A DNA stretch of 64,000 nucleotides, from contig NZ_SMRU01000005.1 of assembly GCF_004354015.1 (NCBI RefSeq), positions 1 through 64,000 of the forward strand, given 5' to 3'. A program made the position numbers and the translations under genes. Origin of the DNA: Arthrobacter terricola. Lineage in GTDB: Bacteria; Actinomycetota; Actinomycetes; Actinomycetales; Micrococcaceae. A model generated the notes under the pieces. The model had not been told where the DNA came from and searched no databases. It was given only the letters and a program-made list of their open reading frames with translations. Below, in pieces: positions 1-64,000 of the stretch (its first letter is position 1; every line of letters starts with the position of its first letter).

Positions 1-228
1 CAGTGGTACCTGCAATGGGGCGGCGTCATCTTCGTCGCGTTCGTCGTCATCGCCGGACTGCTCCTCTACAGGCTGCGCATCCGCCACCGCACCGGCGTCC
101 TCGAAGAACACTCCGCCCCCACCACCAGCGACCAGGACATCGCCGAACTCGAGGAAGCCTACCAACTCGACGCCGTCCAAGGCTCCAACGACCCCGACGA
201 CGACGAACTCGAACGCGCACTCATCTAA
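1..228 (+). CDS. C-terminal end of an integral membrane protein, probably a permease (partial)
   Basis: The gene runs in from the left edge; 75 codons remain before TAA. The visible part is one hydrophobic span (GVIFVAFVVIAGLLLY), a basic stop-transfer patch (RLRIRHR) and an acidic cytoplasmic tail ending ELERALI. This layout suits the last transmembrane helix and tail of a secondary transporter, for example an APC-type amino-acid permease, but no family motif is left to prove it. A strong hairpin follows 30 nt after the stop. Confidence 0.6.
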   Translation, partial: QWYLQWGGVIFVAFVVIAGLLLYRLRIRHRTGVLEEHSAPTTSDQDIAELEEAYQLDAVQGSNDPDDDELERALI

Positions 229-258
229 CCCCGCAAAAGAACCCACCCCGCAAAAACA

Positions 259-293
259 GGAAGGCAAGACCGCCACAAACGGTCTTGCCTTCC
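259..293 (+). terminator. Intrinsic terminator-like hairpin
   Basis: A perfect 14-bp stem (259-272 with 280-293) around a 7-nt loop follows the transporter stop codon. There is no clear T-run, as is common in high-GC actinobacteria. It separates the rightward transporter gene from the convergent GntR gene and may serve both. Confidence 0.7.
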
Positions 294-398
294 CGCGTCA
301 CACCAGGCCAACCCCTGCAGGGAACCGTCGCGCAGGACGTTCGTGCCGACGTCGAGCACTACCGCCTCGGGCGAGACATGGCCGCCAGTCCACAGCGG

Positions 399-1094
399 CT
401 AGAGAACGGCGCGGATCAGATTCTCGAACTCTGTGACGTGCTTGGTGGTCAGCCGCGCAGCCGCTTCGGCGTCGCCGTCGGCGATCGTCTCCAGCAGTTC
501 GATGTGCTGGGCAATGTGTTCGGACACGGGCGGAAGCTTTTCCAGCACGAGGCTCCAGATCCGGGTGGCGAGGTTGTCGTAGCGAATCAGTACGTCTTCA
601 AGGTGCCGGCTTCCCGTGGCGCGGTAGATAAGCCGGTGCACACGCATGTCGAGGCGCATGAGGTCCCGCTGGGCCTGCTTTCCAGCCAGGAGTTGCTTGA
701 CCTCCCTGGCCACGTCCCGGAGTTCCTGCCTGATCACGGGCGAAGCCAGGCGCGCCGCGCGGGAGGATGCCGCAGGTTCCAAGAGTTGGCGGATCTCGGA
801 AATTTCGGCGAGGTCGGTGATATCCACTCCGGCAGCAAAGGTCCCTCGCCGAGGATAAGCCACCACCAGGTGTTCGCTTTCGAGCCGCTTCATCGCTTCC
901 CGGATGGGCGTCCTGCCAACGCCCAGGCGTCGGGATATCTGATCGTCATTGAGCGGTTCGCCAGGCTTGATGTCGAGGACGATGAGTTCATCGCACAGCA
1001 CCCTGTAGGCGAAGTCGGCGTAGGACTCATCGTCCTGCCGTACTGGAATATCGGTACCGGCAATGTCGACGGGCAGTTCGCCGCTGCTTTCCAC
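399..1094 (-). CDS. GntR-family transcriptional regulator, FadR/FCD subfamily
   Basis: A 231-residue DNA-binding repressor or activator. The N-terminal winged helix-turn-helix spans about residues 27-90 (LNDDQISRRLGVGRTPIREA is the typical GntR recognition region) and is followed by an all-helical FCD ligand domain (about 95-225, starting EIRQLLEP). Such proteins usually sense organic acids or other catabolic substrates. The GTG start at 1094 has AAGGAA 7 nt upstream. It is transcribed away from the dehydrogenase remnant and the Rieske-oxygenase block. Sequence motifs in its own upstream region recur in the ferredoxin/reductase promoter region at 5.1 kb, so it may control that block. This is inference; the IclR protein at 1842 is the alternative controller. 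Confidence 0.9.
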   Translation of the reverse strand: MESSGELPVDIAGTDIPVRQDDESYADFAYRVLCDELIVLDIKPGEPLNDDQISRRLGVGRTPIREAMKRLESEHLVVAYPRRGTFAAGVDITDLAEISEIRQLLEPAASSRAARLASPVIRQELRDVAREVKQLLAGKQAQRDLMRLDMRVHRLIYRATGSRHLEDVLIRYDNLATRIWSLVLEKLPPVSEHIAQHIELLETIADGDAEAAARLTTKHVTEFENLIRAVL

Positions 1095-1162
1095 TTTTAC
1101 GTTCCTTCCATACCCGGCGGAGCCTTGACTCGCACGCTCCCTGACAATAGTATTCCCAGAAC

Positions 1163-1200
1163 TGATATATCATTAGTGGCGTATCAAAATATCAAGCGAT
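1163..1200. promoter_or_regulatory. Candidate operator upstream of the GntR gene
   Basis: It contains a perfect 10-bp palindrome TGATATATCA (1163-1172), of the size FCD-type GntR proteins often bind, then GTGGCGTATCAA (1176-1187) and TATCAAGCGAT (1190-1200). The last two recur, with one change, at 5155-5171 in front of the reductase gene. Function is inferred from the palindrome, the position and the recurrence. Confidence 0.4.
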
Positions 1201-1380
1201 CCGCACACTCCTCCATGTTTCGCGCTGAGAGGGATGAGCCGTTCCGTCGCCGATGGACGGTGCTTCGGTGCCTGAAACCTGGGGAGGTATTCATCGAAGC
1301 ATCGCCTTTGGGTGGCGGCCGGCGTATTTCAACCATTGCCAACCCGCCAACGTAGGCCGGAAAGTTCCGCATGGTGCCAT

Positions 1381-1682
1381 CTCGGCAGCGCCTATGGGTA
1401 CGTGGACATGGGTGGCCGGGTCGGCGGACAGGCAGAGTACGTCCTTGTCCCGTATGCCGATTGGAACCTGCCACCGTGCTGAACTCCCTCATGGAGATCA
1501 CCGCCGCGGGCGGCGCCCTGGGCGCCCCCGGCCTCTACGTCACGGGCGACCCGGACGGGATCGGCAAAGCCGTCAACGCCAAAGCCGTCGGGCTCGACGA
1601 CGCTCCACGCGGTTACGCCGAGTTCGACGCCGGGGCCGCAACAAAGTTCGTCCTCAACCCGAACGGCTACGTCAAGGCCTAG
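1381..1682 (+). pseudogene. fdhA: Remnant of glutathione-independent formaldehyde dehydrogenase (zinc alcohol dehydrogenase family)
   Basis: Three islands of a formaldehyde dehydrogenase of the FdhA type survive. GSAYGYVDMGGRVGGQAEYV and VPYADWN lie in frame 1 from 1384. ATVLNSLMEITAAGG and GLYVTGDPDGI lie in frame 3. KAVGLDDAPRGYAEFDAG to the stop at 1682 form the third. In intact enzymes about 200 residues lie between the first two islands and about 45 between the last two, and the whole N-terminus is missing. The first junction (about 1465) also changes frame. The gene is therefore deleted internally and non-functional. It still ends in front of two hairpins. Formaldehyde is the by-product expected from the Rieske demethylase nearby, which suggests one former pathway. 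Confidence 0.85.
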
Positions 1683-1704
1683 GGACCGCGCAACTGCTCC
1701 AGGT

Positions 1705-1729
1705 TTTCCGGGCGGCTACCGCCCGGAAA
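1705..1729 (+). terminator. Hairpin after the fdhA remnant
   Basis: An 11-bp perfect stem (1705-1715 with 1719-1729) with a 3-nt loop lies 22 nt after the pseudogene stop. With the hairpin just downstream it forms a double terminator that has outlived its gene. Confidence 0.65.
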
Positions 1730-1738
1730 TCCGCCAGC

Positions 1739-1765
1739 GAGAGGCACCCCACCGGGGTGCCTCTC
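1739..1765 (+). terminator. Second hairpin between the fdhA remnant and the IclR gene
   Basis: A perfect 12-bp stem (1739-1750 with 1754-1765) with loop ACC, followed by TCGTCGTCT. It should isolate the IclR gene at 1842 from upstream transcription. Confidence 0.65.
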
Positions 1766-1841
1766 GTCGTCTCCGGGACTCTGCTAGCGTTGCCTCGTTG
1801 GGTAGGATTTGTGATTTCCAACCGGAAAGGCATGAGGCGCG

Positions 1842-2651
1842 ATGGCGGCCGGAGGCAAGGACACGGAAACTGAAAAGGACTCTGACGGTCCGGGCGGCGG
1901 CGTCCAGTCCGTTGACCGCGCCCTGCAGATTCTGGAGATCCTGGCCCGGCAAGGACATGCTGGCGTCAGCGAGATCGCAGAAGAGATGGGCGTCCATAAG
2001 TCCACCGTGTTCAGGCTGATGGGTTCGCTCGTGAGCCGGGAAATCGTGCGCCAAAACACCGAGCGCGGAAAATACCAGCTAGGTTTCGGGATCCTGAGGC
2101 TGGCGAGCTCCGTGCCCGGACGGCTCAGCTTGGTCCACGAGGCCAGGACCGTCCTCGAAGGCTTGGCCGATACGTACAAAGAGACAGTCAACCTGGCCGT
2201 CCTGCGCTCGAATTACGCCGTCAACGTCGATCAAGCCATGGGACCGTCCACGCTGGCCACCTATGACTGGGTGGGAGGCCTCACACCCCTGCATGCCACC
2301 TCAAGCGGGAAGGTCATGCTGGCAGCCCTCAGGGTGGAGGATAGGGACCGGATTTTCAAAGAGGTGGGCCTGGGGCCCCGGACGTCGCGAACTGTCACGG
2401 ACCGGGCCGTGTTGGAGGGCCAACTCCTGGAGGTCTCCCGGAACGGGTACTCGATTGTCCATGATGAGCTGGAAATAGGGCTGACGGCGGCAGCGGCGCC
2501 CATCTATAACCACATGGGCGAGGTCATCGGGGCTGTGAGCATCTCGGGCCCGGCCTTCCGGTTCAAGCCCGAAGACGATCCCGAACTGGTCAAAGGCCTC
2601 TGTGAGGCCGGCCTCGTGATCAGCGAGAAAATGGGCTACACACGGCAGTGA
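1842..2651 (+). CDS. IclR-family transcriptional regulator
   Basis: A 269-residue regulator. An N-terminal winged HTH (about residues 20-82: SVDRALQILEIL, then VSEIAEEMGVHKSTVFRLM) is followed by the GAF-like IclR effector domain (about 95-265; typical elements ATSSGKVMLA and GLTAAAAPIYNHMGEVIGAVSISGP). IclR proteins commonly control catabolism of aromatic or methylated compounds from a position beside the target genes. This gene converges on the MFS transporter gene, about 100 nt away, and sits in the Rieske-oxygenase block, so it is a plausible pathway-specific regulator. The start at 1842 is the first ATG in frame; the first 18 residues are low-complexity and the true start could be slightly downstream. 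Confidence 0.92.
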   Translation: MAAGGKDTETEKDSDGPGGGVQSVDRALQILEILARQGHAGVSEIAEEMGVHKSTVFRLMGSLVSREIVRQNTERGKYQLGFGILRLASSVPGRLSLVHEARTVLEGLADTYKETVNLAVLRSNYAVNVDQAMGPSTLATYDWVGGLTPLHATSSGKVMLAALRVEDRDRIFKEVGLGPRTSRTVTDRAVLEGQLLEVSRNGYSIVHDELEIGLTAAAAPIYNHMGEVIGAVSISGPAFRFKPEDDPELVKGLCEAGLVISEKMGYTRQ

Positions 2652-2755
2652 CCCGTTCCCGGCGAGGAACGAGGCCACTGTGCCCGGCTGGTCGAGGAGC
2701 ACGGATCCGCCCGAGGGCCATGGCTCTGATTCGACGTCTCCGTGCAGTCCCGGTG

Positions 2756-4168
2756 TCAGTGGGAGAAGTCTTCCGAGATCTCGGCGAGGGTGCGCCCCTT
2801 CGTCTCAGGGGCGAGCCATTGCGAGAGGACTGCGCCAAGGAATGCGACTGCGGCGGCTACGACCATGCTTGGGCCCAGGCCGATGTTGCTGATCGCCCAT
2901 GGCAGGGCGAAGGTGCCGAGTGCGGCTCCGATGCGGCTGAAGGCCGCGGCGAAGCCCATGCCGATGCCGCGCAGGTGGCCGGGGAATAGCTCGGCCGGAT
3001 AGACCTGGGTCATCGTGGTGTAGCCGGCATTGAAGAAGGAGAAGGCGAGAAACAGGACGAGCACGAGGATCGCTGGTGCGTTCGCCCAGACTCCAATGAT
3101 CAGCAGGATGCCTGCGCAGAGCCACTGCCCGGGCACGGTGAGGATTCGGCGGCCGAGCTTGTCAATCAGTACGACGGTGATGACAACACCGGCGGCAGCA
3201 AGTGCGGACAGGCCGACTCCACCGGCCCAGCCGCCGCCGAAGCCGAATTGGTTGAGCACCTCGTCGGCGAAGGTCGCGATCGCGAAGTACGGAGTGACCG
3301 CGCAGAACCAAAAACCTGCGGTGAAGAGGGTGGTGCGCCAGTACTGCCTCGAGAACAGCATTCCGAAGGAGGCGCCCTTGATTTTGGTGCTGCTCTGCGC
3401 CGCCTGGGCCTCCTGGATCATCCTCAGGTCGATCTCTTCGGTGATGCTGTTATGCATCTGGGGCGATTCGACGTACCTGCGTGCGATCGCGAGTGCTTCC
3501 TCACGCCGCCCCTTCGTAATGAGCCAACTCGGCGATTCGGGCAGGCCCAAGCGGGCGAGGAACAGGACGAATGCGAGTATCGTGCTCGTGCCGATGACGA
3601 GGCGCCATGGGGTGCCGGCGTCGTGCAGGAGCGTGCCGATGATGAATGCCATCATGAAGCCGACGTACCAGGCGATCAGCGTCAGCCCGAGCAATCGCCC
3701 GCGGAGCTTTGGTGGGGAGAACTCTGATAGCAATGGCCCACCGATTGCGTACTCGCCGCCGATAGCGACACCCATGAAGAACCGGATGATGGCCAGCTGG
3801 ATCACGGCCCCATCTCCGGAGGTTACGAAGAACTGGGCCCCTGAGGCGACCAGGAACAGGCCCATGTCCACGAGGAACATGGGCTTGCGTCCGAACTTGT
3901 CAGTAGCCCAACCGGCCAGCGGGGAGCCGACGAAGATACCAACGAGCGGGCCTGCGGCGATCATGCCCAGAGACAGTGCGTCGAGCTGGAGATCTGAGCG
4001 CATGAGTCCGGTGACGGGGCCGATGATTCCGAGGATGTAACCATCCAGGAACATCCCGCCGATGAAGACAGCGACAAGCCTGAGCATGAAGCGGCGTTTG
4101 AACTTGGAGCTGGTCTCTTTTGATAAGGAGGTGTCGACGGAGGCCGTCGTCCTAGTCGGTTGGGTCAT
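2756..4168 (-). CDS. MFS transporter (metabolite:H+ symporter / sugar-porter-like)
   Basis: A 470-residue permease with 12 predicted hydrophobic spans. The MFS loop 2-3 motif is clear (GWATDKFGRKP, about residues 86-96) and a related motif opens the second half (IDKLGRR). An acidic residue in TM1 (FLDGY, about 41-45) is as in aromatic-acid/H+ and metabolite/H+ symporters. I chose ATG 4168 because it has AGAAGGGA about 9 nt upstream and gives a normal N-terminus; a longer reading frame extends to 4270. It lies between the IclR gene and the Rieske ferredoxin gene, so uptake of the oxygenase substrate is its likely job. The exact substrate cannot be read from sequence. Confidence 0.92.
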   Translation of the reverse strand: MTQPTRTTASVDTSLSKETSSKFKRRFMLRLVAVFIGGMFLDGYILGIIGPVTGLMRSDLQLDALSLGMIAAGPLVGIFVGSPLAGWATDKFGRKPMFLVDMGLFLVASGAQFFVTSGDGAVIQLAIIRFFMGVAIGGEYAIGGPLLSEFSPPKLRGRLLGLTLIAWYVGFMMAFIIGTLLHDAGTPWRLVIGTSTILAFVLFLARLGLPESPSWLITKGRREEALAIARRYVESPQMHNSITEEIDLRMIQEAQAAQSSTKIKGASFGMLFSRQYWRTTLFTAGFWFCAVTPYFAIATFADEVLNQFGFGGGWAGGVGLSALAAAGVVITVVLIDKLGRRILTVPGQWLCAGILLIIGVWANAPAILVLVLFLAFSFFNAGYTTMTQVYPAELFPGHLRGIGMGFAAAFSRIGAALGTFALPWAISNIGLGPSMVVAAAVAFLGAVLSQWLAPETKGRTLAEISEDFSH

Positions 4169-4589
4169 TGAGATTTGTTCCCTTCTGGTTTCAGCGCAAA
4201 CCGCTGACGGCACCCGAGCGCCGTTTCCTATACCCACTGACAGCCGCCGCCATTGGCGGCCGGTGGACAAGGCCGGCTGGCTCGATGCCGGCCGATGCGG
4301 CCGCGCAGGACTCGCGAGATGATTTCGGCGTCGTCATGCATCGCTGCTCTTCAAGATCGCTACGGCAAGGGCCTTGGCTTCCGGCAGAGCGTGACAAGTT
4401 AAATGGTTGTATCCGTCGACACTCGCCGGGGCATGTCTGAACCGACGCAGGTTCTCGCCACCGGGATGGAATCGTCCATACGCTTAGCCGAAAGGACCAG
4501 GACCAAAACAGACCTTCGCTGCCTTCGTTGACCGTGAAATCACCGTTGATTGTCATACGGGGTCCTTTGTTGATTATTGCGCGGAACGC
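4169..4589. other. Intergenic region between the MFS and ferredoxin genes
   Basis: About 420 nt with no convincing gene. Open frames here have atypical composition for this genome, no good ribosome-binding site and no recognisable motif. It presumably contains the promoter of the MFS gene and the end of the ferredoxin transcript; I see no strong hairpin. Confidence 0.5.
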
Positions 4590-4940
4590 TCAAACATGGC
4601 CTTGCGGAGTGAGTCCCGGCGGAAGGTTGGGGACTTCGGTGGACTCGACGACCATGATGTCGCCGTCGACAACTTTGACTTCATGGACGCGGACCGGCAG
4701 CTTGGCCGGCGGGGCATCCACGGACCCGCTGCGCAGGTCGAACCTCGACGCGTGGAGCGGGCATTCCACCCAGCAGTCCTCAACGTAGCCGTCGGCAAGG
4801 GAGGCGTCCTGGTGGGTGCAGGTGTCATCGATGGCGAAGAGCTCGCCTTCTTCGGTGTGGAAGACGGCGATGGGCGGAGCTGTATCAAGCCGTAGCGCCT
4901 CCCCGGGAGCAAGTTCACTGAGCGGGCAGGCCTTATGCAT
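4590..4940 (-). CDS. Rieske-type [2Fe-2S] ferredoxin of an oxygenase system
   Basis: A 116-residue soluble electron carrier. The Rieske cluster ligands are Cys41-x-His43 (DTCTHQD) and Cys60-x-x-His63 (VECPLHASRF), with the expected 16-residue spacing between pairs. The protein ends LPVRVHEVKVVDGDIMVV, usual for oxygenase ferredoxins of the NirD/BphF type (about 105-115 residues). I chose ATG 4940 (GAGG 6 nt upstream) over the adjacent ATG 4943, which is too close to the Shine-Dalgarno. It is divergent from the reductase and oxygenase genes, so the three parts of one electron chain are split over two transcripts sharing one control region. Confidence 0.93.
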   Translation of the reverse strand: MHKACPLSELAPGEALRLDTAPPIAVFHTEEGELFAIDDTCTHQDASLADGYVEDCWVECPLHASRFDLRSGSVDAPPAKLPVRVHEVKVVDGDIMVVESTEVPNLPPGLTPQGHV

Positions 4941-5106
4941 CATGCACCTCTTTTTTCGTAAGGGAATGGGTTTGGCGGACGAGATCGGAAGAAAACAGAA
5001 GGACACTCTTGGAGGTGTTTCGCATGGATCAACACGATTCGCGCTAAGCAACAGAGTGCTCCAGCTCACACCGCTTGTCAAGGACTTTTCATTGCTCGAC
5101 CTCCCC

Positions 5107-5171
5107 TTGACACTGCGAGCGCGATAGGTCACGCTGTTGCATATCGCGACTCTTGTTGCGTATCAAGCGAT
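5107..5171. promoter_or_regulatory. Divergent control region of the ferredoxin and reductase/oxygenase genes, with repeated motif
   Basis: The 248-nt gap between the divergent starts contains a direct repeat GTTGC(A/G)TATC at 5136-5145 and 5155-5164 (19-bp period, nearly two helical turns). The second copy continues as GTTGCGTATCAAGCGAT, matching sequence before the GntR gene at 1176-1200. A TTGACA element is at 5107-5112 on the + strand. A regulator-binding role is inference. Confidence 0.4.
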
Positions 5172-5188
5172 TTGAAAAGAGTGGTTTT

Positions 5189-6388
5189 ATGCAGACGCTC
5201 GCGATCGTGGGAGCCTCGCTCGCCGGATTATCGGCAGCCCGCGCGGCCCGCGCTCAAGGCTTCACCGGGCGGCTAATCATCATTGGCGATGAATGCCACC
5301 GCCCGTACGACCGGCCCCCGCTGTCAAAAGACTTCCTTCTTGGCACTATCACCGCCGACGATCTCTTCCTGGAGACCGACGACGACGGACTCCACGCCGA
5401 ATGGCTCCTCGGCCAGGAAGCCATAGGACTGGACGCCGCAACCCGCACCATCCGCCTCAACGACGGACACAGCATCAGCGCCGATGGCATTCTCATCGCC
5501 ACCGGTGCACGCGCCCGGCAACATCCGGAGCTCGCAGGACTAGGCAACGCCTTCACCCTGCGCACTTTGGCCGATGCCCAAGCACTCGCCGGGCACATGG
5601 TTCCAGGCGCCCGCCTCGCGGTCATCGGAGCCGGCTTCGTCGGTGCGGAGGTCGCATCCTCCGCGGCATCGCGCGGAATGAAGGTCACCATGATCAACAA
5701 TTCCGCTGTCCCCTTTACGGCCCAATTGGGCGAAGAGATGGGCAAGGTCGTCGCGAACCTCCACGCCGCGAACGGCGTGGAACTGCTTTCCGGCGCCGCC
5801 ATCACGGAAGTCCACCGGGACGGCGGCAAGGTGACCGGGCTGGTACTGTCCGACGGCCGCGAACTGGGTGTCGACGTCGTCGTGGTGGGCATCGGTGCCG
5901 AACCCAACGTCGAATGGCTCGAGGGCTCGGGCGTGGACCTCGACGGCGGGGTGGTTTGCGATGGGATGGGCCGCACGAACGTTCCCGGCATCGTCGCCGT
6001 GGGCGATTGCGCGGCATGGTTCGACGACGCCGTCGGACGTCCCCGCCGCATTGAACACTGGACCGGCGCTTTGGAACGCGCCGCCCTCGCTGTCCAGGCG
6101 CTACTGAACGAGGACGCACCGCAGCAGCCTGCGAAGCCGCCCTACTTCTGGTCCGACCAACACGGCGTCAAAATCCAGTTCGCCGGCCATTCGAGCGGTC
6201 ACGACCGCCTTGAAATCGAAGCCGGCGACCCACAGGAACACAGCTTTCTTGCCGTCTATTACCGGGGTGACACGCCCGTCGCGGTATTGGGCATGAACCA
6301 ACCAAGGCTCTTCACGAAGAGGCGGCGCAGTCTCCCCGCGCCCGCCCAAGCGCAAGAGCCCGCCGGACTTGCCGCCGTCGGGCACTAA
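5189..6388 (+). CDS. Ferredoxin reductase (FAD/NAD(P)H-dependent) of the Rieske oxygenase system
   Basis: A 399-residue flavoprotein that passes electrons from NAD(P)H to the Rieske ferredoxin. Visible motifs are an N-terminal FAD dinucleotide fold (IVGASLAGLSAARAARAQG), a central NAD-binding fold (LAVIGAGFVGAEVASSAA), the FAD-closing motif NVPGIVAVGDCAAW, and a C-terminal Reductase_C-like domain. Length matches BphA4/ThcD-type reductases (about 400-410). I chose ATG 5189 because the FAD fold then begins at residue 4, as in the family; an upstream TTG at 5153 would overlap the presumed operator. The oxygenase gene follows 73 nt downstream on the same strand. Confidence 0.92.
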   Translation: MQTLAIVGASLAGLSAARAARAQGFTGRLIIIGDECHRPYDRPPLSKDFLLGTITADDLFLETDDDGLHAEWLLGQEAIGLDAATRTIRLNDGHSISADGILIATGARARQHPELAGLGNAFTLRTLADAQALAGHMVPGARLAVIGAGFVGAEVASSAASRGMKVTMINNSAVPFTAQLGEEMGKVVANLHAANGVELLSGAAITEVHRDGGKVTGLVLSDGRELGVDVVVVGIGAEPNVEWLEGSGVDLDGGVVCDGMGRTNVPGIVAVGDCAAWFDDAVGRPRRIEHWTGALERAALAVQALLNEDAPQQPAKPPYFWSDQHGVKIQFAGHSSGHDRLEIEAGDPQEHSFLAVYYRGDTPVAVLGMNQPRLFTKRRRSLPAPAQAQEPAGLAAVGH

Positions 6389-6461
6389 GTCCGCTATCCA
6401 TTCCAAGACCCGCGGGCGTGAAGGCCACGTCCGTACCACCCTTTTGTTCTGAGGAGGAACA

Positions 6462-7598
6462 TTGACCGCTGAAGTCACCGCCCCGAGCTTGATTCCCACG
6501 CTTCCGGGATCCACCTATGTAGATGAGGCCGTGTTCCGGGCCGAGCAGGAACGTATCTTCGAGCAGATGTGGTTCTGCGCGATCCGTTCGGCGGACCTGG
6601 ACAAGGCCGGGGCATGGCGAACCGTGCAGGTAGGCAGGGAATCAGTGTTGATTTCCCGCACCCGCAAGGGAGCCATCCGCGCGTTCTACAACATCTGCCG
6701 CCACCGGGGCGTGAAGTTGTGCATGGAAGAACAAGGCGAAGCCGCCCGCTCCTTCCAGTGCCCGTACCACGCTTGGACCTATGACTTCGAGGGCAAGCTC
6801 ATCGCTGCGCCGAACTTGACCAAAATGCCGGACATCGACCGCGACGAATACGGCCTGGCCAAGGTCCACATCCGCGAATACCTCGGTTATGTCTGGGTCT
6901 GCCTCGCCGAGGAACCGCCCTCCTTCGAAGAGGACGTCATGGGCGCCATCGAGGAACGCCTCGGCGATGTGCACGCGATCGACGGTTACGACGTCGCCAA
7001 CCTCTCCCTCGGACGGCGCATCAAGTACGACGTGAAGGCCAACTGGAAGCTCATCATCGAGAACTTCATGGAGTGCTACCACTGCGCCACCATCCACCCC
7101 GAATTGACCGAGGTGCTTCCCGAATTCGCCGACGGGCTCGCCGCTCAATACTTCGTGGGCCACGGCGCCGAATTCGGCGAAGACATCAAGGGCTTCACCG
7201 TGGACGGCTCCGAAGGCCTGGACGTCATCCCCGGCGTCGCCGAGGACCAGGACCGGCGCTACTACGCCATCACCATCAAACCCACCGTGTTCGTGAACCT
7301 CGTCCCGGACCACGTGATCATCCACCGCATGTTCCCCCTCGCCGCGGACCGCACCATCGTGGAATGCGACTGGCTGTACCTGCCCAGCGTGGTCGAATCC
7401 GGCAAGGACGTGAGCGCCTCTGTGGAACTGTTCCACCGCGTCAACCAGCAAGACTTCGACGCCTGCGAGCGCTGCCAACCGGCCATGGGCTCACGTGTCT
7501 ACGCGAACGGCGGCGTCCTGGTCCCCAGCGAGCACCACATCGGCGCTTTCCACGATTGGATCCAGGAAAAGGTCGGCGACACCGTCCCCGCCCACTAA
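6462..7598 (+). CDS. Rieske non-haem iron oxygenase, terminal subunit, quaternary-ammonium (GbcA/CntA-like) clade
   Basis: A 378-residue oxygenase. The Rieske cluster ligands are Cys79-x-His81 (NICRHRG) and Cys100-x-x-His103 (QCPYHAW). The mononuclear iron site is in NFMECYHCATIHPEL, with His207 and His212. The residue that links the two metal sites is Glu204 in MECYH; glutamate instead of the usual aspartate is known from carnitine, glycine-betaine and choline oxygenases. Length (370-430) also fits that clade. Likely chemistry is oxidative demethylation or C-N cleavage of a trimethyl- or dimethylammonium compound, often releasing formaldehyde. The start is TTG 6462 with a strong GAGGAGGAA just upstream. 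No separate beta subunit is present. The exact substrate is not readable. Confidence 0.9.
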   Translation: MTAEVTAPSLIPTLPGSTYVDEAVFRAEQERIFEQMWFCAIRSADLDKAGAWRTVQVGRESVLISRTRKGAIRAFYNICRHRGVKLCMEEQGEAARSFQCPYHAWTYDFEGKLIAAPNLTKMPDIDRDEYGLAKVHIREYLGYVWVCLAEEPPSFEEDVMGAIEERLGDVHAIDGYDVANLSLGRRIKYDVKANWKLIIENFMECYHCATIHPELTEVLPEFADGLAAQYFVGHGAEFGEDIKGFTVDGSEGLDVIPGVAEDQDRRYYAITIKPTVFVNLVPDHVIIHRMFPLAADRTIVECDWLYLPSVVESGKDVSASVELFHRVNQQDFDACERCQPAMGSRVYANGGVLVPSEHHIGAFHDWIQEKVGDTVPAH

Positions 7599-7610
7599 CC
7601 CCGCCCCCGG

Positions 7611-7828
7611 GGGAGCATGCTCAGCGCTTAGCTCGGCCACTGGACATAAACCCACTATGCCCACTGTTCCTAGCCACCACTGGACATGCTCCCCCGGAAC
7701 CACCAACCCACCCACTGAGCATGCTCAGCGCTGAGCTTGGCCACTGGACATAAACCCACTATGCCCCCCCTTCAAGGCAAACGCTGAGCATGTCCCTAAG
7801 AACACCACCCTAAAAATGGGCATGCTCC
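7611..7828. repeat. Array of short interspersed repeats (GAGCATGCTCAGCGC / GGACATAAACCCACTATGCCC family)
   Basis: Two near-identical copies of about 48-58 nt occur at 7611-7669 and 7726-7773. Each starts GAGCATGCTCAGCGCT (containing palindrome GAGCATGCTC), continues GGCCACTGGACATAAAC and ends CCACTATGCCC. Partial copies are at 7679-7695 (inverted), 7783-7795 and 7818-7828. The same modules recur at 35334-35446. The array fills the gap between the oxygenase gene and the convergent LOG gene and has no coding potential. It looks like a REP-type non-autonomous repeat. Confidence 0.75.
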
Positions 7829-7835
7829 TCAGGGC

Positions 7836-8969
7836 CTAGCGCGCAACCACAGCCAGCGCTTCCTCCACCGTGTCCACGAGGAAGATCCGGTCTTCCATTG
7901 CCTTTCCCTGCGCCAGGCTTCGCAGCATGGGCCAGGCGGGATACACGCGTTCCCAATGGTCGCGTCCGACGAGCACCATGGGCGTCACGGTTTCCGGGGC
8001 GCCGTAGAAGTTCTCGCACGCGTCCTGGAAGATCTCCTGCACGGTTCCGGCCGAACCGGGGAGGAACACGATCCCGCCGCTGCACAGTTCAAGAAGGATC
8101 GCTTCGCGCATGGAGTTGGCGAAGTATTTCGCGATGTGGGTGGCGAAGAGGTTGGGCGGCTCGTGACCGTAGAACCATGTCGGGATTCCGAGCGACGTCG
8201 CCCCTTGCGGATACATCCCGACGACGGCGGCCGCGGCCCGTGCCCAAGCCGTCACCGAGGGACGGAAACCAGGCACCGCCGCGAGGGTCAGCAGCGCGGC
8301 GGTGAAGTCGACGTCGGGCATCCGGCTCAAATAGGCGCCCAGGTTGGCCGCTTCCATGGCACCTGGTCCGCCGCCTGTGGCGACGGTGTATCCGGCGAGG
8401 GCCAGGAGCCGACCGAGGTGGGCTGCGTCGTCGAACTCCTGGGTGCCACGCTGCGCGGCATGACCACCCATGACCCCGACGATTTTATTCCCGGCGAAAT
8501 CGCCGTTGCCGAGCAGGTCGTCGAGTGCGTCCCCAATCGCGTGGTCGTGCAACGCCGCGGCGAGTGTCGCGTCGAGGCTGGTCCGTTGCCCTGGCAGGAT
8601 GCTCCAGTGGTAGACCTTGGCGTCCAGCGTGGACTCGTATTCCGTGGAGCCGATGTCCTCGTACAGTTCCGATGCGCTGTACAGCCGTCCCCGGTACGGA
8701 TTGAACGGAACGCCCTGCAGCTTGGGGAAGATGAGGGCTCCGCGGCTGCGCAAGGAGTCTTCCATTCCCTCGTCAAAGGTGCAGCCCAGGAAAATGGCGC
8801 CTTGCGGATCCATCCGATCCAAATCGGCACTTCGTCCGCGGAGGTCCAATGATTGGGCATGCCAACCGTGCATCATTCTGGCACCCGCGGTCAGCAGCCG
8901 GTCGAAATGTGCGAGGCTCCCGACCTCGAGCGTTCGCGGACTGCGGGACAATGCTCCGGACGGACTCAT
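7836..8969 (-). CDS. LOG-family (lysine-decarboxylase-like) Rossmann-fold protein
   Basis: A protein of about 377 residues whose C-terminal half carries the LOG nucleotide-binding motifs GGGPGAMEAANLGAY and PGSAGTVQEIFQ, the latter a variant of the family's PGGxGTxxE. Small LOG proteins (about 190 residues) release cytokinin-type bases from nucleotides; this long form, with about 180 extra N-terminal residues, belongs to an actinobacterial group whose reaction is not established. Ser in place of the second Gly of PGG may alter catalysis. The start is uncertain: I chose ATG 8969 because sequence upstream of it lacks family character, but the frame is open to 9080. It reads towards the repeat array. 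Confidence 0.75.
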   Translation of the reverse strand: MSPSGALSRSPRTLEVGSLAHFDRLLTAGARMMHGWHAQSLDLRGRSADLDRMDPQGAIFLGCTFDEGMEDSLRSRGALIFPKLQGVPFNPYRGRLYSASELYEDIGSTEYESTLDAKVYHWSILPGQRTSLDATLAAALHDHAIGDALDDLLGNGDFAGNKIVGVMGGHAAQRGTQEFDDAAHLGRLLALAGYTVATGGGPGAMEAANLGAYLSRMPDVDFTAALLTLAAVPGFRPSVTAWARAAAAVVGMYPQGATSLGIPTWFYGHEPPNLFATHIAKYFANSMREAILLELCSGGIVFLPGSAGTVQEIFQDACENFYGAPETVTPMVLVGRDHWERVYPAWPMLRSLAQGKAMEDRIFLVDTVEEALAVVAR

Positions 8970-9094
8970 TCCATCAGGGTAAACCTGCCTTTTGCCTTCA
9001 CCGGTGAACCGCGACGCCCGGGGAAACGTCTCATGAAGAGTGGCGGGCAATTTCGGACCGCAGCCACGTGATCGATGCATCGGGAAGGGCTGAT

Positions 9095-9493
9095 ATGAAA
9101 TCTCCCAAGGCCATGGCGGTCATTGCGTCGGCGGCTACCCTGATTGCGCTAGCCGGATGCGGGACCTCGGGCGGCCAGGGCACGCCACCGCCGGGCGCCG
9201 CATCATCAAGCGAGTCGTCGTCGAGCGCGACGTCCGCAACGCAACCGGACACGATCACCATCAAGGACTTTGGATACCAAGGGCCTATTTCGGTCAGCCC
9301 CGGCGCCAAGGTCAGCGTGAAGGACCTCGACGCCCAGGCCCACACAGTGACGTCCGACGACGGCAAGTCCTTCAACGCCGCCGTCGACGGCGGGGGCGGA
9401 ACCGCGGAGTTCACGGCGCCCAGCACTCCGGGCAGCTATCCCTACCACTGCACCTATCACTCGAATATGCACGGAACGCTGGTAGTGAAATGA
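9095..9493 (+). CDS. Cupredoxin-domain lipoprotein (plastocyanin-like)
   Basis: A 132-residue exported copper protein. The signal peptide ends in a lipobox (LIALAGC, Cys22), predicting a lipid anchor on the outer face of the membrane. A Ser/Thr/Pro-rich linker (about 25-52) leads to a cupredoxin domain with the type-1 copper ligand set His83 (QAHTV), Cys119, His122 and Met125 (HCTYHSNMHG). This looks like a single-domain electron carrier or copper-binding protein. ATG 9095 has AAGGG upstream; the GTG/ATG at 9068 is less likely because it would spoil the signal peptide. It overlaps the next gene (ATGA), so both are probably co-translated. Confidence 0.9.
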   Translation: MKSPKAMAVIASAATLIALAGCGTSGGQGTPPPGAASSSESSSSATSATQPDTITIKDFGYQGPISVSPGAKVSVKDLDAQAHTVTSDDGKSFNAAVDGGGGTAEFTAPSTPGSYPYHCTYHSNMHGTLVVK

Positions 9494-9942
9494 GGACGCA
9501 TGAGATGGCCGCCGCTGGATGGCGGCCCCGTGGCCGTACCCGGAGCACCACGCTGAACGTCGTGTTGCGGATTTTGGTCGCTGCGGCTCTGGCAGTGGAT
9601 GCCGCGGTGCATTGGCAGCTTGCGCCTGGGTATCAACTGGCTGCCCCGGGAGGAATCGGGCAAGGCAACCTGTTCCACCTCGAGGCCATCGTGGCGGTCC
9701 TTGTCGCCTTGTATGTGCTGGTGCGCGGGAGCCGTCCGGCGTTCACGGCGGCGCTCCTCGTCGCCGGCAGTGCCTTTGTCGCCGTCGTTCTTTACAGGTA
9801 CGTCGACATACCGGCTATTGGACCGATTCCGTCCATGTATGAGCCTGTCTGGTTTTTCGGGAAGTCCGTCAGCGCGGTGGCGGAGGGCCTGGGCGCGTTG
9901 CTGGCCGCCGTCGCGCTCGTAACGCATCGCCGCCGCGACTGA
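9490..9942 (+). CDS. Small integral membrane protein coupled to the cupredoxin gene
   Basis: A 150-residue protein with a basic N-terminus and four likely transmembrane helices (about residues 24-42, 60-78, 86-104 and 125-144). The start ATG 9490 overlaps the TGA of the cupredoxin gene (ATGA), which strongly suggests translational coupling and joint function at the membrane, for instance copper handling or electron transfer. It carries no His/Met-rich copper motif and I cannot name its family. Confidence 0.75.
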   Translation: MRTHEMAAAGWRPRGRTRSTTLNVVLRILVAAALAVDAAVHWQLAPGYQLAAPGGIGQGNLFHLEAIVAVLVALYVLVRGSRPAFTAALLVAGSAFVAVVLYRYVDIPAIGPIPSMYEPVWFFGKSVSAVAEGLGALLAAVALVTHRRRD

Positions 9943-10039
9943 CGGTCCGAACGGTAAACCATAAAGGCTGTTGTCCGGACATCCCGCCGGCACCCAGAGA
10001 GTGCCAAGACAGTGCCAAAACACCCTCCCTTGCGATCCC

Positions 10040-10095
10040 TTGACCCTGTGTGGCCTGCTGCTATGATCAGTTAAGCAGTATGTCCTATCAAGCAA
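10040..10095 (+). promoter_or_regulatory. Promoter and candidate operator of the inositol regulator gene
   Basis: TTGACC (10040-10045), a 16-nt spacer and TATGAT (10062-10067) form a good housekeeping promoter. Just downstream, around the expected transcription start, lies AGTATGTCCTATCAA (10078-10092). It resembles the inverted form of the operator-like motif in front of the inositol transporter and iolC. This placement suits autorepression by the GntR protein. Confidence 0.55.
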
Positions 10096-10153
10096 ACATA
10101 GACGGACATGCTTGCGACATCCGGGACAGTCCCGGCACGCGAGGGAGCATGCA

Positions 10154-10894
10154 ATGGCGAATCAACTTGGCCTCAATATCGACCGTTCTTCCCCTGTGCC
10201 CTTGTACCACCAAGTGGTCCAGGGCATCGAGGCCGCCATCCATAGCGGCGTGCTGGAACCGGGCAGCCGCTTGGACAACGAGATCGACCTCGCCGCCCAA
10301 CTCAACCTGTCCCGCCCCACCATGCGCAAAGCCATGGACGAACTCGTCCGCTCCGGGCTCCTGGTGCGCAAGCGCGGCGTCGGCACCCAGGTGGTGTCCA
10401 GCCAGGTCCGTCGGCCGCTGGAACTCTCCAGCCTCTACGACGACCTCACCAACAACGGGAAGAAACCCACCACCCAGGTCCTCAGCTTCGCGCACACCGA
10501 AGCCGACCCCGCCACGCTGACCGCCCTGCAACTGCCCGCCGGTTCCAAGGTCTACCACTTCACGCGACTCCGCAAAGTGGGCGGCAAGCCGCTGGCGCTC
10601 ATGGAGAACTGGGTCCGGGACGATATCGCCACCATGGACGAGGCCATGCTCGCGGCTGAAGGCCTCTACGCCATCCTGCGCCGCGGCGGAGTGAACTTCC
10701 GCCTCGCCACGCAGCGGATCGGCGCGATGATCGCCAACGATTACCAAGCTCCGCTGCTCGAGGCAGAGGTGGGCTCGGCGTTGGTCACCATGGAGCGCAC
10801 CGCCGTCGACGACACCGGACGCATGGTGGAAACCGGTCACCACGTCTACCGCGGCGACTCTTACAGCTTTGAAATGACACTCGTACAGCGCTAA
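10154..10894 (+). CDS. iolR: GntR-family regulator (HutC/UTRA type), probable inositol regulator
   Basis: A 246-residue regulator with an N-terminal winged HTH (about 12-80; LDNEIDLAAQLNLSRPTMRKAMDEL) and a UTRA ligand domain (about 95-240; VYHFTRLRKVGGKPLALMENWV). UTRA domains bind sugars or sugar phosphates. It is 17 nt upstream of iolB in the same orientation and heads the inositol region, the position held by IolR-type GntR regulators in Arthrobacter and Corynebacterium. ATG 10154 has GAGGGA about 7 nt upstream. The symbol rests on context and family; the effector is not readable. Confidence 0.85.
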   Translation: MANQLGLNIDRSSPVPLYHQVVQGIEAAIHSGVLEPGSRLDNEIDLAAQLNLSRPTMRKAMDELVRSGLLVRKRGVGTQVVSSQVRRPLELSSLYDDLTNNGKKPTTQVLSFAHTEADPATLTALQLPAGSKVYHFTRLRKVGGKPLALMENWVRDDIATMDEAMLAAEGLYAILRRGGVNFRLATQRIGAMIANDYQAPLLEAEVGSALVTMERTAVDDTGRMVETGHHVYRGDSYSFEMTLVQR

Positions 10895-10911
10895 AGCAAG
10901 GACACAACTTC

Positions 10912-11805
10912 ATGGCCAACTGGGTCTATCCTCTTGGAACCGCCAATGATGGCGATTGGGACATCTCCCTTGGAACTTCCGATTCGGCGCTCGCCGTAGA
11001 CGGCTGGGCCCACACGGGCCTGAAGGTCGCGACGCTCGCCGCGGGCACCGCCGTCGAACTCCCCGCCGCCGAAGAAGAACGGATCGTCGTTCCGCTGAAT
11101 GGCGCCTTTACGGTAGAGGTCGACGGCGTCAAGCACCAGCTTGCCGGCCGGCAGTCCGTCTTCCATGGGCCGAGCGACGTCCTGTACAGCGGCGTGGGCA
11201 AGTCGGTCACCATCAGCTCGCCCGACGGCGGCCGGGTCGCCGTCGCGACGGCACCCGCCAAGGCTTCGTACCCCACCCGGCTCGTGACCGCCGCGGAGAC
11301 CCCGGTCGAGTTGCGTGGCGCGGGCAATTGCTCCCGCCAGGTCCACAACTTCGGCACCCCCGCGGCCCTTGAGGCGGACCGGTTCATTGTGTGCGAAGTG
11401 CTCACTCCCGCCGGCAACTGGTCCTCCTATCCCCCGCACAAGCACGACGAGGAGAAGGACGGCGAAACGCAACTCGAGGAGATCTACTACTTCGAGACGC
11501 GGGTTGCCGACGCCCCCGGCGCACCTTCCGACGCCGACGCCATCGGCTACCAGCGCGTGTACGCCTCCGACGAGCGCCCGATCGATGTCGCCGCCGAAGT
11601 CCGCACGGGCGACGTCGTCCTGGTCCCCTACGGCTGGCACGGCCCCGCGATGGCAGCCCCGGGTTACGACCTCTACTACCTCAACGTCATGGCCGGCCCC
11701 GGCCCCGTGCGCGAGTGGCTCATCAGCGACGACCCCCACCACGGCTGGGTGCGGCAGAGCTGGGACGCCCAGGCAATCGACCCCCGCCTGCCGTTCGGCG
11801 CGTAG
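10912..11805 (+). CDS. iolB: 5-deoxy-glucuronate isomerase
   Basis: A 297-residue double cupin that converts 5-deoxy-D-glucuronate to 5-dehydro-2-deoxy-D-gluconate in myo-inositol breakdown. The C-terminal cupin shows the metal site PPHKHDEEKDGETQLEEIYYF (His176, His178, Glu190 region) and the later VPYGWHGPAMAAPGYDLYYLN. Both are characteristic of IolB (about 270-300 residues). It lies directly after the regulator gene and is probably in one transcript with it. It is the only inositol-pathway enzyme on the + strand and is separated from the rest by the transporter operon and the bacteriocin block. Confidence 0.96.
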   Translation: MANWVYPLGTANDGDWDISLGTSDSALAVDGWAHTGLKVATLAAGTAVELPAAEEERIVVPLNGAFTVEVDGVKHQLAGRQSVFHGPSDVLYSGVGKSVTISSPDGGRVAVATAPAKASYPTRLVTAAETPVELRGAGNCSRQVHNFGTPAALEADRFIVCEVLTPAGNWSSYPPHKHDEEKDGETQLEEIYYFETRVADAPGAPSDADAIGYQRVYASDERPIDVAAEVRTGDVVLVPYGWHGPAMAAPGYDLYYLNVMAGPGPVREWLISDDPHHGWVRQSWDAQAIDPRLPFGA

Positions 11806-11858
11806 GCGGCTCCCCCACCCGAGCCGCCTCCCGCCGTCGGAGTTTGGCTCCCCCGTCG

Positions 11859-11926
11859 GAGTTTGTGTACAGGTAACCCCCTCTAAGAGCGCTGGCTCTT
11901 AGAGGGGGTTACGTGTACACAAACTC
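11859..11926. repeat. Long palindromic intergenic element, copy 1 (GAGTTTGTGTACA family)
   Basis: Inverted repeat with 32-nt arms (11859-11890 and 11895-11926), one mismatch and a 4-nt loop. The outer ends are GAGTTTGTGTACA and its complement; the inner part ends CTCTAAGAGC. A second copy at 21121-21190 shares the outer 13 nt and the general plan but not the middle. Both sit between convergent genes, so they probably act as two-way terminators. A short extra copy of GTCGGAGTTTG precedes it (11836-11846). Confidence 0.85.
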
Positions 11927-11931
11927 GGCGG

Positions 11932-12963
11932 TTAGGCGGAGGCGAAGGCTACCTTCACCGCCACTCCGCTCGCGAGGGACTCCTGCGCGGCGTCGGCTAC
12001 GCGGGAGGCCGCGACGGCGTCTTCCGGAGTGCAGGGGTTCTCACGCAAGCCAAGGATCAGCTCAACGAACGCGGCCATCTCCGAACGGTAGGCCTGGTCG
12101 AAGCGTTCCGCGAAGGTCTTGTGCGATTCGCCATTGGGAAACTCGACCCCGGCTTCGGCAGATTCCATGGCGGTCTTGTTGTCCAGGCCCACGGTAAGGG
12201 AGTTCCTGGAGCCTTGGATCTCAAGGCGGACGTCGTGCCCGGCGCCGTTGTAGCGTGACGCCGAAACCGTGCCGACCGTTCCGTCGTCGAACGTGACCAC
12301 GGCCAAGGCGGTGTCGACGTCGCCCACCTCGCCTATCGCAGGATCCCCGTTGTTGGAACCCTTCGCGTAGACCTCCACAATTTCGCGGCCGGTCAGCCAG
12401 CGCAGGATGTCGAAATCATGAACCGAGCAGTCACGGAAAAGGCCGCCCGACGTCGCAAGGAACTCAACCGGCGGCGGAGTCATATCGCACGTTACGGCGC
12501 GCAGCGAGTGGATCCAGCCAAGCTCGCCGGCCTGGTAGGCACGCTTCGCCTCGAGGTAGCCGGCATCGAATCTGCGTTGGTGGCCGATCTGCACCACGCC
12601 GTTCTTGGACTGGACATGTTCCAAAACGGGAAGCGAGTCGGCAACATTCATGGCGACCGGCTTCTCGCAAAAGACCGCGATGCCCGCATCCACACCCGCG
12701 CGGATCAGCTCCGGGTGGGTGGCCGTCCCCGTCGCGATGACCAGTCCGTCGATGCCCGAAGCGATCAGGGCTTCCACCGATGGCAGGAATTCAGCGCCGA
12801 GGCCGGCTGCAACCGAGCGCGCATGTTCCTCGGCGACGTCGGTCAGCCGCAAAGTGACGCTGATTCCACGGGCGTTCAATTCCTCGTTGACGGCGGCGAT
12901 GTTGTTGGCATGCATCACGCCGATTCGCCCCACGCCCACCAATCCGAGAATGACTTCCTTCAC
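11932..12963 (-). CDS. Gfo/Idh/MocA-family oxidoreductase, inositol 2-dehydrogenase-like
   Basis: A 343-residue NAD(P)-dependent dehydrogenase. The N-terminal Rossmann motif is GLVGVGRIGVMHANNI; the catalytic lysine is in CEKPVA (Lys101), and the downstream Asp178/His182 pair (DCSVHDFDILRW) matches the IolG active site. The likely reaction is oxidation of myo-inositol or a stereoisomer to an inosose. It is the last gene of a leftward operon that starts with the ABC transporter substrate-binding gene at 17213, overlapping the preceding gene by ATGA. The iolG-like gene at 22172 may do the main myo-inositol step, leaving this one for scyllo-, chiro- or another inositol. Confidence 0.9.
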   Translation of the reverse strand: MKEVILGLVGVGRIGVMHANNIAAVNEELNARGISVTLRLTDVAEEHARSVAAGLGAEFLPSVEALIASGIDGLVIATGTATHPELIRAGVDAGIAVFCEKPVAMNVADSLPVLEHVQSKNGVVQIGHQRRFDAGYLEAKRAYQAGELGWIHSLRAVTCDMTPPPVEFLATSGGLFRDCSVHDFDILRWLTGREIVEVYAKGSNNGDPAIGEVGDVDTALAVVTFDDGTVGTVSASRYNGAGHDVRLEIQGSRNSLTVGLDNKTAMESAEAGVEFPNGESHKTFAERFDQAYRSEMAAFVELILGLRENPCTPEDAVAASRVADAAQESLASGVAVKVAFASA

Positions 12964-14030
12964 TGTTTTACCTCCTGTGTTGAAAAGACTTTTGATCCAC
13001 TAGCGGCCTGGAAGGCGATGCCCACCTGGCGCCGTATTTCGTCGGCAACGTCCAACGTCCGGATTGACGATGCCAAGGTCCGCTGTGGGGTTTCCCTCTT
13101 CCCATCGGCGATAGCGCGGGCAACCGCGGCGGCTTCGTAGTGGAGGCCATTCACTTGGCTACCGGATTCCTCCGAGTAACGCAGGCGGGTGCCATCCGGC
13201 CACCGGATTTCGAAACCGCCGGGCATGTTGAACGGCCCGTCAATGGTCAGGGTGGCTTCGGAACCGACGATGGTCGCCGCGGTGGGAGTGAAGTTGTGCA
13301 CGTGAGTGTTCATCACGGCTTGGCTTCCGCCGGGGAAAGCCATGATGGCCGACAGTTGGGCATTCACGCCGGATTCATGCGGCTGGCCCAACGCATGCAC
13401 GTGTTCGGGCGCGCCCAGGACCTCGGTGATGAGCGCCAAAGGATACGTACCCAGGTCCAGCAATGGGCCACCCGCCAGCCCGGGATCGAAGATGCGGTGG
13501 CTGCGGTCGAAATACTCGCCGTACTCGGCGGTGACCGTCGTGACGGTACCCAGCGTCCCGGCGTCGAGCACTTGCCTGATCACATCGAACTTCGGCAGGA
13601 AGAAGCTCCACATGGCCTCCGCGGCGAAGACACCCGCCGCCTCCGCCCGTTCGGCGATGTCGCGCGCCTGGGCCGCGTTGAGCCCGATCGGCTTTTCGAT
13701 CAGGACGTGCTTTCCGGCCTTGAGCGCGAGCATGGCGGCCTGGTGATGGAAGTTATGGGGCGTGCAAACGTACACGATGTCGATGTCCGGAGCGGCAGCC
13801 AGCTCTTCGTAGCTCCCGTAAGCGGCCGGTACGCCGAAAGCGTCCGCGAACGCTTTGGACCGCGTCAGGGAACGGGACCCGACGGCGGCAATCACCTGGC
13901 GCGAATGAGCCTGCACCGATTCGGTGAAGCGTTCGGCTATCCATCCCGGCCCCATGATTCCCCATCGCAAGGCGGGAGCGTCGTGGGAATCCGGCACTCG
14001 GGAGGCTGGAAGGGAAGGAACCACCATCAA
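12960..14030 (-). CDS. Gfo/Idh/MocA-family oxidoreductase, dihydrodiol/xylose-dehydrogenase-like subgroup
   Basis: A 356-residue dehydrogenase with Rossmann motif GIMGPGWIAERF and catalytic lysine in IEKPIG (Lys113). In place of the Asp-x-x-x-His pair of IolG it has DLGTYPLALI, the tyrosine variant seen in dihydrodiol and glucose-fructose/xylose dehydrogenase-like members, so the substrate probably differs from plain myo-inositol. The start at 14030 has GAAAGTGG upstream; ATG 14027 is equally possible. It overlaps the next gene by four bases and lies 123 nt after the ATPase gene, with a hairpin in that gap. Confidence 0.88.
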   Translation of the reverse strand: MMVVPSLPASRVPDSHDAPALRWGIMGPGWIAERFTESVQAHSRQVIAAVGSRSLTRSKAFADAFGVPAAYGSYEELAAAPDIDIVYVCTPHNFHHQAAMLALKAGKHVLIEKPIGLNAAQARDIAERAEAAGVFAAEAMWSFFLPKFDVIRQVLDAGTLGTVTTVTAEYGEYFDRSHRIFDPGLAGGPLLDLGTYPLALITEVLGAPEHVHALGQPHESGVNAQLSAIMAFPGGSQAVMNTHVHNFTPTAATIVGSEATLTIDGPFNMPGGFEIRWPDGTRLRYSEESGSQVNGLHYEAAAVARAIADGKRETPQRTLASSIRTLDVADEIRRQVGIAFQAASGSKVFSTQEVKQ

Positions 14031-14093
14031 TTGACCACTTTCTAGTAGTGCTCGTTACAAACGAGCCTGTTACACGGGCTTTGTGCACACGAG

Positions 14094-14141
14094 CGGGGGC
14101 CGCGCCGGTCCTGGACAGTGCAGGCTTGCGGCGGGCCCCCG
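14094..14141 (-). terminator. Hairpin between the ABC transporter genes and the Gfo/Idh genes
   Basis: GC-rich inverted repeat (CGGGGGCC...GGGCCCCCG, 14094-14141) with no T-run. It may reduce read-through from the transporter operon into the two dehydrogenase genes, giving graded expression, or be a full terminator. Confidence 0.4.
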
Positions 14142-14153
14142 TTTCCGTGAGGA

Positions 14154-15080
14154 CTATGCGTGCCGAGGAGCGCTCTCGGGTTTGGTTTCGGTGACGTCGG
14201 CGACTTCGGCTTGGACTTCTTTGAGGGCCTGGGTGTGGCCGCCGAGTTGTTCGAGTTCGTGGGCGAGTTCGGCCAGTTCGGCGCCGCCGGCCATCTGGGC
14301 GGTGAGTTCGTCCAGGGTGATGTCTTTTTTGTCGTAGTAGCCAATGGACTTGCCGCGTTTGAGCAGCAGGAACCGGTCCCCGACCGGGAAGGCGTGGTGC
14401 GGGTTGTGGGTGATGAAGATGACCCCCAGGCCCCGGTCGCGGGCCTGCAGGATGTACCGGAGCACGACGCCGGACTGCTTCACACCCAGCGCGGCGGTCG
14501 GTTCGTCCAGGATCAGCACCTTCGCGCCGAAGTACACGGCCCGGGCGATCGCCACGCACTGGCGCTCACCGCCGGAGAGCTGGCCGATGGGTTGTTCGAC
14601 ATCGCGCAGGTCGATGCCCATGTCGGCCAGTTCCTTCTTCGTGATCTCCTTCATGGCCTGCACGTCCATGCTTTTGAACGGCCCGAACCCGGTGGTCAGT
14701 TCCGAGCCGAGGAAGAAGTTGCGCCAGATCGGCATCAACGGCACCACGGCCAAATCCTGGTACACGGTCGCGATCCCGGCATCCAGGGCATCGCGGGGGG
14801 AGTTGAACTTCCGGACGTCCCCCATCACGTGCAGGGTGCCTTCGTCGTGCTGGTGCAGGCCGGCGATGATCTTGATCAGCGTGGACTTGCCCGCACCGTT
14901 GTCCCCCAGCACGCAGGTCACCCGGCCGTTGTCCACGGCCATGGTCACATCCCGCAACGCGATGATGTTCCCGTAATGCTTGCCCACCTTCTCCAACGAG
15001 AGCAGGTGCACCGGGGTGTGCGTCAGCGGGTCGGTTTCGTCCCGCAGCAGGGTCTGCTGGTCGATCTGCTTGGCATTCAT
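14154..15080 (-). CDS. Sugar ABC transporter ATP-binding protein
   Basis: A 308-residue ATPase with one ABC domain: Walker [10 protein letters not shown] (59-67), signature [14 protein letters not shown], Walker [13 protein letters not shown] and a switch histidine in ITHNPHHA. Length matches the single-domain FrcA class of CUT2 importers rather than the double-domain RbsA class, so two copies should pair with a permease dimer. ATG 15080 is preceded by AGGAG at 5 nt; the extended frame upstream overlaps the permease gene and is not used. It works with the permease and binding protein next to it, most likely to import inositol. Confidence 0.95.
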
Positions 15081-15097
15081 TTCTCTCCTGGCCCCTT

Positions 15098-16153
15098 CTA
15101 CTTCAGTTCCGCGCGGCGTTTGACGATCAGGTTCACGATGGTGGCCAGCAGCAGCATCAGGCCCAGGAAGAACTTGAACCAGTCCGGGTTCCACTGCGCA
15201 TACACGATGCCCTTGTTCGCCATCCCGAAAATGAACGCACCGATCGCACCACCGACCGCCGAGCCGTACCCGCCGGTGAGCAGGCACCCGCCGATCACTG
15301 CCGCGATGATGTAGAGGAACTCGTTGCCCACGCCTTCGCCGGACTGCACCGCGTCGAACGCGAAGAGGTTGTGCATGCCCAGGATCCAGCCGCAGAAGCC
15401 CACCGCCATGAACAAGCCGATCTTCGTCTTGGTCACCGGCACACCCACGGCGCGGGCAGCGTTCGCGTCCCCGCCCACGGCGAAGATCCAGTTCCCCACC
15501 TTCGTGCGCAGCAACACCCAGGAGGCGATCAGGACCAGGACGATCCAGAAGAACACGGTGATCTTCACCTCGACCCCGCCGATGCTCACCGAGGAGGCGA
15601 AGACCGCGTGGGCCGAATCAAAACCATCCAGCTTCGAGATCGAGGGCGAGGACACCGAGCCGCCGATCAGGCGGGTCAGGGCCAGGTTCAACCCCGTCAG
15701 CATCAGGAACGTCGCCAGGGTCACGATGAAGGACGGCAGCTTCGTCTTGACCAGGATCCAGCCATTGATGAACCCGATCCCCACCGACACCACCAAAGCC
15801 AACCCCACGCCGACCCAGGCATTCATCGAAAAATACCAGCTGAAAAGGGAGGCGGTCAGGGCCGAGGAAATCACCGCGACACCGGTGGAAAGGTCGAACT
15901 CCCCGCCGATCATCAACAGCGACACCCCCACCGCCATGATCCCGATCGTCGACGAACCATACAGCACCGTCGCCAAAGCGTTGGGCTGGGTGAACGTCTG
16001 GGACACCGAAGCGAAGAAAATGAAGAGGACAACGGCACCGACCAAGGCACCGACCTCAGGCCGGCCCAGGAACTTCTGGACCGGACTACGCCGACCGACC
16101 CGCTCATCGCCCGCGGAAGCCGGCGCCGGCGGCAGGGTTGCTGTGTTTGCCAT
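15098..16153 (-). CDS. Sugar ABC transporter permease (CUT2/BPD_transp_2 type)
   Basis: A 351-residue permease with about nine to ten hydrophobic spans. Family landmarks are [29 protein letters not shown] and [24 protein letters not shown], the cytoplasmic loop that contacts the ATPase. ATG 16153 has AAGGAG 8 nt upstream. It lies 64 nt after the binding-protein gene and 17 nt before the ATPase gene, giving the usual binding protein-permease-ATPase order. It probably transports myo-inositol or a related cyclitol, judged from the surrounding enzymes. Confidence 0.95.
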
Positions 16154-16217
16154 AGCAAGAACTCCTTGTTGCTCAGGCTGCGCGGCGGTCGTCCGCCGCG
16201 CAGCCGGATTCCTGAAT

Positions 16218-17213
16218 CTAGCGGACGCCCTGCTGGGCGAACTTGAGGACGTCGGAGGCGTTGGACTTGTCAACGATGGTCGGACCGGTCAGGACCGGCT
16301 GGCCGCCACCAAGCTTGAAGCCGCCGCGCTTTGCCTGCCAGAGGGCATCAACGGACATGTAGCCCTGCAGCCACGGCTGCTGGTCCACGGTGAAGAGCAC
16401 GGAACCGTCAACGATCTTCTGGGCGAGGTCCGCATTCAGGTCGAAGCTGGCAACCTTGGCGGAGCTGCTGGCGTCAGCGACCGACTTCAGCAGGGTCAAA
16501 GTGATGGGGGCACCGAGGCCGATGATGACGTCGGCATCCTTGGTTGCCTGCAGCTTGGCCGTCGCGGTGGACTGGACCGAGGTCATGTCCTGGCCGTTCA
16601 CGTAAAGGACCTCGGTCCCGGGGACCTTCGCCTTGACGCCTGCACACCGTGCCTCTAGGCCGACGTGGCCCTGCTGCTGGATCACGCAAATCGGGTGCTT
16701 GAAGCCCTGCGCCGCGAGCTTGGTTCCAACGGCCTCACCGGCAAGCTTCTCATTCGAGCCGAAGTGCGTGAAGGCCCCGAGCTGTGCCGAGACGTCCTCG
16801 CCCGCGTTCAGGCTTACCACCGGGATGCCCGCATCCTCGGCCTTCTTAAGGACATCCTTTAGCGCGTCCGGAGTGGCAAGGGTGACGGCAATTCCGTCAA
16901 CCTTCTGGTCAATTGCCTGCTGCACGAGCTGGGCCTGGCGGCCTGCTTCCGGGTCGCTCGTGTAAAGCAGGTCAACGTTGTCCTTCGAGGACGCTTCTTC
17001 TGCACCCTTGCGGACGATGTCCCAGAACGTGTCACCGGCCGCGGCGTGGGTGATCAGGGCGACCTTCATGCGCGGAGTACTTGCGGCTTGGCCTGCACCA
17101 CCAGCACTGGCGTTGTCAGGGGCCTTCCCTCCTTGGGCGGAACAAGCGCTGAGAGCAATCATCGGAACGACAGCCGCCACGAGGGCCGCGTTCCGCCAGG
17201 AAAACTTCTTCAC
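16218..17213 (-). CDS. Sugar-binding lipoprotein of the ABC importer (Peripla_BP_4)
   Basis: A 331-residue extracellular binding protein. The signal peptide ends in LSACSAQ (lipid-modified Cys24), followed by a Gly/Ala-rich linker and a RbsB-like two-lobe fold (RMKVALITHAAAGDTFWDIVRKGAEEA at the start of the first lobe; VIGLGAPITLTLLKSV further on). It captures the substrate for the CUT2 importer downstream and is the first gene of that operon. The region upstream has a clear promoter and a motif shared with the iolC promoter, which ties it to the inositol regulon. Confidence 0.94.
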   Translation of the reverse strand: MKKFSWRNAALVAAVVPMIALSACSAQGGKAPDNASAGGAGQAASTPRMKVALITHAAAGDTFWDIVRKGAEEASSKDNVDLLYTSDPEAGRQAQLVQQAIDQKVDGIAVTLATPDALKDVLKKAEDAGIPVVSLNAGEDVSAQLGAFTHFGSNEKLAGEAVGTKLAAQGFKHPICVIQQQGHVGLEARCAGVKAKVPGTEVLYVNGQDMTSVQSTATAKLQATKDADVIIGLGAPITLTLLKSVADASSSAKVASFDLNADLAQKIVDGSVLFTVDQQPWLQGYMSVDALWQAKRGGFKLGGGQPVLTGPTIVDKSNASDVLKFAQQGVR

Positions 17214-17278
17214 GTTTTATCTCCTTCGATAAGGGTCCTGCCCTGCCACTCTGCAGGTGCTTAAGGCCCTCTACACAG

Positions 17279-17323
17279 ATCATGGTGATAAGCATCACGG
17301 AAGTCAATACTTTGTCCTGACAT
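17279..17323 (-). promoter_or_regulatory. Promoter and candidate IolR operator of the inositol ABC transporter operon
   Basis: Reading leftward, TTGACT (17307-17302), a 17-nt spacer and CATGAT (17284-17279) form the promoter. Three bases upstream of the -35 box is ATGTCAGGACAAA (complement of TTTGTCCTGACAT at 17311-17323). The same core stands at the same distance from the -35 box of iolC. Confidence 0.65.
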
Positions 17324-17659
17324 TAGTATGTTTTTACGTTTGTTTCGTGGAAGATGTCACGCAAACACATGCAACCTGGCCACGCGCGCCGTATAGCGGC
17401 GGAGCCGCCGCGAAGCCAAGTCCACACCAAGAGGTCCCCGCCTGATCATTCGGAGAGTGGCCTCGCTTCGCTTCTTACCACCCTGGTAACGGGATGAGTG
17501 GAGTTGAGCCTGGCGCCTCTCAAACCCAGTGAGTCGCGCCGATCAACACTCAATTCCGGTGCAACAAGCACTCAATTCCCGCAAACGGCCACCTAACGGC
17601 GATTCATGCGCCTAGGTTCGTACCCGAGGAGAGCCCTCCTCTCGTATGAAAGGAAACCG
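17324..17659. other. Intergenic region between the inositol transporter promoter and the bacteriocin precursor
   Basis: About 335 nt with no gene. It holds a direct repeat CACTCAATTCC at 17547-17557 and 17569-17579 (22 bp apart, two helical turns), a spacing used by some activators. I see no convincing -35/-10 pair. This stretch marks the left edge of the lower-GC block. Confidence 0.45.
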
Positions 17660-17956
17660 GTGTCAACATTTATTGAGAGTCGCAAACGTACCAACAGTTC
17701 GTATCCTGAGAGGATTACGAAAATGGGAGGAGTCGCCGCGGCATTTTTCATTTCAGTGTCCGTCGCTTTTCAAGCCACTGCAACTTTGGGGATTTCTTCT
17801 GCGCTCGCCTCAAATCTGTACTTCGCCCTCAACTTCCTCTCATGGGCGGCCGCAGCTGCGGCGGTTGTGGCATCTTTCGGCATTGGAGCGGCGGTAGCTG
17901 GCCTGGTATTTGGACTTGCCAAGAGATGGGCTCTCAGGCAATTTGTCGCATGGTAA
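17660..17956 (+). CDS. Circular bacteriocin precursor, AS-48/uberolysin-like (candidate)
   Basis: A 98-residue peptide. The GTG start at 17660 has AAGGAA 5 nt upstream; a shorter start is ATG 17723. A basic leader plus hydrophobic stretch (about 1-39) precedes a very hydrophobic core of about 58-60 residues, beginning near TATLGISSALA and ending RWALRQFVAW. The core has no Cys, has small/aliphatic helices and a basic C-terminal helix, and ends in Trp. It parallels enterocin AS-48, which has FGIPAAVAG near its start, a mid-peptide TAVGSGG and ends AVIAW; here these are LGISSALAS, VASFGIGAA and FVAW. Such cores are cut from the leader and joined head to tail. The four genes downstream match the makeup of circular-bacteriocin operons. 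The cleavage site is not certain. Confidence 0.8.
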   Translation: MSTFIESRKRTNSSYPERITKMGGVAAAFFISVSVAFQATATLGISSALASNLYFALNFLSWAAAAAAVVASFGIGAAVAGLVFGLAKRWALRQFVAW

Positions 17957-17992
17957 GCCGCTAGCGCCTGGGTGCAACTGGAGGGGGCTGCA

Positions 17993-19390
17993 ATGAATTC
18001 ATCTGAATCTAAGCCAAAGACTCAATGCATACGGGCTGTGGTCCTCTCCGGATGCAAGGCAACTTTCATCAATGACTTTCGGCGTAAGTCCCATCGCATG
18101 CAGGACCTCCTCAAGAGTTTGGGGTTTTCACCCGATCCGGAGAAAGTCAATTGGTTTTTGATCTTTGGACGTCTTTTGACGGCGTTAATCATTGCCGTCG
18201 GCATATTATGGGCACCTCAACGGACAGCGCTCAACACCTTCGGAATTCCGCTCAGCATTCCAGACGCTGTGAGCATCATGGCGGCACTACAGGCCATTGG
18301 TCTTCTATTTGCGAGACGGCGCTTCAGGCGAGCCCATCGCTGCTGGCAGACCGTGTCGGCGCCACTTGAAGCCGGGATGCGCGCGGGTTTGGTCCTTACG
18401 GATCTTGGCTTTGCCGGGATGCTCATCCTTCAGAACCTGCGGTGGCACGAAGGTGGAAATTTATTTGCCGTAGGCGCGCTCGTGATCTCATCGTTTCTTC
18501 TCGTGGCACCCCAGAAGACCAACGCGATCCGCACGTATGTTCTTTTGGTTGTCGTCTCCTCTGCGGGCACCTTGCTTTTCTTGATTGGGAATACATTGTG
18601 GTTTGACGGCCATGACCCCTTGGGCTCCGGCCCAGCATCGACGTTGTTCGTGATATTGGCCGGGACTGTTCTTATCACCGTTTCCACCCCCGCTCTCTAC
18701 AGGGTCACGGCTCATCCCCGGGCCCTACGTAGTCGAGGGGTTCTGGTTGATTTATCAATCAAGGCAGCGAGCATTTTTATACTGGCATCCCTAGTCCTGC
18801 TGACTGCGGAAGTGACACCGTGGCCACGGACCGCGCCCTTTATTGCCGTAGCTGTTTTCTTTTCCGGCTTGGTTGTGTTTCGCTCATCACTGACACGGAT
18901 CACTTCGCCTGAGACATTTGGTCTTGCACTGTTCCTCGTACGGCTTAAACCGTCCTGGGTAAAGCCGATCATTTTCCGCAGCGTCGTAACCGCAATGGTA
19001 GTAGTCACGCCCTTGACCTTCGTACTGTGCGCATTCTTGCTTCTGAAAAACTACACCCACGTGGTGGTCCTACTTGGCGCTCTCGTTGCTGTCGAGATTG
19101 GTGTCGATGCCCTTATCATCCAGCGCCGGACGGCAGTCTTGCCTGCCTCGCATATCTCGAAACTGCCCCAGAAATCCAAGGCGGGCTTCGGCGCAGCGCT
19201 CTGCGCCGGGTTCGCAGTTGTCCTGTCAGGAATCTTGGGAACTGTTACACAGCAAGCAATACAAATTCCCTGGCTTCCCCTTGCGGCGGGCGGAATGGCT
19301 CTTGTGGCTATTCTCTTGACATCCCTTGTCATCAAAGATGCGCCTCAATGGCTGGGTGAACTTTCAGCAACCGAAACGGAGGACACATGA
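17993..19390 (+). CDS. Multi-spanning membrane protein of the bacteriocin operon (AS-48B/BacB-like role)
   Basis: A 465-residue protein with about 12 hydrophobic spans and a 45-residue hydrophilic N-terminus. No enzyme motif is visible. In known circular-bacteriocin operons the gene after the precursor encodes a membrane protein of about 450-560 residues (As-48B, CclB and others) required for maturation or export; size, topology and position agree. ATG 17993 has GGAGGG 7 nt upstream and lies 36 nt after the precursor. The stop overlaps the start of the ATPase gene (ATGA). Codon use is less GC-biased than in the flanking inositol genes, supporting acquisition by transfer. Assignment of role is by context. 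Confidence 0.75.
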   Translation: MNSSESKPKTQCIRAVVLSGCKATFINDFRRKSHRMQDLLKSLGFSPDPEKVNWFLIFGRLLTALIIAVGILWAPQRTALNTFGIPLSIPDAVSIMAALQAIGLLFARRRFRRAHRCWQTVSAPLEAGMRAGLVLTDLGFAGMLILQNLRWHEGGNLFAVGALVISSFLLVAPQKTNAIRTYVLLVVVSSAGTLLFLIGNTLWFDGHDPLGSGPASTLFVILAGTVLITVSTPALYRVTAHPRALRSRGVLVDLSIKAASIFILASLVLLTAEVTPWPRTAPFIAVAVFFSGLVVFRSSLTRITSPETFGLALFLVRLKPSWVKPIIFRSVVTAMVVVTPLTFVLCAFLLLKNYTHVVVLLGALVAVEIGVDALIIQRRTAVLPASHISKLPQKSKAGFGAALCAGFAVVLSGILGTVTQQAIQIPWLPLAAGGMALVAILLTSLVIKDAPQWLGELSATETEDT

Positions 19391-19989
19391 CGTCTCTAGC
19401 ACGTGTAGATCATGCCTATGGATCCCACATCATTTTTGAAGGAGCCTCTATAGATTTTCCGGACCGCGGCGTTGTCGCGCTTCGAGGGCCGAACGGATGC
19501 GGCAAAACGACCCTACTCAAGCTCCTCGGTGGGGTGATCTCAAGTTCATCCAAGGAAGTTGAGCGGTGGAGACAGGACTTCCGCGCAGTCTACCTGGACG
19601 CGGATTTTCTTACCCTCGACTACCTTACGGTCGAAGAACAATTGAGCATGGTCAGGCCGTTGACTAACCCTCCGAACTTCCCGAAAGGTGAGGGATGTCT
19701 TCTGGCGGGACATATGATGCCAGCCAAGGTAGGAGCGCTATCGCTCGGCCAGCGCCAGCGACTTGTTTTGTCTGTGGCCCTGACGCTCAAGAACGTCGAT
19801 GTCCTACTTCTTGACGAGCCGCTGAATGGACTAGACCAGCATGCCGCTCTCATTGCACGCAAGTCCATTCTCAGCGCAGGTAAAAGCCGACTGGTCCTAG
19901 TTGCAACCCACGAGGATGAGCGCTGGACCGATTACGAGCTCGTAATACGCTCCCGTGATGCGCTCGAACTAAGCCCAACGGGCGTGTGA
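19387..19989 (+). CDS. ABC transporter ATP-binding protein of the bacteriocin operon
   Basis: A 200-residue ATPase: Walker A GPNGCGKTT (about 35-43), a Q-loop-type region before LDYLTVEEQLSM, signature LSLGQRQRL, Walker B VDVLLLDEPLNGLD and switch histidine in VATHEDE. It is close to the minimum length for one ABC domain, as for the BacD/As-48D-type ATPases of circular-bacteriocin operons. It overlaps both neighbours by 4 nt and probably pairs with one or more of the membrane proteins for export or self-protection. Confidence 0.9.
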   Translation: MTSLARVDHAYGSHIIFEGASIDFPDRGVVALRGPNGCGKTTLLKLLGGVISSSSKEVERWRQDFRAVYLDADFLTLDYLTVEEQLSMVRPLTNPPNFPKGEGCLLAGHMMPAKVGALSLGQRQRLVLSVALTLKNVDVLLLDEPLNGLDQHAALIARKSILSAGKSRLVLVATHEDERWTDYELVIRSRDALELSPTGV

Positions 19990-20534
19990 GGGTGAGAAAT
20001 CGCCATGCGCTGACTGTTTGCTCTCCGCTCATGGCCTTCTTGAGCTCGCACTTCCCCTGTTTGTGTCATGACTTCCTGAGAATACTGGCTGCGCTTGCTG
20101 GTGGGGTCGGTCTAGCTTCGCTCTTTACGTGGGGCGGAAGCAGTGAAGTTGGCGCTATCAGCGCGGCAAGGATACTTCTGCACAACGCGACCCTGGCTCT
20201 TCTTGCGTTATTCCTGACCCACTATGGCGCGGTGGCCATGATGATGCTCAACGGATTTTGGCTCGGCATGGGCCTTGTTGCAAGTACAGCCGCCGTTGGC
20301 CTCCATACAACGTTTTCGCTGACCGTGGTCCATGTTCCACTCGAGATCGCAGCGTGGGCAATGACAATCCAAGGGGCACGGCTATTCTGGCCAACATTTC
20401 TCGCAACGGTCAGAAAAGAACGGTCCTGGCTCCATTTGGTTCAGAAAATGGGCGCCGTCCTCGCTCCAGCGACCATCTTCTATATTCTTGCGGCCCTTGC
20501 TGAGTGGGCCGAACATGCACTAGCTGAGAGGTAA
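19986..20534 (+). CDS. SpoIIM/DUF95-family membrane protein of the bacteriocin operon
   Basis: A 182-residue protein with four to five hydrophobic spans. DUF95/SpoIIM hallmarks are visible: a conserved Asn in the helix ILLHNATLALLA, then LNGFWLGMGL, then HVPLEIAAWAMTIQGARLF (family: PHGxxE followed by AG). DUF95 proteins (As-48C, CclD, BacC) occur in essentially all known circular-bacteriocin operons, so this gene is strong support for the reading of the cluster. The start is GTG 19986 overlapping the ATPase stop (GTGA); an alternative is ATG 20031. The next gene begins 3 nt after its stop. Confidence 0.8.
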   Translation: MRVRNRHALTVCSPLMAFLSSHFPCLCHDFLRILAALAGGVGLASLFTWGGSSEVGAISAARILLHNATLALLALFLTHYGAVAMMMLNGFWLGMGLVASTAAVGLHTTFSLTVVHVPLEIAAWAMTIQGARLFWPTFLATVRKERSWLHLVQKMGAVLAPATIFYILAALAEWAEHALAER

Positions 20535-20537
20535 CTC

Positions 20538-21101
20538 ATGATCCCTGCGGCCCCAAGCGTTCCCGATCCCTCGCCACCGCATGGCCTGAGAGAGATCAGC
20601 CCGGCGTGGATAACCTTCCTCCTCCTCGCCTACACGGCCTCGGCCCAGTTCGCGGTGGGAACGGAAATTGATCGACTAGTCACCGATAATGCCGAACATA
20701 ACCGGTTTTCAAGCCAGGAAGTGCTGCTTACCTTTGTTCGCTTGAGTGTCATTGCCTGGGGCATTCTGGCGTCTTTTCTGCAAGCACTCGTCCTGAGGCT
20801 CATTTACATGGGCATCGTCAAAGGACCGGCCCCCACGCTCAGATTCAGCTGGTTCTGGGTGCTTCTAGGTCAAATCCCTTTTATCGCGACTGTCATCGTC
20901 ATGGGATTGTTCTTGCAGCCGGAAGCGACCGGTCTCCTCGGTCAAGCCTGGATACGGATCCTATTCGGCACTATAGCCGCCGCAATCTATATTGCGGCCG
21001 CCAAGAAACTATTCGTCGCCCCGATGGGGCGACTAGCAGTTCTCTTCGTCGTCGTGGTTGTCGTCAACTCAATTCTGCTCGTTTCCGGTAGCTCTGCCTG
21101 A
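20538..21101 (+). CDS. Membrane protein at the end of the bacteriocin operon, possible immunity or transport partner
   Basis: A 187-residue protein with four or five transmembrane helices (for example WITFLLLAYTASAQFAV, SVIAWGILASFLQALVL, FWVLLGQIPFIATVIVMGLFL and LAVLFVVVVVVNSILLV) and a Pro-rich N-terminus. ATG 20538 follows GAGAGG. No short basic immunity peptide of the usual type is visible in the block, so this protein is a candidate for self-protection, alone or with the ATPase; it could equally be a permease partner. I recognise no family. Confidence 0.65.
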   Translation: MIPAAPSVPDPSPPHGLREISPAWITFLLLAYTASAQFAVGTEIDRLVTDNAEHNRFSSQEVLLTFVRLSVIAWGILASFLQALVLRLIYMGIVKGPAPTLRFSWFWVLLGQIPFIATVIVMGLFLQPEATGLLGQAWIRILFGTIAAAIYIAAAKKLFVAPMGRLAVLFVVVVVVNSILLVSGSSA

Positions 21102-21120
21102 AACGATTTTGCGCTCCCGA

Positions 21121-21190
21121 CCCGAGTTTGTGTACAGAAAACACCCCTTAAGAGCGTTCTTAAGAGGTGTTTTCTGTACACAAACTCGGG
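21121..21190. repeat. Long palindromic intergenic element, copy 2 (GAGTTTGTGTACA family)
   Basis: Inverted repeat with 35-nt arms (21121-21155 and 21156-21190), two mismatches and virtually no loop. The outer CCCGAGTTTGTGTACA and the inner TTAAGAGC are shared in plan with the copy at 11859-11926; the middle differs. It separates the rightward bacteriocin operon from the leftward inositol operon and probably terminates both. Confidence 0.85.
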
Positions 21191-21197
21191 AGGAAGG

Positions 21198-22067
21198 TCA
21201 GGCGTTGGCGATGAACTTCCCCATCGTCTCCAGTTGGTAGCGGGAGACCTCTTTGGCGTTCTCATCCTCGGCGAAGACGCTCGAGACCATGACGGTGTTT
21301 TCCTTGTCCAGGAAGCCGATTTCCTTCAGGCCACCGAAGAACTCATCCCAGTTGACGTCGCCGTCGCCGATCTTGAGGTGCTGGTGCACCCGCACGGCGT
21401 TGCCCGGCGGGTTGGTGATGTAGCGCAGCCCGTGCGAGGCATGGTGGTTCATGGTGTCCGACACGTGGACCAGGCGCAGCTTGTCCCCCGCCGCGCGCAT
21501 GATTTCCAGCGGCTTGTTGCCCATGTGGAAGGTATGCGAAGCAACGTACACCATGCCGATGTTCGGCGAGTTCACGCCGCGGATCACACGCAGGGCGGCA
21601 AGGCCGTCCTCCACGAAGTCATCCGGGTGCGGATCGATCAGCACGTCCAGGCCTTCGCGCTCAATGATCGGAACGAGCTCTTCCATGGAACGGTAGAACG
21701 CCCGCTCGGACTCCTCGGCTTTCTCCGGCCGGCCGCTGAATTCGGTGTTCATCGTCTGCACACCAAGATCCACGGCGATCCGGATGGCACGCTTCCAGTA
21801 ACGCACCGCGGCTTCGCGTGCGTCCTCGTCCGGGCCCGACCAGCGCAGCACGGGCAGCACCGAAGCGATCTCGACGCCGGCGTCCTTGCAGGCCGCCTTC
21901 AGCTTAGCCACCAGCTCGTCATCGGCCTTCGGGTGGTTGAAGAACGGGATGAGGTCCGCGTGCGGGGTCATCTGCAGGTACTTGTAGCCAAGATCAGCCG
22001 CGAGCCGTGGAAATTCGAGCAGGCTGTGGCTGTGGTGGAACGGGGTGGGATCAAGGGCAATCTTCAT
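21198..22067 (-). CDS. iolH: Sugar-phosphate isomerase/epimerase-like TIM-barrel protein IolH
   Basis: A 289-residue AP-endonuclease-2/xylose-isomerase-like barrel. Stretches such as RWSGPDEDAREAAVRYWKRA, NTEFSGRPE, FYRSMEELVPIIEREG, SDTMNHH and RYITNPPGNAVRVHQHLKIGDG match the IolH proteins of Bacillus inositol operons. The IolH reaction is not firmly established; a role with an inosose or deoxy-keto-sugar intermediate is assumed. ATG 22067 has AAGGAG 5-6 nt upstream. It is the last gene of the inositol enzyme operon before the palindromic element. Confidence 0.85.
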   Translation of the reverse strand: MKIALDPTPFHHSHSLLEFPRLAADLGYKYLQMTPHADLIPFFNHPKADDELVAKLKAACKDAGVEIASVLPVLRWSGPDEDAREAAVRYWKRAIRIAVDLGVQTMNTEFSGRPEKAEESERAFYRSMEELVPIIEREGLDVLIDPHPDDFVEDGLAALRVIRGVNSPNIGMVYVASHTFHMGNKPLEIMRAAGDKLRLVHVSDTMNHHASHGLRYITNPPGNAVRVHQHLKIGDGDVNWDEFFGGLKEIGFLDKENTVMVSSVFAEDENAKEVSRYQLETMGKFIANA

Positions 22068-22171
22068 GGTCACTCCTTTGTGGGGTCAACGGTCTTACGA
22101 AGGATGCGGGTGCAAAAACGGGTGGCCGGCCGCAACAACCGGCCGGCCACCCGGTTCACACCAAGCGGGTC

Positions 22172-23185
22172 CTACCGGTACAGATCGGGCTTCTCGTTGA
22201 GGTGCACGGCGACCTTCTCTCCGGACTTCTGGGCCTTGACGCCGGCCTCGCAGCAAGCAGCGGTGGCGTAGCCGTCCCAAGCGGTCGGGCCGCCGATCTC
22301 GCCACGACGGGCTGCGTCCACCCATGCCTGGACCTCGACGTCGTACGCAGCACCGAAGCGCTCCTCGAAGCCGGGCGTGACCTGGCCGCCCCAGCGGCCG
22401 GCGCTGCGAACGTAAGGACCGCCGTCGCCGCCGATGCTCACGATGCCGTCCTCGAAGGACGCCTGCGTGGCCACTTCGTAGCCGAACTTCGCGTTGACGT
22501 AGATTTCGACGTCGGCCAGGACACCGGATTCGGTTTCGATCAGGACGTGCTGGGGATCGTGCTGGCCCTTGGGAGCGTTGCGCGTCGCCTTGCCCAGGCG
22601 CACCTGGACGGACGTGATCTCTTCACCCGTGAAGAAGCGGATGGCGTCGAACTCGTGGACGACGGAGTCGTTGATGAGCATCTCGTTGGTGAAACCTTCG
22701 GGGGTGCTCGGGTTGCGGTGCTGGTGGTGCAGCATCAGCAGTTCGCCGAGTTCGGCGTCGCGGATCACGGAGCCCAAGGCGGCGTACTCTGCGTCAAAGC
22801 GGCGCATGAAGCCGACCTGGATGCGCTTGTGGCCAAGTGCGGTTTCAGCCTGGACAACATTCCAGGAGCTTTCCGCGTCCGGGGTGAGCGGCTTTTCGCA
22901 CAGGATCGGGAAATCCTTCTCGAGTGCCTTGTAGAGGATGTCCTCGTGGAGGAAGCCGGGGGTGGCGATCAGGACGGCGTTGACGTCGCCGTTGTTGAGG
23001 GCTTCGTCAGCGCTCGCGAGAGCCACAGCGCCGTCGATTCCCTCGATGGCGGCCTGCGCGCGGGCAATGTCGACGTCGACGACGGCGGCCACTTCGGCGC
23101 CGTGGATGCGGGTGCTGAGCCGCTTGATGTGGTCTGCGCCCATGCGGCCTGCGCCGATGACGGCCACGCGGAGGATGTCAGTCAA
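22172..23185 (-). CDS. iolG: Inositol 2-dehydrogenase
   Basis: A 337-residue Gfo/Idh/MocA oxidoreductase that oxidises myo-inositol to 2-keto-myo-inositol (scyllo-inosose) with NAD+, the first pathway step. The nucleotide fold VAVIGAGRMGADHI, the catalytic CEKPLT (Lys98) and the Asp173/His177 pair (NDSVVHEFDAIRFFTGE) are as in characterised IolG; length (about 335-345) fits. The start is TTG 23185, with AAAGGA about 7 nt upstream. It lies between iolE and iolH in one leftward operon; of the three dehydrogenases in the window this one has the best context for the main step. Confidence 0.93.
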   Translation of the reverse strand: MTDILRVAVIGAGRMGADHIKRLSTRIHGAEVAAVVDVDIARAQAAIEGIDGAVALASADEALNNGDVNAVLIATPGFLHEDILYKALEKDFPILCEKPLTPDAESSWNVVQAETALGHKRIQVGFMRRFDAEYAALGSVIRDAELGELLMLHHQHRNPSTPEGFTNEMLINDSVVHEFDAIRFFTGEEITSVQVRLGKATRNAPKGQHDPQHVLIETESGVLADVEIYVNAKFGYEVATQASFEDGIVSIGGDGGPYVRSAGRWGGQVTPGFEERFGAAYDVEVQAWVDAARRGEIGGPTAWDGYATAACCEAGVKAQKSGEKVAVHLNEKPDLYR

Positions 23186-23221
23186 TTTTCTGTCCTTTGG
23201 TCTAGTTGTTACTGCTGGCTA

Positions 23222-24133
23222 CTACTGCACGGTAGTGCGGGAGCCGCACGAAAGCAGGTAGTTGCGGGTGCGCTTGGCGATGGGCATGGGTACGTCGAAG
23301 GCGACCGGGTACATGTCCTGCTCGACGATTCCGAAGATGGGGCGGTTGAGGCCTTCCACTGCTTCGATGACGGCGCGCAGGTCCGGGAGGCCGTTCGGCG
23401 GCTCGGTCATGACGCCGGCCAGGTTGGCCGCTGCCCAGGTCATGTTTTCCTCGTTGACCTTCTTGAGGACATCCGGGTTGATTTGCTTGAGGTGGAGGTA
23501 CCCGATGCGGTCCGGATAGTTCTTGATGAGTTCAAGGCTGGAAGCGCCGCAGTACTCGGCGTGTCCGGTGTCCAGGCAGAGGTTCAGGTATTGCGGATCA
23601 GTCTCGGCCAGCAGATGCTCGATATCCTGCTGGGCTCCGACATGCGAGTCTGCATGGGAGTGGAACTGCTGCTTCAGGCCGAAGTCTTCCAGGAGGACTT
23701 TGCCCATGCGGTTGTGGCCGGCGAACAGATCGCTCCACTGTTCCTGCGATAGTTCCCCGCTTTCCACGGCTTCGCCCGTGACGTCGTCCCGCCACATCGC
23801 GGGAATGACGACGATGTGTTCGCCGCCCATGGCTGCCGTCAATTCGGCTACTTTGCGTGCAGGCTCCCACGCCTCTTCGTATTGGCCGGCACCCCGGTGG
23901 AACGCGGTGAAGACCGTTCCGGCTGTGACCTTCAAGTCGCGCTGCTTGAGTTCTTCTGCGAGGCGGGTGGGATCGTTCGGCAGGTAGCCATACGGACCCA
24001 GTTCGATCCATTTGTAGCCGGACTCGGCAACTTCATCCAGGAAGCGTTCCCACGGGGTCTGCTTCGGATCGTCCGCGAACCAGACGCCCCAGGAGTCCGG
24101 GGCGGTTCCGATGATGAGTTTGTTTTCAGTCAT
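23222..24133 (-). CDS. iolE: Inosose dehydratase
   Basis: A 303-residue TIM-barrel metalloenzyme that removes water from scyllo-inosose to give 3D-trihydroxycyclohexane-1,2-dione. The N-terminus IIGTAPDSWGVWFADDPKQTPWERFLDEV is the IolE signature, followed by ELGPYGYLP, FHSHADSHV, LCLDTGHAEYCG, YLHLKQINPDV and GIVEQDMYP. These carry the Glu/Asp/His metal ligands of the family. It sits between mmsA and iolG, 28 nt after the former. Confidence 0.96.
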   Translation of the reverse strand: MTENKLIIGTAPDSWGVWFADDPKQTPWERFLDEVAESGYKWIELGPYGYLPNDPTRLAEELKQRDLKVTAGTVFTAFHRGAGQYEEAWEPARKVAELTAAMGGEHIVVIPAMWRDDVTGEAVESGELSQEQWSDLFAGHNRMGKVLLEDFGLKQQFHSHADSHVGAQQDIEHLLAETDPQYLNLCLDTGHAEYCGASSLELIKNYPDRIGYLHLKQINPDVLKKVNEENMTWAAANLAGVMTEPPNGLPDLRAVIEAVEGLNRPIFGIVEQDMYPVAFDVPMPIAKRTRNYLLSCGSRTTVQ

Positions 24134-24161
24134 TGCGTGTCCTTACGTGACCCAGCTGGTG

Positions 24162-25658
24162 CTAGTTGGAGGGGAAGTTGTAGGAGGCGCCGGAGGCGTG
24201 GTGGGTTTCGGGCCAGCGGGAGGTGATGACTTTGCCGCGGGTGTAGAAGGACACGCCTTCGGGTCCGTAGATGTGCTTGTCGCCGAAGAGCGAGTTCTTC
24301 CAGCCGCCGAAGGAGTGGTAGGCCACAGGCACCGGGAGGGGCACGTTGATGCCGATCATGCCCACGTCCACGGAGCGCTGGAATTTGCGGGCGGCGGCGC
24401 CGTTGGAGGTGAAGATCGCGGTGCCGTTCCCGTAGGGGTTGGCGTTGATCAGCCTGATGCCGTCCTCGAGGGTGTCGACGCGGACGACGACGAGCACGGG
24501 TCCGAAGATTTCCTCCGTGTACGCGGTCATCTCCGTCTTGACGTGGTCGATCACGGTGGGTCCGACCCAGAACCCGTCCTCGTGGCCCGGGACGACGAGG
24601 TCGCGGCCGTCCACGACCATCGCCGCACCGGCGGCTTCGGCTTCGGTGACGATCTTCACGATGCGTTCCTTGGAGGCCGGGGTGATGACCGGACCCATTT
24701 CAGCGCCCGGTGCGGTGCCGTTGTCCACCTTCACGGCCAGGGCACGCTCTTCGACCTTCTTGACCAGCAGGTCCGCGGCGTCCCCGACGGCGACCGCGAC
24801 GGAGATCGCCATGCACCGCTCCCCGGCCGAACCGAACGCGGCAGCAGCCAGGTGGTCCGCGGCGTTGTCCAGGTCGGCGTCGGGCAGGATGATCGCGTGG
24901 TTCTTCGCCCCGCCCAAAGCCTGGACGCGCTTGCCGTGCGCGGTGGCGGTCTCGTGGACATACTTCGCGATCGGGGTGGACCCGACGAAGGAGATCCCGT
25001 CCACGTCCGGGTGCGTCAACAACCCGTCAACGGTTTCCTTGTCACCATGCAGGACCTGGAACACACCATCGGGCAGGCCGGCCTGCTTCCACAACCTGGC
25101 CAGCAACAACGAGGCCGACGGGTCGCGCTCGGAAGGCTTGAGGATGAACGCGTTCCCGGTTGCGATCGCCATCGGGGCCATCCACAGCGGCACCATGACG
25201 GGGAAGTTGAACGGGGTGATGCCCGCGACCACACCGAGGGGCTCACGGAAGGAGAACACGTCGATGCCCGTGGAGACCTGGTCGGAGTATTCGCCCTTGA
25301 GCAGCTGCGGGATACCGCACGCAAACTCCACCACCTCCAGGCCGCGGCCGATCTCGCCCTTCGCATCCGAAAGGACCTTGCCATGCTCGGCCGTCACCAG
25401 CTGAGCGAGCTCGTCCACATGCGCAGCAACGAGTTCACGGAACCGGAACAGCACCGCGGTGCGCTTGGCCAGCGAGAAATCGCCCCACTTTTCCGCCGCG
25501 GCCTTCGCCGCAGCAACCGTGGCGTCAAGGTCCTCCCGGTTGGCCAGCCGCAGCTGCGCGGTCACGGCACCGGTGGCAGGGTTGTACACCGGCTGGCTCC
25601 GGTCGCCGGCACCGGCCGTTTCAACACCGTTGATGAAATGCGTGATGATGTTCGTCAT
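24162..25658 (-). CDS. mmsA: Methylmalonate-semialdehyde/malonate-semialdehyde dehydrogenase (CoA-acylating)
   Basis: A 498-residue aldehyde dehydrogenase (iolA in Bacillus). It converts malonic semialdehyde from the inositol pathway to acetyl-CoA and CO2 with NAD+ and CoA. Catalytic Cys282 is in GERCMAIS and the oxyanion Asn151 in PFNFP; the family lacks the general-base Glu of ordinary aldehyde dehydrogenases, matching CoA-dependent chemistry. The length is the usual 490-505. It is co-directional with iolD upstream and iolE downstream in the leftward inositol operon. Confidence 0.96.
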   Translation of the reverse strand: MTNIITHFINGVETAGAGDRSQPVYNPATGAVTAQLRLANREDLDATVAAAKAAAEKWGDFSLAKRTAVLFRFRELVAAHVDELAQLVTAEHGKVLSDAKGEIGRGLEVVEFACGIPQLLKGEYSDQVSTGIDVFSFREPLGVVAGITPFNFPVMVPLWMAPMAIATGNAFILKPSERDPSASLLLARLWKQAGLPDGVFQVLHGDKETVDGLLTHPDVDGISFVGSTPIAKYVHETATAHGKRVQALGGAKNHAIILPDADLDNAADHLAAAAFGSAGERCMAISVAVAVGDAADLLVKKVEERALAVKVDNGTAPGAEMGPVITPASKERIVKIVTEAEAAGAAMVVDGRDLVVPGHEDGFWVGPTVIDHVKTEMTAYTEEIFGPVLVVVRVDTLEDGIRLINANPYGNGTAIFTSNGAAARKFQRSVDVGMIGINVPLPVPVAYHSFGGWKNSLFGDKHIYGPEGVSFYTRGKVITSRWPETHHASGASYNFPSN

Positions 25659-25697
25659 GGGACTTCCTGGGTTTGTTTCCTGGTTGGGGGGTGGTTC

Positions 25698-27644
25698 TTA
25701 GCCGAGGAGTTTGCGTTGGCGGGACTTGTGGTCGACGTAGCTCTGGAAGGCCTGTTTGGTGGATTCGAGTTCGGAGACCTGGGAGACGGGGACGTCCCAC
25801 CAGGACTCGGAGGACGGGGCGTCCAGGAGCGGGTCGGACTCGATGTGGATCACGATGGGGCCGGTGTCTTCGGGGGCTGCTTTCGCGTCCCGGATGGCTT
25901 GTTCGAGTTCGGCGATGACTTTCTCGCCCGGTTCGATCCGGATGACCTTCGCGCCCAGGGATTCGGCGTTCGTGGCCAGGTCGATCGGCAGCCGGTCCCC
26001 GGCGTCGAAGGAGTGCTGTTCGGTGTCCAGGACCCGGTACTGGGTCCCGAACCGCTGTGAACCCAGCGATTCGGAGAGCGAGCCGATGGAGGCGTAGCCG
26101 TGGTTCTGGATGAGCACGACGATCAGTTTGATGCGTTCGGCGACGGCGGTGACCAGTTCGGTGTGCATCATCAGGTACGAGCCGTCCCCGACCATGACCA
26201 CGACATCCCGGTCCGTGCCGCCGCGGGCGGTTTCGGCCAGGGCCGCGCGCTTGACACCCAGGCCGCCCGGGATCTCGTACCCCATGCAGGAATACGCGTA
26301 TTCCACGTGGTACCCGAACGGGTCACGGACCCGCCACATCTTGTGCAGGTCCCCCGGCAGCGACCCGGCAGCACAGATCACCACATCCTGGGCGTCCATG
26401 GCCCGGTTCGTCGCGCCGATGATCTCGTTCTGCGCCGGCAACGGGCTGAACCGGGTATCAAACGCGGTGTCCACGGTGGCGTCCCAGCGGGCCTTCTCGG
26501 CAGCGACGGCCTGCTCCAGGTCGGCCCCGACCCGGTAGCCGCCCAACGCGGCGTTGAGCTTGACGAGGGCTTTGCGGGCGTCGGCGACGATCGGCAAAAC
26601 CGTGCCGTGCTTGTACGCGTCGATCGGCGCGACGTTGATGTTCACGAAGCGCACGTCCGGGTTCTGGAACGCCGTCCGCGAGGCCGTGGTGAAGTCCTCG
26701 TACCGGGTGCCGATCCCGATCACCAGGTCCGCTTCCGCGGCGATCGCGTTCGCCGCCGTCGTGCCCGTGGACCCGATCGCGCCCAGGGAATGCTTGTGGT
26801 CCCAGGGCAGGACGCCGACGCCGGCCTGCGTGTTGCCCACCGGGATTCCGGTCAACTCGGCGAACCTGGCAAGTTCGTCGTTCGCGTACGCGTACAGCAC
26901 CCCGCCGCCGGCAATGATCAACGGCCGCTTCGCGGCCCGGATGGCCTCCACGGCCCGGGCGATGTCTGCCTCTTCGGGTTCGGGTCGGCGGATCCGCCAC
27001 TCCCGCTCCGCCAAAAACTCTTCGGGAACGTCCAGGGCCTCGGCCTGCACATCCTGCGGCAACGAGATCGTGACCGCTCCGGTTTCGGCCGGGTCCGTGA
27101 GCACGCGCAGGCCGTGGTGGAACGCGGAAAACAGCTGCTCCGGACGCGACACCCGGTCAAAGAACTTCGAGAGCGGACGGAACGCATCGTTGACCGTCAG
27201 GTCGTACGCGTAGGGCTGCTCGAGCTGCTGCAACACCGGATCCGCCGCCCGCGTCGCGAACGTGTCAGACGGCAACAGCAGCACCGGCAGGCGGTTCGTG
27301 GTCGCCAGCGCCGCACCCGTCAGCAAATTCGACGAGCCCGGGCCGATCGAGGTGCTGATCGCGAAGGTCTGCCGGCGCCGGGTGTGCCGGGCATAGCCCA
27401 CGGCCTGGTGGACCTGGGCCTGCTCGTTGCGGCCCTGGTAATACGGCATCACCGACGGATCCTGGGACTGGTACTGCTTAAGCGCCTGCCCCACACCAGC
27501 CACGTTCCCGTGCCCGAAAATACCGAACATCCCCGGAATCAACCGCTCCCGGAACTCCACACCGTTAACCGAATCAACCGTGTACTGCTTGGACAGAAAC
27601 TCCACTACCGCCTGGGCAACGGTCATCCTGCGCGTCGTGCTCAT
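25698..27644 (-). CDS. iolD: 3D-(3,5/4)-trihydroxycyclohexane-1,2-dione hydrolase
   Basis: A 648-residue thiamine-diphosphate enzyme of the acetolactate-synthase type that opens the inositol ring to 5-deoxy-D-glucuronate. It shows the N-terminal pyrimidine-binding domain (FGIFGHGNVAGVGQAL, later TSIGPGSSNLLTGAA), the middle domain (IIAGGGVLYAY) and the ThDP/Mg site GDGSYLMMHTELV with NHGYASIG. Length (about 630-650) is typical of IolD. ATG 27644 has GGAG 8 nt upstream. The aldolase gene ends only a few bases upstream. Confidence 0.96.
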   Translation of the reverse strand: MSTTRRMTVAQAVVEFLSKQYTVDSVNGVEFRERLIPGMFGIFGHGNVAGVGQALKQYQSQDPSVMPYYQGRNEQAQVHQAVGYARHTRRRQTFAISTSIGPGSSNLLTGAALATTNRLPVLLLPSDTFATRAADPVLQQLEQPYAYDLTVNDAFRPLSKFFDRVSRPEQLFSAFHHGLRVLTDPAETGAVTISLPQDVQAEALDVPEEFLAEREWRIRRPEPEEADIARAVEAIRAAKRPLIIAGGGVLYAYANDELARFAELTGIPVGNTQAGVGVLPWDHKHSLGAIGSTGTTAANAIAAEADLVIGIGTRYEDFTTASRTAFQNPDVRFVNINVAPIDAYKHGTVLPIVADARKALVKLNAALGGYRVGADLEQAVAAEKARWDATVDTAFDTRFSPLPAQNEIIGATNRAMDAQDVVICAAGSLPGDLHKMWRVRDPFGYHVEYAYSCMGYEIPGGLGVKRAALAETARGGTDRDVVVMVGDGSYLMMHTELVTAVAERIKLIVVLIQNHGYASIGSLSESLGSQRFGTQYRVLDTEQHSFDAGDRLPIDLATNAESLGAKVIRIEPGEKVIAELEQAIRDAKAAPEDTGPIVIHIESDPLLDAPSSESWWDVPVSQVSELESTKQAFQSYVDHKSRQRKLLG

Positions 27645-27649
27645 GGTAT

Positions 27650-28561
27650 CTACTCCGATACTTTCGCTGGGGTCTTCAACAACGAGGCCGCCGTGGCAAC
27701 CGCGCCGGCAACGTCACCGTCCGCCGGGTACAACAAGGTCCGGCCCACGGTCAGGCCCTGAACACCCGGAAGGGCCAGGGCCGCCTGCCAGGAAGCGAAC
27801 ACTTCGTCCTGCCCGGCATCCGGGTCTCCACCCAACAACACCGTCGGCAGAGTGGTCGAAGCCATGACCCGTTCCATCCCGGCCACCACAGGCAACTTCA
27901 TCCACGTGTACGCGCTCGTCGAACCCAGGCCCTGAGCGATCGCAACGGACTTGATCACAGCATCGGCCGAGAGATCATTACGGACCCTGCCATTGGCTTC
28001 ACGCACCGACAGGAACGGCTCCACCATCGCGATCAGCTTGCGCGCCGCCAGGGAATCCACCGCCTTCGCCGTGTTCTCCAGGATGCTTGCCGTGTCCGGA
28101 TCGCCCAGGCAGATCCGGGTCAGCATCTTCCCGCCGTCGGCACCCAAAGCCTCAAGGGCCACCGCCGTGTGACCCGTGAAACGGTCATCAATCTCATTCA
28201 CCAGACCAGCCAGGCCGCCACGGTTCATCGAACCGAACACCAGCTTGCCCTCCAGCGCCCCGAGCAGCAGCAAATCGTCCATGATGTCCGGAGACGCCAG
28301 GACACCATCAACCGCCGGGTTCGCCAAAGCGATCCGCAAACGGTCCAGCAAGTCAAGCCGGTCCGCCATCGCCGTCGGATCGGACCCGACAGCCAGGGCC
28401 CCGCGGGCCGGGTGGTCCGCGGCGACAATGAAGTTCTGGGCCCCGTACTTCAGGCCCGGGTGGCGGCGACGCGTGGCAGCCGCACGTGCCACGGCGTCGG
28501 GATCTTCGAGCCGGATGGCACTGAGGTGCTCATAACGGCGGGGGTCATCATTCAGGCTCAA
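27650..28561 (-). CDS. Class I aldolase-like protein of inositol clusters (Cgl0158/DeoC-LacD-like; probable IolJ role)
   Basis: A 303-residue TIM-barrel protein of the group found in actinobacterial inositol operons. A likely Schiff-base lysine lies in YTWMKLPVV, and a phosphate-binding-like VLLGGDPDAGQDE and GLTVGRTLLYP close the barrel. It probably splits 5-dehydro-2-deoxygluconate 6-phosphate into dihydroxyacetone phosphate and malonic semialdehyde, the step done by IolJ in Bacillus; no other gene for it is present. The start is TTG 28561, overlapping the iolC stop (TTGA), with GAAGGAG upstream. Role is from context; the fold is clear. Confidence 0.8.
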   Translation of the reverse strand: MSLNDDPRRYEHLSAIRLEDPDAVARAAATRRRHPGLKYGAQNFIVAADHPARGALAVGSDPTAMADRLDLLDRLRIALANPAVDGVLASPDIMDDLLLLGALEGKLVFGSMNRGGLAGLVNEIDDRFTGHTAVALEALGADGGKMLTRICLGDPDTASILENTAKAVDSLAARKLIAMVEPFLSVREANGRVRNDLSADAVIKSVAIAQGLGSTSAYTWMKLPVVAGMERVMASTTLPTVLLGGDPDAGQDEVFASWQAALALPGVQGLTVGRTLLYPADGDVAGAVATAASLLKTPAKVSE

Positions 28562-29559
28562 CGGGTTGCTCCTTCGGAAACAGCATCGGCGGGGGTCAGG
28601 CGGCCGCGTTCGATCAGCAGCGAGGTGACTTCTTCCGGCGTCGGCATCGCGTCAGCGCAGGAAAGGCGCGAGGCGACAATCGCTCCGGCGGCGTTGGCGT
28701 AATCGAGCACCCGGGCCAGCGGCCAGCCGGACAGCAGGCCGTGGCAGAACGCGCCGCCAAAGGAATCACCGGCGCCCAGGCCGTTCACGGTCTCAACCGG
28801 TACCGGGGCGGACACCACACGCTCAGAGCGGGTCTTCGCCATCACACCCTCCGGGCCAAGCTTCACGACGGCGATCTCGACGCCGGCAGCCAGCAGACGG
28901 TCCGCCTGCTCATCCGGGGTACCCTCGCCCACAGCAACGGCGCATTCCTTGTCATTGCCGATCGCGACCGTCACATGCGGAAGGATCTTCGCGACCTGCT
29001 CGCGGGCTTCGTCTTCCGACGCCCAGAACATCGGACGGTAATCCAGGTCCAGGATGGTGAACTGGCCCTCGGACAGGCCCGTGCGGGGACGTGCTTCGTG
29101 TGCGGCAAGGTGAGCGCTGCGGGACGGCTCCTGGCACAAACCCGTCACCGTGGACCAAAAGATCGCGGCCGAGCGGATCGCATCCAGGTCCAGCTCGCCG
29201 GCCGCGATCTGCAGGTCCGGAGCCGTGGGGAAACGCCCGTAGAAATACAGCGGGAAATCATGCGGCGGCCGGATCGCGCAGAACGTAGCAGGCGTCTGGA
29301 GTCCGGCAACCGGGCTGACAAAGGAGTCATCGACATTGAACTTGCGCAACTCGCGGTGCAGGTACTCACCGAACGGATCATCCCCGGTCCGGGTGATCAC
29401 GCCGGTCCGCCGGCCGTGCCGCGCCGCGGCAACAGCCACATTCGACGGCGAACCGCCAAGATACTTGCCAAAGGACGTCACATCCTCCAAGCCAACCCCA
29501 ATGTCATTCGGGTAGATATCAACGCTGATGCGCCCGATAGTGAGCAGTTCGTGGGTCAC
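28558..29559 (-). CDS. iolC: 5-dehydro-2-deoxygluconokinase
   Basis: A PfkB-family sugar kinase of about 333 residues. GRISVDIYPNDIGV at the start, GKYLGGSPSNVAVAAARHG (PfkB signature 1) and ETVNGLGAGDSFGGAFCHGL (signature 2 with the catalytic Asp of GAGD) identify it; the first element is typical of IolC. It phosphorylates 5-dehydro-2-deoxy-D-gluconate at O6. There is no ATG at the N-terminus; I propose GTG 29559, but the spacing to AAAGG (12 nt) is long, so the start is tentative. It is the first gene of the leftward operon iolC-aldolase-iolD-mmsA-iolE-iolG-iolH. Confidence 0.93.
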   Translation of the reverse strand: MTHELLTIGRISVDIYPNDIGVGLEDVTSFGKYLGGSPSNVAVAAARHGRRTGVITRTGDDPFGEYLHRELRKFNVDDSFVSPVAGLQTPATFCAIRPPHDFPLYFYGRFPTAPDLQIAAGELDLDAIRSAAIFWSTVTGLCQEPSRSAHLAAHEARPRTGLSEGQFTILDLDYRPMFWASEDEAREQVAKILPHVTVAIGNDKECAVAVGEGTPDEQADRLLAAGVEIAVVKLGPEGVMAKTRSERVVSAPVPVETVNGLGAGDSFGGAFCHGLLSGWPLARVLDYANAAGAIVASRLSCADAMPTPEEVTSLLIERGRLTPADAVSEGATR

Positions 29560-29673
29560 GGTGATCGCGGACCTTTCTCTAGTGAACTCTTGCGGGACGG
29601 TGAGAGCTCCGGTGCTTTTGCCGGCCCGCGTGAGCGGGACCACAAGCTCTACTTTGCACCAGAATTCATGTCC

Positions 29674-29703
29674 TGTCAAAGGTTTGTACTGACATATTTA
29701 CAA
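29674..29703 (-). promoter_or_regulatory. -35 box and candidate IolR operator upstream of iolC
   Basis: Leftward TTGACA at 29679-29674 is preceded by a gap of 3 nt and then an imperfect palindrome TTTGTACTGACAT...ACAA (29683-29703, written on the + strand). The distance between operator and -35 box is identical to that before the transporter operon at 17.3 kb. The -10 box is weak, so an activated or derepressed promoter is possible. Confidence 0.6.
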
Positions 29704-29767
29704 CGAAACGTAATAGCTGGGATTCCGTGTGCGAAGCATGCTGAGAATCCCAGCCAACAGGCGGAAT

Positions 29768-30172
29768 CTAGCGGGCGGGAATGGCGAGTTCACCGGTGAC
29801 ATACTGGGCGCGCCCGAAGCCGAAGGACCAGTCGTCGGCCGTGTTCTCGACATACCCCAGGAATACGTCTTCGCCTGCGATGCCAATCTCCCCTAGCTGC
29901 CCCGCGATCGCGGCAAACAAGGACTGCTTGGCTTCGCGACTCCGGCCTCCCTGCGTGAAAATCTGGATCATGACCACTCCGGAGGTCCGTTCGAACCCGA
30001 GGCCCGCGTCCTGGGCGAAGATCTGCCCCTGGGGATGCTCGGTGACGATGTGGAAGTAGTCGCGCTCGGGAATTCCGTATTCAGCGAGGATCGCATCATG
30101 GATCCGACGGCTCAATTCCCCGAGTTCCTCAGGAGTGCGGCCCTGGTTGACATCAATACGCACGAGAGGCAT
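29768..30172 (-). CDS. Tautomerase-superfamily protein
   Basis: A 134-residue protein beginning MPLVRIDVNQGR. Pro2 (after Met removal) is the catalytic base of the 4-oxalocrotonate tautomerase/cis-CaaD superfamily; the length equals two beta-alpha-beta units fused, as in the longer members. ATG 30172 (AAGGAG 6 nt upstream) gives the essential N-terminal proline, which decides the start. It lies upstream of iolC in the same direction and has its own copy of the inositol-operon operator motif, so it may interconvert keto/enol forms of inositol intermediates. That role is inference. Confidence 0.85.
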   Translation of the reverse strand: MPLVRIDVNQGRTPEELGELSRRIHDAILAEYGIPERDYFHIVTEHPQGQIFAQDAGLGFERTSGVVMIQIFTQGGRSREAKQSLFAAIAGQLGEIGIAGEDVFLGYVENTADDWSFGFGRAQYVTGELAIPAR

Positions 30173-30189
30173 TTGTTCTCCTTTGCTAG

Positions 30190-30239
30190 TTTGTACTGAC
30201 ATACTAACAAATGGGAGTGAATTGACACAAGAAGCACGT
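30190..30239 (-). promoter_or_regulatory. Promoter and candidate IolR operator of the tautomerase gene
   Basis: TTTGTACTGACATACTAACA and its continuation (30190-30211) is the most symmetrical copy of the motif (TTTGT...ACAAA ends). Reading leftward, TTGTGT, a 17-nt spacer and TTAGTA can be drawn so that the -10 box falls inside the operator, an arrangement suited to repression. Confidence 0.55.
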
Positions 30240-30252
30240 CCCTTAAAGCACG

Positions 30253-30299
30253 ACGACGGCGCCCGCCGCCTTCGCGTGGAAGGTGGCGGGCGCCGTCGT
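30253..30299 (-). terminator. Terminator of sucCD
   Basis: An 18-bp stem (30253-30270 with 30282-30299, one G-T pair) with an 11-nt loop lies just after the sucD stop. It is the strongest hairpin in the region and separates sucCD from the inositol genes. Confidence 0.8.
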
Positions 30300-30321
30300 G
30301 GTTTGGGGAGTCCCCCGGAAC

Positions 30322-31224
30322 TTACAGGGCTGCGAAAACCTCGCGGAGCAGCTTTGCGGTCTCGGACGGCGTCTTGCCGACCTTCACGCCTGCAGCTTCG
30401 AGGGCTTCCTTCTTGGCCTGTGCGGTGCCCGCGGAGCCGGAGACGATGGCGCCTGCGTGGCCCATGGTCTTGCCCTCGGGAGCCGTAAAGCCGGCCACGT
30501 AGCCGACAACCGGCTTGGTGACGTTGGCCTTGATGAAGTCGGCTGCGCGCTCTTCCGCGTCGCCGCCGATCTCGCCGATCATGACGATCGCCTTGGTCTC
30601 GGGGTCGGCTTCGAACGCAGCCAGGGCGTCGATGTGGGTGGTGCCGATGATGGGGTCGCCGCCGATGCCGATGGCCGTGGAGAAGCCAAGGTCGCGCAGT
30701 TCGTACATCATCTGGTAGGTCAAGGTACCGGACTTGGACACGAGGCCGATGGGGCCCTTGCCCGTGATGTTTGCCGGGGTGATGCCAACCAGTGCCTCGC
30801 CCGGGGTGATGATGCCGGGGCAGTTCGGGCCGATGATGCGGGTGACCTGCTTGCCGTCGGCGTCGACGGTGGCCTGGGCGAGTGCCCAGAACTCGGCCGA
30901 GTCCTGGACCGGCACGCCTTCGGTGATGACAACAACGAGGCCGATGCCGGCTTCGATGGCTTCAACTACTGCGGCCTTGGTGAATGCCGGCGGAACGAAG
31001 ACGATGGAGACGTCCGCGCCGGTCTCCGCCATGGCTTCCTTGACGGTGCCGAAAACGGTGATTTCCTTGTCGCCGTGCAGCACCGTGGTGCCTGCCTTGC
31101 GGGCGTTGACGCCACCGACGATGTTGGTGCCGGCCTTGAGCATGAGGGCGGTGTGCTTGGTGCCTTCGCCGCCGGTGATGCCCTGGACGATGACCTTGGA
31201 GTCCTTGTTGAGGTAGATAGACAT
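30322..31224 (-). CDS. sucD: Succinate-CoA ligase, ADP-forming, alpha subunit
   Basis: A 300-residue TCA-cycle enzyme subunit that binds CoA (N-terminal Rossmann domain [14 protein letters not shown]) and carries the phosphohistidine in [17 protein letters not shown]. With SucC it makes succinate and ATP from succinyl-CoA. The length is the usual 290-305. It follows sucC by 13 nt in one operon, ending at a strong hairpin. Confidence 0.97.
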
Positions 31225-31237
31225 AGTCCTGCGTCCC

Positions 31238-32404
31238 TTACTTCGAGTTGGCGAGCTCGGCGGCCTTGTCGGCGCCCTCGTCCATGGTGGCTGCCAGGGT
31301 AACCAGCGGGTGGTTGGCCTCGGTCAGGATGCGACGTCCCTCGTCGACGTTGTTGCCGTCGAGGCGGACCACGAGCGGCTTGTTGGCGTTGCTGCCAAGC
31401 TCGGCAAGCGCGCCAACAATGCCCTTGGCGACGGCGTCGCAAGCGGTGATGCCGCCGAAGACGTTCACGAAAACGCTCTTGACCTGCTCGTCACCGAGGA
31501 TGACGTCGAGGCCGGCGGCCATGACCTCGGCGGAAGCTCCACCGCCGATGTCCAGGAAGTTGGCAGGCTTGACGTTGCCGTGGTTTTCGCCTGCGTAGGC
31601 GACGACGTCGAGGGTGGACATCACTAGACCGGCGCCATTGCCGATGATGCCTACTTCGCCGTCCAGCTTCACGTAGTTGAGGTCCTGCGCCTTTGCCTTG
31701 GCCTCAAGCGGGTCGGCTGCGTCCTTGTCCTCGAGTTCAGCGTGGTGGACGTGGCGGAAGCCCGCGTTTTCGTCCAGCGAGACCTTGCCGTCCAGGGCAA
31801 CGATGTCGCCTGCACCGGTCTTGACGAGGGGGTTGACCTCAACCAGGGTTGCGTCTTCCTTCTTGAAGACGTCCCACAGCTTGAGGATGACCGAGGAAAC
31901 CTTGCCGCGCAGTTCTTCGGAGAAACCGGCAGCTGCGACGATTTCGTCAGCCTTGGCCTGGTCGATTCCAACTGCGGGATCGATGGCAACCTTCGCGAGA
32001 GCCTCAGGGCGCTCGACGGCGAGCTGCTCGATTTCCATGCCGCCTTCAACCGAGCACATGGCCAGGTAGTTGCGGTTGGCTCGGTCCAGCAGGACGGAGA
32101 AGTAGAATTCCTCGGCGATGTCGGCGCCTTGGGCGATCATGACTTTGTTGACCGTGTGGCCCTTGATGTCCATACCCAGGATGTTGGTGGCGTGTTCAAG
32201 TGCTTCGTCAGCGGACTTTGCGACCTTGACACCGCCGGCTTTGCCTCGGCCACCGACCTTTACCTGCGCCTTGACGACGGTGACGCCGCCAATCTTCTCG
32301 GCTGCAGCCTTTGCTTCTTCAGGAGTGTGCGCCACGATGCCGGCGAGCACGGGTACACCGTGCGCTTCGAACATATCGCGCGCCTGATATTCAAACAGGT
32401 CCAC
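31238..32404 (-). CDS. sucC: Succinate-CoA ligase, ADP-forming, beta subunit
   Basis: A 388-residue ATP-grasp subunit. [19 protein letters not shown] opens the ATP-grasp domain, [16 protein letters not shown] forms the nucleotide site, and [17 protein letters not shown]-type sequence (here [20 protein letters not shown]) lies in the CoA-ligase domain. The start is GTG 32404 with AAGGACA upstream. Co-transcribed with sucD. Confidence 0.97.
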
Positions 32405-32612
32405 GGTTTAGTGTCCTTCTACGTCGAAGTAGTTTCGGTACAGCCGGAAACCGCGGTGACCGCGAAAGCCGGCTGCGGATAGGTGCACTCTGTGCGACCG
32501 CAAAACGGCCAGTCACATTGCGCAAGTTCCTCTCGAACTTTAGCCCCCCGGGGAGGCCAGCCGGTTCTACAGTACCCGTTAAGTGAGTAACCACACACTT
32601 CTATGGGACGTA

Positions 32613-32640
32613 GAAAAACCGCATGATGGCGCGGTTTTTC
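32613..32640. terminator. Bidirectional terminator hairpin between sucC and pcrA
   Basis: A perfect 10-bp stem GAAAAACCGC (32613-32622) with its complement (32631-32640) and an 8-nt loop. The A-run on one side and T-run on the other let it act in both directions; its natural user is pcrA, whose stop is at 32665 and which reads leftward. Confidence 0.8.
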
Positions 32641-32664
32641 GCCACTATCGGGCTCGAGTTGCCA

Positions 32665-35274
32665 CTAGGAATCCAGCTTGGTCAACGGCGCGTAACGCAG
32701 CAGCAGGCGCTTCTCCCCGACGTCGAACTTCACCTTCGCCACGGTCTTGTCCCCGGAGCCTTCGACGCCGATCACGGTGCCGTTGCCGAAGCTGGTGTGG
32801 TTCACCTTGTCCCCCACCGAAACCGCGACGATTTCCTTTTGCGGTTGGACCCGGTTGCGTACGACGGCGGCCGGCACGTCGGCGTCGAACCCTGCGGTAG
32901 GGCTCGCCCCGGTTCCCCGCGCGGTTCCCGCTCCCCAGAAGGAGCCGCCGTAGCGGTTGGACCCAATGGATGCGCCGCCCCAGCCACTCACTTGCCGGGA
33001 CGTTCCTTCGCGCTTCCAATCCACGAGTTCCCCCGGGATCTCTTCGAGGAATTGGCTGGCGGGGTTGTACTGGCTTTGGCCCCACATACTGCGGACCTCG
33101 GACCGGGTAACGTACAAGCGTTTCCGTGCGCGCGTCAGGCCCACATAGGCGAGGCGCCGTTCTTCCGCCAGTTCCTTGGGGTCGGTCGCGGAGCGCTGGT
33201 GCGGAAAGAGGCCGTGTTCCATGCCGGTCAAGAAGACCACAGGGAATTCGAGGCCCTTGGCCGTGTGCAGCGTCATGAGGGTGACGACGCCCATCCGCTT
33301 GGCCTCGGCAACCGCCGCAGCGGCGTCCGCGGACGATCCTTCGGGAGCGTCCGGGATCTGGTCGGCGTCAGCCACGAGCGACACTTGTTCGAGGAACTCC
33401 CCCAACGACCCTTCGGGGTTGTCGCGCTCGTATTCGCGGACCACGGCCACGAGTTCCGCCAGGTTTTCGACGCGCGATTCGTCCTGGGGATCGGTACTGG
33501 CTCGAAGCCCCGCAAGGTACCCCGTCTGTTCGAGGACAGCTTCAAGCGCAGCTGCGGCTCCAGAGCCCGTAGCCACTTCCGCGAGGTCGTCCAAGAGCTT
33601 CACGAAGCCCAGGACCGCGTTGACCGAACGCGTGGCCATCCCGGGGGCCTGGTCGGCTTTGCGGGCGGCCGCCATGAACGACGTCCGTTCGCGTTCCGCG
33701 AGTGCAGCCACAGCGCCTTCCGCGCGATCGCCGATCCCCCGCTTGGGCTCGTTGAGCACGCGACGCAAATTGACGTCGTCGTCCGGGTTCACCAAGACGC
33801 GAAGGTACGCGAGGGCGTCCTTGATTTCCTTGCGCTCGTAGAAGCGGGTGCCGCCCACTACTTTGTACGGCAGGCCGACGCGCACCAGGACGTCTTCAAT
33901 CGAGCGGGATTGCGCGTTGGTCCGGTAGAAAATGGCGACGTCGCCCGGGCGCAAGCCGTCCTCGTCCTGCAGCCGGTCGATTTCCTTGGCGATGAACTGG
34001 GCTTCGTCGTGTTCGTTCTCCCCGACGTAGCCGATGATCTTTTCGCCATCGCCTTCCGCGGTCCAGAGCTTTTTGTCCGGCCGGTTCGGGTTGCGGGAAA
34101 TGACCGAGTTGGCGGCGCTCAGGATGTTCTGCGTGGAGCGGTAGTTCTGCTCCAGCTTGATGGTCCGGGCCTCCGGATAGTCCTTTTCGAATTCGACGAT
34201 GTTGCGGATGTCCGCACCGCGGAAAGCATAGATGGACTGGTCGGAGTCGCCGACGACGGTCAGCTCGCTCGCCTGCGGACCCTCGCCGACGATTTCGCGC
34301 ACCAGGGCGTACTGGGCGTGGTTGGTGTCCTGGTATTCGTCCACGAGGACGTGCCGGAAACGGCGCCGGTAGGACTCTGCGAGCGCGGGGAAGGCCCGGA
34401 ACATGTAGACCGTCTGGGCGATGAGGTCGTCGAAGTCCATGGCGTTCGCCTGGCGGAGACGCTGCGTGTAGCCCTTGAAAACTTCGGCCACGGCCTGTTC
34501 GAAGGGTTCGTTGTAATTTGCCGTGGAAGCGAAAGCGTCATCGTCGATGAGCTCGTTCTTGAGGGCCGAAATCTTGTGCTGGATGGCCTTGGGCGCGAAG
34601 CGCTTGGGATCGAGCTCCAGGTTCTTGGCAACGAGCGTGATGAGACGAAGCGAGTCCGTGGAATCGTAGATCGAGAAGTTGGAGTTCAGCCCGACGTTGG
34701 TGGCTTCACGGCGCAGGATCCGCACACACGAAGAATGGAACGTGGAAATCCACATGGACTTCGCCCGGTTCCCCACCAAGGCCTCGATGCGTTCCCGCAT
34801 TTCCGCGGCTGCCTTGTTGGTGAACGTGATAGCGAGGATCTCACCGTGATGCGCGCGTCCTGTGGCAATCAGGTAGGCGATGCGGTTGGACAGCACACGC
34901 GTCTTTCCCGATCCTGCGCCCGCGACGATCAACAGCGGACTGCCGGCATGCTTGACGGCTTCCTCTTGTTGCGGATTCAATCCCTGGAGCAGGGCCTCGC
35001 GCGACGGCAAACCGGCTTGGCCTTGGTGCGGAGAACCGTGGGCTTCACGGACTGGGGCACCCGGAAGCTCGCTTCCCGGCACGCTATGTGCCGGCTGGCT
35101 GTGTCCTTCCGGGCTGGGTCCTTCCGCAAGGCGGTGACCGGCGTCGGGCATCCCTCTCTCGAAGCCCGGCAGACCCCCGCCGGAGCGCGAAAGCATGGCA
35201 GGAGCGTCCTTGGTGGCAGCCCTGCTGCCGGCTTTGAAAGGGCCATCCGCGTACGGGTCAAACAACATATCCAT
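32665..35274 (-). CDS. pcrA: ATP-dependent DNA helicase of the UvrD/PcrA family
   Basis: An 869-residue SF1A helicase. Residues after about 90 carry Q-motif/Walker A (GLNPQQEEAV, AGAGSGKTRVL), motif II LVDEYQDTNHAQYAL, motif III GDSDQSIYAFRGADIRN, motif IV LEQNYRST, and motif V/VI VTLMTLHTAKGLEFPVVF and RRLAYVGLTRARKRLYV. The N-terminal 75 residues are extra and low in conservation; the C-terminal Tudor-like tail (DKVNHTSFGNGTVIGVEGSG) is typical of PcrA. It unwinds DNA in repair and replication-fork maintenance. ATG 35274 is the most likely start; the Shine-Dalgarno is weak. Confidence 0.95.
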   Translation of the reverse strand: MDMLFDPYADGPFKAGSRAATKDAPAMLSRSGGGLPGFERGMPDAGHRLAEGPSPEGHSQPAHSVPGSELPGAPVREAHGSPHQGQAGLPSREALLQGLNPQQEEAVKHAGSPLLIVAGAGSGKTRVLSNRIAYLIATGRAHHGEILAITFTNKAAAEMRERIEALVGNRAKSMWISTFHSSCVRILRREATNVGLNSNFSIYDSTDSLRLITLVAKNLELDPKRFAPKAIQHKISALKNELIDDDAFASTANYNEPFEQAVAEVFKGYTQRLRQANAMDFDDLIAQTVYMFRAFPALAESYRRRFRHVLVDEYQDTNHAQYALVREIVGEGPQASELTVVGDSDQSIYAFRGADIRNIVEFEKDYPEARTIKLEQNYRSTQNILSAANSVISRNPNRPDKKLWTAEGDGEKIIGYVGENEHDEAQFIAKEIDRLQDEDGLRPGDVAIFYRTNAQSRSIEDVLVRVGLPYKVVGGTRFYERKEIKDALAYLRVLVNPDDDVNLRRVLNEPKRGIGDRAEGAVAALAERERTSFMAAARKADQAPGMATRSVNAVLGFVKLLDDLAEVATGSGAAAALEAVLEQTGYLAGLRASTDPQDESRVENLAELVAVVREYERDNPEGSLGEFLEQVSLVADADQIPDAPEGSSADAAAAVAEAKRMGVVTLMTLHTAKGLEFPVVFLTGMEHGLFPHQRSATDPKELAEERRLAYVGLTRARKRLYVTRSEVRSMWGQSQYNPASQFLEEIPGELVDWKREGTSRQVSGWGGASIGSNRYGGSFWGAGTARGTGASPTAGFDADVPAAVVRNRVQPQKEIVAVSVGDKVNHTSFGNGTVIGVEGSGDKTVAKVKFDVGEKRLLLRYAPLTKLDS

Positions 35275-35333
35275 GGTGCATACAAGTCTAGGCGGTGGCA
35301 CTGACACCCAATGTCAACGTGACGAACCCCCGA

Positions 35334-35446
35334 GGAGCATGCTCAGCGCACACCGCGACCAACGGACATAACCCGGTTATGCCCACCCCTCACCCCAAAC
35401 AAGGAGCATGCGCAACGCACACCCCTAGCAAGGAGCATGCTCAGGC
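35334..35446. repeat. Second array of the GAGCATGCTC / GGACATAA...TATGCCC repeat family
   Basis: Modules GGAGCATGCTCAGCGC (35334-35349), GGACATAACCCGGTTATGCC (35364-35383), GGAGCATGCGCAACGC (35403-35418) and GGAGCATGCTCAGGCG (35431-35446) repeat the two building blocks of the 7.6-kb array. The middle ATAACCCGGTTAT is itself a palindrome. The array lies in the gap upstream of pcrA and ends at the 3' end of the phosphatase gene. Confidence 0.7.
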
Positions 35447-36280
35447 GAATTGCGGCACAGACGTCAGCGCCCCGCGGATCTGGCTGACCGCCGTCGGGCC
35501 TCCCGCGATGAACCAGTTCAGACCGTTGACGTTTACGACGGCGGTGTCCCCGCCTGCTGCGCGGACGATCGCCTTGCCGGGGAGCCAGTCCCACTCAGGG
35601 CAGCTGTGTTGGAACCAGCACCCGAGTTCGCCGTCGGCCACGCGTCCCAGGTCGCACGAGCCGGAGCCGAACATCCGCAGCGAGGCAGCGGAAACCGCAG
35701 CGGCATGCCAAGGCATGGCGGCGCGGGGATCGGCCAACCATGTGGGATGGATGTAGGTTGCAGCGCCAAGTTCGCTCAATGCCGCGTTGGACGGTCCCGC
35801 GATCCGTTCTCCGTTCAATGAGGCGGCATGGCCCTCGCCGCCGGTCCAGAGCTTGTCCAATTCAGGCTGGTAGATCGCGCCTAGGATCACGTCAGGGTCC
35901 ACATCAACAGCAGAAACCTCTTGGTCGCGCCTCAACGCGATGGCCGAGCACCAGTATGTGGAGCCGTGGAGGAAGTTGTAGGTACCGTCTACCGGATCGA
36001 TCACCCAGGTACGGCCGCTGCTCCCGGCCACCGAACTGCCTTCCTCGCCCAGGATCCCGTCATCGGGCCTGCAGCGACGGAGCTGTTCGAGCACGTAGGC
36101 TTCGGCTGCCCGGTCCGCGGCAGTGACAATGTCCGACACCGATGTCTTCCGTTCTCCTTGCAATCCGCCCATGCGCATGAGCAGTGCAAGTTGCCCGGCT
36201 TCCCGGACGAGGGCCGCGGCCAGCTCGTAATCATTGAGCGAAGGATCAAGTTCTATAGCGGAATGCCTGCCTGTGGTCAT
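35441..36280 (-). CDS. Inositol monophosphatase-family phosphatase (possibly histidinol-phosphatase HisN)
   Basis: A 279-residue Mg2+-dependent phosphatase. The metal site is seen as GEEGS (first Glu), VIDPVDGTYNFLHG (the family signature DPxDGTxN) and the C-terminal CPEWDWLPGKAIVRAAGG (WDxxPGxxIVxEAGG type). Substrates in the family include inositol phosphates, histidinol phosphate and PAP; in actinobacteria such genes often serve histidine synthesis. It is not linked to the inositol-catabolic operon and no substrate can be chosen from sequence. Confidence 0.9.
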   Translation of the reverse strand: MTTGRHSAIELDPSLNDYELAAALVREAGQLALLMRMGGLQGERKTSVSDIVTAADRAAEAYVLEQLRRCRPDDGILGEEGSSVAGSSGRTWVIDPVDGTYNFLHGSTYWCSAIALRRDQEVSAVDVDPDVILGAIYQPELDKLWTGGEGHAASLNGERIAGPSNAALSELGAATYIHPTWLADPRAAMPWHAAAVSAASLRMFGSGSCDLGRVADGELGCWFQHSCPEWDWLPGKAIVRAAGGDTAVVNVNGLNWFIAGGPTAVSQIRGALTSVPQFA

Positions 36281-36304
36281 GTTTCCAGCTTAAGTGGCGG
36301 GATA

Positions 36305-36940
36305 ATGGATGGCATGGCCAAGACTCGCGCCCAGCGCATCAAGAAGCACGGCGCGAATGCCGTCGTCCCGGAGCAATCATCGCCCTCGGTGGTGAATCCC
36401 ACTACGCAGCGGTCGCCCGAGAAGGCCGCGAGCAACGCAAAGCTCGTGGTGGTCGCCGGCATCGTGGCGAGCGTTCTGCTCTTCTGGTATGTGCACCTTT
36501 TGACGCTGAACCAGATGACCCAGCTGTCCGGCGGCCTGGCCATGCCCGATTCCCTTGCCGGCGGATTCTCGACGGACTACGTCCAGCACCTCCACAGCGC
36601 CATGAACGACGACGCCCGTGGCCAGCTCAGCTTCATCCACAAGACCGCCGGCACCCTGTTCCCGCTGATCTTCGCGTTCACCTGGGTACTGCTGATCGGT
36701 ACCAACGTTGCTGGCCGGGCGATGCGTTGGGCTCTGTGGGCGGCTCCCCTGCTGTTCGCACTGGTCCGTTTGTGGGGCAACATCGCCATCGACACCGCAC
36801 TGGCGTCTCCAGTGCCCGACGGCGGTCAGGTCGCGTTGGCGTCGACGCTCACCGTGGTGGGCTGGGTGCTGTTCCTGGTGAGCGTGGTTGTTGGGGTGGT
36901 GGCCGCCGTGCTGGGCCGGCAGCGGTCAAAGCGCGCCTGA
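36305..36940 (+). CDS. Hypothetical membrane protein
   Basis: A 211-residue protein: basic N-terminus (KTRAQRIKKHG), one TM helix at about 48-65, an extracellular loop of about 70 residues, then three more TM helices (about 118-135, 145-160 and 185-205) and a basic C-terminus. ATG 36305 or ATG 36314 could be used; both follow GGCGGG. It is divergent from the phosphatase gene with a 24-nt gap and converges on the TPR gene. No family recognised. Confidence 0.7.
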   Translation: MDGMAKTRAQRIKKHGANAVVPEQSSPSVVNPTTQRSPEKAASNAKLVVVAGIVASVLLFWYVHLLTLNQMTQLSGGLAMPDSLAGGFSTDYVQHLHSAMNDDARGQLSFIHKTAGTLFPLIFAFTWVLLIGTNVAGRAMRWALWAAPLLFALVRLWGNIAIDTALASPVPDGGQVALASTLTVVGWVLFLVSVVVGVVAAVLGRQRSKRA

Positions 36941-36959
36941 CAAGCCTGCACTCCCGGCA

Positions 36960-38000
36960 CTATTCCTGATCCGGGCTGTTCCCGGTTTCGACCATCTCCC
37001 GCGCTTGGAGGGCGCGCTGGTGTGCTCCGGCTTTGTCGAAGCGGTCCGCTGCCTCCACGAGGCTTTCAGCGGCTGCTTGCTTGTTTCCGGTTTCGGCCTG
37101 CGCCCGCCCGAGTAGGAGGAAGACTTCGCCGGCGATTTGCGGGGGCAATTGGTCGGCGCGGTCCTTGATCTCGCCAAGCAGTTCAATCGCCTCGCCTGCT
37201 TCCCCGGCGAGATAGTTCCAATGTGCGCGGTTGAGGCGGAGGAGGATGATGTCTTCCTCACTTCCGCCCACGACGTCGGTGGCAAGTTCCGCGCGTTCAA
37301 TGCACCTAAGTGTGGCGGCATCCGCGATTTCGGCGGCGAGCCTCATCGCGGCGGAGGCTTTGTTGAACTTGGCCCAGACATCGAGGTTCCGGGAAGGGGA
37401 GAAAGTTTCCGCGGCGAGCTCGTGGTAGTGCAGTCCGTCGTCGATCCTGTCGCAAAGGAAGGCCACATTGCCGATCACCCAGTAGGCCTTGCCAGCCAAT
37501 TGGTCATCGGTTTCGTCGGAGATCCGTTCGGATAGCGACAAGCATTCTGCCCAGGCTTCGTCGAGCTTCCCGGACTCGCCATAAGCGGCGATCAGGGCTT
37601 GCCGGGCGTGCACATCGATTTCCATGTCCGCTTCGTCGTCCACCAGTCCAACAGCCGACGCCGCGGTGGAAGCCGCCATCTCCAGGAGCCCCTCGCCACG
37701 GAGCGAGTTCGCCATAAGGATGAGCGCGCGGGCGCGGTTCTGCACTGAGGTCGCCGCGAGGGGAGCCTCCAAGAGCGACTTGGCCAGCTTTACGCTCTCA
37801 TTGAACTCGCCGGCGTCGAGAAGGTTTTCCGCTTGCAGGAAAGTCATGTTCCACCAGCCGGCGGAGTCGCCCTCGTCGAGGGCAATGTCCGCGGCCGAGC
37901 GCGCGCCGTCCGCGGCTTTGGCGAAGTCATGGCTCGCGCGATGACCCCTCGCCTCAAGTTCCGCGGCAGCGTACGACGGCGCGACCTTCTTTTCTCGCAT
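36960..38000 (-). CDS. Tetratricopeptide-repeat (TPR)-like protein
   Basis: A 346-residue, almost entirely helical, acidic protein. Repeated helix pairs with TPR-type spacing of small residues are visible throughout (for example NRARALILMANSLRGEGLLEMA, AYWVIGNVAFLCDRIDDGLHYHEL and AGEVFLLLGRAQAETGNKQAA). No signal peptide, so a cytoplasmic protein-interaction scaffold is likely. ATG 38000 has TGGAG 4 nt upstream. Partner unknown. Confidence 0.8.
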   Translation of the reverse strand: MREKKVAPSYAAAELEARGHRASHDFAKAADGARSAADIALDEGDSAGWWNMTFLQAENLLDAGEFNESVKLAKSLLEAPLAATSVQNRARALILMANSLRGEGLLEMAASTAASAVGLVDDEADMEIDVHARQALIAAYGESGKLDEAWAECLSLSERISDETDDQLAGKAYWVIGNVAFLCDRIDDGLHYHELAAETFSPSRNLDVWAKFNKASAAMRLAAEIADAATLRCIERAELATDVVGGSEEDIILLRLNRAHWNYLAGEAGEAIELLGEIKDRADQLPPQIAGEVFLLLGRAQAETGNKQAAAESLVEAADRFDKAGAHQRALQAREMVETGNSPDQE

Positions 38001-38076
38001 AGCTCCATTATGTCCCGGTGCTGCCCGGTTCCCGGCCAGAGGCAATGCATCGCGGCGAATACCCGACGATTAGCAC

Positions 38077-38133
38077 GGTTTTTGCTCCAGCTGACAAACC
38101 GTTAGTGACACGGCGTGTCGTAGATTCTATAAT
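38077..38133 (+). promoter_or_regulatory. Promoter of the ATGWWPN repeat-peptide gene
   Basis: GTGACA (38105-38110), a 17-nt spacer and a perfect TATAAT (38128-38133) make this one of the best housekeeping promoters in the window. Just upstream an inverted repeat ACGGTTT...AAACCGT spans 38077-38104, positioned for a regulator. Confidence 0.7.
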
Positions 38134-38193
38134 TAGCATGTTTCACTCCATTCACTCCAGTCGCATCAGTAACTCATATCAGGAGCATTCCGT

Positions 38194-38487
38194 ATGAAAA
38201 GAACCATCGCCGCACTCCTTGCGGCCGCAGCCATCCTGCTTGGCGGGATTACCAGCTCGGCAGCCGTTTCCGCCAGCAGCGAGAACCATTCGCAGGATTC
38301 GTCCGTAGCAACCGGTTGGTGGCCGAACTTTTCCACGACCGTTTCGGTAGCAACCGGTTGGTGGCCGAACGCCACCACCACCTCCACGGATGCAACCGGC
38401 TGGTGGCCGAACGTCACCACCACGAGCAACCCGCTCGCGACCGGCTGGTGGCCGAACGCCACTATCAAGAGCGACCCGACCAACTAG
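38194..38487 (+). CDS. Small secreted protein with four ATGWWPN repeats
   Basis: A 97-residue precursor. Residues 1-27 are a classic Sec signal peptide ending SSAAVSA. After a short spacer (SSENHSQDSSV) come four tandem units of 14-15 residues, each starting ATGWWPN and followed by a Thr/Ser-rich segment (FSTTVSV, ATTTSTD, VTTTSNPL, ATIKSDPTN). The ATG at 38194 has AGGAG 8 nt upstream, a strong promoter lies at 38.1 kb and a perfect terminator follows, so it is a free-standing, well-expressed gene. The mature part is about 60 residues with eight Trp and no Cys. Function unknown: candidates are a multi-copy peptide precursor, an adhesive or glycan-binding peptide, or a surface-active peptide. 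Confidence 0.88.
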   Translation: MKRTIAALLAAAAILLGGITSSAAVSASSENHSQDSSVATGWWPNFSTTVSVATGWWPNATTTSTDATGWWPNVTTTSNPLATGWWPNATIKSDPTN

Positions 38488-38508
38488 CAGCAGCTAAAGC
38501 GTCATACT

Positions 38509-38540
38509 GAAGGGCACCTCACCGCGGTGAGGTGCCCTTC
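38509..38540. terminator. Perfect palindromic terminator after the repeat-peptide gene
   Basis: A perfect 32-nt palindrome (GAAGGGCACCTCACCG and its complement) 21 nt after the stop of the ATGWWPN gene and 62 nt before the convergent GGDEF-EAL stop; it can serve both. Confidence 0.8.
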
Positions 38541-38602
38541 CGCGTTCGTACGACGGCGGTGCGCTCCAGGGCGGCGCGTACGACGGCGGCACTGCCGAAC
38601 GC

Positions 38603-40126
38603 TTAGGAGCCCGCCAGGAGTTCGGCGAACTTGTCCGCAGCCATGGGCCGCCCGAAATAATAGCCTTGGCCGCTGGCGCAGCCGAGGCGGGCAAGTTCGG
38701 CAGCCTGCTCCGCGGTCTCGATTCCCTCGGCGACCGCCTGCATCCCACACGCATGGATAAGTTGCAGGACGGCGGCAACAAAGTCGCGTTCCTTCTCGTC
38801 CGAGCCCAGGCCCTGTATAAGCGAACGGTCGATCTTCACCACGTTGACGGGCAGGTTGCGCAAATAGCTGATGGACGAATAACCGGTACCGAAGTCGTCG
38901 ATCTCCAGGCGGATGCCCAAGCGCCGCAGTCCGGTCAACGAGTATTTGTCGATGTCGCTGCCGTTCACGGCCATTGATTCCGTCAGTTCGATGACCAGTT
39001 TGGAGGCTTCCACCCCGGTTTCGGCGAGCACTTCCCTCACATGCTCGATCAATTCGAGGCTTTGCAGTTCGGTGGTCGAGATATTGACCCGCATGCTGAA
39101 GTCGCCTGTATCGCCCGGTCCCTCCTGCCATTCGCGCAATTGCCGCATCGCCTGGCGCAATACCCAATAGCCGAGATCAATGATGATGCCGGTTTCCTCG
39201 GCCAACGGTATGAATTGGTCCGGCATGAGCAGGCCGCGCTCGGGGTGGTTCCAGCGCACCAAAGCCTCTGCGCCTTCGATTCGCCCTGAGCTCAGTTCCA
39301 CGACCGGCTGGAAAAACAGCACCAACTGATCCGTGCGGATCGCCTCGCGCAATTCCGTGATCATGAGGCCCTGCAGCCGCCGGGCGTAGAGCAGCGCCGG
39401 TTCGAAAACCCGGACACTGCTCCGTTGCTCGGCCTTCGCTGCGTACATGGCCGTGTCAGCTTCCATCACGACGTCGTCCACAGTCTGGCCGGGTTGGCCG
39501 ACAGTGAGGCCGATGCTGGTTCCGCAAATGATGCGCACTTCTCCGATGTCGATGCTCTCGCCCACCGCGCGCAAGATCCGTTTGGCCACTCCCCGCGCGT
39601 GGGCCGCCGTGGATTTTGGCAGCATGACGGCAAACTCGTCGCCGCCGAGCCTGGCGACGGTATCGCCGTCGCGGACGGCCGCGAGTAGACGCTGGGCGGT
39701 GACCTGCAGGACCGTATCGCCTGCTCCGTGGCCCAAGGTGTCGTTGATCCCTTTGAACGAGTTCAAATCCATGACCAACAAAGCGGGAGGAAGCTCCCCA
39801 CGCTCGGACTCCGTGAGCTCGTGGCTGAGGGCCCGATTGAGTGCGGTGCGGTTGGCCAGTTGCGTGAGCGGATCGGTGAGCGCCATCCGTTCCAGCTCGA
39901 TCTGGGCCTCGCGAAGCATCGCGGTACGGCTTTCCACCCGTTCCTCCAGCTCCTGGTAAATGGCCTGGAGATCGTCTGCCATGAGGTTGATGCCTGTGAT
40001 GACGGCGGCAACTTCGTCCCGTGGACCGGAGACGGGGATCCTGGTGCTGAGGTCACCGTCGGCGATTCGAACCACGCCTTCCACGAGGGCAAGGAGGCGC
40101 GGATCCTGCGTCTCAGGATTCACCAT
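38603..40126 (-). CDS. Cyclic-di-GMP signalling protein with HAMP-GGDEF-EAL domains
   Basis: A 507-residue protein. A HAMP-like segment and coiled coil (about 10-80) stand at the very N-terminus with no transmembrane helix. The diguanylate cyclase domain has an intact GGDEF (161-165) and an inhibitory I-site RDGD (152-155) five residues upstream. The phosphodiesterase domain has EAL (287-289, EALVRW), the Asn of NISTTELQ and DDFGTGYSS, and so looks catalytically complete. Both making and breaking of c-di-GMP are possible. It overlaps the STAS-like gene upstream by 14 nt, suggesting that this partner relays the signal. Confidence 0.93.
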   Translation of the reverse strand: MVNPETQDPRLLALVEGVVRIADGDLSTRIPVSGPRDEVAAVITGINLMADDLQAIYQELEERVESRTAMLREAQIELERMALTDPLTQLANRTALNRALSHELTESERGELPPALLVMDLNSFKGINDTLGHGAGDTVLQVTAQRLLAAVRDGDTVARLGGDEFAVMLPKSTAAHARGVAKRILRAVGESIDIGEVRIICGTSIGLTVGQPGQTVDDVVMEADTAMYAAKAEQRSSVRVFEPALLYARRLQGLMITELREAIRTDQLVLFFQPVVELSSGRIEGAEALVRWNHPERGLLMPDQFIPLAEETGIIIDLGYWVLRQAMRQLREWQEGPGDTGDFSMRVNISTTELQSLELIEHVREVLAETGVEASKLVIELTESMAVNGSDIDKYSLTGLRRLGIRLEIDDFGTGYSSISYLRNLPVNVVKIDRSLIQGLGSDEKERDFVAAVLQLIHACGMQAVAEGIETAEQAAELARLGCASGQGYYFGRPMAADKFAELLAGS

Positions 40127-40565
40127 CGTGTTCCTTCAGCCACTCACGGGCCTCCGCTTCGGAGGTGAAGAACTGCGCGGGCAAGGAATCGGGCTTCGCG
40201 CGAAGCAAGTAGTGCGCGATCACGCGGTCCACGGGGCTCTCCCCCAGCAGGGCACACGCCGAAATGGCGAGGGGATTCCCGTAGGACGCCCGAGCGTCGT
40301 TGGTGATGGCGAGCACGCCGGTCACGTTCAGCAGAAGGGGGACCTTCCGGCCGCCCGAAAATTCGCGAATGGCCGAGGCCGCTGCCTTGGCTTCACGGGA
40401 CCGGACAACCGCGTTGACGGGGAGCGTGACCTCAACGATCCCGTCGTCGCCGAAATTGACGGTAATCGGAGCGGGCGTCGCCGCACCCGGCACCGCGCTG
40501 GCACCCGGCGGAGCCGTAACGCCCGGCGGAAGCTCCGCGCCCGGCAGAACAAGCTGATGAGTCAT
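40113..40565 (-). CDS. STAS/SpoIIAA-like domain protein coupled to the GGDEF-EAL gene
   Basis: A 150-residue protein with a Pro/Gly/Ala-rich N-terminus (about 1-33) followed by an alpha/beta domain: ITVNFGDDGIVEVTLP, then KVPLLLNVTGVLAITNDAR, then a helix-rich C-terminus (SEAEAREWLKEH). The pattern resembles STAS or SpoIIAA-like domains, which act as signal-relay modules; a confident family match cannot be made by eye. The 14-nt overlap with the c-di-GMP gene and their order suggest it senses or transmits the input for that HAMP-GGDEF-EAL protein. Confidence 0.7.
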   Translation of the reverse strand: MTHQLVLPGAELPPGVTAPPGASAVPGAATPAPITVNFGDDGIVEVTLPVNAVVRSREAKAAASAIREFSGGRKVPLLLNVTGVLAITNDARASYGNPLAISACALLGESPVDRVIAHYLLRAKPDSLPAQFFTSEAEAREWLKEHDGES

Positions 40566-40702
40566 GGGTCCTATGTTCTGCTGTGTCGATCAATCTTCTG
40601 TCAGCCGGGCTGCATGGAACCCTCAGCCCGGCACTTTCCCGCAAGTGCACTCATGATAATCCAAACATACCCACTCGTTAACAAGGGATTTCGCCCGACG
40701 AT

Positions 40703-41464
40703 TCAGCGGGTTTGGAAGCGGGCCGCCCGCCTGACGTCCCGCACCCTCTGGGCGATGACCAGGCCCGCGGCGCTGAATCCGATGGTCAACGGATACGCCA
40801 TCAGCCGCTCCAGGGTTCCGGGCTCGGGCACAGCCATCCGGGTCAGGCCACCGGCGACGAGGGCGACGAAGGACACCGTTCCGCAAACGAGGATGAACCA
40901 ACTCGCCACCGTATGTGGCAGCCAGAGCACTCCGAGGACGAGCAGGGCGAACGCGCCGCCGATAAAGAACATGAGCGCTCCCGTGAGGTGCAATGGAGAT
41001 CCAAGGTCCTCCGGCACGAGGCCCACAATGACGGTTCCGAGCCCGGATATTGCCGTGAGGATACGGATCACGACGGCGGCGGACCAGGACCTGCGGTAGG
41101 CGGCACCTGGCTGGATCCGCACGCCGGGACGGGCAGCGATACTCAGGAGCGTCGAGGTCAGCAACAGCGCACCCAACAGCATCCCGAGCCCCTGCACCAC
41201 AAACGACGCATCCATGAGTAAGTGCAATGGCGAACAGACATCGCGGTGCTCGTAGATACCGCACTTGAGGGCACCGAGGTCGCTGATGAAGCCCGTCCGC
41301 CGGCTGTACGGTTCCGGTCCGGCCCAGGCAGCAATCACCGCAGATTCGGCCACGAAATACTGCACCACGCTCAGGTGGGCCCAGCCGCCGATGACCGATC
41401 GGGTCAAGGCCAGGTCCGGGACGTAGTCTCCGCGCGCTGCCGGTACCGTGATCTGGTCTCTCAT
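40703..41464 (-). CDS. DUF998-type membrane protein
   Basis: A 253-residue protein with six to seven hydrophobic spans. GPEPYSRRTGFISDLGALKCG in the first loop and SPLHLLMDASFVVQGLGMLLGALLL fit the DUF998 family of actinobacterial membrane proteins of unknown function. The start at ATG 41464 has only a weak ribosome-binding site; ATG 41497 would add 11 residues. It is divergent from the tRNA. Confidence 0.75.
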   Translation of the reverse strand: MRDQITVPAARGDYVPDLALTRSVIGGWAHLSVVQYFVAESAVIAAWAGPEPYSRRTGFISDLGALKCGIYEHRDVCSPLHLLMDASFVVQGLGMLLGALLLTSTLLSIAARPGVRIQPGAAYRRSWSAAVVIRILTAISGLGTVIVGLVPEDLGSPLHLTGALMFFIGGAFALLVLGVLWLPHTVASWFILVCGTVSFVALVAGGLTRMAVPEPGTLERLMAYPLTIGFSAAGLVIAQRVRDVRRAARFQTR

Positions 41465-41586
41465 GGCCGCCAGCCTACGGCAGGGCCCCGGAGGCATGGT
41501 GTCGGTGGTCGAGCCGCGTCGCCGCAGCTTGTATGCTTGAATGCGTGTCCGGACGGCGGCTCCTTGGAAACTCCTCCCCGGCACAG

Positions 41587-41659
41587 GCCCTCGTAGCTCA
41601 GTGGATAGAGCACGGCTCTCCTAAAGCCGGTGTCGTTGGTTCGATTCCAATCGAGGGCA
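41587..41659 (+). tRNA. tRNA-Arg (anticodon CCT)
   Basis: Full cloverleaf: acceptor stem GCCCTCG (41587-41593) with CGAGGGC (41652-41658) and discriminator A; D-arm GCTCAGTGGATAGAGC; anticodon stem CGGCT/AGCCG with loop CTCCTAA, anticodon CCT; T-arm with GGTTCGATTCC. The CCA end is not encoded. It reads the rare AGG codon. The next gene starts 2 nt later. Confidence 0.97.
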
Positions 41660-41660
41660 C

Positions 41661-42116
41661 TTGAAAGACCAGTCGCGCGAATCGCTCCCGGCGCCGGATC
41701 TTCGGGCCTATCTGCTCGGCGAATGGAGCATTCACCGGTCCCTTTGGGACCGCGCCGCCGGCACCCGCGGAACCTTTACCGGCGTCGTACGCTACTCGGA
41801 AACCCCCGACGGCGGCCTCCTCCTGCGCGAAGACGGAACCATGAGCTGGCCCACCCACACCGGACCGGCATTCCGCGAGTACCTCCTGCGGCCCTCGGAC
41901 TCGCCGGCAGCGCTGGATGTCTATTTTCCCGACGGGAGGCCATTCCATCGGATGAGCTTCGTCGAGCACGCCAACGAGGACACGCATTGGTGCGCGCCCG
42001 ACGACTACAAAGTCAACTACTCCTGGGCCGGGCCGGATGAATTCAGCTACGCCTGGGACGTCCGGGGACCCGCCAAGGACCTGCTGCTGGAATCCCGGCT
42101 GAGGAGGATGCAATGA
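41661..42116 (+). CDS. DUF6314-family protein
   Basis: A protein of about 151 residues of the DUF6314 type: DLRAYLLGEWSIHRSLWDR at the N-terminus, then GTFTGVVRYSE, GTMSW, YFPDGRPFHRMSF, HWCAPDDYKVNYSW and WDVRGPAKDLLLESRLRR. The compact single beta-domain suggests a lipocalin-like fold; function unknown. The only early start is TTG 41661, 2 nt beyond the tRNA, without a clear Shine-Dalgarno; translation from a processed tRNA-mRNA transcript is possible. It overlaps the Nudix gene (ATGA). Confidence 0.8.
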   Translation: MKDQSRESLPAPDLRAYLLGEWSIHRSLWDRAAGTRGTFTGVVRYSETPDGGLLLREDGTMSWPTHTGPAFREYLLRPSDSPAALDVYFPDGRPFHRMSFVEHANEDTHWCAPDDYKVNYSWAGPDEFSYAWDVRGPAKDLLLESRLRRMQ

Positions 42117-42529
42117 CCCAGGAACACCCGGCCAAAGACCTGATCATCGTCAGCGCAGTCTGCGTCTACGACCGCTCGGGACGGCTCCTGACCGTGCGCA
42201 AGCGCGGCACGGACAAGTTCATGCATCCGGGCGGCAAGCCCGAACCTGGCGAAACTGCCGCCCAAGCGGCGTCCAGGGAGCTGTTCGAGGAGGTCGGCAT
42301 CGTCGTCGGGCCGGATGCTTTGGAACTCCTGGGGACATGGCTCGCGGTTGCCGCCAACGAGGCCGCCACGGACATCGAAGCAACGGTCTTCACTGCTCCG
42401 GGAACCTGGGGGGCCCGGCCTTCGGCCGAGATCGCCGAGATCCGCTGGCTGGACCTCGAAGCGGAGCTCCCGGACGATCTTGCCCCGCTCCTGACGGACC
42501 ACGTGCTCCCCCTGCTCGGTCAAAAGTAG
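42113..42529 (+). CDS. Nudix hydrolase
   Basis: A 138-residue pyrophosphohydrolase. The Nudix box reads GGKPEPGETAAQAASRELFEEVGI (about residues 39-62), matching GX5EX7REUXEEXGU with all catalytic Glu residues. Typical substrates are oxidised nucleotides, NDP-sugars or dinucleotides; the preceding VRKRGTDKFMHPGGK is common in 8-oxo-dGTP- or NUDT18-like members. It is translationally coupled to the DUF6314 gene. Confidence 0.9.
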   Translation: MTQEHPAKDLIIVSAVCVYDRSGRLLTVRKRGTDKFMHPGGKPEPGETAAQAASRELFEEVGIVVGPDALELLGTWLAVAANEAATDIEATVFTAPGTWGARPSAEIAEIRWLDLEAELPDDLAPLLTDHVLPLLGQK

Positions 42530-42669
42530 CGCGAGTCAAAAGTAGCGCCGGTTCGGGAAACCAGAGCCGGAATTCCCACCAGAACCATGGAGCTTTTGGC
42601 CATGTAGTGGCAAAGTTTTCTTTAACTAAATCCAGGTCTCTGCATAGACAGGTCCAGCTGGGGGATCGT

Positions 42670-45600
42670 ATGCAATCCATTGGCGAGCGCCGGCGCAGTC
42701 CGGCCGTCGAGATCCGCGGGCGTATGGCGCGAAGGCCAGCCCTCGCGTGGCTGGCCGCTGCGAGCGGTGCCGCCGTCGCTACCCTGACGGTAGTCCTCGG
42801 CGTGTACCGGGGAAGCTCCGCAGCGCAGTCAGCCGGGGACCTCGTGATCCTTGGTGCCGCACTGATCGCTTCCGCCAGTTGCGCACAGGCCGCACTGCGC
42901 AAGGGCGAAAGCGCACGCGCTTGGTGGACCATGGCCGCGGCAATCCTACTTTGGGCGATTGGCCAGGCGATCTGGACCTTCTACGGCCTCACCCGGGACC
43001 ACGACTACCCCTATCCTTCCCTCGCCGATGCCGCTTTCGTCGGTTACGGGATCCCGGCCGCGATCGGCATCTACATGTTCCCCCGTCCGCGCGCGTCCCG
43101 GGTGGCCTTCGTGCGGACCCTCCTCGACGCTGCAGTGATCGCCTCCGCCGTGCTGTTCCTGAGCTGGGCCACGGTGCTCGGCTCCATGGTCAAAGCCGAG
43201 GGGCCGGACATCCTCACCCATCTCACGGGGCTTGCGTATCCTGTCGTCGACATCGTCATGGTCTCGATCGTCCTGGTACTGACCATGCGGAGGGCTCCCG
43301 GCGAACGGCTGCGGTGGGTGTGCCTTGGTGGCGGGCTGCTCGTCCTGGCAATCACGGACAGCACCTACGTAAAACTGACCGCCGACGGCGTCACCGGGCT
43401 CACCGGCACCCCTCTCGCCGGAGGTTGGATCATGGCGTTCCTCCTGGTCGCCTTGGCCCCGATGGTCCCCTACTCGACGCGAGACAGGCCGGACCGGCGG
43501 CTCTACACCCTCGCTCTTGAACTGCTGCCATACGTTCCGGTCGTCGGCATGGTCATGGTGGCACCCATCCGGACCGGCCGACCGGCCGATCCTTTCCTCC
43601 AAGGTGTGGGAATCACCGTGTTGGCTCTGGCGGTGACGCGCCAGATCCTCATGATCCTGGAGAACATCAACCTCACGCGGGACCTCGAGTCCAAAGTCGC
43701 CCAGCGCACCGCGGAGCTCGAAGGCCTCGGGGCGATCGTCAATTCCTCGGCGGACGCCATCGTAGGCAAGTCCCTGGACGGGGTCATCACCAGTTGGAAC
43801 CCCGGGGCCGAACGGATCTACGGGTACAGCGCCGCCGAGGCCATTGGCCGGCATGTCTCCTTCATCATCCCGGAGGAACTACAAGATGAGGAAGGCAAAC
43901 TCCTCTCAGCTATCAGGAGCGGCAGGGAAACACACAGCTACGAAACAAAGCGTCTCCGGATCGACGGCTCCGTTGTTCCAGTCTCGCTGACAATGTCCCC
44001 GATCCGGGGCAGCAACGGCGTTCATGGAATCGCGACCATCGCCCAGGACATCACCGAACGCAAAATCGCACAGGCCGAATTGGTGACGGCCCGCGAGGCA
44101 GCGGAAGAGTCAAGCCGCTTGAAGTCGGAATTCCTGGCAACGATGAGCCACGAAATCCGCACACCAATGAACGGCGTGATTGGCTTGACCGGTCTGCTGT
44201 TGGACACCCCGTTGGAAGAACGGCAGCGCCAATACGCCGAAGGAGTCAAGGGCGCGGGCGAAGCCCTGTTGACCTTGATCAACGACATCCTGGATTTCTC
44301 GAAGCTCGAAGCCGGCAAGGTCGATCTCGACCCCGCTCCCTTCAACCCGCGGACCCTGGTGGAAGAGCTCGCCGCGCTCATGGCCGAAGCCGCCCAAGCG
44401 AAGGGCCTGGAGCTGATTGCGTATTGCCGGCCGGACGTTCCGGCGATGCTCGTGGGCGACTCGGGCCGCATCAGGCAGATTCTGCTCAATCTGGCCTCGA
44501 ACGCCGTGAAGTTCACCCCTGCGGGCGAGGTGGTCATCAGCGTCAGGGTAGTGGAACGAAACAGCACAACCGTGCGGGTGCGCTTCGAAGTCCGTGACAC
44601 GGGAATCGGAATCGATGCCGAGGACCACCTCAGGCTCTTCGAATCGTTCTCGCAAGCGGACGCTTCCACCACCCGGAGGTACGGAGGAACCGGCCTTGGC
44701 CTGGCCATCTCACGGCGGCTTACCGAAGTGATGGGCGGCGAGATCGGGGTAGACAGCTCACTCGGGAACGGCAGCATCTTCTGGGCAACCCTTCCGCTGA
44801 CGCCAGCGAGTCCGGCTGCAGATCCGCCGTCGATCTCGCCCGACCAACTGACCGGACTCCGGGTCCTCGTGGTCGACGACAACGCAACCAACCGTTTGGT
44901 GCTCGAGAATCAATTGGCGGGTTGGAAGATGGTTCCCGAAGCTGTGGGCGACGCCCGCCAAGCCTTGGTCCGCTGCGGTGAGGAGTCCAAGGCCGGGCAT
45001 CCCTTCGACATTGCCGTGCTCGACATGTGCATGCCGGACATGAACGGCCTGGAGCTGGCCCGGCAACTGAGCACCGATGCCGCCTTGAATTCCACGCGGA
45101 TCATCATGCTGACATCCACCATGAACGTAGATAAGGCCGACCTTGTGGCCGCAGGGGTCCGGGAGTGGTTGACGAAACCAGTCCGCAGTTCCGAATTCTA
45201 TGATCGCCTGATGCGGCTCGTGGCGAGCCGCCCGGCGGCCGCGCCCGTTGCGGCTCCCACGCTTCCTGTGAGCATAAGCCAGCCGTCACGGGGCCTGATC
45301 CTGGTGGTGGAGGACAACGAGGTGAACCAGCTCGTAGCGCGGAGCATGGTCGCGAAACTGGGGTACGAGGTCGACGTCGTCTCTGATGGAAGCGAAGCGG
45401 TCGCTGCCACAGCGGCGACCCGTTACGCGGCGGTCCTGATGGATTGCCATATGCCTGTCATGGACGGCTTCGAGGCAACGAAGGCCATCCGGGCGCGGCA
45501 AAATGGCGGCAAGAGGCTTCCAGTGATCGCCATGACGGCGGGTGCCCTGGATGAAGACCGCGAGCGGTGCCTAGCGGCGGGGATGGACGACTACCTCACC

Positions 45601-46029
45601 AAGCCGGTGGACATGGACAGACTCGAAAAGGTCCTTGACCGGTGGATTCCCGACGCCTCAGCGGAAGGTCCGGTAGGACCCGCGCTGGATCCCGCCCGGC
45701 TGGACATCCTGCGGGACCTCGGACCATCGGACGGGATGGGGTTGCTGCCAGCCGCCGCCCTGGCCTTCCGGCAAGACATCCGACCCAGCCTTGATGCGCT
45801 CCGCCAAGCCCTGGACAACGGAGGACGTGAGGCCGCCAGGCAGGCGGCGCACAAATTGAAAGGATCATCGGCGAATATCGGCGCGGTCCGGGCGGCCAAG
45901 CTGTGTGCGGAAATTGAACGCAGCGCAGCAACGTCGCACGCTGTTGACCCGGCCCTGCTGGCGAGCCTGGAAGACGAACTCGCGCTCGTCGACCAAGCCT
46001 TGGAACGGGCCCTGTCGGTGGCGCGATGA
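42670..46029 (+). CDS. Large hybrid sensor histidine kinase: membrane sensor-PAS-HisKA-HATPase-REC-REC-HPt
   Basis: A 1119-residue protein. About nine TM helices fill residues 25-325 (MASE-like sensor); a coiled coil leads to a PAS domain (about 350-465), the phosphoacceptor His494 (SHEIRTPMNG) and the HATPase (NAVKFTPAGEV, RDTGIGID, GTGLGLAI). Two receiver domains follow with acceptors Asp785 (VLDMCMPD) and Asp925 (LMDCHMP), then an HPt domain with His1061 (AHKLKGSSANIGA). A complete phosphorelay in one chain is rare in actinobacteria. ATG 42670 has GGGGGA 5 nt upstream; the open frame further upstream lacks homology. It is coupled to the REC-GGDEF gene by ATGA, which makes that protein its likely output. 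Confidence 0.95.
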   Translation: MQSIGERRRSPAVEIRGRMARRPALAWLAAASGAAVATLTVVLGVYRGSSAAQSAGDLVILGAALIASASCAQAALRKGESARAWWTMAAAILLWAIGQAIWTFYGLTRDHDYPYPSLADAAFVGYGIPAAIGIYMFPRPRASRVAFVRTLLDAAVIASAVLFLSWATVLGSMVKAEGPDILTHLTGLAYPVVDIVMVSIVLVLTMRRAPGERLRWVCLGGGLLVLAITDSTYVKLTADGVTGLTGTPLAGGWIMAFLLVALAPMVPYSTRDRPDRRLYTLALELLPYVPVVGMVMVAPIRTGRPADPFLQGVGITVLALAVTRQILMILENINLTRDLESKVAQRTAELEGLGAIVNSSADAIVGKSLDGVITSWNPGAERIYGYSAAEAIGRHVSFIIPEELQDEEGKLLSAIRSGRETHSYETKRLRIDGSVVPVSLTMSPIRGSNGVHGIATIAQDITERKIAQAELVTAREAAEESSRLKSEFLATMSHEIRTPMNGVIGLTGLLLDTPLEERQRQYAEGVKGAGEALLTLINDILDFSKLEAGKVDLDPAPFNPRTLVEELAALMAEAAQAKGLELIAYCRPDVPAMLVGDSGRIRQILLNLASNAVKFTPAGEVVISVRVVERNSTTVRVRFEVRDTGIGIDAEDHLRLFESFSQADASTTRRYGGTGLGLAISRRLTEVMGGEIGVDSSLGNGSIFWATLPLTPASPAADPPSISPDQLTGLRVLVVDDNATNRLVLENQLAGWKMVPEAVGDARQALVRCGEESKAGHPFDIAVLDMCMPDMNGLELARQLSTDAALNSTRIIMLTSTMNVDKADLVAAGVREWLTKPVRSSEFYDRLMRLVASRPAAAPVAAPTLPVSISQPSRGLILVVEDNEVNQLVARSMVAKLGYEVDVVSDGSEAVAATAATRYAAVLMDCHMPVMDGFEATKAIRARQNGGKRLPVIAMTAGALDEDRERCLAAGMDDYLTKPVDMDRLEKVLDRWIPDASAEGPVGPALDPARLDILRDLGPSDGMGLLPAAALAFRQDIRPSLDALRQALDNGGREAARQAAHKLKGSSANIGAVRAAKLCAEIERSAATSHAVDPALLASLEDELALVDQALERALSVAR

Positions 46030-46958
46030 AGGTGCTCGTAGCGGACGACGACTTCGGCTCGCGCTTGGTTGCCCAGGCTGCGGTCGAACAGTCCGGACAT
46101 GACTGCATCGTGGCCGCCGACGGCACGTCCGCTTGGGAGCTCTACCAGCGAAACCGCCCCGAAGTAGTGGTCACGGACCTCATGATGCCGGGACTCGACG
46201 GCTTGGATCTTTGCCGGGCAATCCGCTCCGCGGAGGAAGATTCCTACACCTACCTCGTCCTGGTGACCTCGAAGGATTCACACGCGGACGTGGTCGCGGG
46301 AATGGAGGCCGGGGCGGACGACTACGTGGCCAAACCCCTTGACCCGTTCACCCTGCATACCCGGCTCCTGGTGGCCCAAAGAGTCACCTCGCTGCATGCA
46401 GACCTCGCCCGCTACCGTGAGGCACTGGCCGAACAAGCCCGAACCGATCCCCTGACCAAACTCCACAACCGGCTAAAGCTCGCGGAAGACCTCGAAGAGT
46501 TGCACGATAGAAGCGCACGCTATGGAACGGACTACAGCGTGGCCATTTGCGACGTCGATAACTTCAAGAGTTACAACGACCTTTACGGCCACCAGGCTGG
46601 AGACGCAGCGCTTCAGGCGGTTGCCAACTCACTGGCCAGCGAAGGACGGAAGAGCGACGGAATCTACCGCTTCGGCGGGGAGGAATTCGTCCTCTTGCTT
46701 CCCGGCCAAAGGGTAACCGGCGCTGAAACACGCCTCCTGCGGGCGCTGGAATCGATCCGCTCGCTGGATATTGCCCATTCCGGGAATCCCTCCGGCACCC
46801 TGACGGTGTGCGCCGGAGTCTCAGCCTACGTTTCCGGGCACCGGGTCAGTAGCGAAAGGCTCCTCAAGGAGGCAGACATGGCTTTGTACTCGGCGAAGAA
46901 CGCCGGACGGAACCGGCTTGAAATTGCTCCGGAGGTCCGCCACATCGTCCGCAGCTGA
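46026..46958 (+). CDS. Response regulator with diguanylate cyclase output (REC-GGDEF)
   Basis: A 310-residue PleD/WspR-like protein. The receiver has phosphoacceptor Asp51 (VVVTDLMMPGLDG) and Lys103 (VAKPLDP). The cyclase domain carries GGEEF and an I-site RKSD five residues upstream, so it should make c-di-GMP and be feedback-inhibited. The start overlaps the kinase stop (ATGA), so phosphorylation by the hybrid kinase or its HPt domain is the natural activation route. It converges on the ABC exporter gene with a 28-nt gap. Confidence 0.95.
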   Translation: MKVLVADDDFGSRLVAQAAVEQSGHDCIVAADGTSAWELYQRNRPEVVVTDLMMPGLDGLDLCRAIRSAEEDSYTYLVLVTSKDSHADVVAGMEAGADDYVAKPLDPFTLHTRLLVAQRVTSLHADLARYREALAEQARTDPLTKLHNRLKLAEDLEELHDRSARYGTDYSVAICDVDNFKSYNDLYGHQAGDAALQAVANSLASEGRKSDGIYRFGGEEFVLLLPGQRVTGAETRLLRALESIRSLDIAHSGNPSGTLTVCAGVSAYVSGHRVSSERLLKEADMALYSAKNAGRNRLEIAPEVRHIVRS

Positions 46959-46986
46959 CGTCGACGCCACGGGAACCTGCCGGCCG

Positions 46987-48900
46987 TCACAGCTCCGGGA
47001 GCGCCTCCTGGGCAACCGCCGCGGCCTCGGCAAACTGGGTGTTGTAGAGCTCGGCGTAGCGGCCATCCGCAGCAAGGAGCTCTGCATGCGTTCCGCGTTC
47101 GATGATCGAGCCGTCTTCCACCACCAGGATGACGTCCGCGGCACGGATCGTGGAGAGCCGGTGGGCAATCACGACGGCGGTACGCCCCTCGAGCGCCTCG
47201 CCAAGGGCCGCCTGGACGGCGGCTTCACTCGTCGAGTCGAGGGCGGCCGTGGCTTCGTCGAGGATGACCACCCTCGGCTGGGCGATGAGCAGTCGGGCGA
47301 TCGTGAGGCGCTGGCGCTCGCCGCCGGAGAGCCGGTAGCCGCGCTCCCCCACCACCGTCTCCAGGCCGTCCGGCAACGAACGGACCATGGCCTCGAGCCG
47401 CGCACGCCGCAGCACGTCCCACATTTCCTCGTCGCTCGCTCCCGGGCTCGCGAGCCGCAGGTTGGAGGCAATGCTCTCGTGGAAAAGGTGCCCGTCCTGG
47501 GTGACCATGCCAAGCGTGGTCCGCAGCGAGTCGAAGGTGGCGTCCCGGATGTCCAGGCCGGTCCCCGGGCCATGCCCGCCGAGACGTACCGCGCCGGAAT
47601 CGACGTCGTAGAGCCGGGAAAGCAACTGGGCCACCGTTGACTTGCCGGCGCCGGACGAACCGACCAGCGCCACCGTCTGGCCCGGCTCTACCCTGAAGCT
47701 GATGCCGTGCAGGACTTCCTCGCCACCACGGGTGTCCAAAGTGGCGACGTCCTCGAGCGACGCGAGCGAAACCTTGTCCGCGGACGGGTATCCGAATCGG
47801 ACGTCATCGAATTCCACGGCAACAGGCCCGGAGTCCACGGCAACGGCGTCGGGCTTCTCCTGGATGAGCGGCTCGAGGTCCAGGATCTCGAAAACCCGCT
47901 CGAAGCTGACCAGGGCACTCATGATCTCGATACGCGCGTTGGACAGCGCGGTGAGCGGTGCGTACAGGCGGGTGAGGAGCAGCGCCAGCACGACGACGTC
48001 GCCCGCTGCCAGCTGCCCGCCGAGCGCAAGCCAGCCGCCCAAGCCGTAAACAAGCGCGAGCGCGAGGGCCGAGACCAAGGTGAGTGCGGTGATGAAGGTG
48101 AATTGCAGCATCGCAGTGCGGACCCCGATGTCCCGCACGCGTCCGGCGCGCAGGGCGAACTCGGCGGACTCTTCGTCCGGGCGGCCGAACAACTTGACCA
48201 AGGTGGCGCCCGGCGCTGAGAAGCGTTCAGTCATCTGGGTTCCCATTGCGGCGTTGTGGGTCGCAGCCTCGCGCCGCAGGTCGGCGAGCTTCGAACCCAT
48301 CCGCCGGGCCGGGATGAGGAAGACCGGCAACAAAACCATGGCCACCACCGTGACCAGCCACGATGTGTTGAGCATGACCAAGAGCGTGAGGACCAAGGAC
48401 ACGAAGTTGCTGACCACGCCGGAAAGCGTGCCGGCGAATGCCGACTGGGCGCCGATGACGTCGTTGTTCAGCCTGCTGACCAGGGCGCCGGTGCGGGTCC
48501 GGGTGAAGAACGCGATGGGCATGCGCTGCACGTGGTCGAAAACCCGGGTGCGCAGGTCGACGATCACGCCTTCACCGATCACCGACGACAACCAGCGGGT
48601 CAGCAGTCCCAGCCCGGCGTCGGCAACCGCGACCGCCGCAATGAGCCCGGCGAGGCCGATCACGATGCCGGCCGCGGAATGGGCGATGATCGCGTCCACC
48701 ACCCGGCCGGCAAGGACAGGCGTGGCAACGGCGAGGAACGCGCCCACGATGGAAGAGACCACGAACGCGATCAGCTTGTTGCGGTACGGCTTGGCAAAAG
48801 CCAAGACGCGCCTGATGGTTTCCCGGGAGAACGGCTGGGAGCCGCTCTTGGCACGGCTGATGTTGTAAAGCGAACGCCAAGCGACGCCATCCATGCTCAT
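46987..48900 (-). CDS. ABC exporter, fused transmembrane and ATPase domains (multidrug/lipid type)
   Basis: A 637-residue half-transporter acting as a dimer. A type IV (ABCB-like) membrane domain with six TM helices spans about 30-330; a nucleotide-binding domain follows with Walker A VGSSGAGKST, Q-loop MVTQDGHLFHESI, signature LSGGERQRLTIARLL, Walker B RVVILDEATAALD and switch His in IAHRLST. ATG 48900 overlaps the stop of the ABC-F gene (ATGA), so it is co-translated with that gene. An N-terminally extended reading frame inside the ABC-F gene is not used. Linkage to an ABC-F protein suggests drug or toxin defence, but the substrate is unknown. Confidence 0.93.
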   Translation of the reverse strand: MSMDGVAWRSLYNISRAKSGSQPFSRETIRRVLAFAKPYRNKLIAFVVSSIVGAFLAVATPVLAGRVVDAIIAHSAAGIVIGLAGLIAAVAVADAGLGLLTRWLSSVIGEGVIVDLRTRVFDHVQRMPIAFFTRTRTGALVSRLNNDVIGAQSAFAGTLSGVVSNFVSLVLTLLVMLNTSWLVTVVAMVLLPVFLIPARRMGSKLADLRREAATHNAAMGTQMTERFSAPGATLVKLFGRPDEESAEFALRAGRVRDIGVRTAMLQFTFITALTLVSALALALVYGLGGWLALGGQLAAGDVVVLALLLTRLYAPLTALSNARIEIMSALVSFERVFEILDLEPLIQEKPDAVAVDSGPVAVEFDDVRFGYPSADKVSLASLEDVATLDTRGGEEVLHGISFRVEPGQTVALVGSSGAGKSTVAQLLSRLYDVDSGAVRLGGHGPGTGLDIRDATFDSLRTTLGMVTQDGHLFHESIASNLRLASPGASDEEMWDVLRRARLEAMVRSLPDGLETVVGERGYRLSGGERQRLTIARLLIAQPRVVILDEATAALDSTSEAAVQAALGEALEGRTAVVIAHRLSTIRAADVILVVEDGSIIERGTHAELLAADGRYAELYNTQFAEAAAVAQEALPEL

Positions 48901-50567
48901 GGCTGGTGATTCCCCATTCCGGAAGTGTGGTGCAGTTCTGTTACGGTGCCGTCCTCGAGATGCCATCGGGAATCGAGGCGGACGTTTTCGAGCAGGCGGC
49001 GGTCATGCGTGACCAGCAAGACGGCGCCGTCGTAGCTGTCCAAGGCTTCCTCAAGCTGCTCGATTGCCGGCAGGTCGAGGTGGTTGGTGGGCTCGTCGAG
49101 GACCAGCAGGTTGACCCCGCGGGCTTGGAGCAGGGCAAGGGCGGCGCGCGTGCGCTCGCCCGGGGACAACGAGTCGACAGTCCGGGAGGTGTGGTCCGCT
49201 TTGAGGCCGAACTTGGCCAGGAGCGTGCGGACATCCGCGGAACTCCAGTCAATCAAAACGGCTTCGACGGCGTCCGCCAACGGAAGGTGCCCCGCCAAGA
49301 GTCCCCGCGCTTGGTCCACTTCGCCGATCGCCACCGACACGCCCATTGAAGCCTCGCCGGCGTCCGGCGTTTGCGTCCCGAGCAGCAGGCGCAGGAGGGT
49401 GGACTTTCCGGCGCCGTTCGGACCGGTGATTCCGATCCGCTCTCCCGCGTTGAGCTGCAGGTTGACCGGCCCCAGGGTGAAGTCGCCTTGGCGCGCGACG
49501 ACGTCCCGCAAGGTTGCGACGACGGAACTGGACCGGGGAGCCTGGCCTATGCTGAACTGCAACTGCCACTCTTTGCGCGGCTCCTCGACCTCTTCGAGGC
49601 GGGCGATGCGCGATTCCATCTGCCGGACCTTCTGGGCCTGCTTTTCGGAGGACTCGGTGCTCGCTGCCCGGCGGATCTTGTCGTTGTCCGGGTTTTTCCT
49701 CATGGCGTTGCGGACGCCCTGCGAACTCCATTCCCGTTGGGTCCGCGCACGCGCAACGAGGTCGGCCTTGGTGTTGGCGAATTCTTCGTAGCGCTCGCGC
49801 GCATGGCGCTTGGCCACTGCGCGTTCTTCGAGGAAGGAATCGTAGCCGCCGTCGTAGACCGCGACGCTGTTCTGCGCGAGGTCCAGTTCGAGCACTTTGG
49901 TGACGCAACGAGCCAGGAATTCGCGGTCGTGGGAGACCAGCACCGCACCGCCACGCAGGCCCTGGACGAAGGACTCAAGCCGTGCCAGTCCGTCGAGGTC
50001 GAGGTCGTTCGTGGGTTCGTCGAGGAGGACGACGTCGAAGCGGCTCAGGAGCAATGCCGCCAAAGCCACCCTGGCAGCCTGGCCACCCGAGAGTCCCGTC
50101 ATGGGGGCTTCGGGTCCGGCGTCGAGCCCGAGTTCCGCCAGGACGGCAGGGATCCTGTCCTCAAGGTCGGCAGCTCCGGAGGCCATCCACCGGTCGAATG
50201 CGAACGAGTAGGCGTCGTCAGCGCCAGGCGCGCCTGAAGCGAGCCCTTCCGCGCTTTCTTCCATGTCGGAAGTCGCCTGGGCGCATCCGGTACGGCGGGC
50301 GATGTAGGCGGCGACCGTTTCGCCCGGGGTGCGTTCGTGTTCCTGGGGCAACCAGCCCACGAAGGCATCGCTGGGCGCAAGGCTGACCGTTCCGCCTTGC
50401 GGGCGGTCGGCTCCGGCGAGGATCCGCAGCAGGGTGGATTTTCCGGCGCCATTGGCGCCGACGACGCCCACCACATCGCCGGGGGCAACGGTGAGGGACA
50501 GTTTGGAAAACAAAGTGCGGTGACCGTGGCCGCCGGAGAGTTCTTTGGCGACAAGCGTTGCAGTCAT
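48897..50567 (-). CDS. ABC-F family ATPase (ribosome-protection/translation-factor type)
   Basis: A 556-residue soluble protein with two ABC domains and no membrane segment. Domain 1 has [25 protein letters not shown] and LLDEPTNDLD; domain 2 has [23 protein letters not shown] and VLDEPTNHLD. The linker of about 70 residues (EERAVAKRHARERYEE to ESRIARLEEVEEPR) is highly charged and helical. ABC-F proteins act on the ribosome E site; many give resistance to macrolides, lincosamides or pleuromutilins, others regulate translation. The leader upstream contains a hairpin and a 12-codon reading frame overlapping its start, typical of drug-inducible members. Confidence 0.93.
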   Translation of the reverse strand: MTATLVAKELSGGHGHRTLFSKLSLTVAPGDVVGVVGANGAGKSTLLRILAGADRPQGGTVSLAPSDAFVGWLPQEHERTPGETVAAYIARRTGCAQATSDMEESAEGLASGAPGADDAYSFAFDRWMASGAADLEDRIPAVLAELGLDAGPEAPMTGLSGGQAARVALAALLLSRFDVVLLDEPTNDLDLDGLARLESFVQGLRGGAVLVSHDREFLARCVTKVLELDLAQNSVAVYDGGYDSFLEERAVAKRHARERYEEFANTKADLVARARTQREWSSQGVRNAMRKNPDNDKIRRAASTESSEKQAQKVRQMESRIARLEEVEEPRKEWQLQFSIGQAPRSSSVVATLRDVVARQGDFTLGPVNLQLNAGERIGITGPNGAGKSTLLRLLLGTQTPDAGEASMGVSVAIGEVDQARGLLAGHLPLADAVEAVLIDWSSADVRTLLAKFGLKADHTSRTVDSLSPGERTRAALALLQARGVNLLVLDEPTNHLDLPAIEQLEEALDSYDGAVLLVTHDRRLLENVRLDSRWHLEDGTVTELHHTSGMGNHQP

Positions 50568-50605
50568 TAGTCAATCCTCTCACTGCCCGCCTGGCGGGCG
50601 GGCAT
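50567..50605 (-). CDS. Putative 12-residue leader peptide upstream of the ABC-F gene
   Basis: Reading leftward, ATG 50605 opens MPARQAGSERID and stops at TAA 50569-50567, overlapping the ABC-F start as TAATG. The Shine-Dalgarno of the ABC-F gene (GAGAGG) lies inside its last codons. Such a short frame could couple ribosome stalling to expression of the resistance gene. It has not been shown to be translated. Confidence 0.45.
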   Translation of the reverse strand: MPARQAGSERID

Positions 50606-50609
50606 GGAA

Positions 50610-50654
50610 GAACCCGCTGGTCCGGACTTGGGGGGTGTGCGGACCAGCGGGTTC
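50610..50654 (-). promoter_or_regulatory. Attenuator-like hairpin in the ABC-F leader
   Basis: A perfect 15-bp stem (50610-50624 with 50640-50654) and a 15-nt loop in the transcript leader, followed by a second short GC stem (CCCGCC/GGCGGG at about 50585-50602). Strong hairpins between promoter and ABC-F start are used in ribosome-mediated attenuation; a rho-independent stop with a weak T-run is the simplest reading. Confidence 0.55.
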
Positions 50655-50730
50655 GAGAATCAAGCATAATTCAATGTGCGCTGATCGTAAAATTACAGTG
50701 CTACAGAAGCCGTCCAGCAGAAAGTGGTTC

Positions 50731-51456
50731 ATGTCCCTTCCTTCCAAGGCGTTCCAACACTGGCTGCACGGGATCGCACCGAACACCAGCACGGCCGACG
50801 TCTGCCGTTCCTCGGGAGTGAAGCGCACCACACTCGCCCAGCAATTGGTTCGCGGCAAGGTGGCTGAGTCGTCGTTGGTGAGCATCAGCCGGGCCTTTGA
50901 CGTGAATCCCTTCGATGCGCTGGCGCACTTCGAGGCGTATGCCGCGCTCCGCGGGACACCGGTGCCGCCGACGGACGCCGAGCTCGTCAGCCAGGTTTCC
51001 ACGATGGACATGCTCCGCGCCGTCGTGGACCGTTCGGAGCACCCCGACGGGCTCCGGACGCTGGACTTGGCCGGCACGCCGCACCCGAGTTCCGTCCGGA
51101 ACTGGGTGGACGCGATCGACGACGGCGACTTGCGGCACCGGGTCAGTGACGCCGTCGGGATCGCCCCACAAAACTTTTCCGCCTACTTGACGTCCAACCG
51201 GCTACCTCCGGAGCTTGCCTTGGCGACGTCCCGGGAGGCCGGCGTCGGACCGGCCGGCGGCCTCGTGGCGAGCGGACTGGTGACGGAAGCCGAGGCAGGT
51301 TGGCCCTCCGGTGCACGCTTGGACGCCTTGAACCGGCTTAGCGATGGCGAACTTGCCCTCCTGGCCGGCGAACGACTGCAGGCCTTCGGAAAGAGCCTCC
51401 GCCGCCAGGAACATGAGCTCGACCGAACCCAGCGGATCTGGGACAACCTCGCATGA
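50731..51456 (+). CDS. Putative helix-turn-helix regulatory protein paired with a membrane protein
   Basis: A 241-residue soluble protein. Residues about 10-60 (TSTADVCRSSGVKRTTLAQQLVRGKVAESSLVSISRAFDVNPFDALAHFEAY) read as an XRE-like helix-turn-helix, and a second HTH-like segment lies at about 120-160 (GDLRHRVSDAVGIAPQNFSAYLTSNRLPPELALA). No catalytic motif. ATG 50731 has AAAGTGG upstream. It overlaps the membrane-protein gene by ATGA. HTH proteins fused by context to multi-spanning membrane proteins are known in actinobacteria, but I cannot name this family. Confidence 0.75.
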   Translation: MSLPSKAFQHWLHGIAPNTSTADVCRSSGVKRTTLAQQLVRGKVAESSLVSISRAFDVNPFDALAHFEAYAALRGTPVPPTDAELVSQVSTMDMLRAVVDRSEHPDGLRTLDLAGTPHPSSVRNWVDAIDDGDLRHRVSDAVGIAPQNFSAYLTSNRLPPELALATSREAGVGPAGGLVASGLVTEAEAGWPSGARLDALNRLSDGELALLAGERLQAFGKSLRRQEHELDRTQRIWDNLA

Positions 51457-52172
51457 CCGATGTCCTTGCGTGGGCCACTTTTGGTGTTTGCCTGGCCCTG
51501 ACCGGAATCCGGATTCCCAGCGCCTTGCGTGGCGAAAACCGGATGATGTTCGTTTTGTTCGCACTCATTTCCCTCGACATCCTGCTTAGCCTCGAGGTCC
51601 CGTATGAGTTCCTGGACGGGCTCATGGGCGGCTTCAATGTGTGCAACCTCCTGCTCCGCTTCCTGCTCTACGGGACTTTCCTCCTCATGGGCATCAAAGT
51701 GGCGCGGGCGTTCGGTTCGAGAGGCGGGGAACGTGCCGTTCGGGGGCCGTGGGGAATTGCGGTCCTGGCGATCACGGCGGTCCTGACGGCTGTCCTTTTC
51801 TTCTCGATGGATACCTCCGGATCCACCGTTGGCCTGGAGGACCTGGATCCGGAACCGGCCCTTGACCTTTACTCCGCCTTCGGCCGGGCTTACCCCGGCT
51901 ATGTGTCCGCGTGCCTCGTTCCCGGCATCTGGCGATCAGTCCGGAGCTCCGGCCCGGCCCTCCTGCGGGCCGCCTCGGGGATGCTGCTCGCGGGGCTCGC
52001 CTTGTTGATCGTTTCGCAGGTCTTTCCGCTCATTCCGGATTCGAACGCGTGGCTGCGGCCGCTCATCAACTACTCGGCTGCCTTGGCGAGTGCCCTCGGT
52101 TTGGGCGGAATCTGGTTGTCCAAGACCATTGCGCGCCGGACTGTCCGCGCGATACCTTCAGATCAACGGTAA
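51453..52172 (+). CDS. Integral membrane protein coupled to the HTH gene
   Basis: A 239-residue protein with about seven hydrophobic spans (residues 3-20, 32-50, 60-80, 95-118, 145-160, 175-198 and 205-225). The layout resembles the seven-helix membrane partners that accompany small XRE-type regulators in Streptomyces and Mycobacterium, but no signature is clear. It is translationally coupled to the HTH gene (ATGA). A sensor that passes a membrane signal to the HTH protein is a reasonable guess. A small hairpin ACGGTA/TACCGT (52166-52183) overlaps its stop. Confidence 0.75.
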   Translation: MTDVLAWATFGVCLALTGIRIPSALRGENRMMFVLFALISLDILLSLEVPYEFLDGLMGGFNVCNLLLRFLLYGTFLLMGIKVARAFGSRGGERAVRGPWGIAVLAITAVLTAVLFFSMDTSGSTVGLEDLDPEPALDLYSAFGRAYPGYVSACLVPGIWRSVRSSGPALLRAASGMLLAGLALLIVSQVFPLIPDSNAWLRPLINYSAALASALGLGGIWLSKTIARRTVRAIPSDQR

Positions 52173-52192
52173 AAACATACCGTGTAACCTCT

Positions 52193-52357
52193 TTCGCAAA
52201 TCCATTATATCGTGCCATAATAATGAATGTGTGAAGGAGACGCAGCCTGACGCTCGAATCAATGAACGGGTTTCAAGGGTCTGTGGCGCGTACCGGAGCG
52301 CATTTGGGGGGATGAGTGGTGGCGGGCTGTTGGGGACCGCCCCCACTCAGCCTTTTT
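52193..52357 (+). ncRNA. Candidate small RNA with its own promoter and terminator
   Basis: TTCGCA (52193-52198), a 17-nt spacer and CATAAT (52216-52221) form a promoter. A terminator with a 13-bp stem (one mismatch; 52313-52325 with 52337-52349) and TTTTT (52353-52357) follows. The predicted RNA (about 52228-52357, 130 nt) has no credible reading frame: the only open frame has no ribosome-binding site and runs into the terminator. It might instead be the tail of the upstream operon. Confidence 0.45.
52313..52357 (+). terminator. Rho-independent terminator
   Basis: Stem TGAGTGGTGGCGG (52313-52325) with 52337-52349, one mismatch, followed after GCC by TTTTT. It is the most classical intrinsic terminator in the window. 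Confidence 0.85.
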
Positions 52358-52395
52358 AAGCGGTCATTTCCCGCCCGACTTCCCGCGCTGATTTC

Positions 52396-55300
52396 TCAGC
52401 GGCTGAAGCGCAACGTCACCAATTGGAAGGGCCGAAGGGTCAACTCTGCCGCACCGTCTCCAGGCACGACGCCCGGAGTCTTGAGCGGACGCTCCAGCAG
52501 ATCCACCGCTTGCACCCCGCGGGTAGTGAAGTTGGCCGTGATGAGTCCCTCGGAACGTTCGCCCAGCGATTCGTAGAGGCGCACGATGACATCCCCTGAT
52601 CCATCCTCGGCAAGTTTGACGGCCTCAATGACCAACGCCTGGTTGAAGACGGTGAACAGCGGCTCGGCCGGGTTCCCACCCGTGACAATCCTCGGCGCGA
52701 GGTTGCGCCGGTAGCCTTCTTCGACGGCGTCACCGATGCTCGCGCCAGGGCGGATGCTGAGGTCGAGGACGTGAACACCGAGGTCGGCCTGCGGGTCCGG
52801 GAATTTGGGCGCCCGCAACAGCGAAACACGCACGTTTGTTGTGGTCCCGCCGTCCTCGCGGATGGCGCGCGTGACGTCATGCCCGTAGCTTGAAGCGTTT
52901 GAAATCGTGACGCCGTATCCGGGTTCTCCAACGTGGATCCAACGGTGGGCGCAGATCTCGAACTTGGCGACTTCCCACGACGTGTTGGTGTGGGTTGCCC
53001 GGAACACGTGCCCGAACTGGGTTTCCGAGGCCGACCGGTCTGCGCGGACATCCAGCGGGAAGCCGATCTTCAGCAGCTTCTCGCGCTCTTGCCAATCCAC
53101 GGTGGTGGAAATGCCGAGGGACTCGGAACCGGCTTCAAGGGAGATACGCTGCGTGATGGTGGACGATCCCACCGTCCGTTCAACCACGACGACGGCGTCC
53201 CACCCGGCGCTCTCCAGCGTCACCGAACGCGCCTCGACTACCGAGACGACGTTCCTGCGGTAGAACGCGTCAATGTCCCAGGCGTCCCATTCGTTGGGAG
53301 TGTCCCGATGCAATTCAAGGTGGTTCCCGAACTGCCCCGGGGCAATCGCTTCGCGCCCGCTGGCATGGTCCAAGAGGGACGTCAGGAGGCCATTGGCATC
53401 GATCACGGCACGGATGATGCCGTTGTCCAGGACGTAGCCGCCCGCGCGTTCCGTGACGTCCACGGGGTTGTCCGCGCGGACAGGCTCGGCGATGGCCAAG
53501 GCGGGCACTCCGCTGCGCTCCTGCGGTGCCGCGTTGAGCAGGAAGGCGGTCTCCCCTTCACCGAGCAGTGCTGCCGCGGCCCTCGCGATGATGGCTTCCA
53601 AATCGCGGGCTATCGCCGCATAGTTCCGCTCGGCATCCTGGTGGACCCACGCAATGGCGCTGCCCGGCAGGATGTCATGGAATTGCTGCAACAGCACGAG
53701 GCGCCACAGGCGCTTCAGTTCCTCCGCCGGGTAGGTGAAGGAACCACTCGAGCGCACTGTCGCCGTCGAGCACCAAAGTTCGGCTTCCCGCAACAAGTGC
53801 TCGGAGCGGCGGTTGCCTTGCTTCGTGTTGGCTTGGCTCGTGTACGTTCCCCGGTGCAGTTCGAGGTACATCTCCCCCACCCACACGGGAAGATCGGGAT
53901 ATTCCGCTTCCGCCTGTGTGAAGAATTCTTTCGCGGTTCCCATGCGCACTTTCGGCGAGCCCTCGAGGTTGGCCGTGCGGCGCGCCGCGGCGACCATTTC
54001 ACGCGTAGGTCCGCCACCGCCGTCGCCATAGCCGAACGGCACAAGCGAAACGTTTCCCCGGCCATGCTCACGGTAATTCCGCTGGGCGTGGGCGAGCTCG
54101 CGGCCATGGAGCTCCGCGTTGTAGGTATCCACGGGCGGGAAATGGGTGAAGAGCCGTGTGCCGTCGATGCCTTCCCAATTGAACGTGTGGTGCGGCATCC
54201 GGTTGACCTGGTTCCAGGAGATCTTCTGGGTGAGGAACCAGCGGGAGCCTGCGGACTTGACGATCTGCGGAAGGGCGCCGGAGTATCCGAAGGAGTCGGG
54301 GAGCCAGGCTTCCTGGCACTCGATCCCGAATTCCTGCAGGAAGAAGCTCTTGCCTTCCACGAATTGGCGGGCCATGGCTTCGCCGCCGGGCATGTTCGTG
54401 TCCGATTCCACCCACATGCCGCCCACCGGCATGAACTGGCCCGCCTTTGCCTTCTCCCGGATCCGCACGAACAGTTCCGGATAGAACTCCTTCATCCACG
54501 CCAATTGCTGGGCCGAGGAGCAGGAAAACACGAAGTCCGGGTTCTCATCCATCAGTGACACCACGTTTGAGAAGGTCCGCGCGCACTTCCGGATGGTCTC
54601 GCGCACCGGCCACAACCAGGCTGAGTCAATGTGCGCGTGGCCCGTCGCAACCAATTCGTGCGCCGAAGCGTAGGCTGGACGGCCCAGGACTTCAGCAAGG
54701 GCTTCCCGTCCGGGCGCGGCAGTGCCGGCGACGTCGTCCGGGTCCATGAGGTCCAGCATGCGTTCAAAGGCGCGGAGGATTTCGTGCCTCCGGGGAAGGT
54801 CGAACGGCAACTCGTGCATGAGCCCGCTCAGGGTCCAGACGTCCTGGTAGAGCTCCCAGACAACCTCGTTGAGTTCCGCGATGGCGATGAGGCCCAGACG
54901 GTACCTGGGCTCGTCCCCGGATGTCGCCTTGTCACCCATGGGTGTTGCCGCGAACGTCCACCCTTGGGTCACGTCCGGGTTGGCTGCCGCTTCGACGTAG
55001 AAGTCCACGGAAAGGCCACCGCCAAGCAGCTTCAGGGGAACATGCCGATTCCGTGGAGAGATGGCCTTGATGATTGTGCCGTCCGCCCGCCACGCAATGC
55101 CCTCGCATTGGAATCCCGGAGCGTCGTTGCTGAAACCGAGGTCGACGACGATTTCCACGGCTGTTCCTTCGGCAGCGCCCCAGCCTTCCGGAACCTCTCC
55201 GCGGAGGCGCAGCCACTTGGTGCTCCACGCCTTTCCCCAGGCCGCGCCGTGCTCCTGGGGTTCAAAGATTTGGTGGAGTGCGTCCGAGACGGGAACCGGT

Positions 55301-55422
55301 TCCCCCGGCGCATCCCAACTGCTCAGTTCCAACGGCACCGCGCGGCCGTAGATGGCAGGGGCGATTCGCTCGCGGACGAAACGTTCGAGCCGCTTCTCGG
55401 TAATCAGGCGGTCGTCGTGCAA
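52396..55422 (-). CDS. Glycoside hydrolase family 38 alpha-mannosidase
   Basis: A 1008-residue cytoplasmic enzyme (no signal peptide). The GH38 catalytic domain shows the zinc site GHAHIDSAWLWPVRE (261-275), the nucleophile motif MWVESDTNMPGGEAM (Asp341) and later zinc-site His residues. The helical middle domain and the long C-terminal beta domain complete the family plan of about 1000-1050 residues. It removes alpha-mannose from oligosaccharides, probably imported ones. The start is TTG 55422 with AAGGGGA about 6 nt upstream; no other start gives the conserved N-terminus. No mannose transporter or glycan-uptake gene lies beside it. Confidence 0.93.
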   Translation of the reverse strand: MHDDRLITEKRLERFVRERIAPAIYGRAVPLELSSWDAPGEPVPVSDALHQIFEPQEHGAAWGKAWSTKWLRLRGEVPEGWGAAEGTAVEIVVDLGFSNDAPGFQCEGIAWRADGTIIKAISPRNRHVPLKLLGGGLSVDFYVEAAANPDVTQGWTFAATPMGDKATSGDEPRYRLGLIAIAELNEVVWELYQDVWTLSGLMHELPFDLPRRHEILRAFERMLDLMDPDDVAGTAAPGREALAEVLGRPAYASAHELVATGHAHIDSAWLWPVRETIRKCARTFSNVVSLMDENPDFVFSCSSAQQLAWMKEFYPELFVRIREKAKAGQFMPVGGMWVESDTNMPGGEAMARQFVEGKSFFLQEFGIECQEAWLPDSFGYSGALPQIVKSAGSRWFLTQKISWNQVNRMPHHTFNWEGIDGTRLFTHFPPVDTYNAELHGRELAHAQRNYREHGRGNVSLVPFGYGDGGGGPTREMVAAARRTANLEGSPKVRMGTAKEFFTQAEAEYPDLPVWVGEMYLELHRGTYTSQANTKQGNRRSEHLLREAELWCSTATVRSSGSFTYPAEELKRLWRLVLLQQFHDILPGSAIAWVHQDAERNYAAIARDLEAIIARAAAALLGEGETAFLLNAAPQERSGVPALAIAEPVRADNPVDVTERAGGYVLDNGIIRAVIDANGLLTSLLDHASGREAIAPGQFGNHLELHRDTPNEWDAWDIDAFYRRNVVSVVEARSVTLESAGWDAVVVVERTVGSSTITQRISLEAGSESLGISTTVDWQEREKLLKIGFPLDVRADRSASETQFGHVFRATHTNTSWEVAKFEICAHRWIHVGEPGYGVTISNASSYGHDVTRAIREDGGTTTNVRVSLLRAPKFPDPQADLGVHVLDLSIRPGASIGDAVEEGYRRNLAPRIVTGGNPAEPLFTVFNQALVIEAVKLAEDGSGDVIVRLYESLGERSEGLITANFTTRGVQAVDLLERPLKTPGVVPGDGAAELTLRPFQLVTLRFSR

Positions 55423-55590
55423 TTCAAGTCCCCTTTGGCGCCGGGCTGGGTAGGGAGGCTTCCTTTACCGTCGCAGGCAGCCTAGCGAGGCAAGGTTGCC
55501 AGCCGGTGGAAACAACGGTTCCAATCGATGGATAAAATCTACGTTGTTCCCGGTCAATAGCCAAGTGATCGACGACTATCCAAACAGGCA

Positions 55591-56457
55591 CTAGAGCGTT
55601 GCCGGAACGCCTACCCTCTCGCTGCCGGCATACACGTTCAAACTGGTGCCCCGGCTGAATCCGACCAAGGTGAGGCCCGTGTCCTGGGCAAGTTCCACCG
55701 CGAGGCTCGACGGCGCACTGACCGCTGCGAGCACCGGGATTCCGGCGAGCGCGGCCTTTTGCACCAACTCGAAGGACGCCCTGCCCGAAACCTGCAAGAC
55801 CGTCCCGCGGAGCGGCAGCAGCCCTTCGCGCAGCGCCCAGCCCACTACTTTGTCCACGGCGTTGTGCCGTCCCACGTCCTCGCGCAGGCACAAAAGTTCG
55901 GGTTCGCCGTCGTCGTGGATCCGGAAGAGTCCCGCAGCGTGCACGCCGCCGGTCTTGTCGAATACGGCCTGCGCTTCGCGAAGCCTGTCCGGAAGCGACG
56001 CGAGGACTTCTACCGGGATAGCCAGCGGGTCATCGGCCGGGCTGAAGTGCGATGATTTGCGGACCGCCTCGATGGAGTCCGTACCGCAAATCCCGCAGGA
56101 GCTGGACGTGTAGACGTTTCGTCCGATCTCGGGAAGGACGACGTCGGGCCGCAATTGTGCTTCAACCACGTTGAAGGTCTGGACGCCGTTCTCGTCTTCG
56201 CCGGCGCAGAAACGCAGTGAGATGAGTTGTTCGGCGTCCCAGATAACGCCCTCCGAGACGAGGAAACCCGCCACGAGGTCGAAGTCGTCACCCGGGGTGC
56301 GCATCGTCACCGAGAAGGACAGATGGCCGAGGCGCACCTCCAACGGTTCTTCGACGGCGAGGAAATCCTCGCGGAAACGCACCGGGTGCTCGAGCGCCTG
56401 GGGAGAGCCGTCCAAGACGAAGCGATGAATTTTACGGCGCTGTGTCACGCGTCCCAT
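55591..56457 (-). CDS. fdhD: Formate dehydrogenase accessory sulfurtransferase FdhD
   Basis: A 288-residue protein that transfers sulfur from a cysteine desulfurase to the molybdenum cofactor of formate dehydrogenases. The essential CxxC is in SSSCGICGTDSIEA; EEPLEVRL and FSVTMRTPGDDFDLVAGFLVSEG open the protein, and REDVGRHNAVDKVVGWA and SGRASFELVQKAALAGIPVLAAVSAPSSLAVELA complete the family pattern. Length (about 265-290) is normal. It lies in a group of molybdenum-cofactor genes read in one direction; no formate dehydrogenase gene is in the window. Confidence 0.96.
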   Translation of the reverse strand: MGRVTQRRKIHRFVLDGSPQALEHPVRFREDFLAVEEPLEVRLGHLSFSVTMRTPGDDFDLVAGFLVSEGVIWDAEQLISLRFCAGEDENGVQTFNVVEAQLRPDVVLPEIGRNVYTSSSCGICGTDSIEAVRKSSHFSPADDPLAIPVEVLASLPDRLREAQAVFDKTGGVHAAGLFRIHDDGEPELLCLREDVGRHNAVDKVVGWALREGLLPLRGTVLQVSGRASFELVQKAALAGIPVLAAVSAPSSLAVELAQDTGLTLVGFSRGTSLNVYAGSERVGVPATL

Positions 56458-56572
56458 GTCAGGTACCTGCCCTTCCCGCGGCTGCGGAACGCTTGGGGAG
56501 AAGCATGCGTGTTCATTCCACCATCATTGCAAGGCCTGAGCCGCGATTCCAGCCGTGTCCATCCCAGGACGC

Positions 56573-57946
56573 TCAGCCTGTCAGGGCACTCCAGTCGACA
56601 GGTCCGGAAGGACCCTTGCGCGCCGACCTGGTGGACGGCTTCTTTGCCTTGTCTTCCTGTGGCTTGGGCTGCGGCAGCGGTGGTCCCCAAGGTAGCGGGA
56701 AGGCCGGAACCGATTCGCCCATCTGCACACCGTGGGGCGGCACCACCATGACGCCGTCGGCGCTGGCCAGTCCGCGCATCATCCCGGAACCGGCATGCTG
56801 GGCGGGCGAAGCCAGGCCGTACACGAACCGGAACGGAAGCAACCGCGTGCGTCGAGGGTCGGCGTCGAGTATGGCACCGCAAGGCACCTCGCCCACCTCG
56901 TCGAGTTTTCCGTGGCCAAGTGCCGCAAGCAGCGGCGCCCCGATCGTGAAAAGGACCATCATGGCGGCGAGCGGATTGCCCGGAAGGCCGAGGACAAATC
57001 GGCCGTCAGGCAGTTCGGCCAGGACCGCCGGGTGTCCCGGACGCATCGCGATGCCGTCGATCAGCAGCCTGCCTCCCAATTCAGCCACCGCGCGCCGGAA
57101 GTGGTCCGTTCCGGACTTACCCGTACCGCCCGTGGTGATAACGACGTCGGCGGGTGGCGTTTCTGCTGTCGGCTCACCTTCGTCAAGGCCCGCGAGCCAT
57201 TCCTCGTAGGAGTCCCCCACCTTGACCTGCCCGCCACGGATCCCGCCAAGGAGTTCGACGACGGCGCCCAGTTGGGGTCCATAGGTGTCGCGCACGCTGC
57301 CGGGAGCCGGGATGCCCGAGGTCACCACTTCGGATCCGGTCAAAAGGAGCTTGACGACCGGTTTGCCTAGGACTTCGAGCTCGTCCCGTCCGGCCAACGC
57401 TGCCAAGGCAAGGTGGGCCGGGTTCAAGACGACGCCCGCCTTGATCAGCAGCTCGCCCTCCTCCGCTTCCTCCCCCGCTTTACGGATGTGTTGCCCGTTG
57501 CGCGGATCCCCCGGCTTGGCGGTTCCGCCAAGCGCGAGTACCGGCAGGCCGTCGTCGTCCGTTGACATGATGCCGCTCTCGCTGCGGAGCACGGCCTTCG
57601 CCCCGGGCGGTACCAAGCCTCCGGTGACGATCGGACTGGCTTGGTGGGGCGCCAAGCGATGGCCCGGCTCAACGAGGATCCACGGCCCGCTTCCGTTGAC
57701 GGCCCAACCGTCCATGGCCGACGAGGCGTAGTGCGGCAGATCCTGGAGGGCATGGACATCAGACGCGAGGATCCTGCCGAGGGAGTCCTTTAACGCGGCC
57801 GGACCGGACGGAATGGGCGTCGCGCAGTCAAAGGCGAGTTGCCGGGCTTCCGCCCACAAATGGTCGGCGTGGTGGCCGTGCCCGTGATCTTCGTTATCGC
57901 TATCCGGCTGGGGATGATCTGCGCCTTGCGGGGGGCCTTCCGTCAT
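56573..57946 (-). CDS. moeA: Molybdopterin molybdenumtransferase
   Basis: A 457-residue enzyme that inserts molybdate into adenylylated molybdopterin. Diagnostic features are PHYASSAMDGWAV (MoeA signature), VLRSE near the substrate site, the MogA-like central fold (KLLLTGSEVV, VVITTGGTGKSGTDHF, MRPGHPAVLAEL and LPGNPLAAM) and the C-terminal beta domain. The His-rich N-terminus (HGHGHHADHLW) and a 40-residue Pro/Lys-rich tail are unusual extras. ATG 57946 overlaps the DUF6457 stop (ATGA), so the two are coupled. Confidence 0.95.
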   Translation of the reverse strand: MTEGPPQGADHPQPDSDNEDHGHGHHADHLWAEARQLAFDCATPIPSGPAALKDSLGRILASDVHALQDLPHYASSAMDGWAVNGSGPWILVEPGHRLAPHQASPIVTGGLVPPGAKAVLRSESGIMSTDDDGLPVLALGGTAKPGDPRNGQHIRKAGEEAEEGELLIKAGVVLNPAHLALAALAGRDELEVLGKPVVKLLLTGSEVVTSGIPAPGSVRDTYGPQLGAVVELLGGIRGGQVKVGDSYEEWLAGLDEGEPTAETPPADVVITTGGTGKSGTDHFRRAVAELGGRLLIDGIAMRPGHPAVLAELPDGRFVLGLPGNPLAAMMVLFTIGAPLLAALGHGKLDEVGEVPCGAILDADPRRTRLLPFRFVYGLASPAQHAGSGMMRGLASADGVMVVPPHGVQMGESVPAFPLPWGPPLPQPKPQEDKAKKPSTRSARKGPSGPVDWSALTG

Positions 57947-58230
57947 CCGGCGTCGGTTTCCTCATGGGTATAGTCCTTGGCGAGCGTGCGTGCCAGGCCC
58001 AACGCAGCGTCCACCGACGCGGTTTGGGTTGCCTGGCCCGAGCCCGCGGCAAGGCCGGCAGCCAGGCCTGCAATGAAGGTAGTCAACGGTGCTGCCGGAC
58101 GGACAACCGAGTGGGCAGCTACCCCGGCCAAGGACAGGATCTCGTTGATATCGAGTTCAACGTTCTCAAGCTCGAATGCTTGCAGCAGGCTCCGGCACCA
58201 TTCCTCAAGCGTTTCTTCCTGGGTCTTCAC
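57943..58230 (-). CDS. DUF6457-family protein
   Basis: A 95-residue, mostly helical protein: WCRSLLQAFELENVELDINEILSLAGVAAHSVVRPAAPLTTFIAGLAAG. This pattern is found in DUF6457 proteins, which occur beside molybdenum-cofactor genes in actinobacteria. The start is GTG 58230. Its position between the mobA-like gene and moeA, with a 4-nt overlap to moeA, points to a helper role in cofactor assembly; nothing more can be said. Confidence 0.85.
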   Translation of the reverse strand: MKTQEETLEEWCRSLLQAFELENVELDINEILSLAGVAAHSVVRPAAPLTTFIAGLAAGLAAGSGQATQTASVDAALGLARTLAKDYTHEETDAG

Positions 58231-58261
58231 GATCCGCCTCCACAGTCCCTGTCCAGCAGTT

Positions 58262-58879
58262 TCACGGCAGGTCGCCGTTCACTCCGAGCGCCGCCGCATC
58301 GTCCCAGGTGTCCACGTCATCCGTGGAGCCCTCCGGGACCGGTACCGCCAGCAGATCAAGACTAGCAAGCAGGCGGAAGACCGAAGCGTTGGCGAGGCCG
58401 CCTTGCCCGGCCGCGGCGCGCACTTCCCGCTGCAGGGCGGACAAACGGTAGATTCCGAGCAAAGGCTGCTTCCGGCCGTCAGGCGAAACAGCCATGGCCC
58501 CTTCGGTACCCGTGTTTTCGGTATCGGCATTGCGCGCCAGTTCCGCCAGCAGGACCGGAACGGCATCGCCGGCATGGGGCATATCGCAAGCCAGCACGAG
58601 GATCCACGGGGCGCCGCCTTCGGCGTTCATATCCAAAGCGAGCAACCCCGCTTCGATCGCGGCGGCAGGCCCGGCGAACGGCGGATCCTCCCGGGCGGTC
58701 AGCGTTCCCGCCGGCAGGGTGCCGGGATCAGGCCCGACGACGGCGACCCTCCCGGCCCCGCGCGCAGCCGCAAAGGCGCGCCCAAGGAGGGTGTCGCCGT
58801 CGTACTTTAACTGGGCTTTGGGCACGCCACCTAGACGGGAGGACTTGCCGCCCGCCAAAATCACCGCATCGAAGTCCAC
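58262..58879 (-). CDS. mobA: Molybdenum cofactor guanylyl-/cytidylyltransferase-like NTP transferase
   Basis: A 205-residue nucleotidyltransferase. The GTP-loop LAGGKSSRLGGVPKAQL and the metal Asp in VLACDMPHAGD are typical of MobA/MocA. It attaches GMP (or CMP) to the molybdenum cofactor. The first gene of the leftward group mobA-DUF6457-moeA-fdhD; the start is GTG 58879. MobA and MocA are hard to tell apart by eye; association with fdhD favours the guanylyl type needed by formate dehydrogenases. Confidence 0.88.
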   Translation of the reverse strand: MDFDAVILAGGKSSRLGGVPKAQLKYDGDTLLGRAFAAARGAGRVAVVGPDPGTLPAGTLTAREDPPFAGPAAAIEAGLLALDMNAEGGAPWILVLACDMPHAGDAVPVLLAELARNADTENTGTEGAMAVSPDGRKQPLLGIYRLSALQREVRAAAGQGGLANASVFRLLASLDLLAVPVPEGSTDDVDTWDDAAALGVNGDLP

Positions 58880-58916
58880 CCGTCCAGATTACCCGGCAGG
58901 CAGCCTCATCTCCGGA

Positions 58917-59417
58917 TCAGGCCGCCGATTCGGGCAAGAGGAAGGGATCCCATGCAGGCGCAGGTTTCTCAAGCTCTTTGATTTGCCAGATTGTCCCAGT
59001 GGGTGGCGCGGGAGTGAACCTCAGCTTCCAGCCCATCTCGGCCGGTGTGTGGTCACTCTTGGCATTGTTGCACCGCAGGCACGCCGCCACGAGGTTTTCC
59101 CAGGAATCCGCGCCGCCCCTGGATTTGGGGTGGACGTGGTCAATAGTGTGGGCTGCTTTCCCGCAATAGGCGCAACGGTGTCCGTCGCGGCGAAGCACGC
59201 CGCGGCGAGTGACCGCCGTGACCCGGTTGTACCTCGGGCGGATGTAGCGATTGAGAAGAATCACGGAGGGTCGTCCGAGAATCTCCTGTGGCCCGACGAC
59301 AGGCTCGTCGCCTTCAGCCACTACGCTCGCTTTTCCCGTAAGCACAAGGACCAGCGCCCGGCGGAAGGTTACTACCGCCAGCGGTTCATATCCAGCATTC
59401 AGAACGAGTGTGCGCAT
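58917..59417 (-). CDS. HNH endonuclease
   Basis: A 166-residue protein. The HNH core is CAYCGKAAHTIDHVHPKSRGGADSWENLVAACLRCNNAK: zinc-binding CxxC pairs flank the His-Asn-His metal site. The N-terminus (VLNAGYEPLAVVTFRRALVLVLTGKASVV) is that of the widespread actinobacterial HNH group present once per genome, with no known phage or restriction link. Function unknown; probably DNA repair or maintenance. Confidence 0.93.
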   Translation of the reverse strand: MRTLVLNAGYEPLAVVTFRRALVLVLTGKASVVAEGDEPVVGPQEILGRPSVILLNRYIRPRYNRVTAVTRRGVLRRDGHRCAYCGKAAHTIDHVHPKSRGGADSWENLVAACLRCNNAKSDHTPAEMGWKLRFTPAPPTGTIWQIKELEKPAPAWDPFLLPESAA

Positions 59418-59626
59418 GCACGTACCTCTTCACGGCCGCACCCGTCAGGGGCGCGAGGGCCGGCTGCCCTCTGCATGTACGGGCTGTGGATCGACATGAC
59501 AAGAGTAAGCAGTCAATTGCCAAATCAACGAATCCACAGGCCGGTTCCGGAAGACTGTAGGGCAATGTTCACGTGCCGTACATGCGGCGGGCACGGGCAG
59601 GGGAACCCGTGAAGGCGCGATTAAAG

Positions 59627-59664
59627 ACAACGTCCCCGCTGCCGAAAGGCAACGGGGACGTTGT
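59627..59664 (-). terminator. Terminator of the NlpC/P60 gene
   Basis: A 12-bp stem (59627-59638 with 59653-59664) extended by TGCC/GGCA around a GAAA tetraloop, 10 nt after the NlpC/P60 stop on the minus strand and followed by CTTTAAT in the direction of transcription. Confidence 0.85.
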
Positions 59665-59674
59665 AAAAAGCTGA

Positions 59675-60442
59675 TTAGCCGCCGACGCGGATGAAGACCG
59701 GGCCCGAACCAACGTTGACGCTGTACAGAGCGGTGGTGCCACCGTTCCAGCCACCGTGGACAGCCATGCCGTTACCGACGTAAACAGCGATGTGGGGCAT
59801 GCCCATGCCGCCGTTCTGGTAGTAGACGAGGTCGCCCGGCTGAGCTTCAGCGGCGCTGACCGTGCGGCCAAGGGAGAGGTAGTCGGCCGGCCAGCCGTGG
59901 AAGTGGATACCGACGGCAGCGAGTGCGTTGGTGGCCAGGGCGGTGCAGTCCTGGGCAACGCCGAGCTGTGCGTAGGCAGCGGCGGCAATTGCTGCACCCT
60001 GGCCGCTGGCAAGCTTCGCAGCAGGGGAAGGAGTGGAAACGGCCAGGGTTGCCGTGACGCCGCCAGTGGTGGCGGTAGCGTCGTTCTGCGTCGCAGGAGT
60101 TGCTTCCTGGACGGCTACCGGAGCCTGGGCGACAGGAGCGGCTTCGGTGGAAACAACCGGGCGCTCGTACTTGATGGCAACCGAGGAGTCGGCTGCGATG
60201 CTGGCTTGGGCGACGGACTGGACTTCCAGGGTGGAGGTCGCAGTGGATTCGCGGGGGACGTTGGTTTCGGCAGCGTTTGCTGCGATACCGCTGGTAAGGA
60301 CCAGTCCGGACGCAGCCGCGATAACGGCTGCCTGACGGCCTACGCCACCGGCGTTGCTGCCGACCGTCTTGGCGATAACGGCAAGCGAGTTGGTCTTAGT
60401 GACCGCGGCACGGTGGCGCGCAAGAGTAGAGCGTGAAGACAC
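59675..60442 (-). CDS. Secreted NlpC/P60 cell-wall peptidase
   Basis: A 255-residue exported wall hydrolase. A long basic N-terminus leads to a signal peptide ending ANAAE (about residue 59). An Ala/Thr/Val-rich linker (60-145) precedes the NlpC/P60 domain with catalytic Cys166 (AQDCTALA), His217 (MPHIAVY) and a third polar residue downstream. It cuts peptide stems of peptidoglycan. The start is GTG 60442 with GGGAGAGG 8 nt upstream. The leader is a c-di-AMP riboswitch, linking wall turnover to this second messenger, as known for rpf and NlpC/P60 genes in other actinobacteria. Confidence 0.94.
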   Translation of the reverse strand: MSSRSTLARHRAAVTKTNSLAVIAKTVGSNAGGVGRQAAVIAAASGLVLTSGIAANAAETNVPRESTATSTLEVQSVAQASIAADSSVAIKYERPVVSTEAAPVAQAPVAVQEATPATQNDATATTGGVTATLAVSTPSPAAKLASGQGAAIAAAAYAQLGVAQDCTALATNALAAVGIHFHGWPADYLSLGRTVSAAEAQPGDLVYYQNGGMGMPHIAVYVGNGMAVHGGWNGGTTALYSVNVGSGPVFIRVGG

Positions 60443-60459
60443 GTGAAAGGCCTCTCCCT

Positions 60460-60645
60460 ATGCCCGCGAGGTAAGCTGTCGGATTCGGATGGGAGTCATC
60501 CGGCCGCACGCTCTTCCTTTCGGAATCGCGCACGACTTAACCCCAAGGCCATCCGTGAAGATGACCAAAAGTGGGTCCCCCGCCTCTGCCAGACGATGTT
60601 TTGCGAACGGAGACCCGGGCAGTGGCAGAGCTAGGCAATCCACCC
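60460..60645 (-). promoter_or_regulatory. c-di-AMP (ydaO/yuaA-type) riboswitch
   Basis: Reading leftward, the leader contains the conserved blocks of this class in order: CTCTGCC with a pairing GGCAGAGG, GGGGGACCCA, CTTGGGGTTAAG, a stem-rich middle, and CCGAATCCGACAGCTTACC with GCGGGC (complement of 60462-60488). It ends about 18 nt before the NlpC/P60 start. In this class c-di-AMP binding usually turns expression off. Confidence 0.85.
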
Positions 60646-60760
60646 GGGTGCATCAACTCTCTAAAAGTTGATGCGAGTTAGACGGTACAGGAGTTTGGAG
60701 CGAAAGTCACATTCAGGTCACGGAGCGTGACAATCATGCGATAGACGACCATCGGATTGG

Positions 60761-61579
60761 CTACAGCCAGCCCATTGGGTCAACGACATCGCCATTGACC
60801 ATCACTTCAAAATGCAGGTGGCAACCGGTCGAGGCACCCGTGGTTCCGCTCAAGGCGACGACGTCTCCGCGGCTGACCGTTTGGCCCACCTGGACGTTGA
60901 ACGACGACAAATGGTTATACGTCGTTTCCAGGCCGTTACCGTGATCCACCACAATGCGGTTTCCGCCGCCATAGGGGTGCCAGCCGGCGAACGTTACCTT
61001 CCCGGCCGCAGCGGCGTGCACAGGGGTCCCGCACTGGGCCACGAAGTCCTGGCCCCGGTGGAATTCCCCCACGGCACCCGTAATGGGATTCACGCGATAG
61101 CCGAAAGGCGACGACGCGACCAAGGTATCCAAGGGGGCACCCAAGGTGCCCTTTGAAGAGGAAACCTGGATTGAGCCGACGGATTGCGCGCTCAAGAGCT
61201 GCTTGAGCCTGCTGTCCGGGTCCGCCGTCGTCGAAACCGCGGCGCGGCTGAAGTCGATGGTGGCGCTGGCGGACGCTGGAATCTCGGGCTGCGTTCCCAC
61301 GGCGGCCGAGGCCTGGCCCGACTCTGACGTGGCAGTCAGGGCGCCGGTGCCTGGCATGGTTACAGTCAGGACGAGGCCCGTGACCGCGAGGGCCACGCCA
61401 GCCTTTTGGCCCACTCCGCTGGCTGCCGCAAACTCGGCCATTTGACGCAAGGGACCCTTGCGTCGGCGCACTTCGCGCTGCGAATCCCGTGGGCGGCCTG
61501 GCGCGGGAACGTTAGCGGTTCGCAGCTCAGCAGTAGGCCCGGACGCGCGTCTGCGGCCCCTGGTGGTCTGCGTGGTCAA
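60761..61579 (-). CDS. Secreted M23-family metallopeptidase
   Basis: A protein of about 272 residues. A basic N-terminal region (about 1-48) is followed by a hydrophobic export segment (AGVALAVTGLVLTVTMPGTG) and a LytM/M23 domain with zinc ligands His174 and Asp178 (EFHRGQDF) and His256 in HLHFE. It cleaves peptidoglycan cross-bridges. The start is TTG 61579 with GAGAGG 6 nt upstream; a longer frame would translate the riboswitch and is rejected. It is the second of two adjacent wall hydrolases, each with its own c-di-AMP riboswitch. Confidence 0.92.
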   Translation of the reverse strand: MTTQTTRGRRRASGPTAELRTANVPAPGRPRDSQREVRRRKGPLRQMAEFAAASGVGQKAGVALAVTGLVLTVTMPGTGALTATSESGQASAAVGTQPEIPASASATIDFSRAAVSTTADPDSRLKQLLSAQSVGSIQVSSSKGTLGAPLDTLVASSPFGYRVNPITGAVGEFHRGQDFVAQCGTPVHAAAAGKVTFAGWHPYGGGNRIVVDHGNGLETTYNHLSSFNVQVGQTVSRGDVVALSGTTGASTGCHLHFEVMVNGDVVDPMGWL

Positions 61580-61594
61580 GATTTTCCTCTCTGA

Positions 61595-61810
61595 CAAGCC
61601 TGCGAAGTTAGCTGTCGGATTCGGGTCAGAGAGTTCGAAGACCCGGTCCGCGTAGAGAGGCACGGAACGCGGGCAGCCCGATCAAGGGTCCCGCGATTTG
61701 CTCTCCGCTGCGGACTTCACCCCAAGGCTGCATTTCGGCAACCGCTGATGGTTCCCCCGCTTCTGCCAGTGAATGGACTAATCCAGCTGATCCGCTGGCA
61801 GAACTAGGCT
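61595..61810 (-). promoter_or_regulatory. c-di-AMP (ydaO/yuaA-type) riboswitch
   Basis: Same ordered blocks as the copy at 60.5 kb: TTCTGCCAG with pairing CTGGCAGAAG, GGGGGAACCA, CCTTGGGGTGAAG, and CCCGAATCCGACAGCTAAC with GCAGGC (complement of 61598-61625). It sits directly before the TTG start of the M23 peptidase gene. Its 5' half is about 30 nt longer than in the other copy. Confidence 0.85.
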
Positions 61811-61849
61811 CCGGATCAGGTAACGCTTTGGTATCGGCGCTAGTCGTTA

Positions 61850-61875
61850 ACTATAGGGGATTAACCCCTGTAGTA
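61850..61875 (-). promoter_or_regulatory. Possible promoter/operator of the M23 riboswitch transcript
   Basis: A short palindrome AGGGG-ATTAA-CCCCT (61855-61869) lies next to a leftward TATAGT (-10-like). The -35 box is not clear. The surrounding 61811-61938 contains no gene. Confidence 0.35.
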
Positions 61876-61938
61876 ATAATTTCGTTATCTTCCCGGCAGA
61901 GGTCCGGCGAGGAGTCCGGCGACAGCTCTGCAGGCGCG

Positions 61939-62634
61939 CTAAGCCACCGTGACAAAGACGTGCGAAGCAACCTCCGGCGGCAGCTCGAGGGCGCCGTCGA
62001 TGTTGGGAACGCGGACCGAAATGTATTCGCCAACGCGCTCCAGGGAAACCCTGGCCCCGGGCCGGATTCCGCCCTCGTCCAGCTGGACCAGGAGCTCCGG
62101 TTCCACCTGGATGGGCTCGGCCAGGCGACTGACCGTAACGCGGTTGTCCGGCGAGTAGTCGTCCATCGCGTCCAGGAGGTTGACGACGCCGTCGGCGAAG
62201 GCGTGGGACGCCGTTCCGCCCAAGGCCTCGAGCCCAGGGATCGGGTTGCCGTAGGGAGACTCGGTGGGGTGGTCCAGGAGCTCGTAAAGGCGCCTTTCCA
62301 CACGCTCGCTCATGACGTGCTCCCAGCGGCAAGCTTCGTCGTGGACGTAGGCCCAGTCCAGGCCGATGACGTCGGCGAGGAGCCGTTCGGCGAGGCGGTG
62401 CTTGCGCATGACCTCGGTGGCGCGCTTGCGGCCGAACTCGGTCAATTCAAGGTGGCGGTCATTGGAAACGATGACCAGGCCGTCGCGCTCCATGCGTCCG
62501 ATGGTCTGGGAAACGGTGGGACCCGAGTGCCGCAGGCGCTCGGCGATGCGTGCGCGAAGAGCCACGATGTTCTCTTCCTCAAGCTCCAAAATGGTCCGAA
62601 GATACATCTCAGTGGTATCGATCAGATCCGTCAT
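61939..62634 (-). CDS. ideR: Iron-dependent regulator of the DtxR/IdeR family
   Basis: A 231-residue metal-sensing repressor. The N-terminal HTH is the DtxR type ([18 protein letters not shown], then [29 protein letters not shown]), the dimer domain holds the metal residues in [19 protein letters not shown], and a C-terminal SH3-like domain completes the 225-235 residues. With Fe2+ it blocks iron-uptake genes. The start [12 protein letters not shown] at 62634 matches the family N-terminus, so upstream codons in frame to 62676 are not used. Manganese-specific members are shorter, which favours an iron sensor. Confidence 0.92.
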
Positions 62635-62751
62635 CCAGCTCAGCTCCTCGAGCGCAGTATCTAGTGTGGTTTCCACCGTGCCGCAGCCGGCCGGGCAAAG
62701 GATCGACCGGTCGCCCCAAGTACCGGCGCCAGCTCCAAGCTTAGCTTATTT

Positions 62752-62772
62752 GGAATTACTCCGGATAATTCC
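62752..62772. promoter_or_regulatory. Candidate operator between ideR and serC
   Basis: Perfect inverted repeat GGAATTA (62752-62758) / TAATTCC (62766-62772) with a 7-nt spacer centred on TCCGGA. It lies in the 287-nt gap between the divergent regulator and serC genes. It does not look like an iron box, so its regulator is unknown. Confidence 0.4.
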
Positions 62773-62894
62773 CAGGCCGGGCAGAAGCTTCCACGTGGCG
62801 GACTATGACACCTTCGGTTCTCCACCCGCATCCGGCGTCAGGCAGAATTGGGAAGTCAAAGGGGCATGGTTGCCACCTGCCACGACCCATCTAG

Positions 62895-64000
<1,106 letters not shown>

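Follow-up and report, generated by a model that had tools for sequence, protein, structure and literature searches.

The five genes A to E found in the window (the whole stretch of DNA analysed, 64,000 nucleotides), which comes from a soil bacterium of the Arthrobacter group, are read here, with a probability of roughly 88%, as a circular bacteriocin operon that represents a new and divergent group close to subgroup i. This reading is based on the SpoIIM match across the family of gene D, the profile link of the precursor encoded by gene A, and the end-to-end match of its predicted mature peptide with enterocin NKR-5-3B. The initial annotation, which had proposed such an operon, is upheld on the same grounds, and its description as AS-48-like holds in the broad sense, whereas in detail NKR-5-3B, by sequence the nearest of the known peptides compared, is closer.

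Organization of the operon

The features of the region are the following:

17547..17581, + strand: two direct repeats, CACTCAATTCCsG, 22 nt apart, upstream of gene A
17660..17956, + strand: gene A, putative bacteriocin precursor, open frame with GTG start, 98 residues; relatives in L007, L009 and L010
17660..17773, + strand: predicted leader, 38 residues, with a hydrophobic stretch; ends at the putative Q38/A39 boundary
17774..17953, + strand: predicted mature core, 60 residues, ATATLGISS...RQFVAW; boundary could be 1–2 residues off
17993..19390, + strand: gene B, large membrane protein, 465 residues, about 11–13 spans
19387..19989, + strand: gene C, ABC-type ATPase, 200 residues; PF00005 match
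19986..20534, + strand: gene D, SpoIIM/DUF95-like membrane protein, 182 residues; PF01944 match below the gathering score
20538..21101, + strand: gene E, membrane protein, candidate immunity protein, 187 residues
21121..21190, strand not assigned: inverted repeat of 33 nt after gene E, 97% complementary, with a 4-nt loop

The ORF list of the window gives all five frames as open and on the + strand, forming one tight operon, which bears out the original description of overlapping or near-adjacent genes led by a 98-residue precursor. Genes A and B are separated by 36 nt, B/C and C/D overlap by 4 nt each, and 3 nt lie between D and E, spacings too short to accommodate the small immunity gene that usually forms a unit of its own. 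An in-frame ATG is also present at 17606, upstream of the GTG at 17660, and is an unlikely start for gene A, since the L007 relative has ATG where the window has this GTG. As regards gene B, the membrane protein first described is retained, while the 472-residue frame from GTG 17972 gives way to one of 465 residues, the ATG at 17993 being the probable start because all four genus relatives with gene B have ATG at the aligned position. Moreover, the same genes occur in the same order in other genomes and the changes in gene A are mostly silent (pN 0.15–0.25 versus pS 0.70–0.80, window against three relatives), so that the operon is more than a chance arrangement.

Repeats similar to those upstream of gene A, two or three in number and at steps of 21–22 nt, precede the operons in L007, L008, L010 and L011, and none of this kind was found before the L009 operon. 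In the window alone the motif count (three) is not above chance, at least three being found in 28 of 100 shuffles. The inverted repeat following gene E is a possible two-way terminator; it was not among the listings of a consensus terminator scan.

The precursor and its relationship with circular bacteriocins

The predicted core is hydrophobic, cationic (three Lys/Arg and neither Asp nor Glu) and free of Cys, and these traits, together with its length and the preceding leader, are those of circular bacteriocins. The boundary was placed between Q38 and A39 because of the alignment with residue 1 of NKR-5-3B and the jump in conservation from leader to core. In fact, the leader is identical to the window at 19 of 37 positions in L007 and 15 of 38 in L009, the core at 54 and 47 of 60, respectively. 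If the boundary is right, the cyclic form would have a monoisotopic mass of 6080.30. AlphaFold2 modelled the core, with five sequences, as a single 58-residue helix (pTM 0.40) and not as the compact saposin-like bundle of four or five helices expected of the class; the model is uninformative and too poor for a fold search.

When a profile of four precursors was compared with 177,635 distinct PDB sequences, the single match at E<=10 was enterocin NKR-5-3B, residues 40–98 of the query aligning with residues 2–64 of its 64, with an E-value (2.4) which is weak alone. Global alignment of the 60-residue core gave 23 identities end to end (z 6.4), a score equalled by none of 2000 shuffles and none of 54 rotations. 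The comparison with AS-48 gave z 3.75, with one of 2000 shuffles and one of 54 rotations as good, and that with a fragment of carnocyclin A z 1.3 (223 of 2000 shuffles as good). With single precursors, A1 gave probabilities too low to be useful, 4.9% for AS-48 and 2.3% for an NKR-like one, the latter aligned end to end.

A further link is provided by a second circular bacteriocin operon in the same genome (G000:C14, L049), whose precursor scores over the PF09221 cut-off. The profile of family A matched the second-locus precursor family with an hhalign probability of 88% and a pairwise E-value of 2.9e-6, with 40 columns in register; its score of 34.2 compares with 23.4 for the best column shuffle, none of 200 being as good, and the second family includes a member above the PF09221 cut-off (24.3 versus 23.6 bits). 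The second-locus profile, used in hmmsearch, ranked the full-length precursors of the window and of L009 above all 3000 shuffled cores and that of L007 below one of them, full precursors being set here against shuffled cores, which is not quite like with like.

The curated models, PF09221 and TIGR03651, gave no match at E<=10 to the window precursor, in searches where the HMMER filters discard most matches above an E-value of about 0.1, so that the PF09221 check suggested by the initial annotation came out negative. TIGR03651 weakly matched the precursors of the relatives, three of the four in the family (9.1–16.5 bits against a cut-off of 30.7), although for the full L009 and L010 precursors an unrelated model outscored it. 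The window precursor is therefore not filed in these models, and mining by those two alone would miss it; its link with circular bacteriocins runs through relatives and profiles.

Genes B, C and D

The protein encoded by gene C matches PF00005 with an E-value of 1.1e-14, over the cut-off, as corresponds to an ABC ATP-binding protein. In the case of gene D, PF01944 was the only Pfam match in all four orthologues, always under the gathering score. The window copy, for which a DUF95/SpoIIM assignment had been anticipated, reached only E 0.13 (12.6 bits against a cut-off of 26.9, model positions 39–158 of 163), while the other three gave 0.01, 0.0038 and 6.8e-6, from model positions 4–12 to 158, the best falling just short of the cut-off (26.6 against 26.9 bits). 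The assignment to SpoIIM/DUF95 is thus made through the D family, below the gathering score. No similarity was detected between gene D and the SpoIIM protein of AS-48, in a thin comparison, nor between gene D and its second-locus counterpart, 8 of 100 shuffles being as good.

Gene B encodes about 11–13 hydrophobic stretches and is a candidate for maturation or export. No credible Pfam match was found for it, its AlphaFold2 model is of low confidence (mean pLDDT 54) and likewise too poor for a fold search, and a comparison with the large membrane protein encoded at the second locus detected no similarity. Against the AS-48 B protein, hhalign gave 0.4% with thin profiles, the position being the same and the size similar. 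When B, D and E were scanned with PADLOC, the only match returned looked like a chance one.

This dissimilarity of B to its AS-48 counterpart would also suit a linear helical bacteriocin, either aureocin A53-like or leader-bearing, exported by the ABC protein and never closed into a ring. Linear helical bacteriocins are of similar size, charge and helical make-up. Such a peptide is improbable here, since the NKR-5-3B match reaches both mature ends, a less conserved leader of 38 residues is present, and the operon carries a SpoIIM/DUF95 gene, which PMC11580447 calls class-defining for circular clusters. The leaderless form in particular disagrees with both the 38-residue N-terminal part and the SpoIIM-like gene.

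Gene E, spread and decay of the operon

Two further genus genomes carry the operon intact and three carry it in decayed form, and part of it is kept in Propionibacterium cyclohexanicum. Gene E is full-length in 6 of 196 genus genomes, the present one included, one of which has lost A to C and most of D; a seventh genus genome, the eighth overall (G111), holds only a 60-codon fragment of E. Since it is the sole gene intact in all seven carrier genomes, E is the best immunity candidate and probably serves for self-protection. No similarity was detected between E and its second-locus counterpart. The dN/dS of the orphan copy against its relatives (0.19–0.36) is consistent with recent selection, without proving it.

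The decay can be followed in four related species at one chromosomal site: in one, A to E are whole; in another, A is internally deleted; in a third, A is altered at its last codon and D is a stub; in the fourth, A to C and most of D are gone and E is whole. In G051 a sequencing fault might account for the change in gene A. Three of the five carriers in the genus besides the window have an A that is deleted, altered or missing, and the set might be regarded as an immunity or "cheater" island in most carriers, with A intact in the window only by chance; this is very improbable, as the window has all five frames open and A shows strong constraint among the window, L007 and L009.

The GC content of the operon is 55.2%, compared with 63.5% in the window, and the five genes were apparently acquired horizontally; searches of the plasmid collection with A, B and E gave no match. 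Housekeeping SpoIIM proteins do exist, this genome having a copy in a 333-residue frame, but even with the core modelled as one long helix, a small membrane peptide working with an ABC/SpoIIM complex in some cell-envelope function is barely credible, given the relationship of A with circular bacteriocins and a patchy presence, low GC and different sites that are unlike those of a housekeeping set.

Searched class-wide with the precursor profile, 394 genomes yielded five weak matches outside the present one (E 0.001–0.007), all partial and taken as chance without locus reading. A separate match, in G178, resembles on reading part of an ordinary membrane protein. The class-wide search with the B profile, scoring at most four candidates per genome, gave three weak N-terminal matches outside this genome and, within it, a second match that is also weak; L043 was read, L044 and L045 being left out, and its locus encodes small membrane proteins that look DUF202-like by eye.

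Proposed mechanism

In the circular bacteriocin reading, gene A would be translated as an inactive 98-residue precursor, whose 38-residue leader would be cut off by a protease not encoded in the operon. B, together with C and D, would then form a membrane complex that links the freed N-terminus, probably A39, to the Trp at the C-terminus. Export of the ring would be an ABC-type step in which C supplies the energy and D and/or B serve as its partners in the membrane. The ring, predicted to be cationic, hydrophobic and helical, may permeabilise the membranes of related Gram-positive soil bacteria, while E would shield the producer. The operon yields an exact peptide prediction and a candidate gene for immunity, both open to testing, and a five-gene set with no recognisable peptidase bears on which protein closes the ring.

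Comparison with known systems and with the second locus

NKR-5-3B (PDB 2mp8, subgroup i) and the window core both have LGISS close to the beginning and end in AW. NKR-5-3B differs in its length (64 versus 60 residues), in its leader (23 residues, from the related 87-residue precursor of L034, versus 38) and in that the window peptide is actinobacterial; the likeness is one of core peptides, the incomplete gene tables of two plasmid stretches naming no partner proteins. The AS-48 cluster (plasmid pPD1, L035) likewise has a precursor, a large membrane protein, a SpoIIM protein and an ABC ATPase, in the order A-B-SpoIIM-ATPase instead of A-B-ATPase-SpoIIM, and lists additional genes for ABC transporters, as well as small ORFs, which the window operon lacks. 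According to PMC8534725, a precursor, a DUF95 protein and an ATP-binding protein are present in every cluster reported.

The earlier belief that the described members all come from Firmicutes has to be abandoned. PMC10456417 describes a cluster of AS-48-like type from Arthrobacter sp. APC 3897, 2 of the 6,928 precursors counted in PMC8534725 are actinobacterial, and the second-locus precursor occurs in 20 of the 189 genus genomes searched, the present one included (E<1e-9). The APC 3897 cluster, known here from the paper's description only, has ten genes and a precursor 71.3% identical to AS-48, and on that description would therefore fall outside the lineage of the window operon.

The second locus (L049) resembles the window operon in that genes for SpoIIM, membrane proteins and an ABC ATPase come after the precursor, and the precursor profiles are related; its precursor ends in AQAVA, not FVAW, and its gene order differs. 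Arthrobacter may, tentatively and at somewhat less than even odds, have a radiation of circular bacteriocins of its own, with two such unlike operons in one genome. The window type would then be a mobile weapon, inserted at different places in the chromosome and decaying in a fixed sequence, the killing gene first and the unusual immunity gene of 187 residues last, with resistant non-producers left behind. The 22-nt repeats were also considered as a common switch of both operons, an idea which was dropped, the pair preceding just one of the 20 second-type loci, that of this same genome.

Operon organization and partner proteins

Reading of the open frames showed five genes closely packed on the forward strand, encoding the putative circular bacteriocin precursor (A, 98 aa), a large membrane protein (B), an ABC ATPase (C), a SpoIIM/DUF95-like protein (D) and a 187-aa membrane protein, the immunity candidate (E). 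The overlapping or nearly overlapping frames described in the initial annotation were recovered as 4-nt overlaps at B/C and C/D and a 3-nt gap between D and E. The start of B was corrected to ATG 17993, an ATG standing at the equivalent position in all four genus relatives having B (the Propionibacterium cyclohexanicum B frame, as listed, likewise starts with ATG), and the GTG at 17660 from which A starts is matched by an ATG in L007, a window-type locus of another genus genome. The GC content was 55.2% in the operon versus 63.5% in the window. Judged by eye from translations, the upstream neighbours are sugar-transport-like genes and the downstream ones sugar-isomerase-like and catabolic-like genes. 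The features of the region are:

17547-17581: direct repeats CACTCAAwTyCGG before A (up to two mismatches allowed)
17660-21101, forward strand: genes A to E
21121-21190: almost perfect inverted repeat of 33 nt, separating E from the convergent sugar-isomerase-like gene

Two to three copies of the direct repeat, in steps of 21-22 nt, precede five of the six window-type operons or remnants examined (the window, L007, L008, L010 and L011). They may resemble the end repeats that some insertion sequences have in multiple copies.

The SpoIIM/DUF95 identity proposed initially for the product of the gene at 19986 (D) stood as a family likeness, but not as a match above threshold: each of the four D orthologues matched PF01944 and no other Pfam model, with E-values of 0.13 for the window (model positions 39-158 of 163) and 0.01, 0.0038 and 6.8e-6 for the others (the last in L009, the G096 locus), none reaching the gathering score, which the best missed by 0.3 bits. 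On these profile matches, D is SpoIIM/DUF95-like. Searches with Pfam and related models gave no credible family for B or E, and B bears no detectable likeness to the B protein of the AS-48 cluster.

Precursor and novelty

By sequence comparison, A looks like a circular bacteriocin precursor. A profile of four family precursors, compared with 177,635 distinct PDB sequences, gave one match at E<=10, to the circular enterocin NKR-5-3B (E 2.4, covering the core); the window precursor alone gave none in the same set. In global alignment, the 60-aa core of the window reached a z of 6.4 with NKR-5-3B (23 of 60 positions identical), a score that none of the 2000 shuffles or 54 rotations attained, and the L007 and L009 cores reached 6.6 and 5.9. 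The window core gave 3.75 with AS-48 (1/2000 shuffles and 1/54 rotations equally good), 3.3 with a Listeria relative of AS-48, and 1.3 with a carnocyclin A fragment (223/2000 shuffles equally good). TIGR03651 was weakly matched by three of the four family precursors (E 0.024, 0.2 and 1.6), the window's own giving no match, and for two of these precursors a higher score came from an unrelated model; PF16942 ('putative cyclic bacteriocin') was listed only at E 1.3 (L007) and 0.58 (L009), and among the models tried, these two included, no window-type precursor reached a curated cut-off. The boundary between leader and core was placed at Q38|A39 because the NKR-5-3B alignment starts there and conservation jumps there, from 19/37 to 54/60 against L007 and from 15/38 to 47/60 against L009; the true boundary may lie 1-2 residues away.

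The window type is new and divergent among circular bacteriocins, the class itself being known. No description of it was found in the literature on circular or cyclic bacteriocins and Arthrobacter, a search outside which most subscription papers fell. The accessible part of PMC10456417 describes an Arthrobacter cluster that is AS-48-like (71.3% identical), and therefore of another lineage, and that of PMC11679952 reports no such Arthrobacter circular-bacteriocin cluster. In the available text of PMC8534725, two actinobacterial precursors are counted among 6,928, with groups set by >50% similarity, a rule under which the window type would probably be a new group.

Proposed roles of the proteins

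According to the available portions of PMC6131525 and PMC7132975, the biosynthetic proteins of circular bacteriocins carry no peptidase domain and it is not understood how the ring closes; when the leucocyclicin Q cluster lacks DUF95 the mature ring stays inside the cell, an outcome that points to export as the role of DUF95; peptidase genes in a few clusters are mentioned in the accessible part of PMC8659200. On the basis of this literature, D, together with C, would export the ring, and its closure would most probably be carried out by B, either alone or helped by C and D.

Distribution and decay of the operon

The search with D in 198 same-genus genomes gave matches in six, near full length in four (the window's own, G106, G043 and G096) and as C-terminal stubs in two (G051 and G045). 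The precursor profile matched in six of 196 genus genomes, in full or almost so in four (own, G106, G051 and G096) and as a 15-residue remnant of A in G043; a match in G178 was judged to be chance. E matched in eight of 196, in full in six (own, G045, G043, G106, G051 and G096), as a 60-residue C-terminal remnant in G111 (locus L024, where the 3.2 kb searched gave nothing credible for A-D) and weakly, once, in G089. A scan of 84,980 species genomes with two peptide patterns yielded 143 stretches, of which three were confirmed, in Arthrobacter bambusae, Paenarthrobacter nicotinovorans and P. cyclohexanicum, the first two of which we infer to be genomes already found in the genus. Among 245 genomes drawn from the family the own genome was the only match, and 394 from the class gave no convincing match beyond it.

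In G106, G043, G051 and G045 the operon or its remnant lies at one common place in the chromosome, with a holA-like gene on one side and rpsT on the other (both named by eye), and pieces of the flanks are 80-94% identical. A-E are whole in G106; A has an internal deletion in G043; in G051 the last codon of A is altered, replacing the C-terminal Trp and extending the frame by a few residues, and D is a stub; in G045, A, B, C and most of D are gone, E being an open frame of 187 codons. The operons of the window and G096 sit at other sites. Nucleotide similarity of L007 to window positions 9001-30000 covers just the operon, from 17673 to 21103, and that between L007 and L009 is limited to pieces of the operon. 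Outside the genus, the following locus was found:

L033 8001-12632, P. cyclohexanicum: partly kept operon; the 5' half of A is missing, B, C and E are there without D, and another ABC ATPase and a permease follow

Its B, C and E show 24%, 48% and 30% identity, and since C and E overlap, no D lies between them. Given these losses, E is the sole gene intact in all seven loci (window, G106, G043, G051, G045, G096 and P. cyclohexanicum). The loci are most simply explained by a bacteriocin set that moves horizontally and from which the killing gene would be lost first and E, the candidate immunity gene, last; G111, with a mere fragment of E left, is a counter-case. B and C are retained alongside E in P. 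cyclohexanicum and G051, and so may add to protection; in the NKR-5-3B cluster an ABC transporter gives partial immunity (PMC6131525, accessible part).

A second operon in the same genome

A PF01944 search of the window's own genome returned a 333-aa frame above cut-off and, weakly, an ABC-permease-like protein. It also returned a 186-aa protein on contig C14, which belongs to a further locus:

C14 45071-49137 (L049 5572-9638): second circular-bacteriocin operon, with precursor, SpoIIM, membrane proteins and ABC ATPase

The 92-aa precursor, directly 5' of the SpoIIM gene, exceeded the PF09221 cut-off (24.3 vs 23.6 bits, E 3.5e-5) and matched TIGR03651 under its cut-off (E 2.3e-4); its best PDB matches were AS-48 and NKR-5-3B (E 0.010-0.017), unrelated proteins beginning at 0.06. 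Next comes SpoIIM (E 3.2e-4, 21.1 bits, under cut-off), then what appear to be two small membrane proteins, a larger one of 511 aa and the ABC ATPase. The CACTCAAwTyCGG repeats also precede this locus, on the opposite strand (L049 5207-5241). The window-type and second-locus precursor profiles aligned over 40 columns with an hhalign probability of 88% (pairwise E 2.9e-6), a score reached by 0/200 column shuffles.

In 189 genus genomes, this precursor matched in 26 at E<=0.01, comprising 20 (own included) at E<1e-9 and six weak matches. Comparison of 20 loci, one per genome, showed similarity to the C14 SpoIIM adjoining the precursor in 18 (in three it is confined to 64-79 residues, and in one it is divided between frames); one of the other two is truncated by a contig end and one is without SpoIIM similarity. 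The second type was present in all six genomes with full-length E, versus 20/189 overall. For independent genomes the chance of this co-occurrence would be 7e-7, but the independence does not hold here. Six genus loci (L065-L070) carry what look like two more precursor types, GMFGLSS...KRAAVA and SLGISTAAASQI...KAIAIA. These share 43-56% identity with the second type, and downstream of them there is similarity to the SpoIIM of that type, in three cases only partial.
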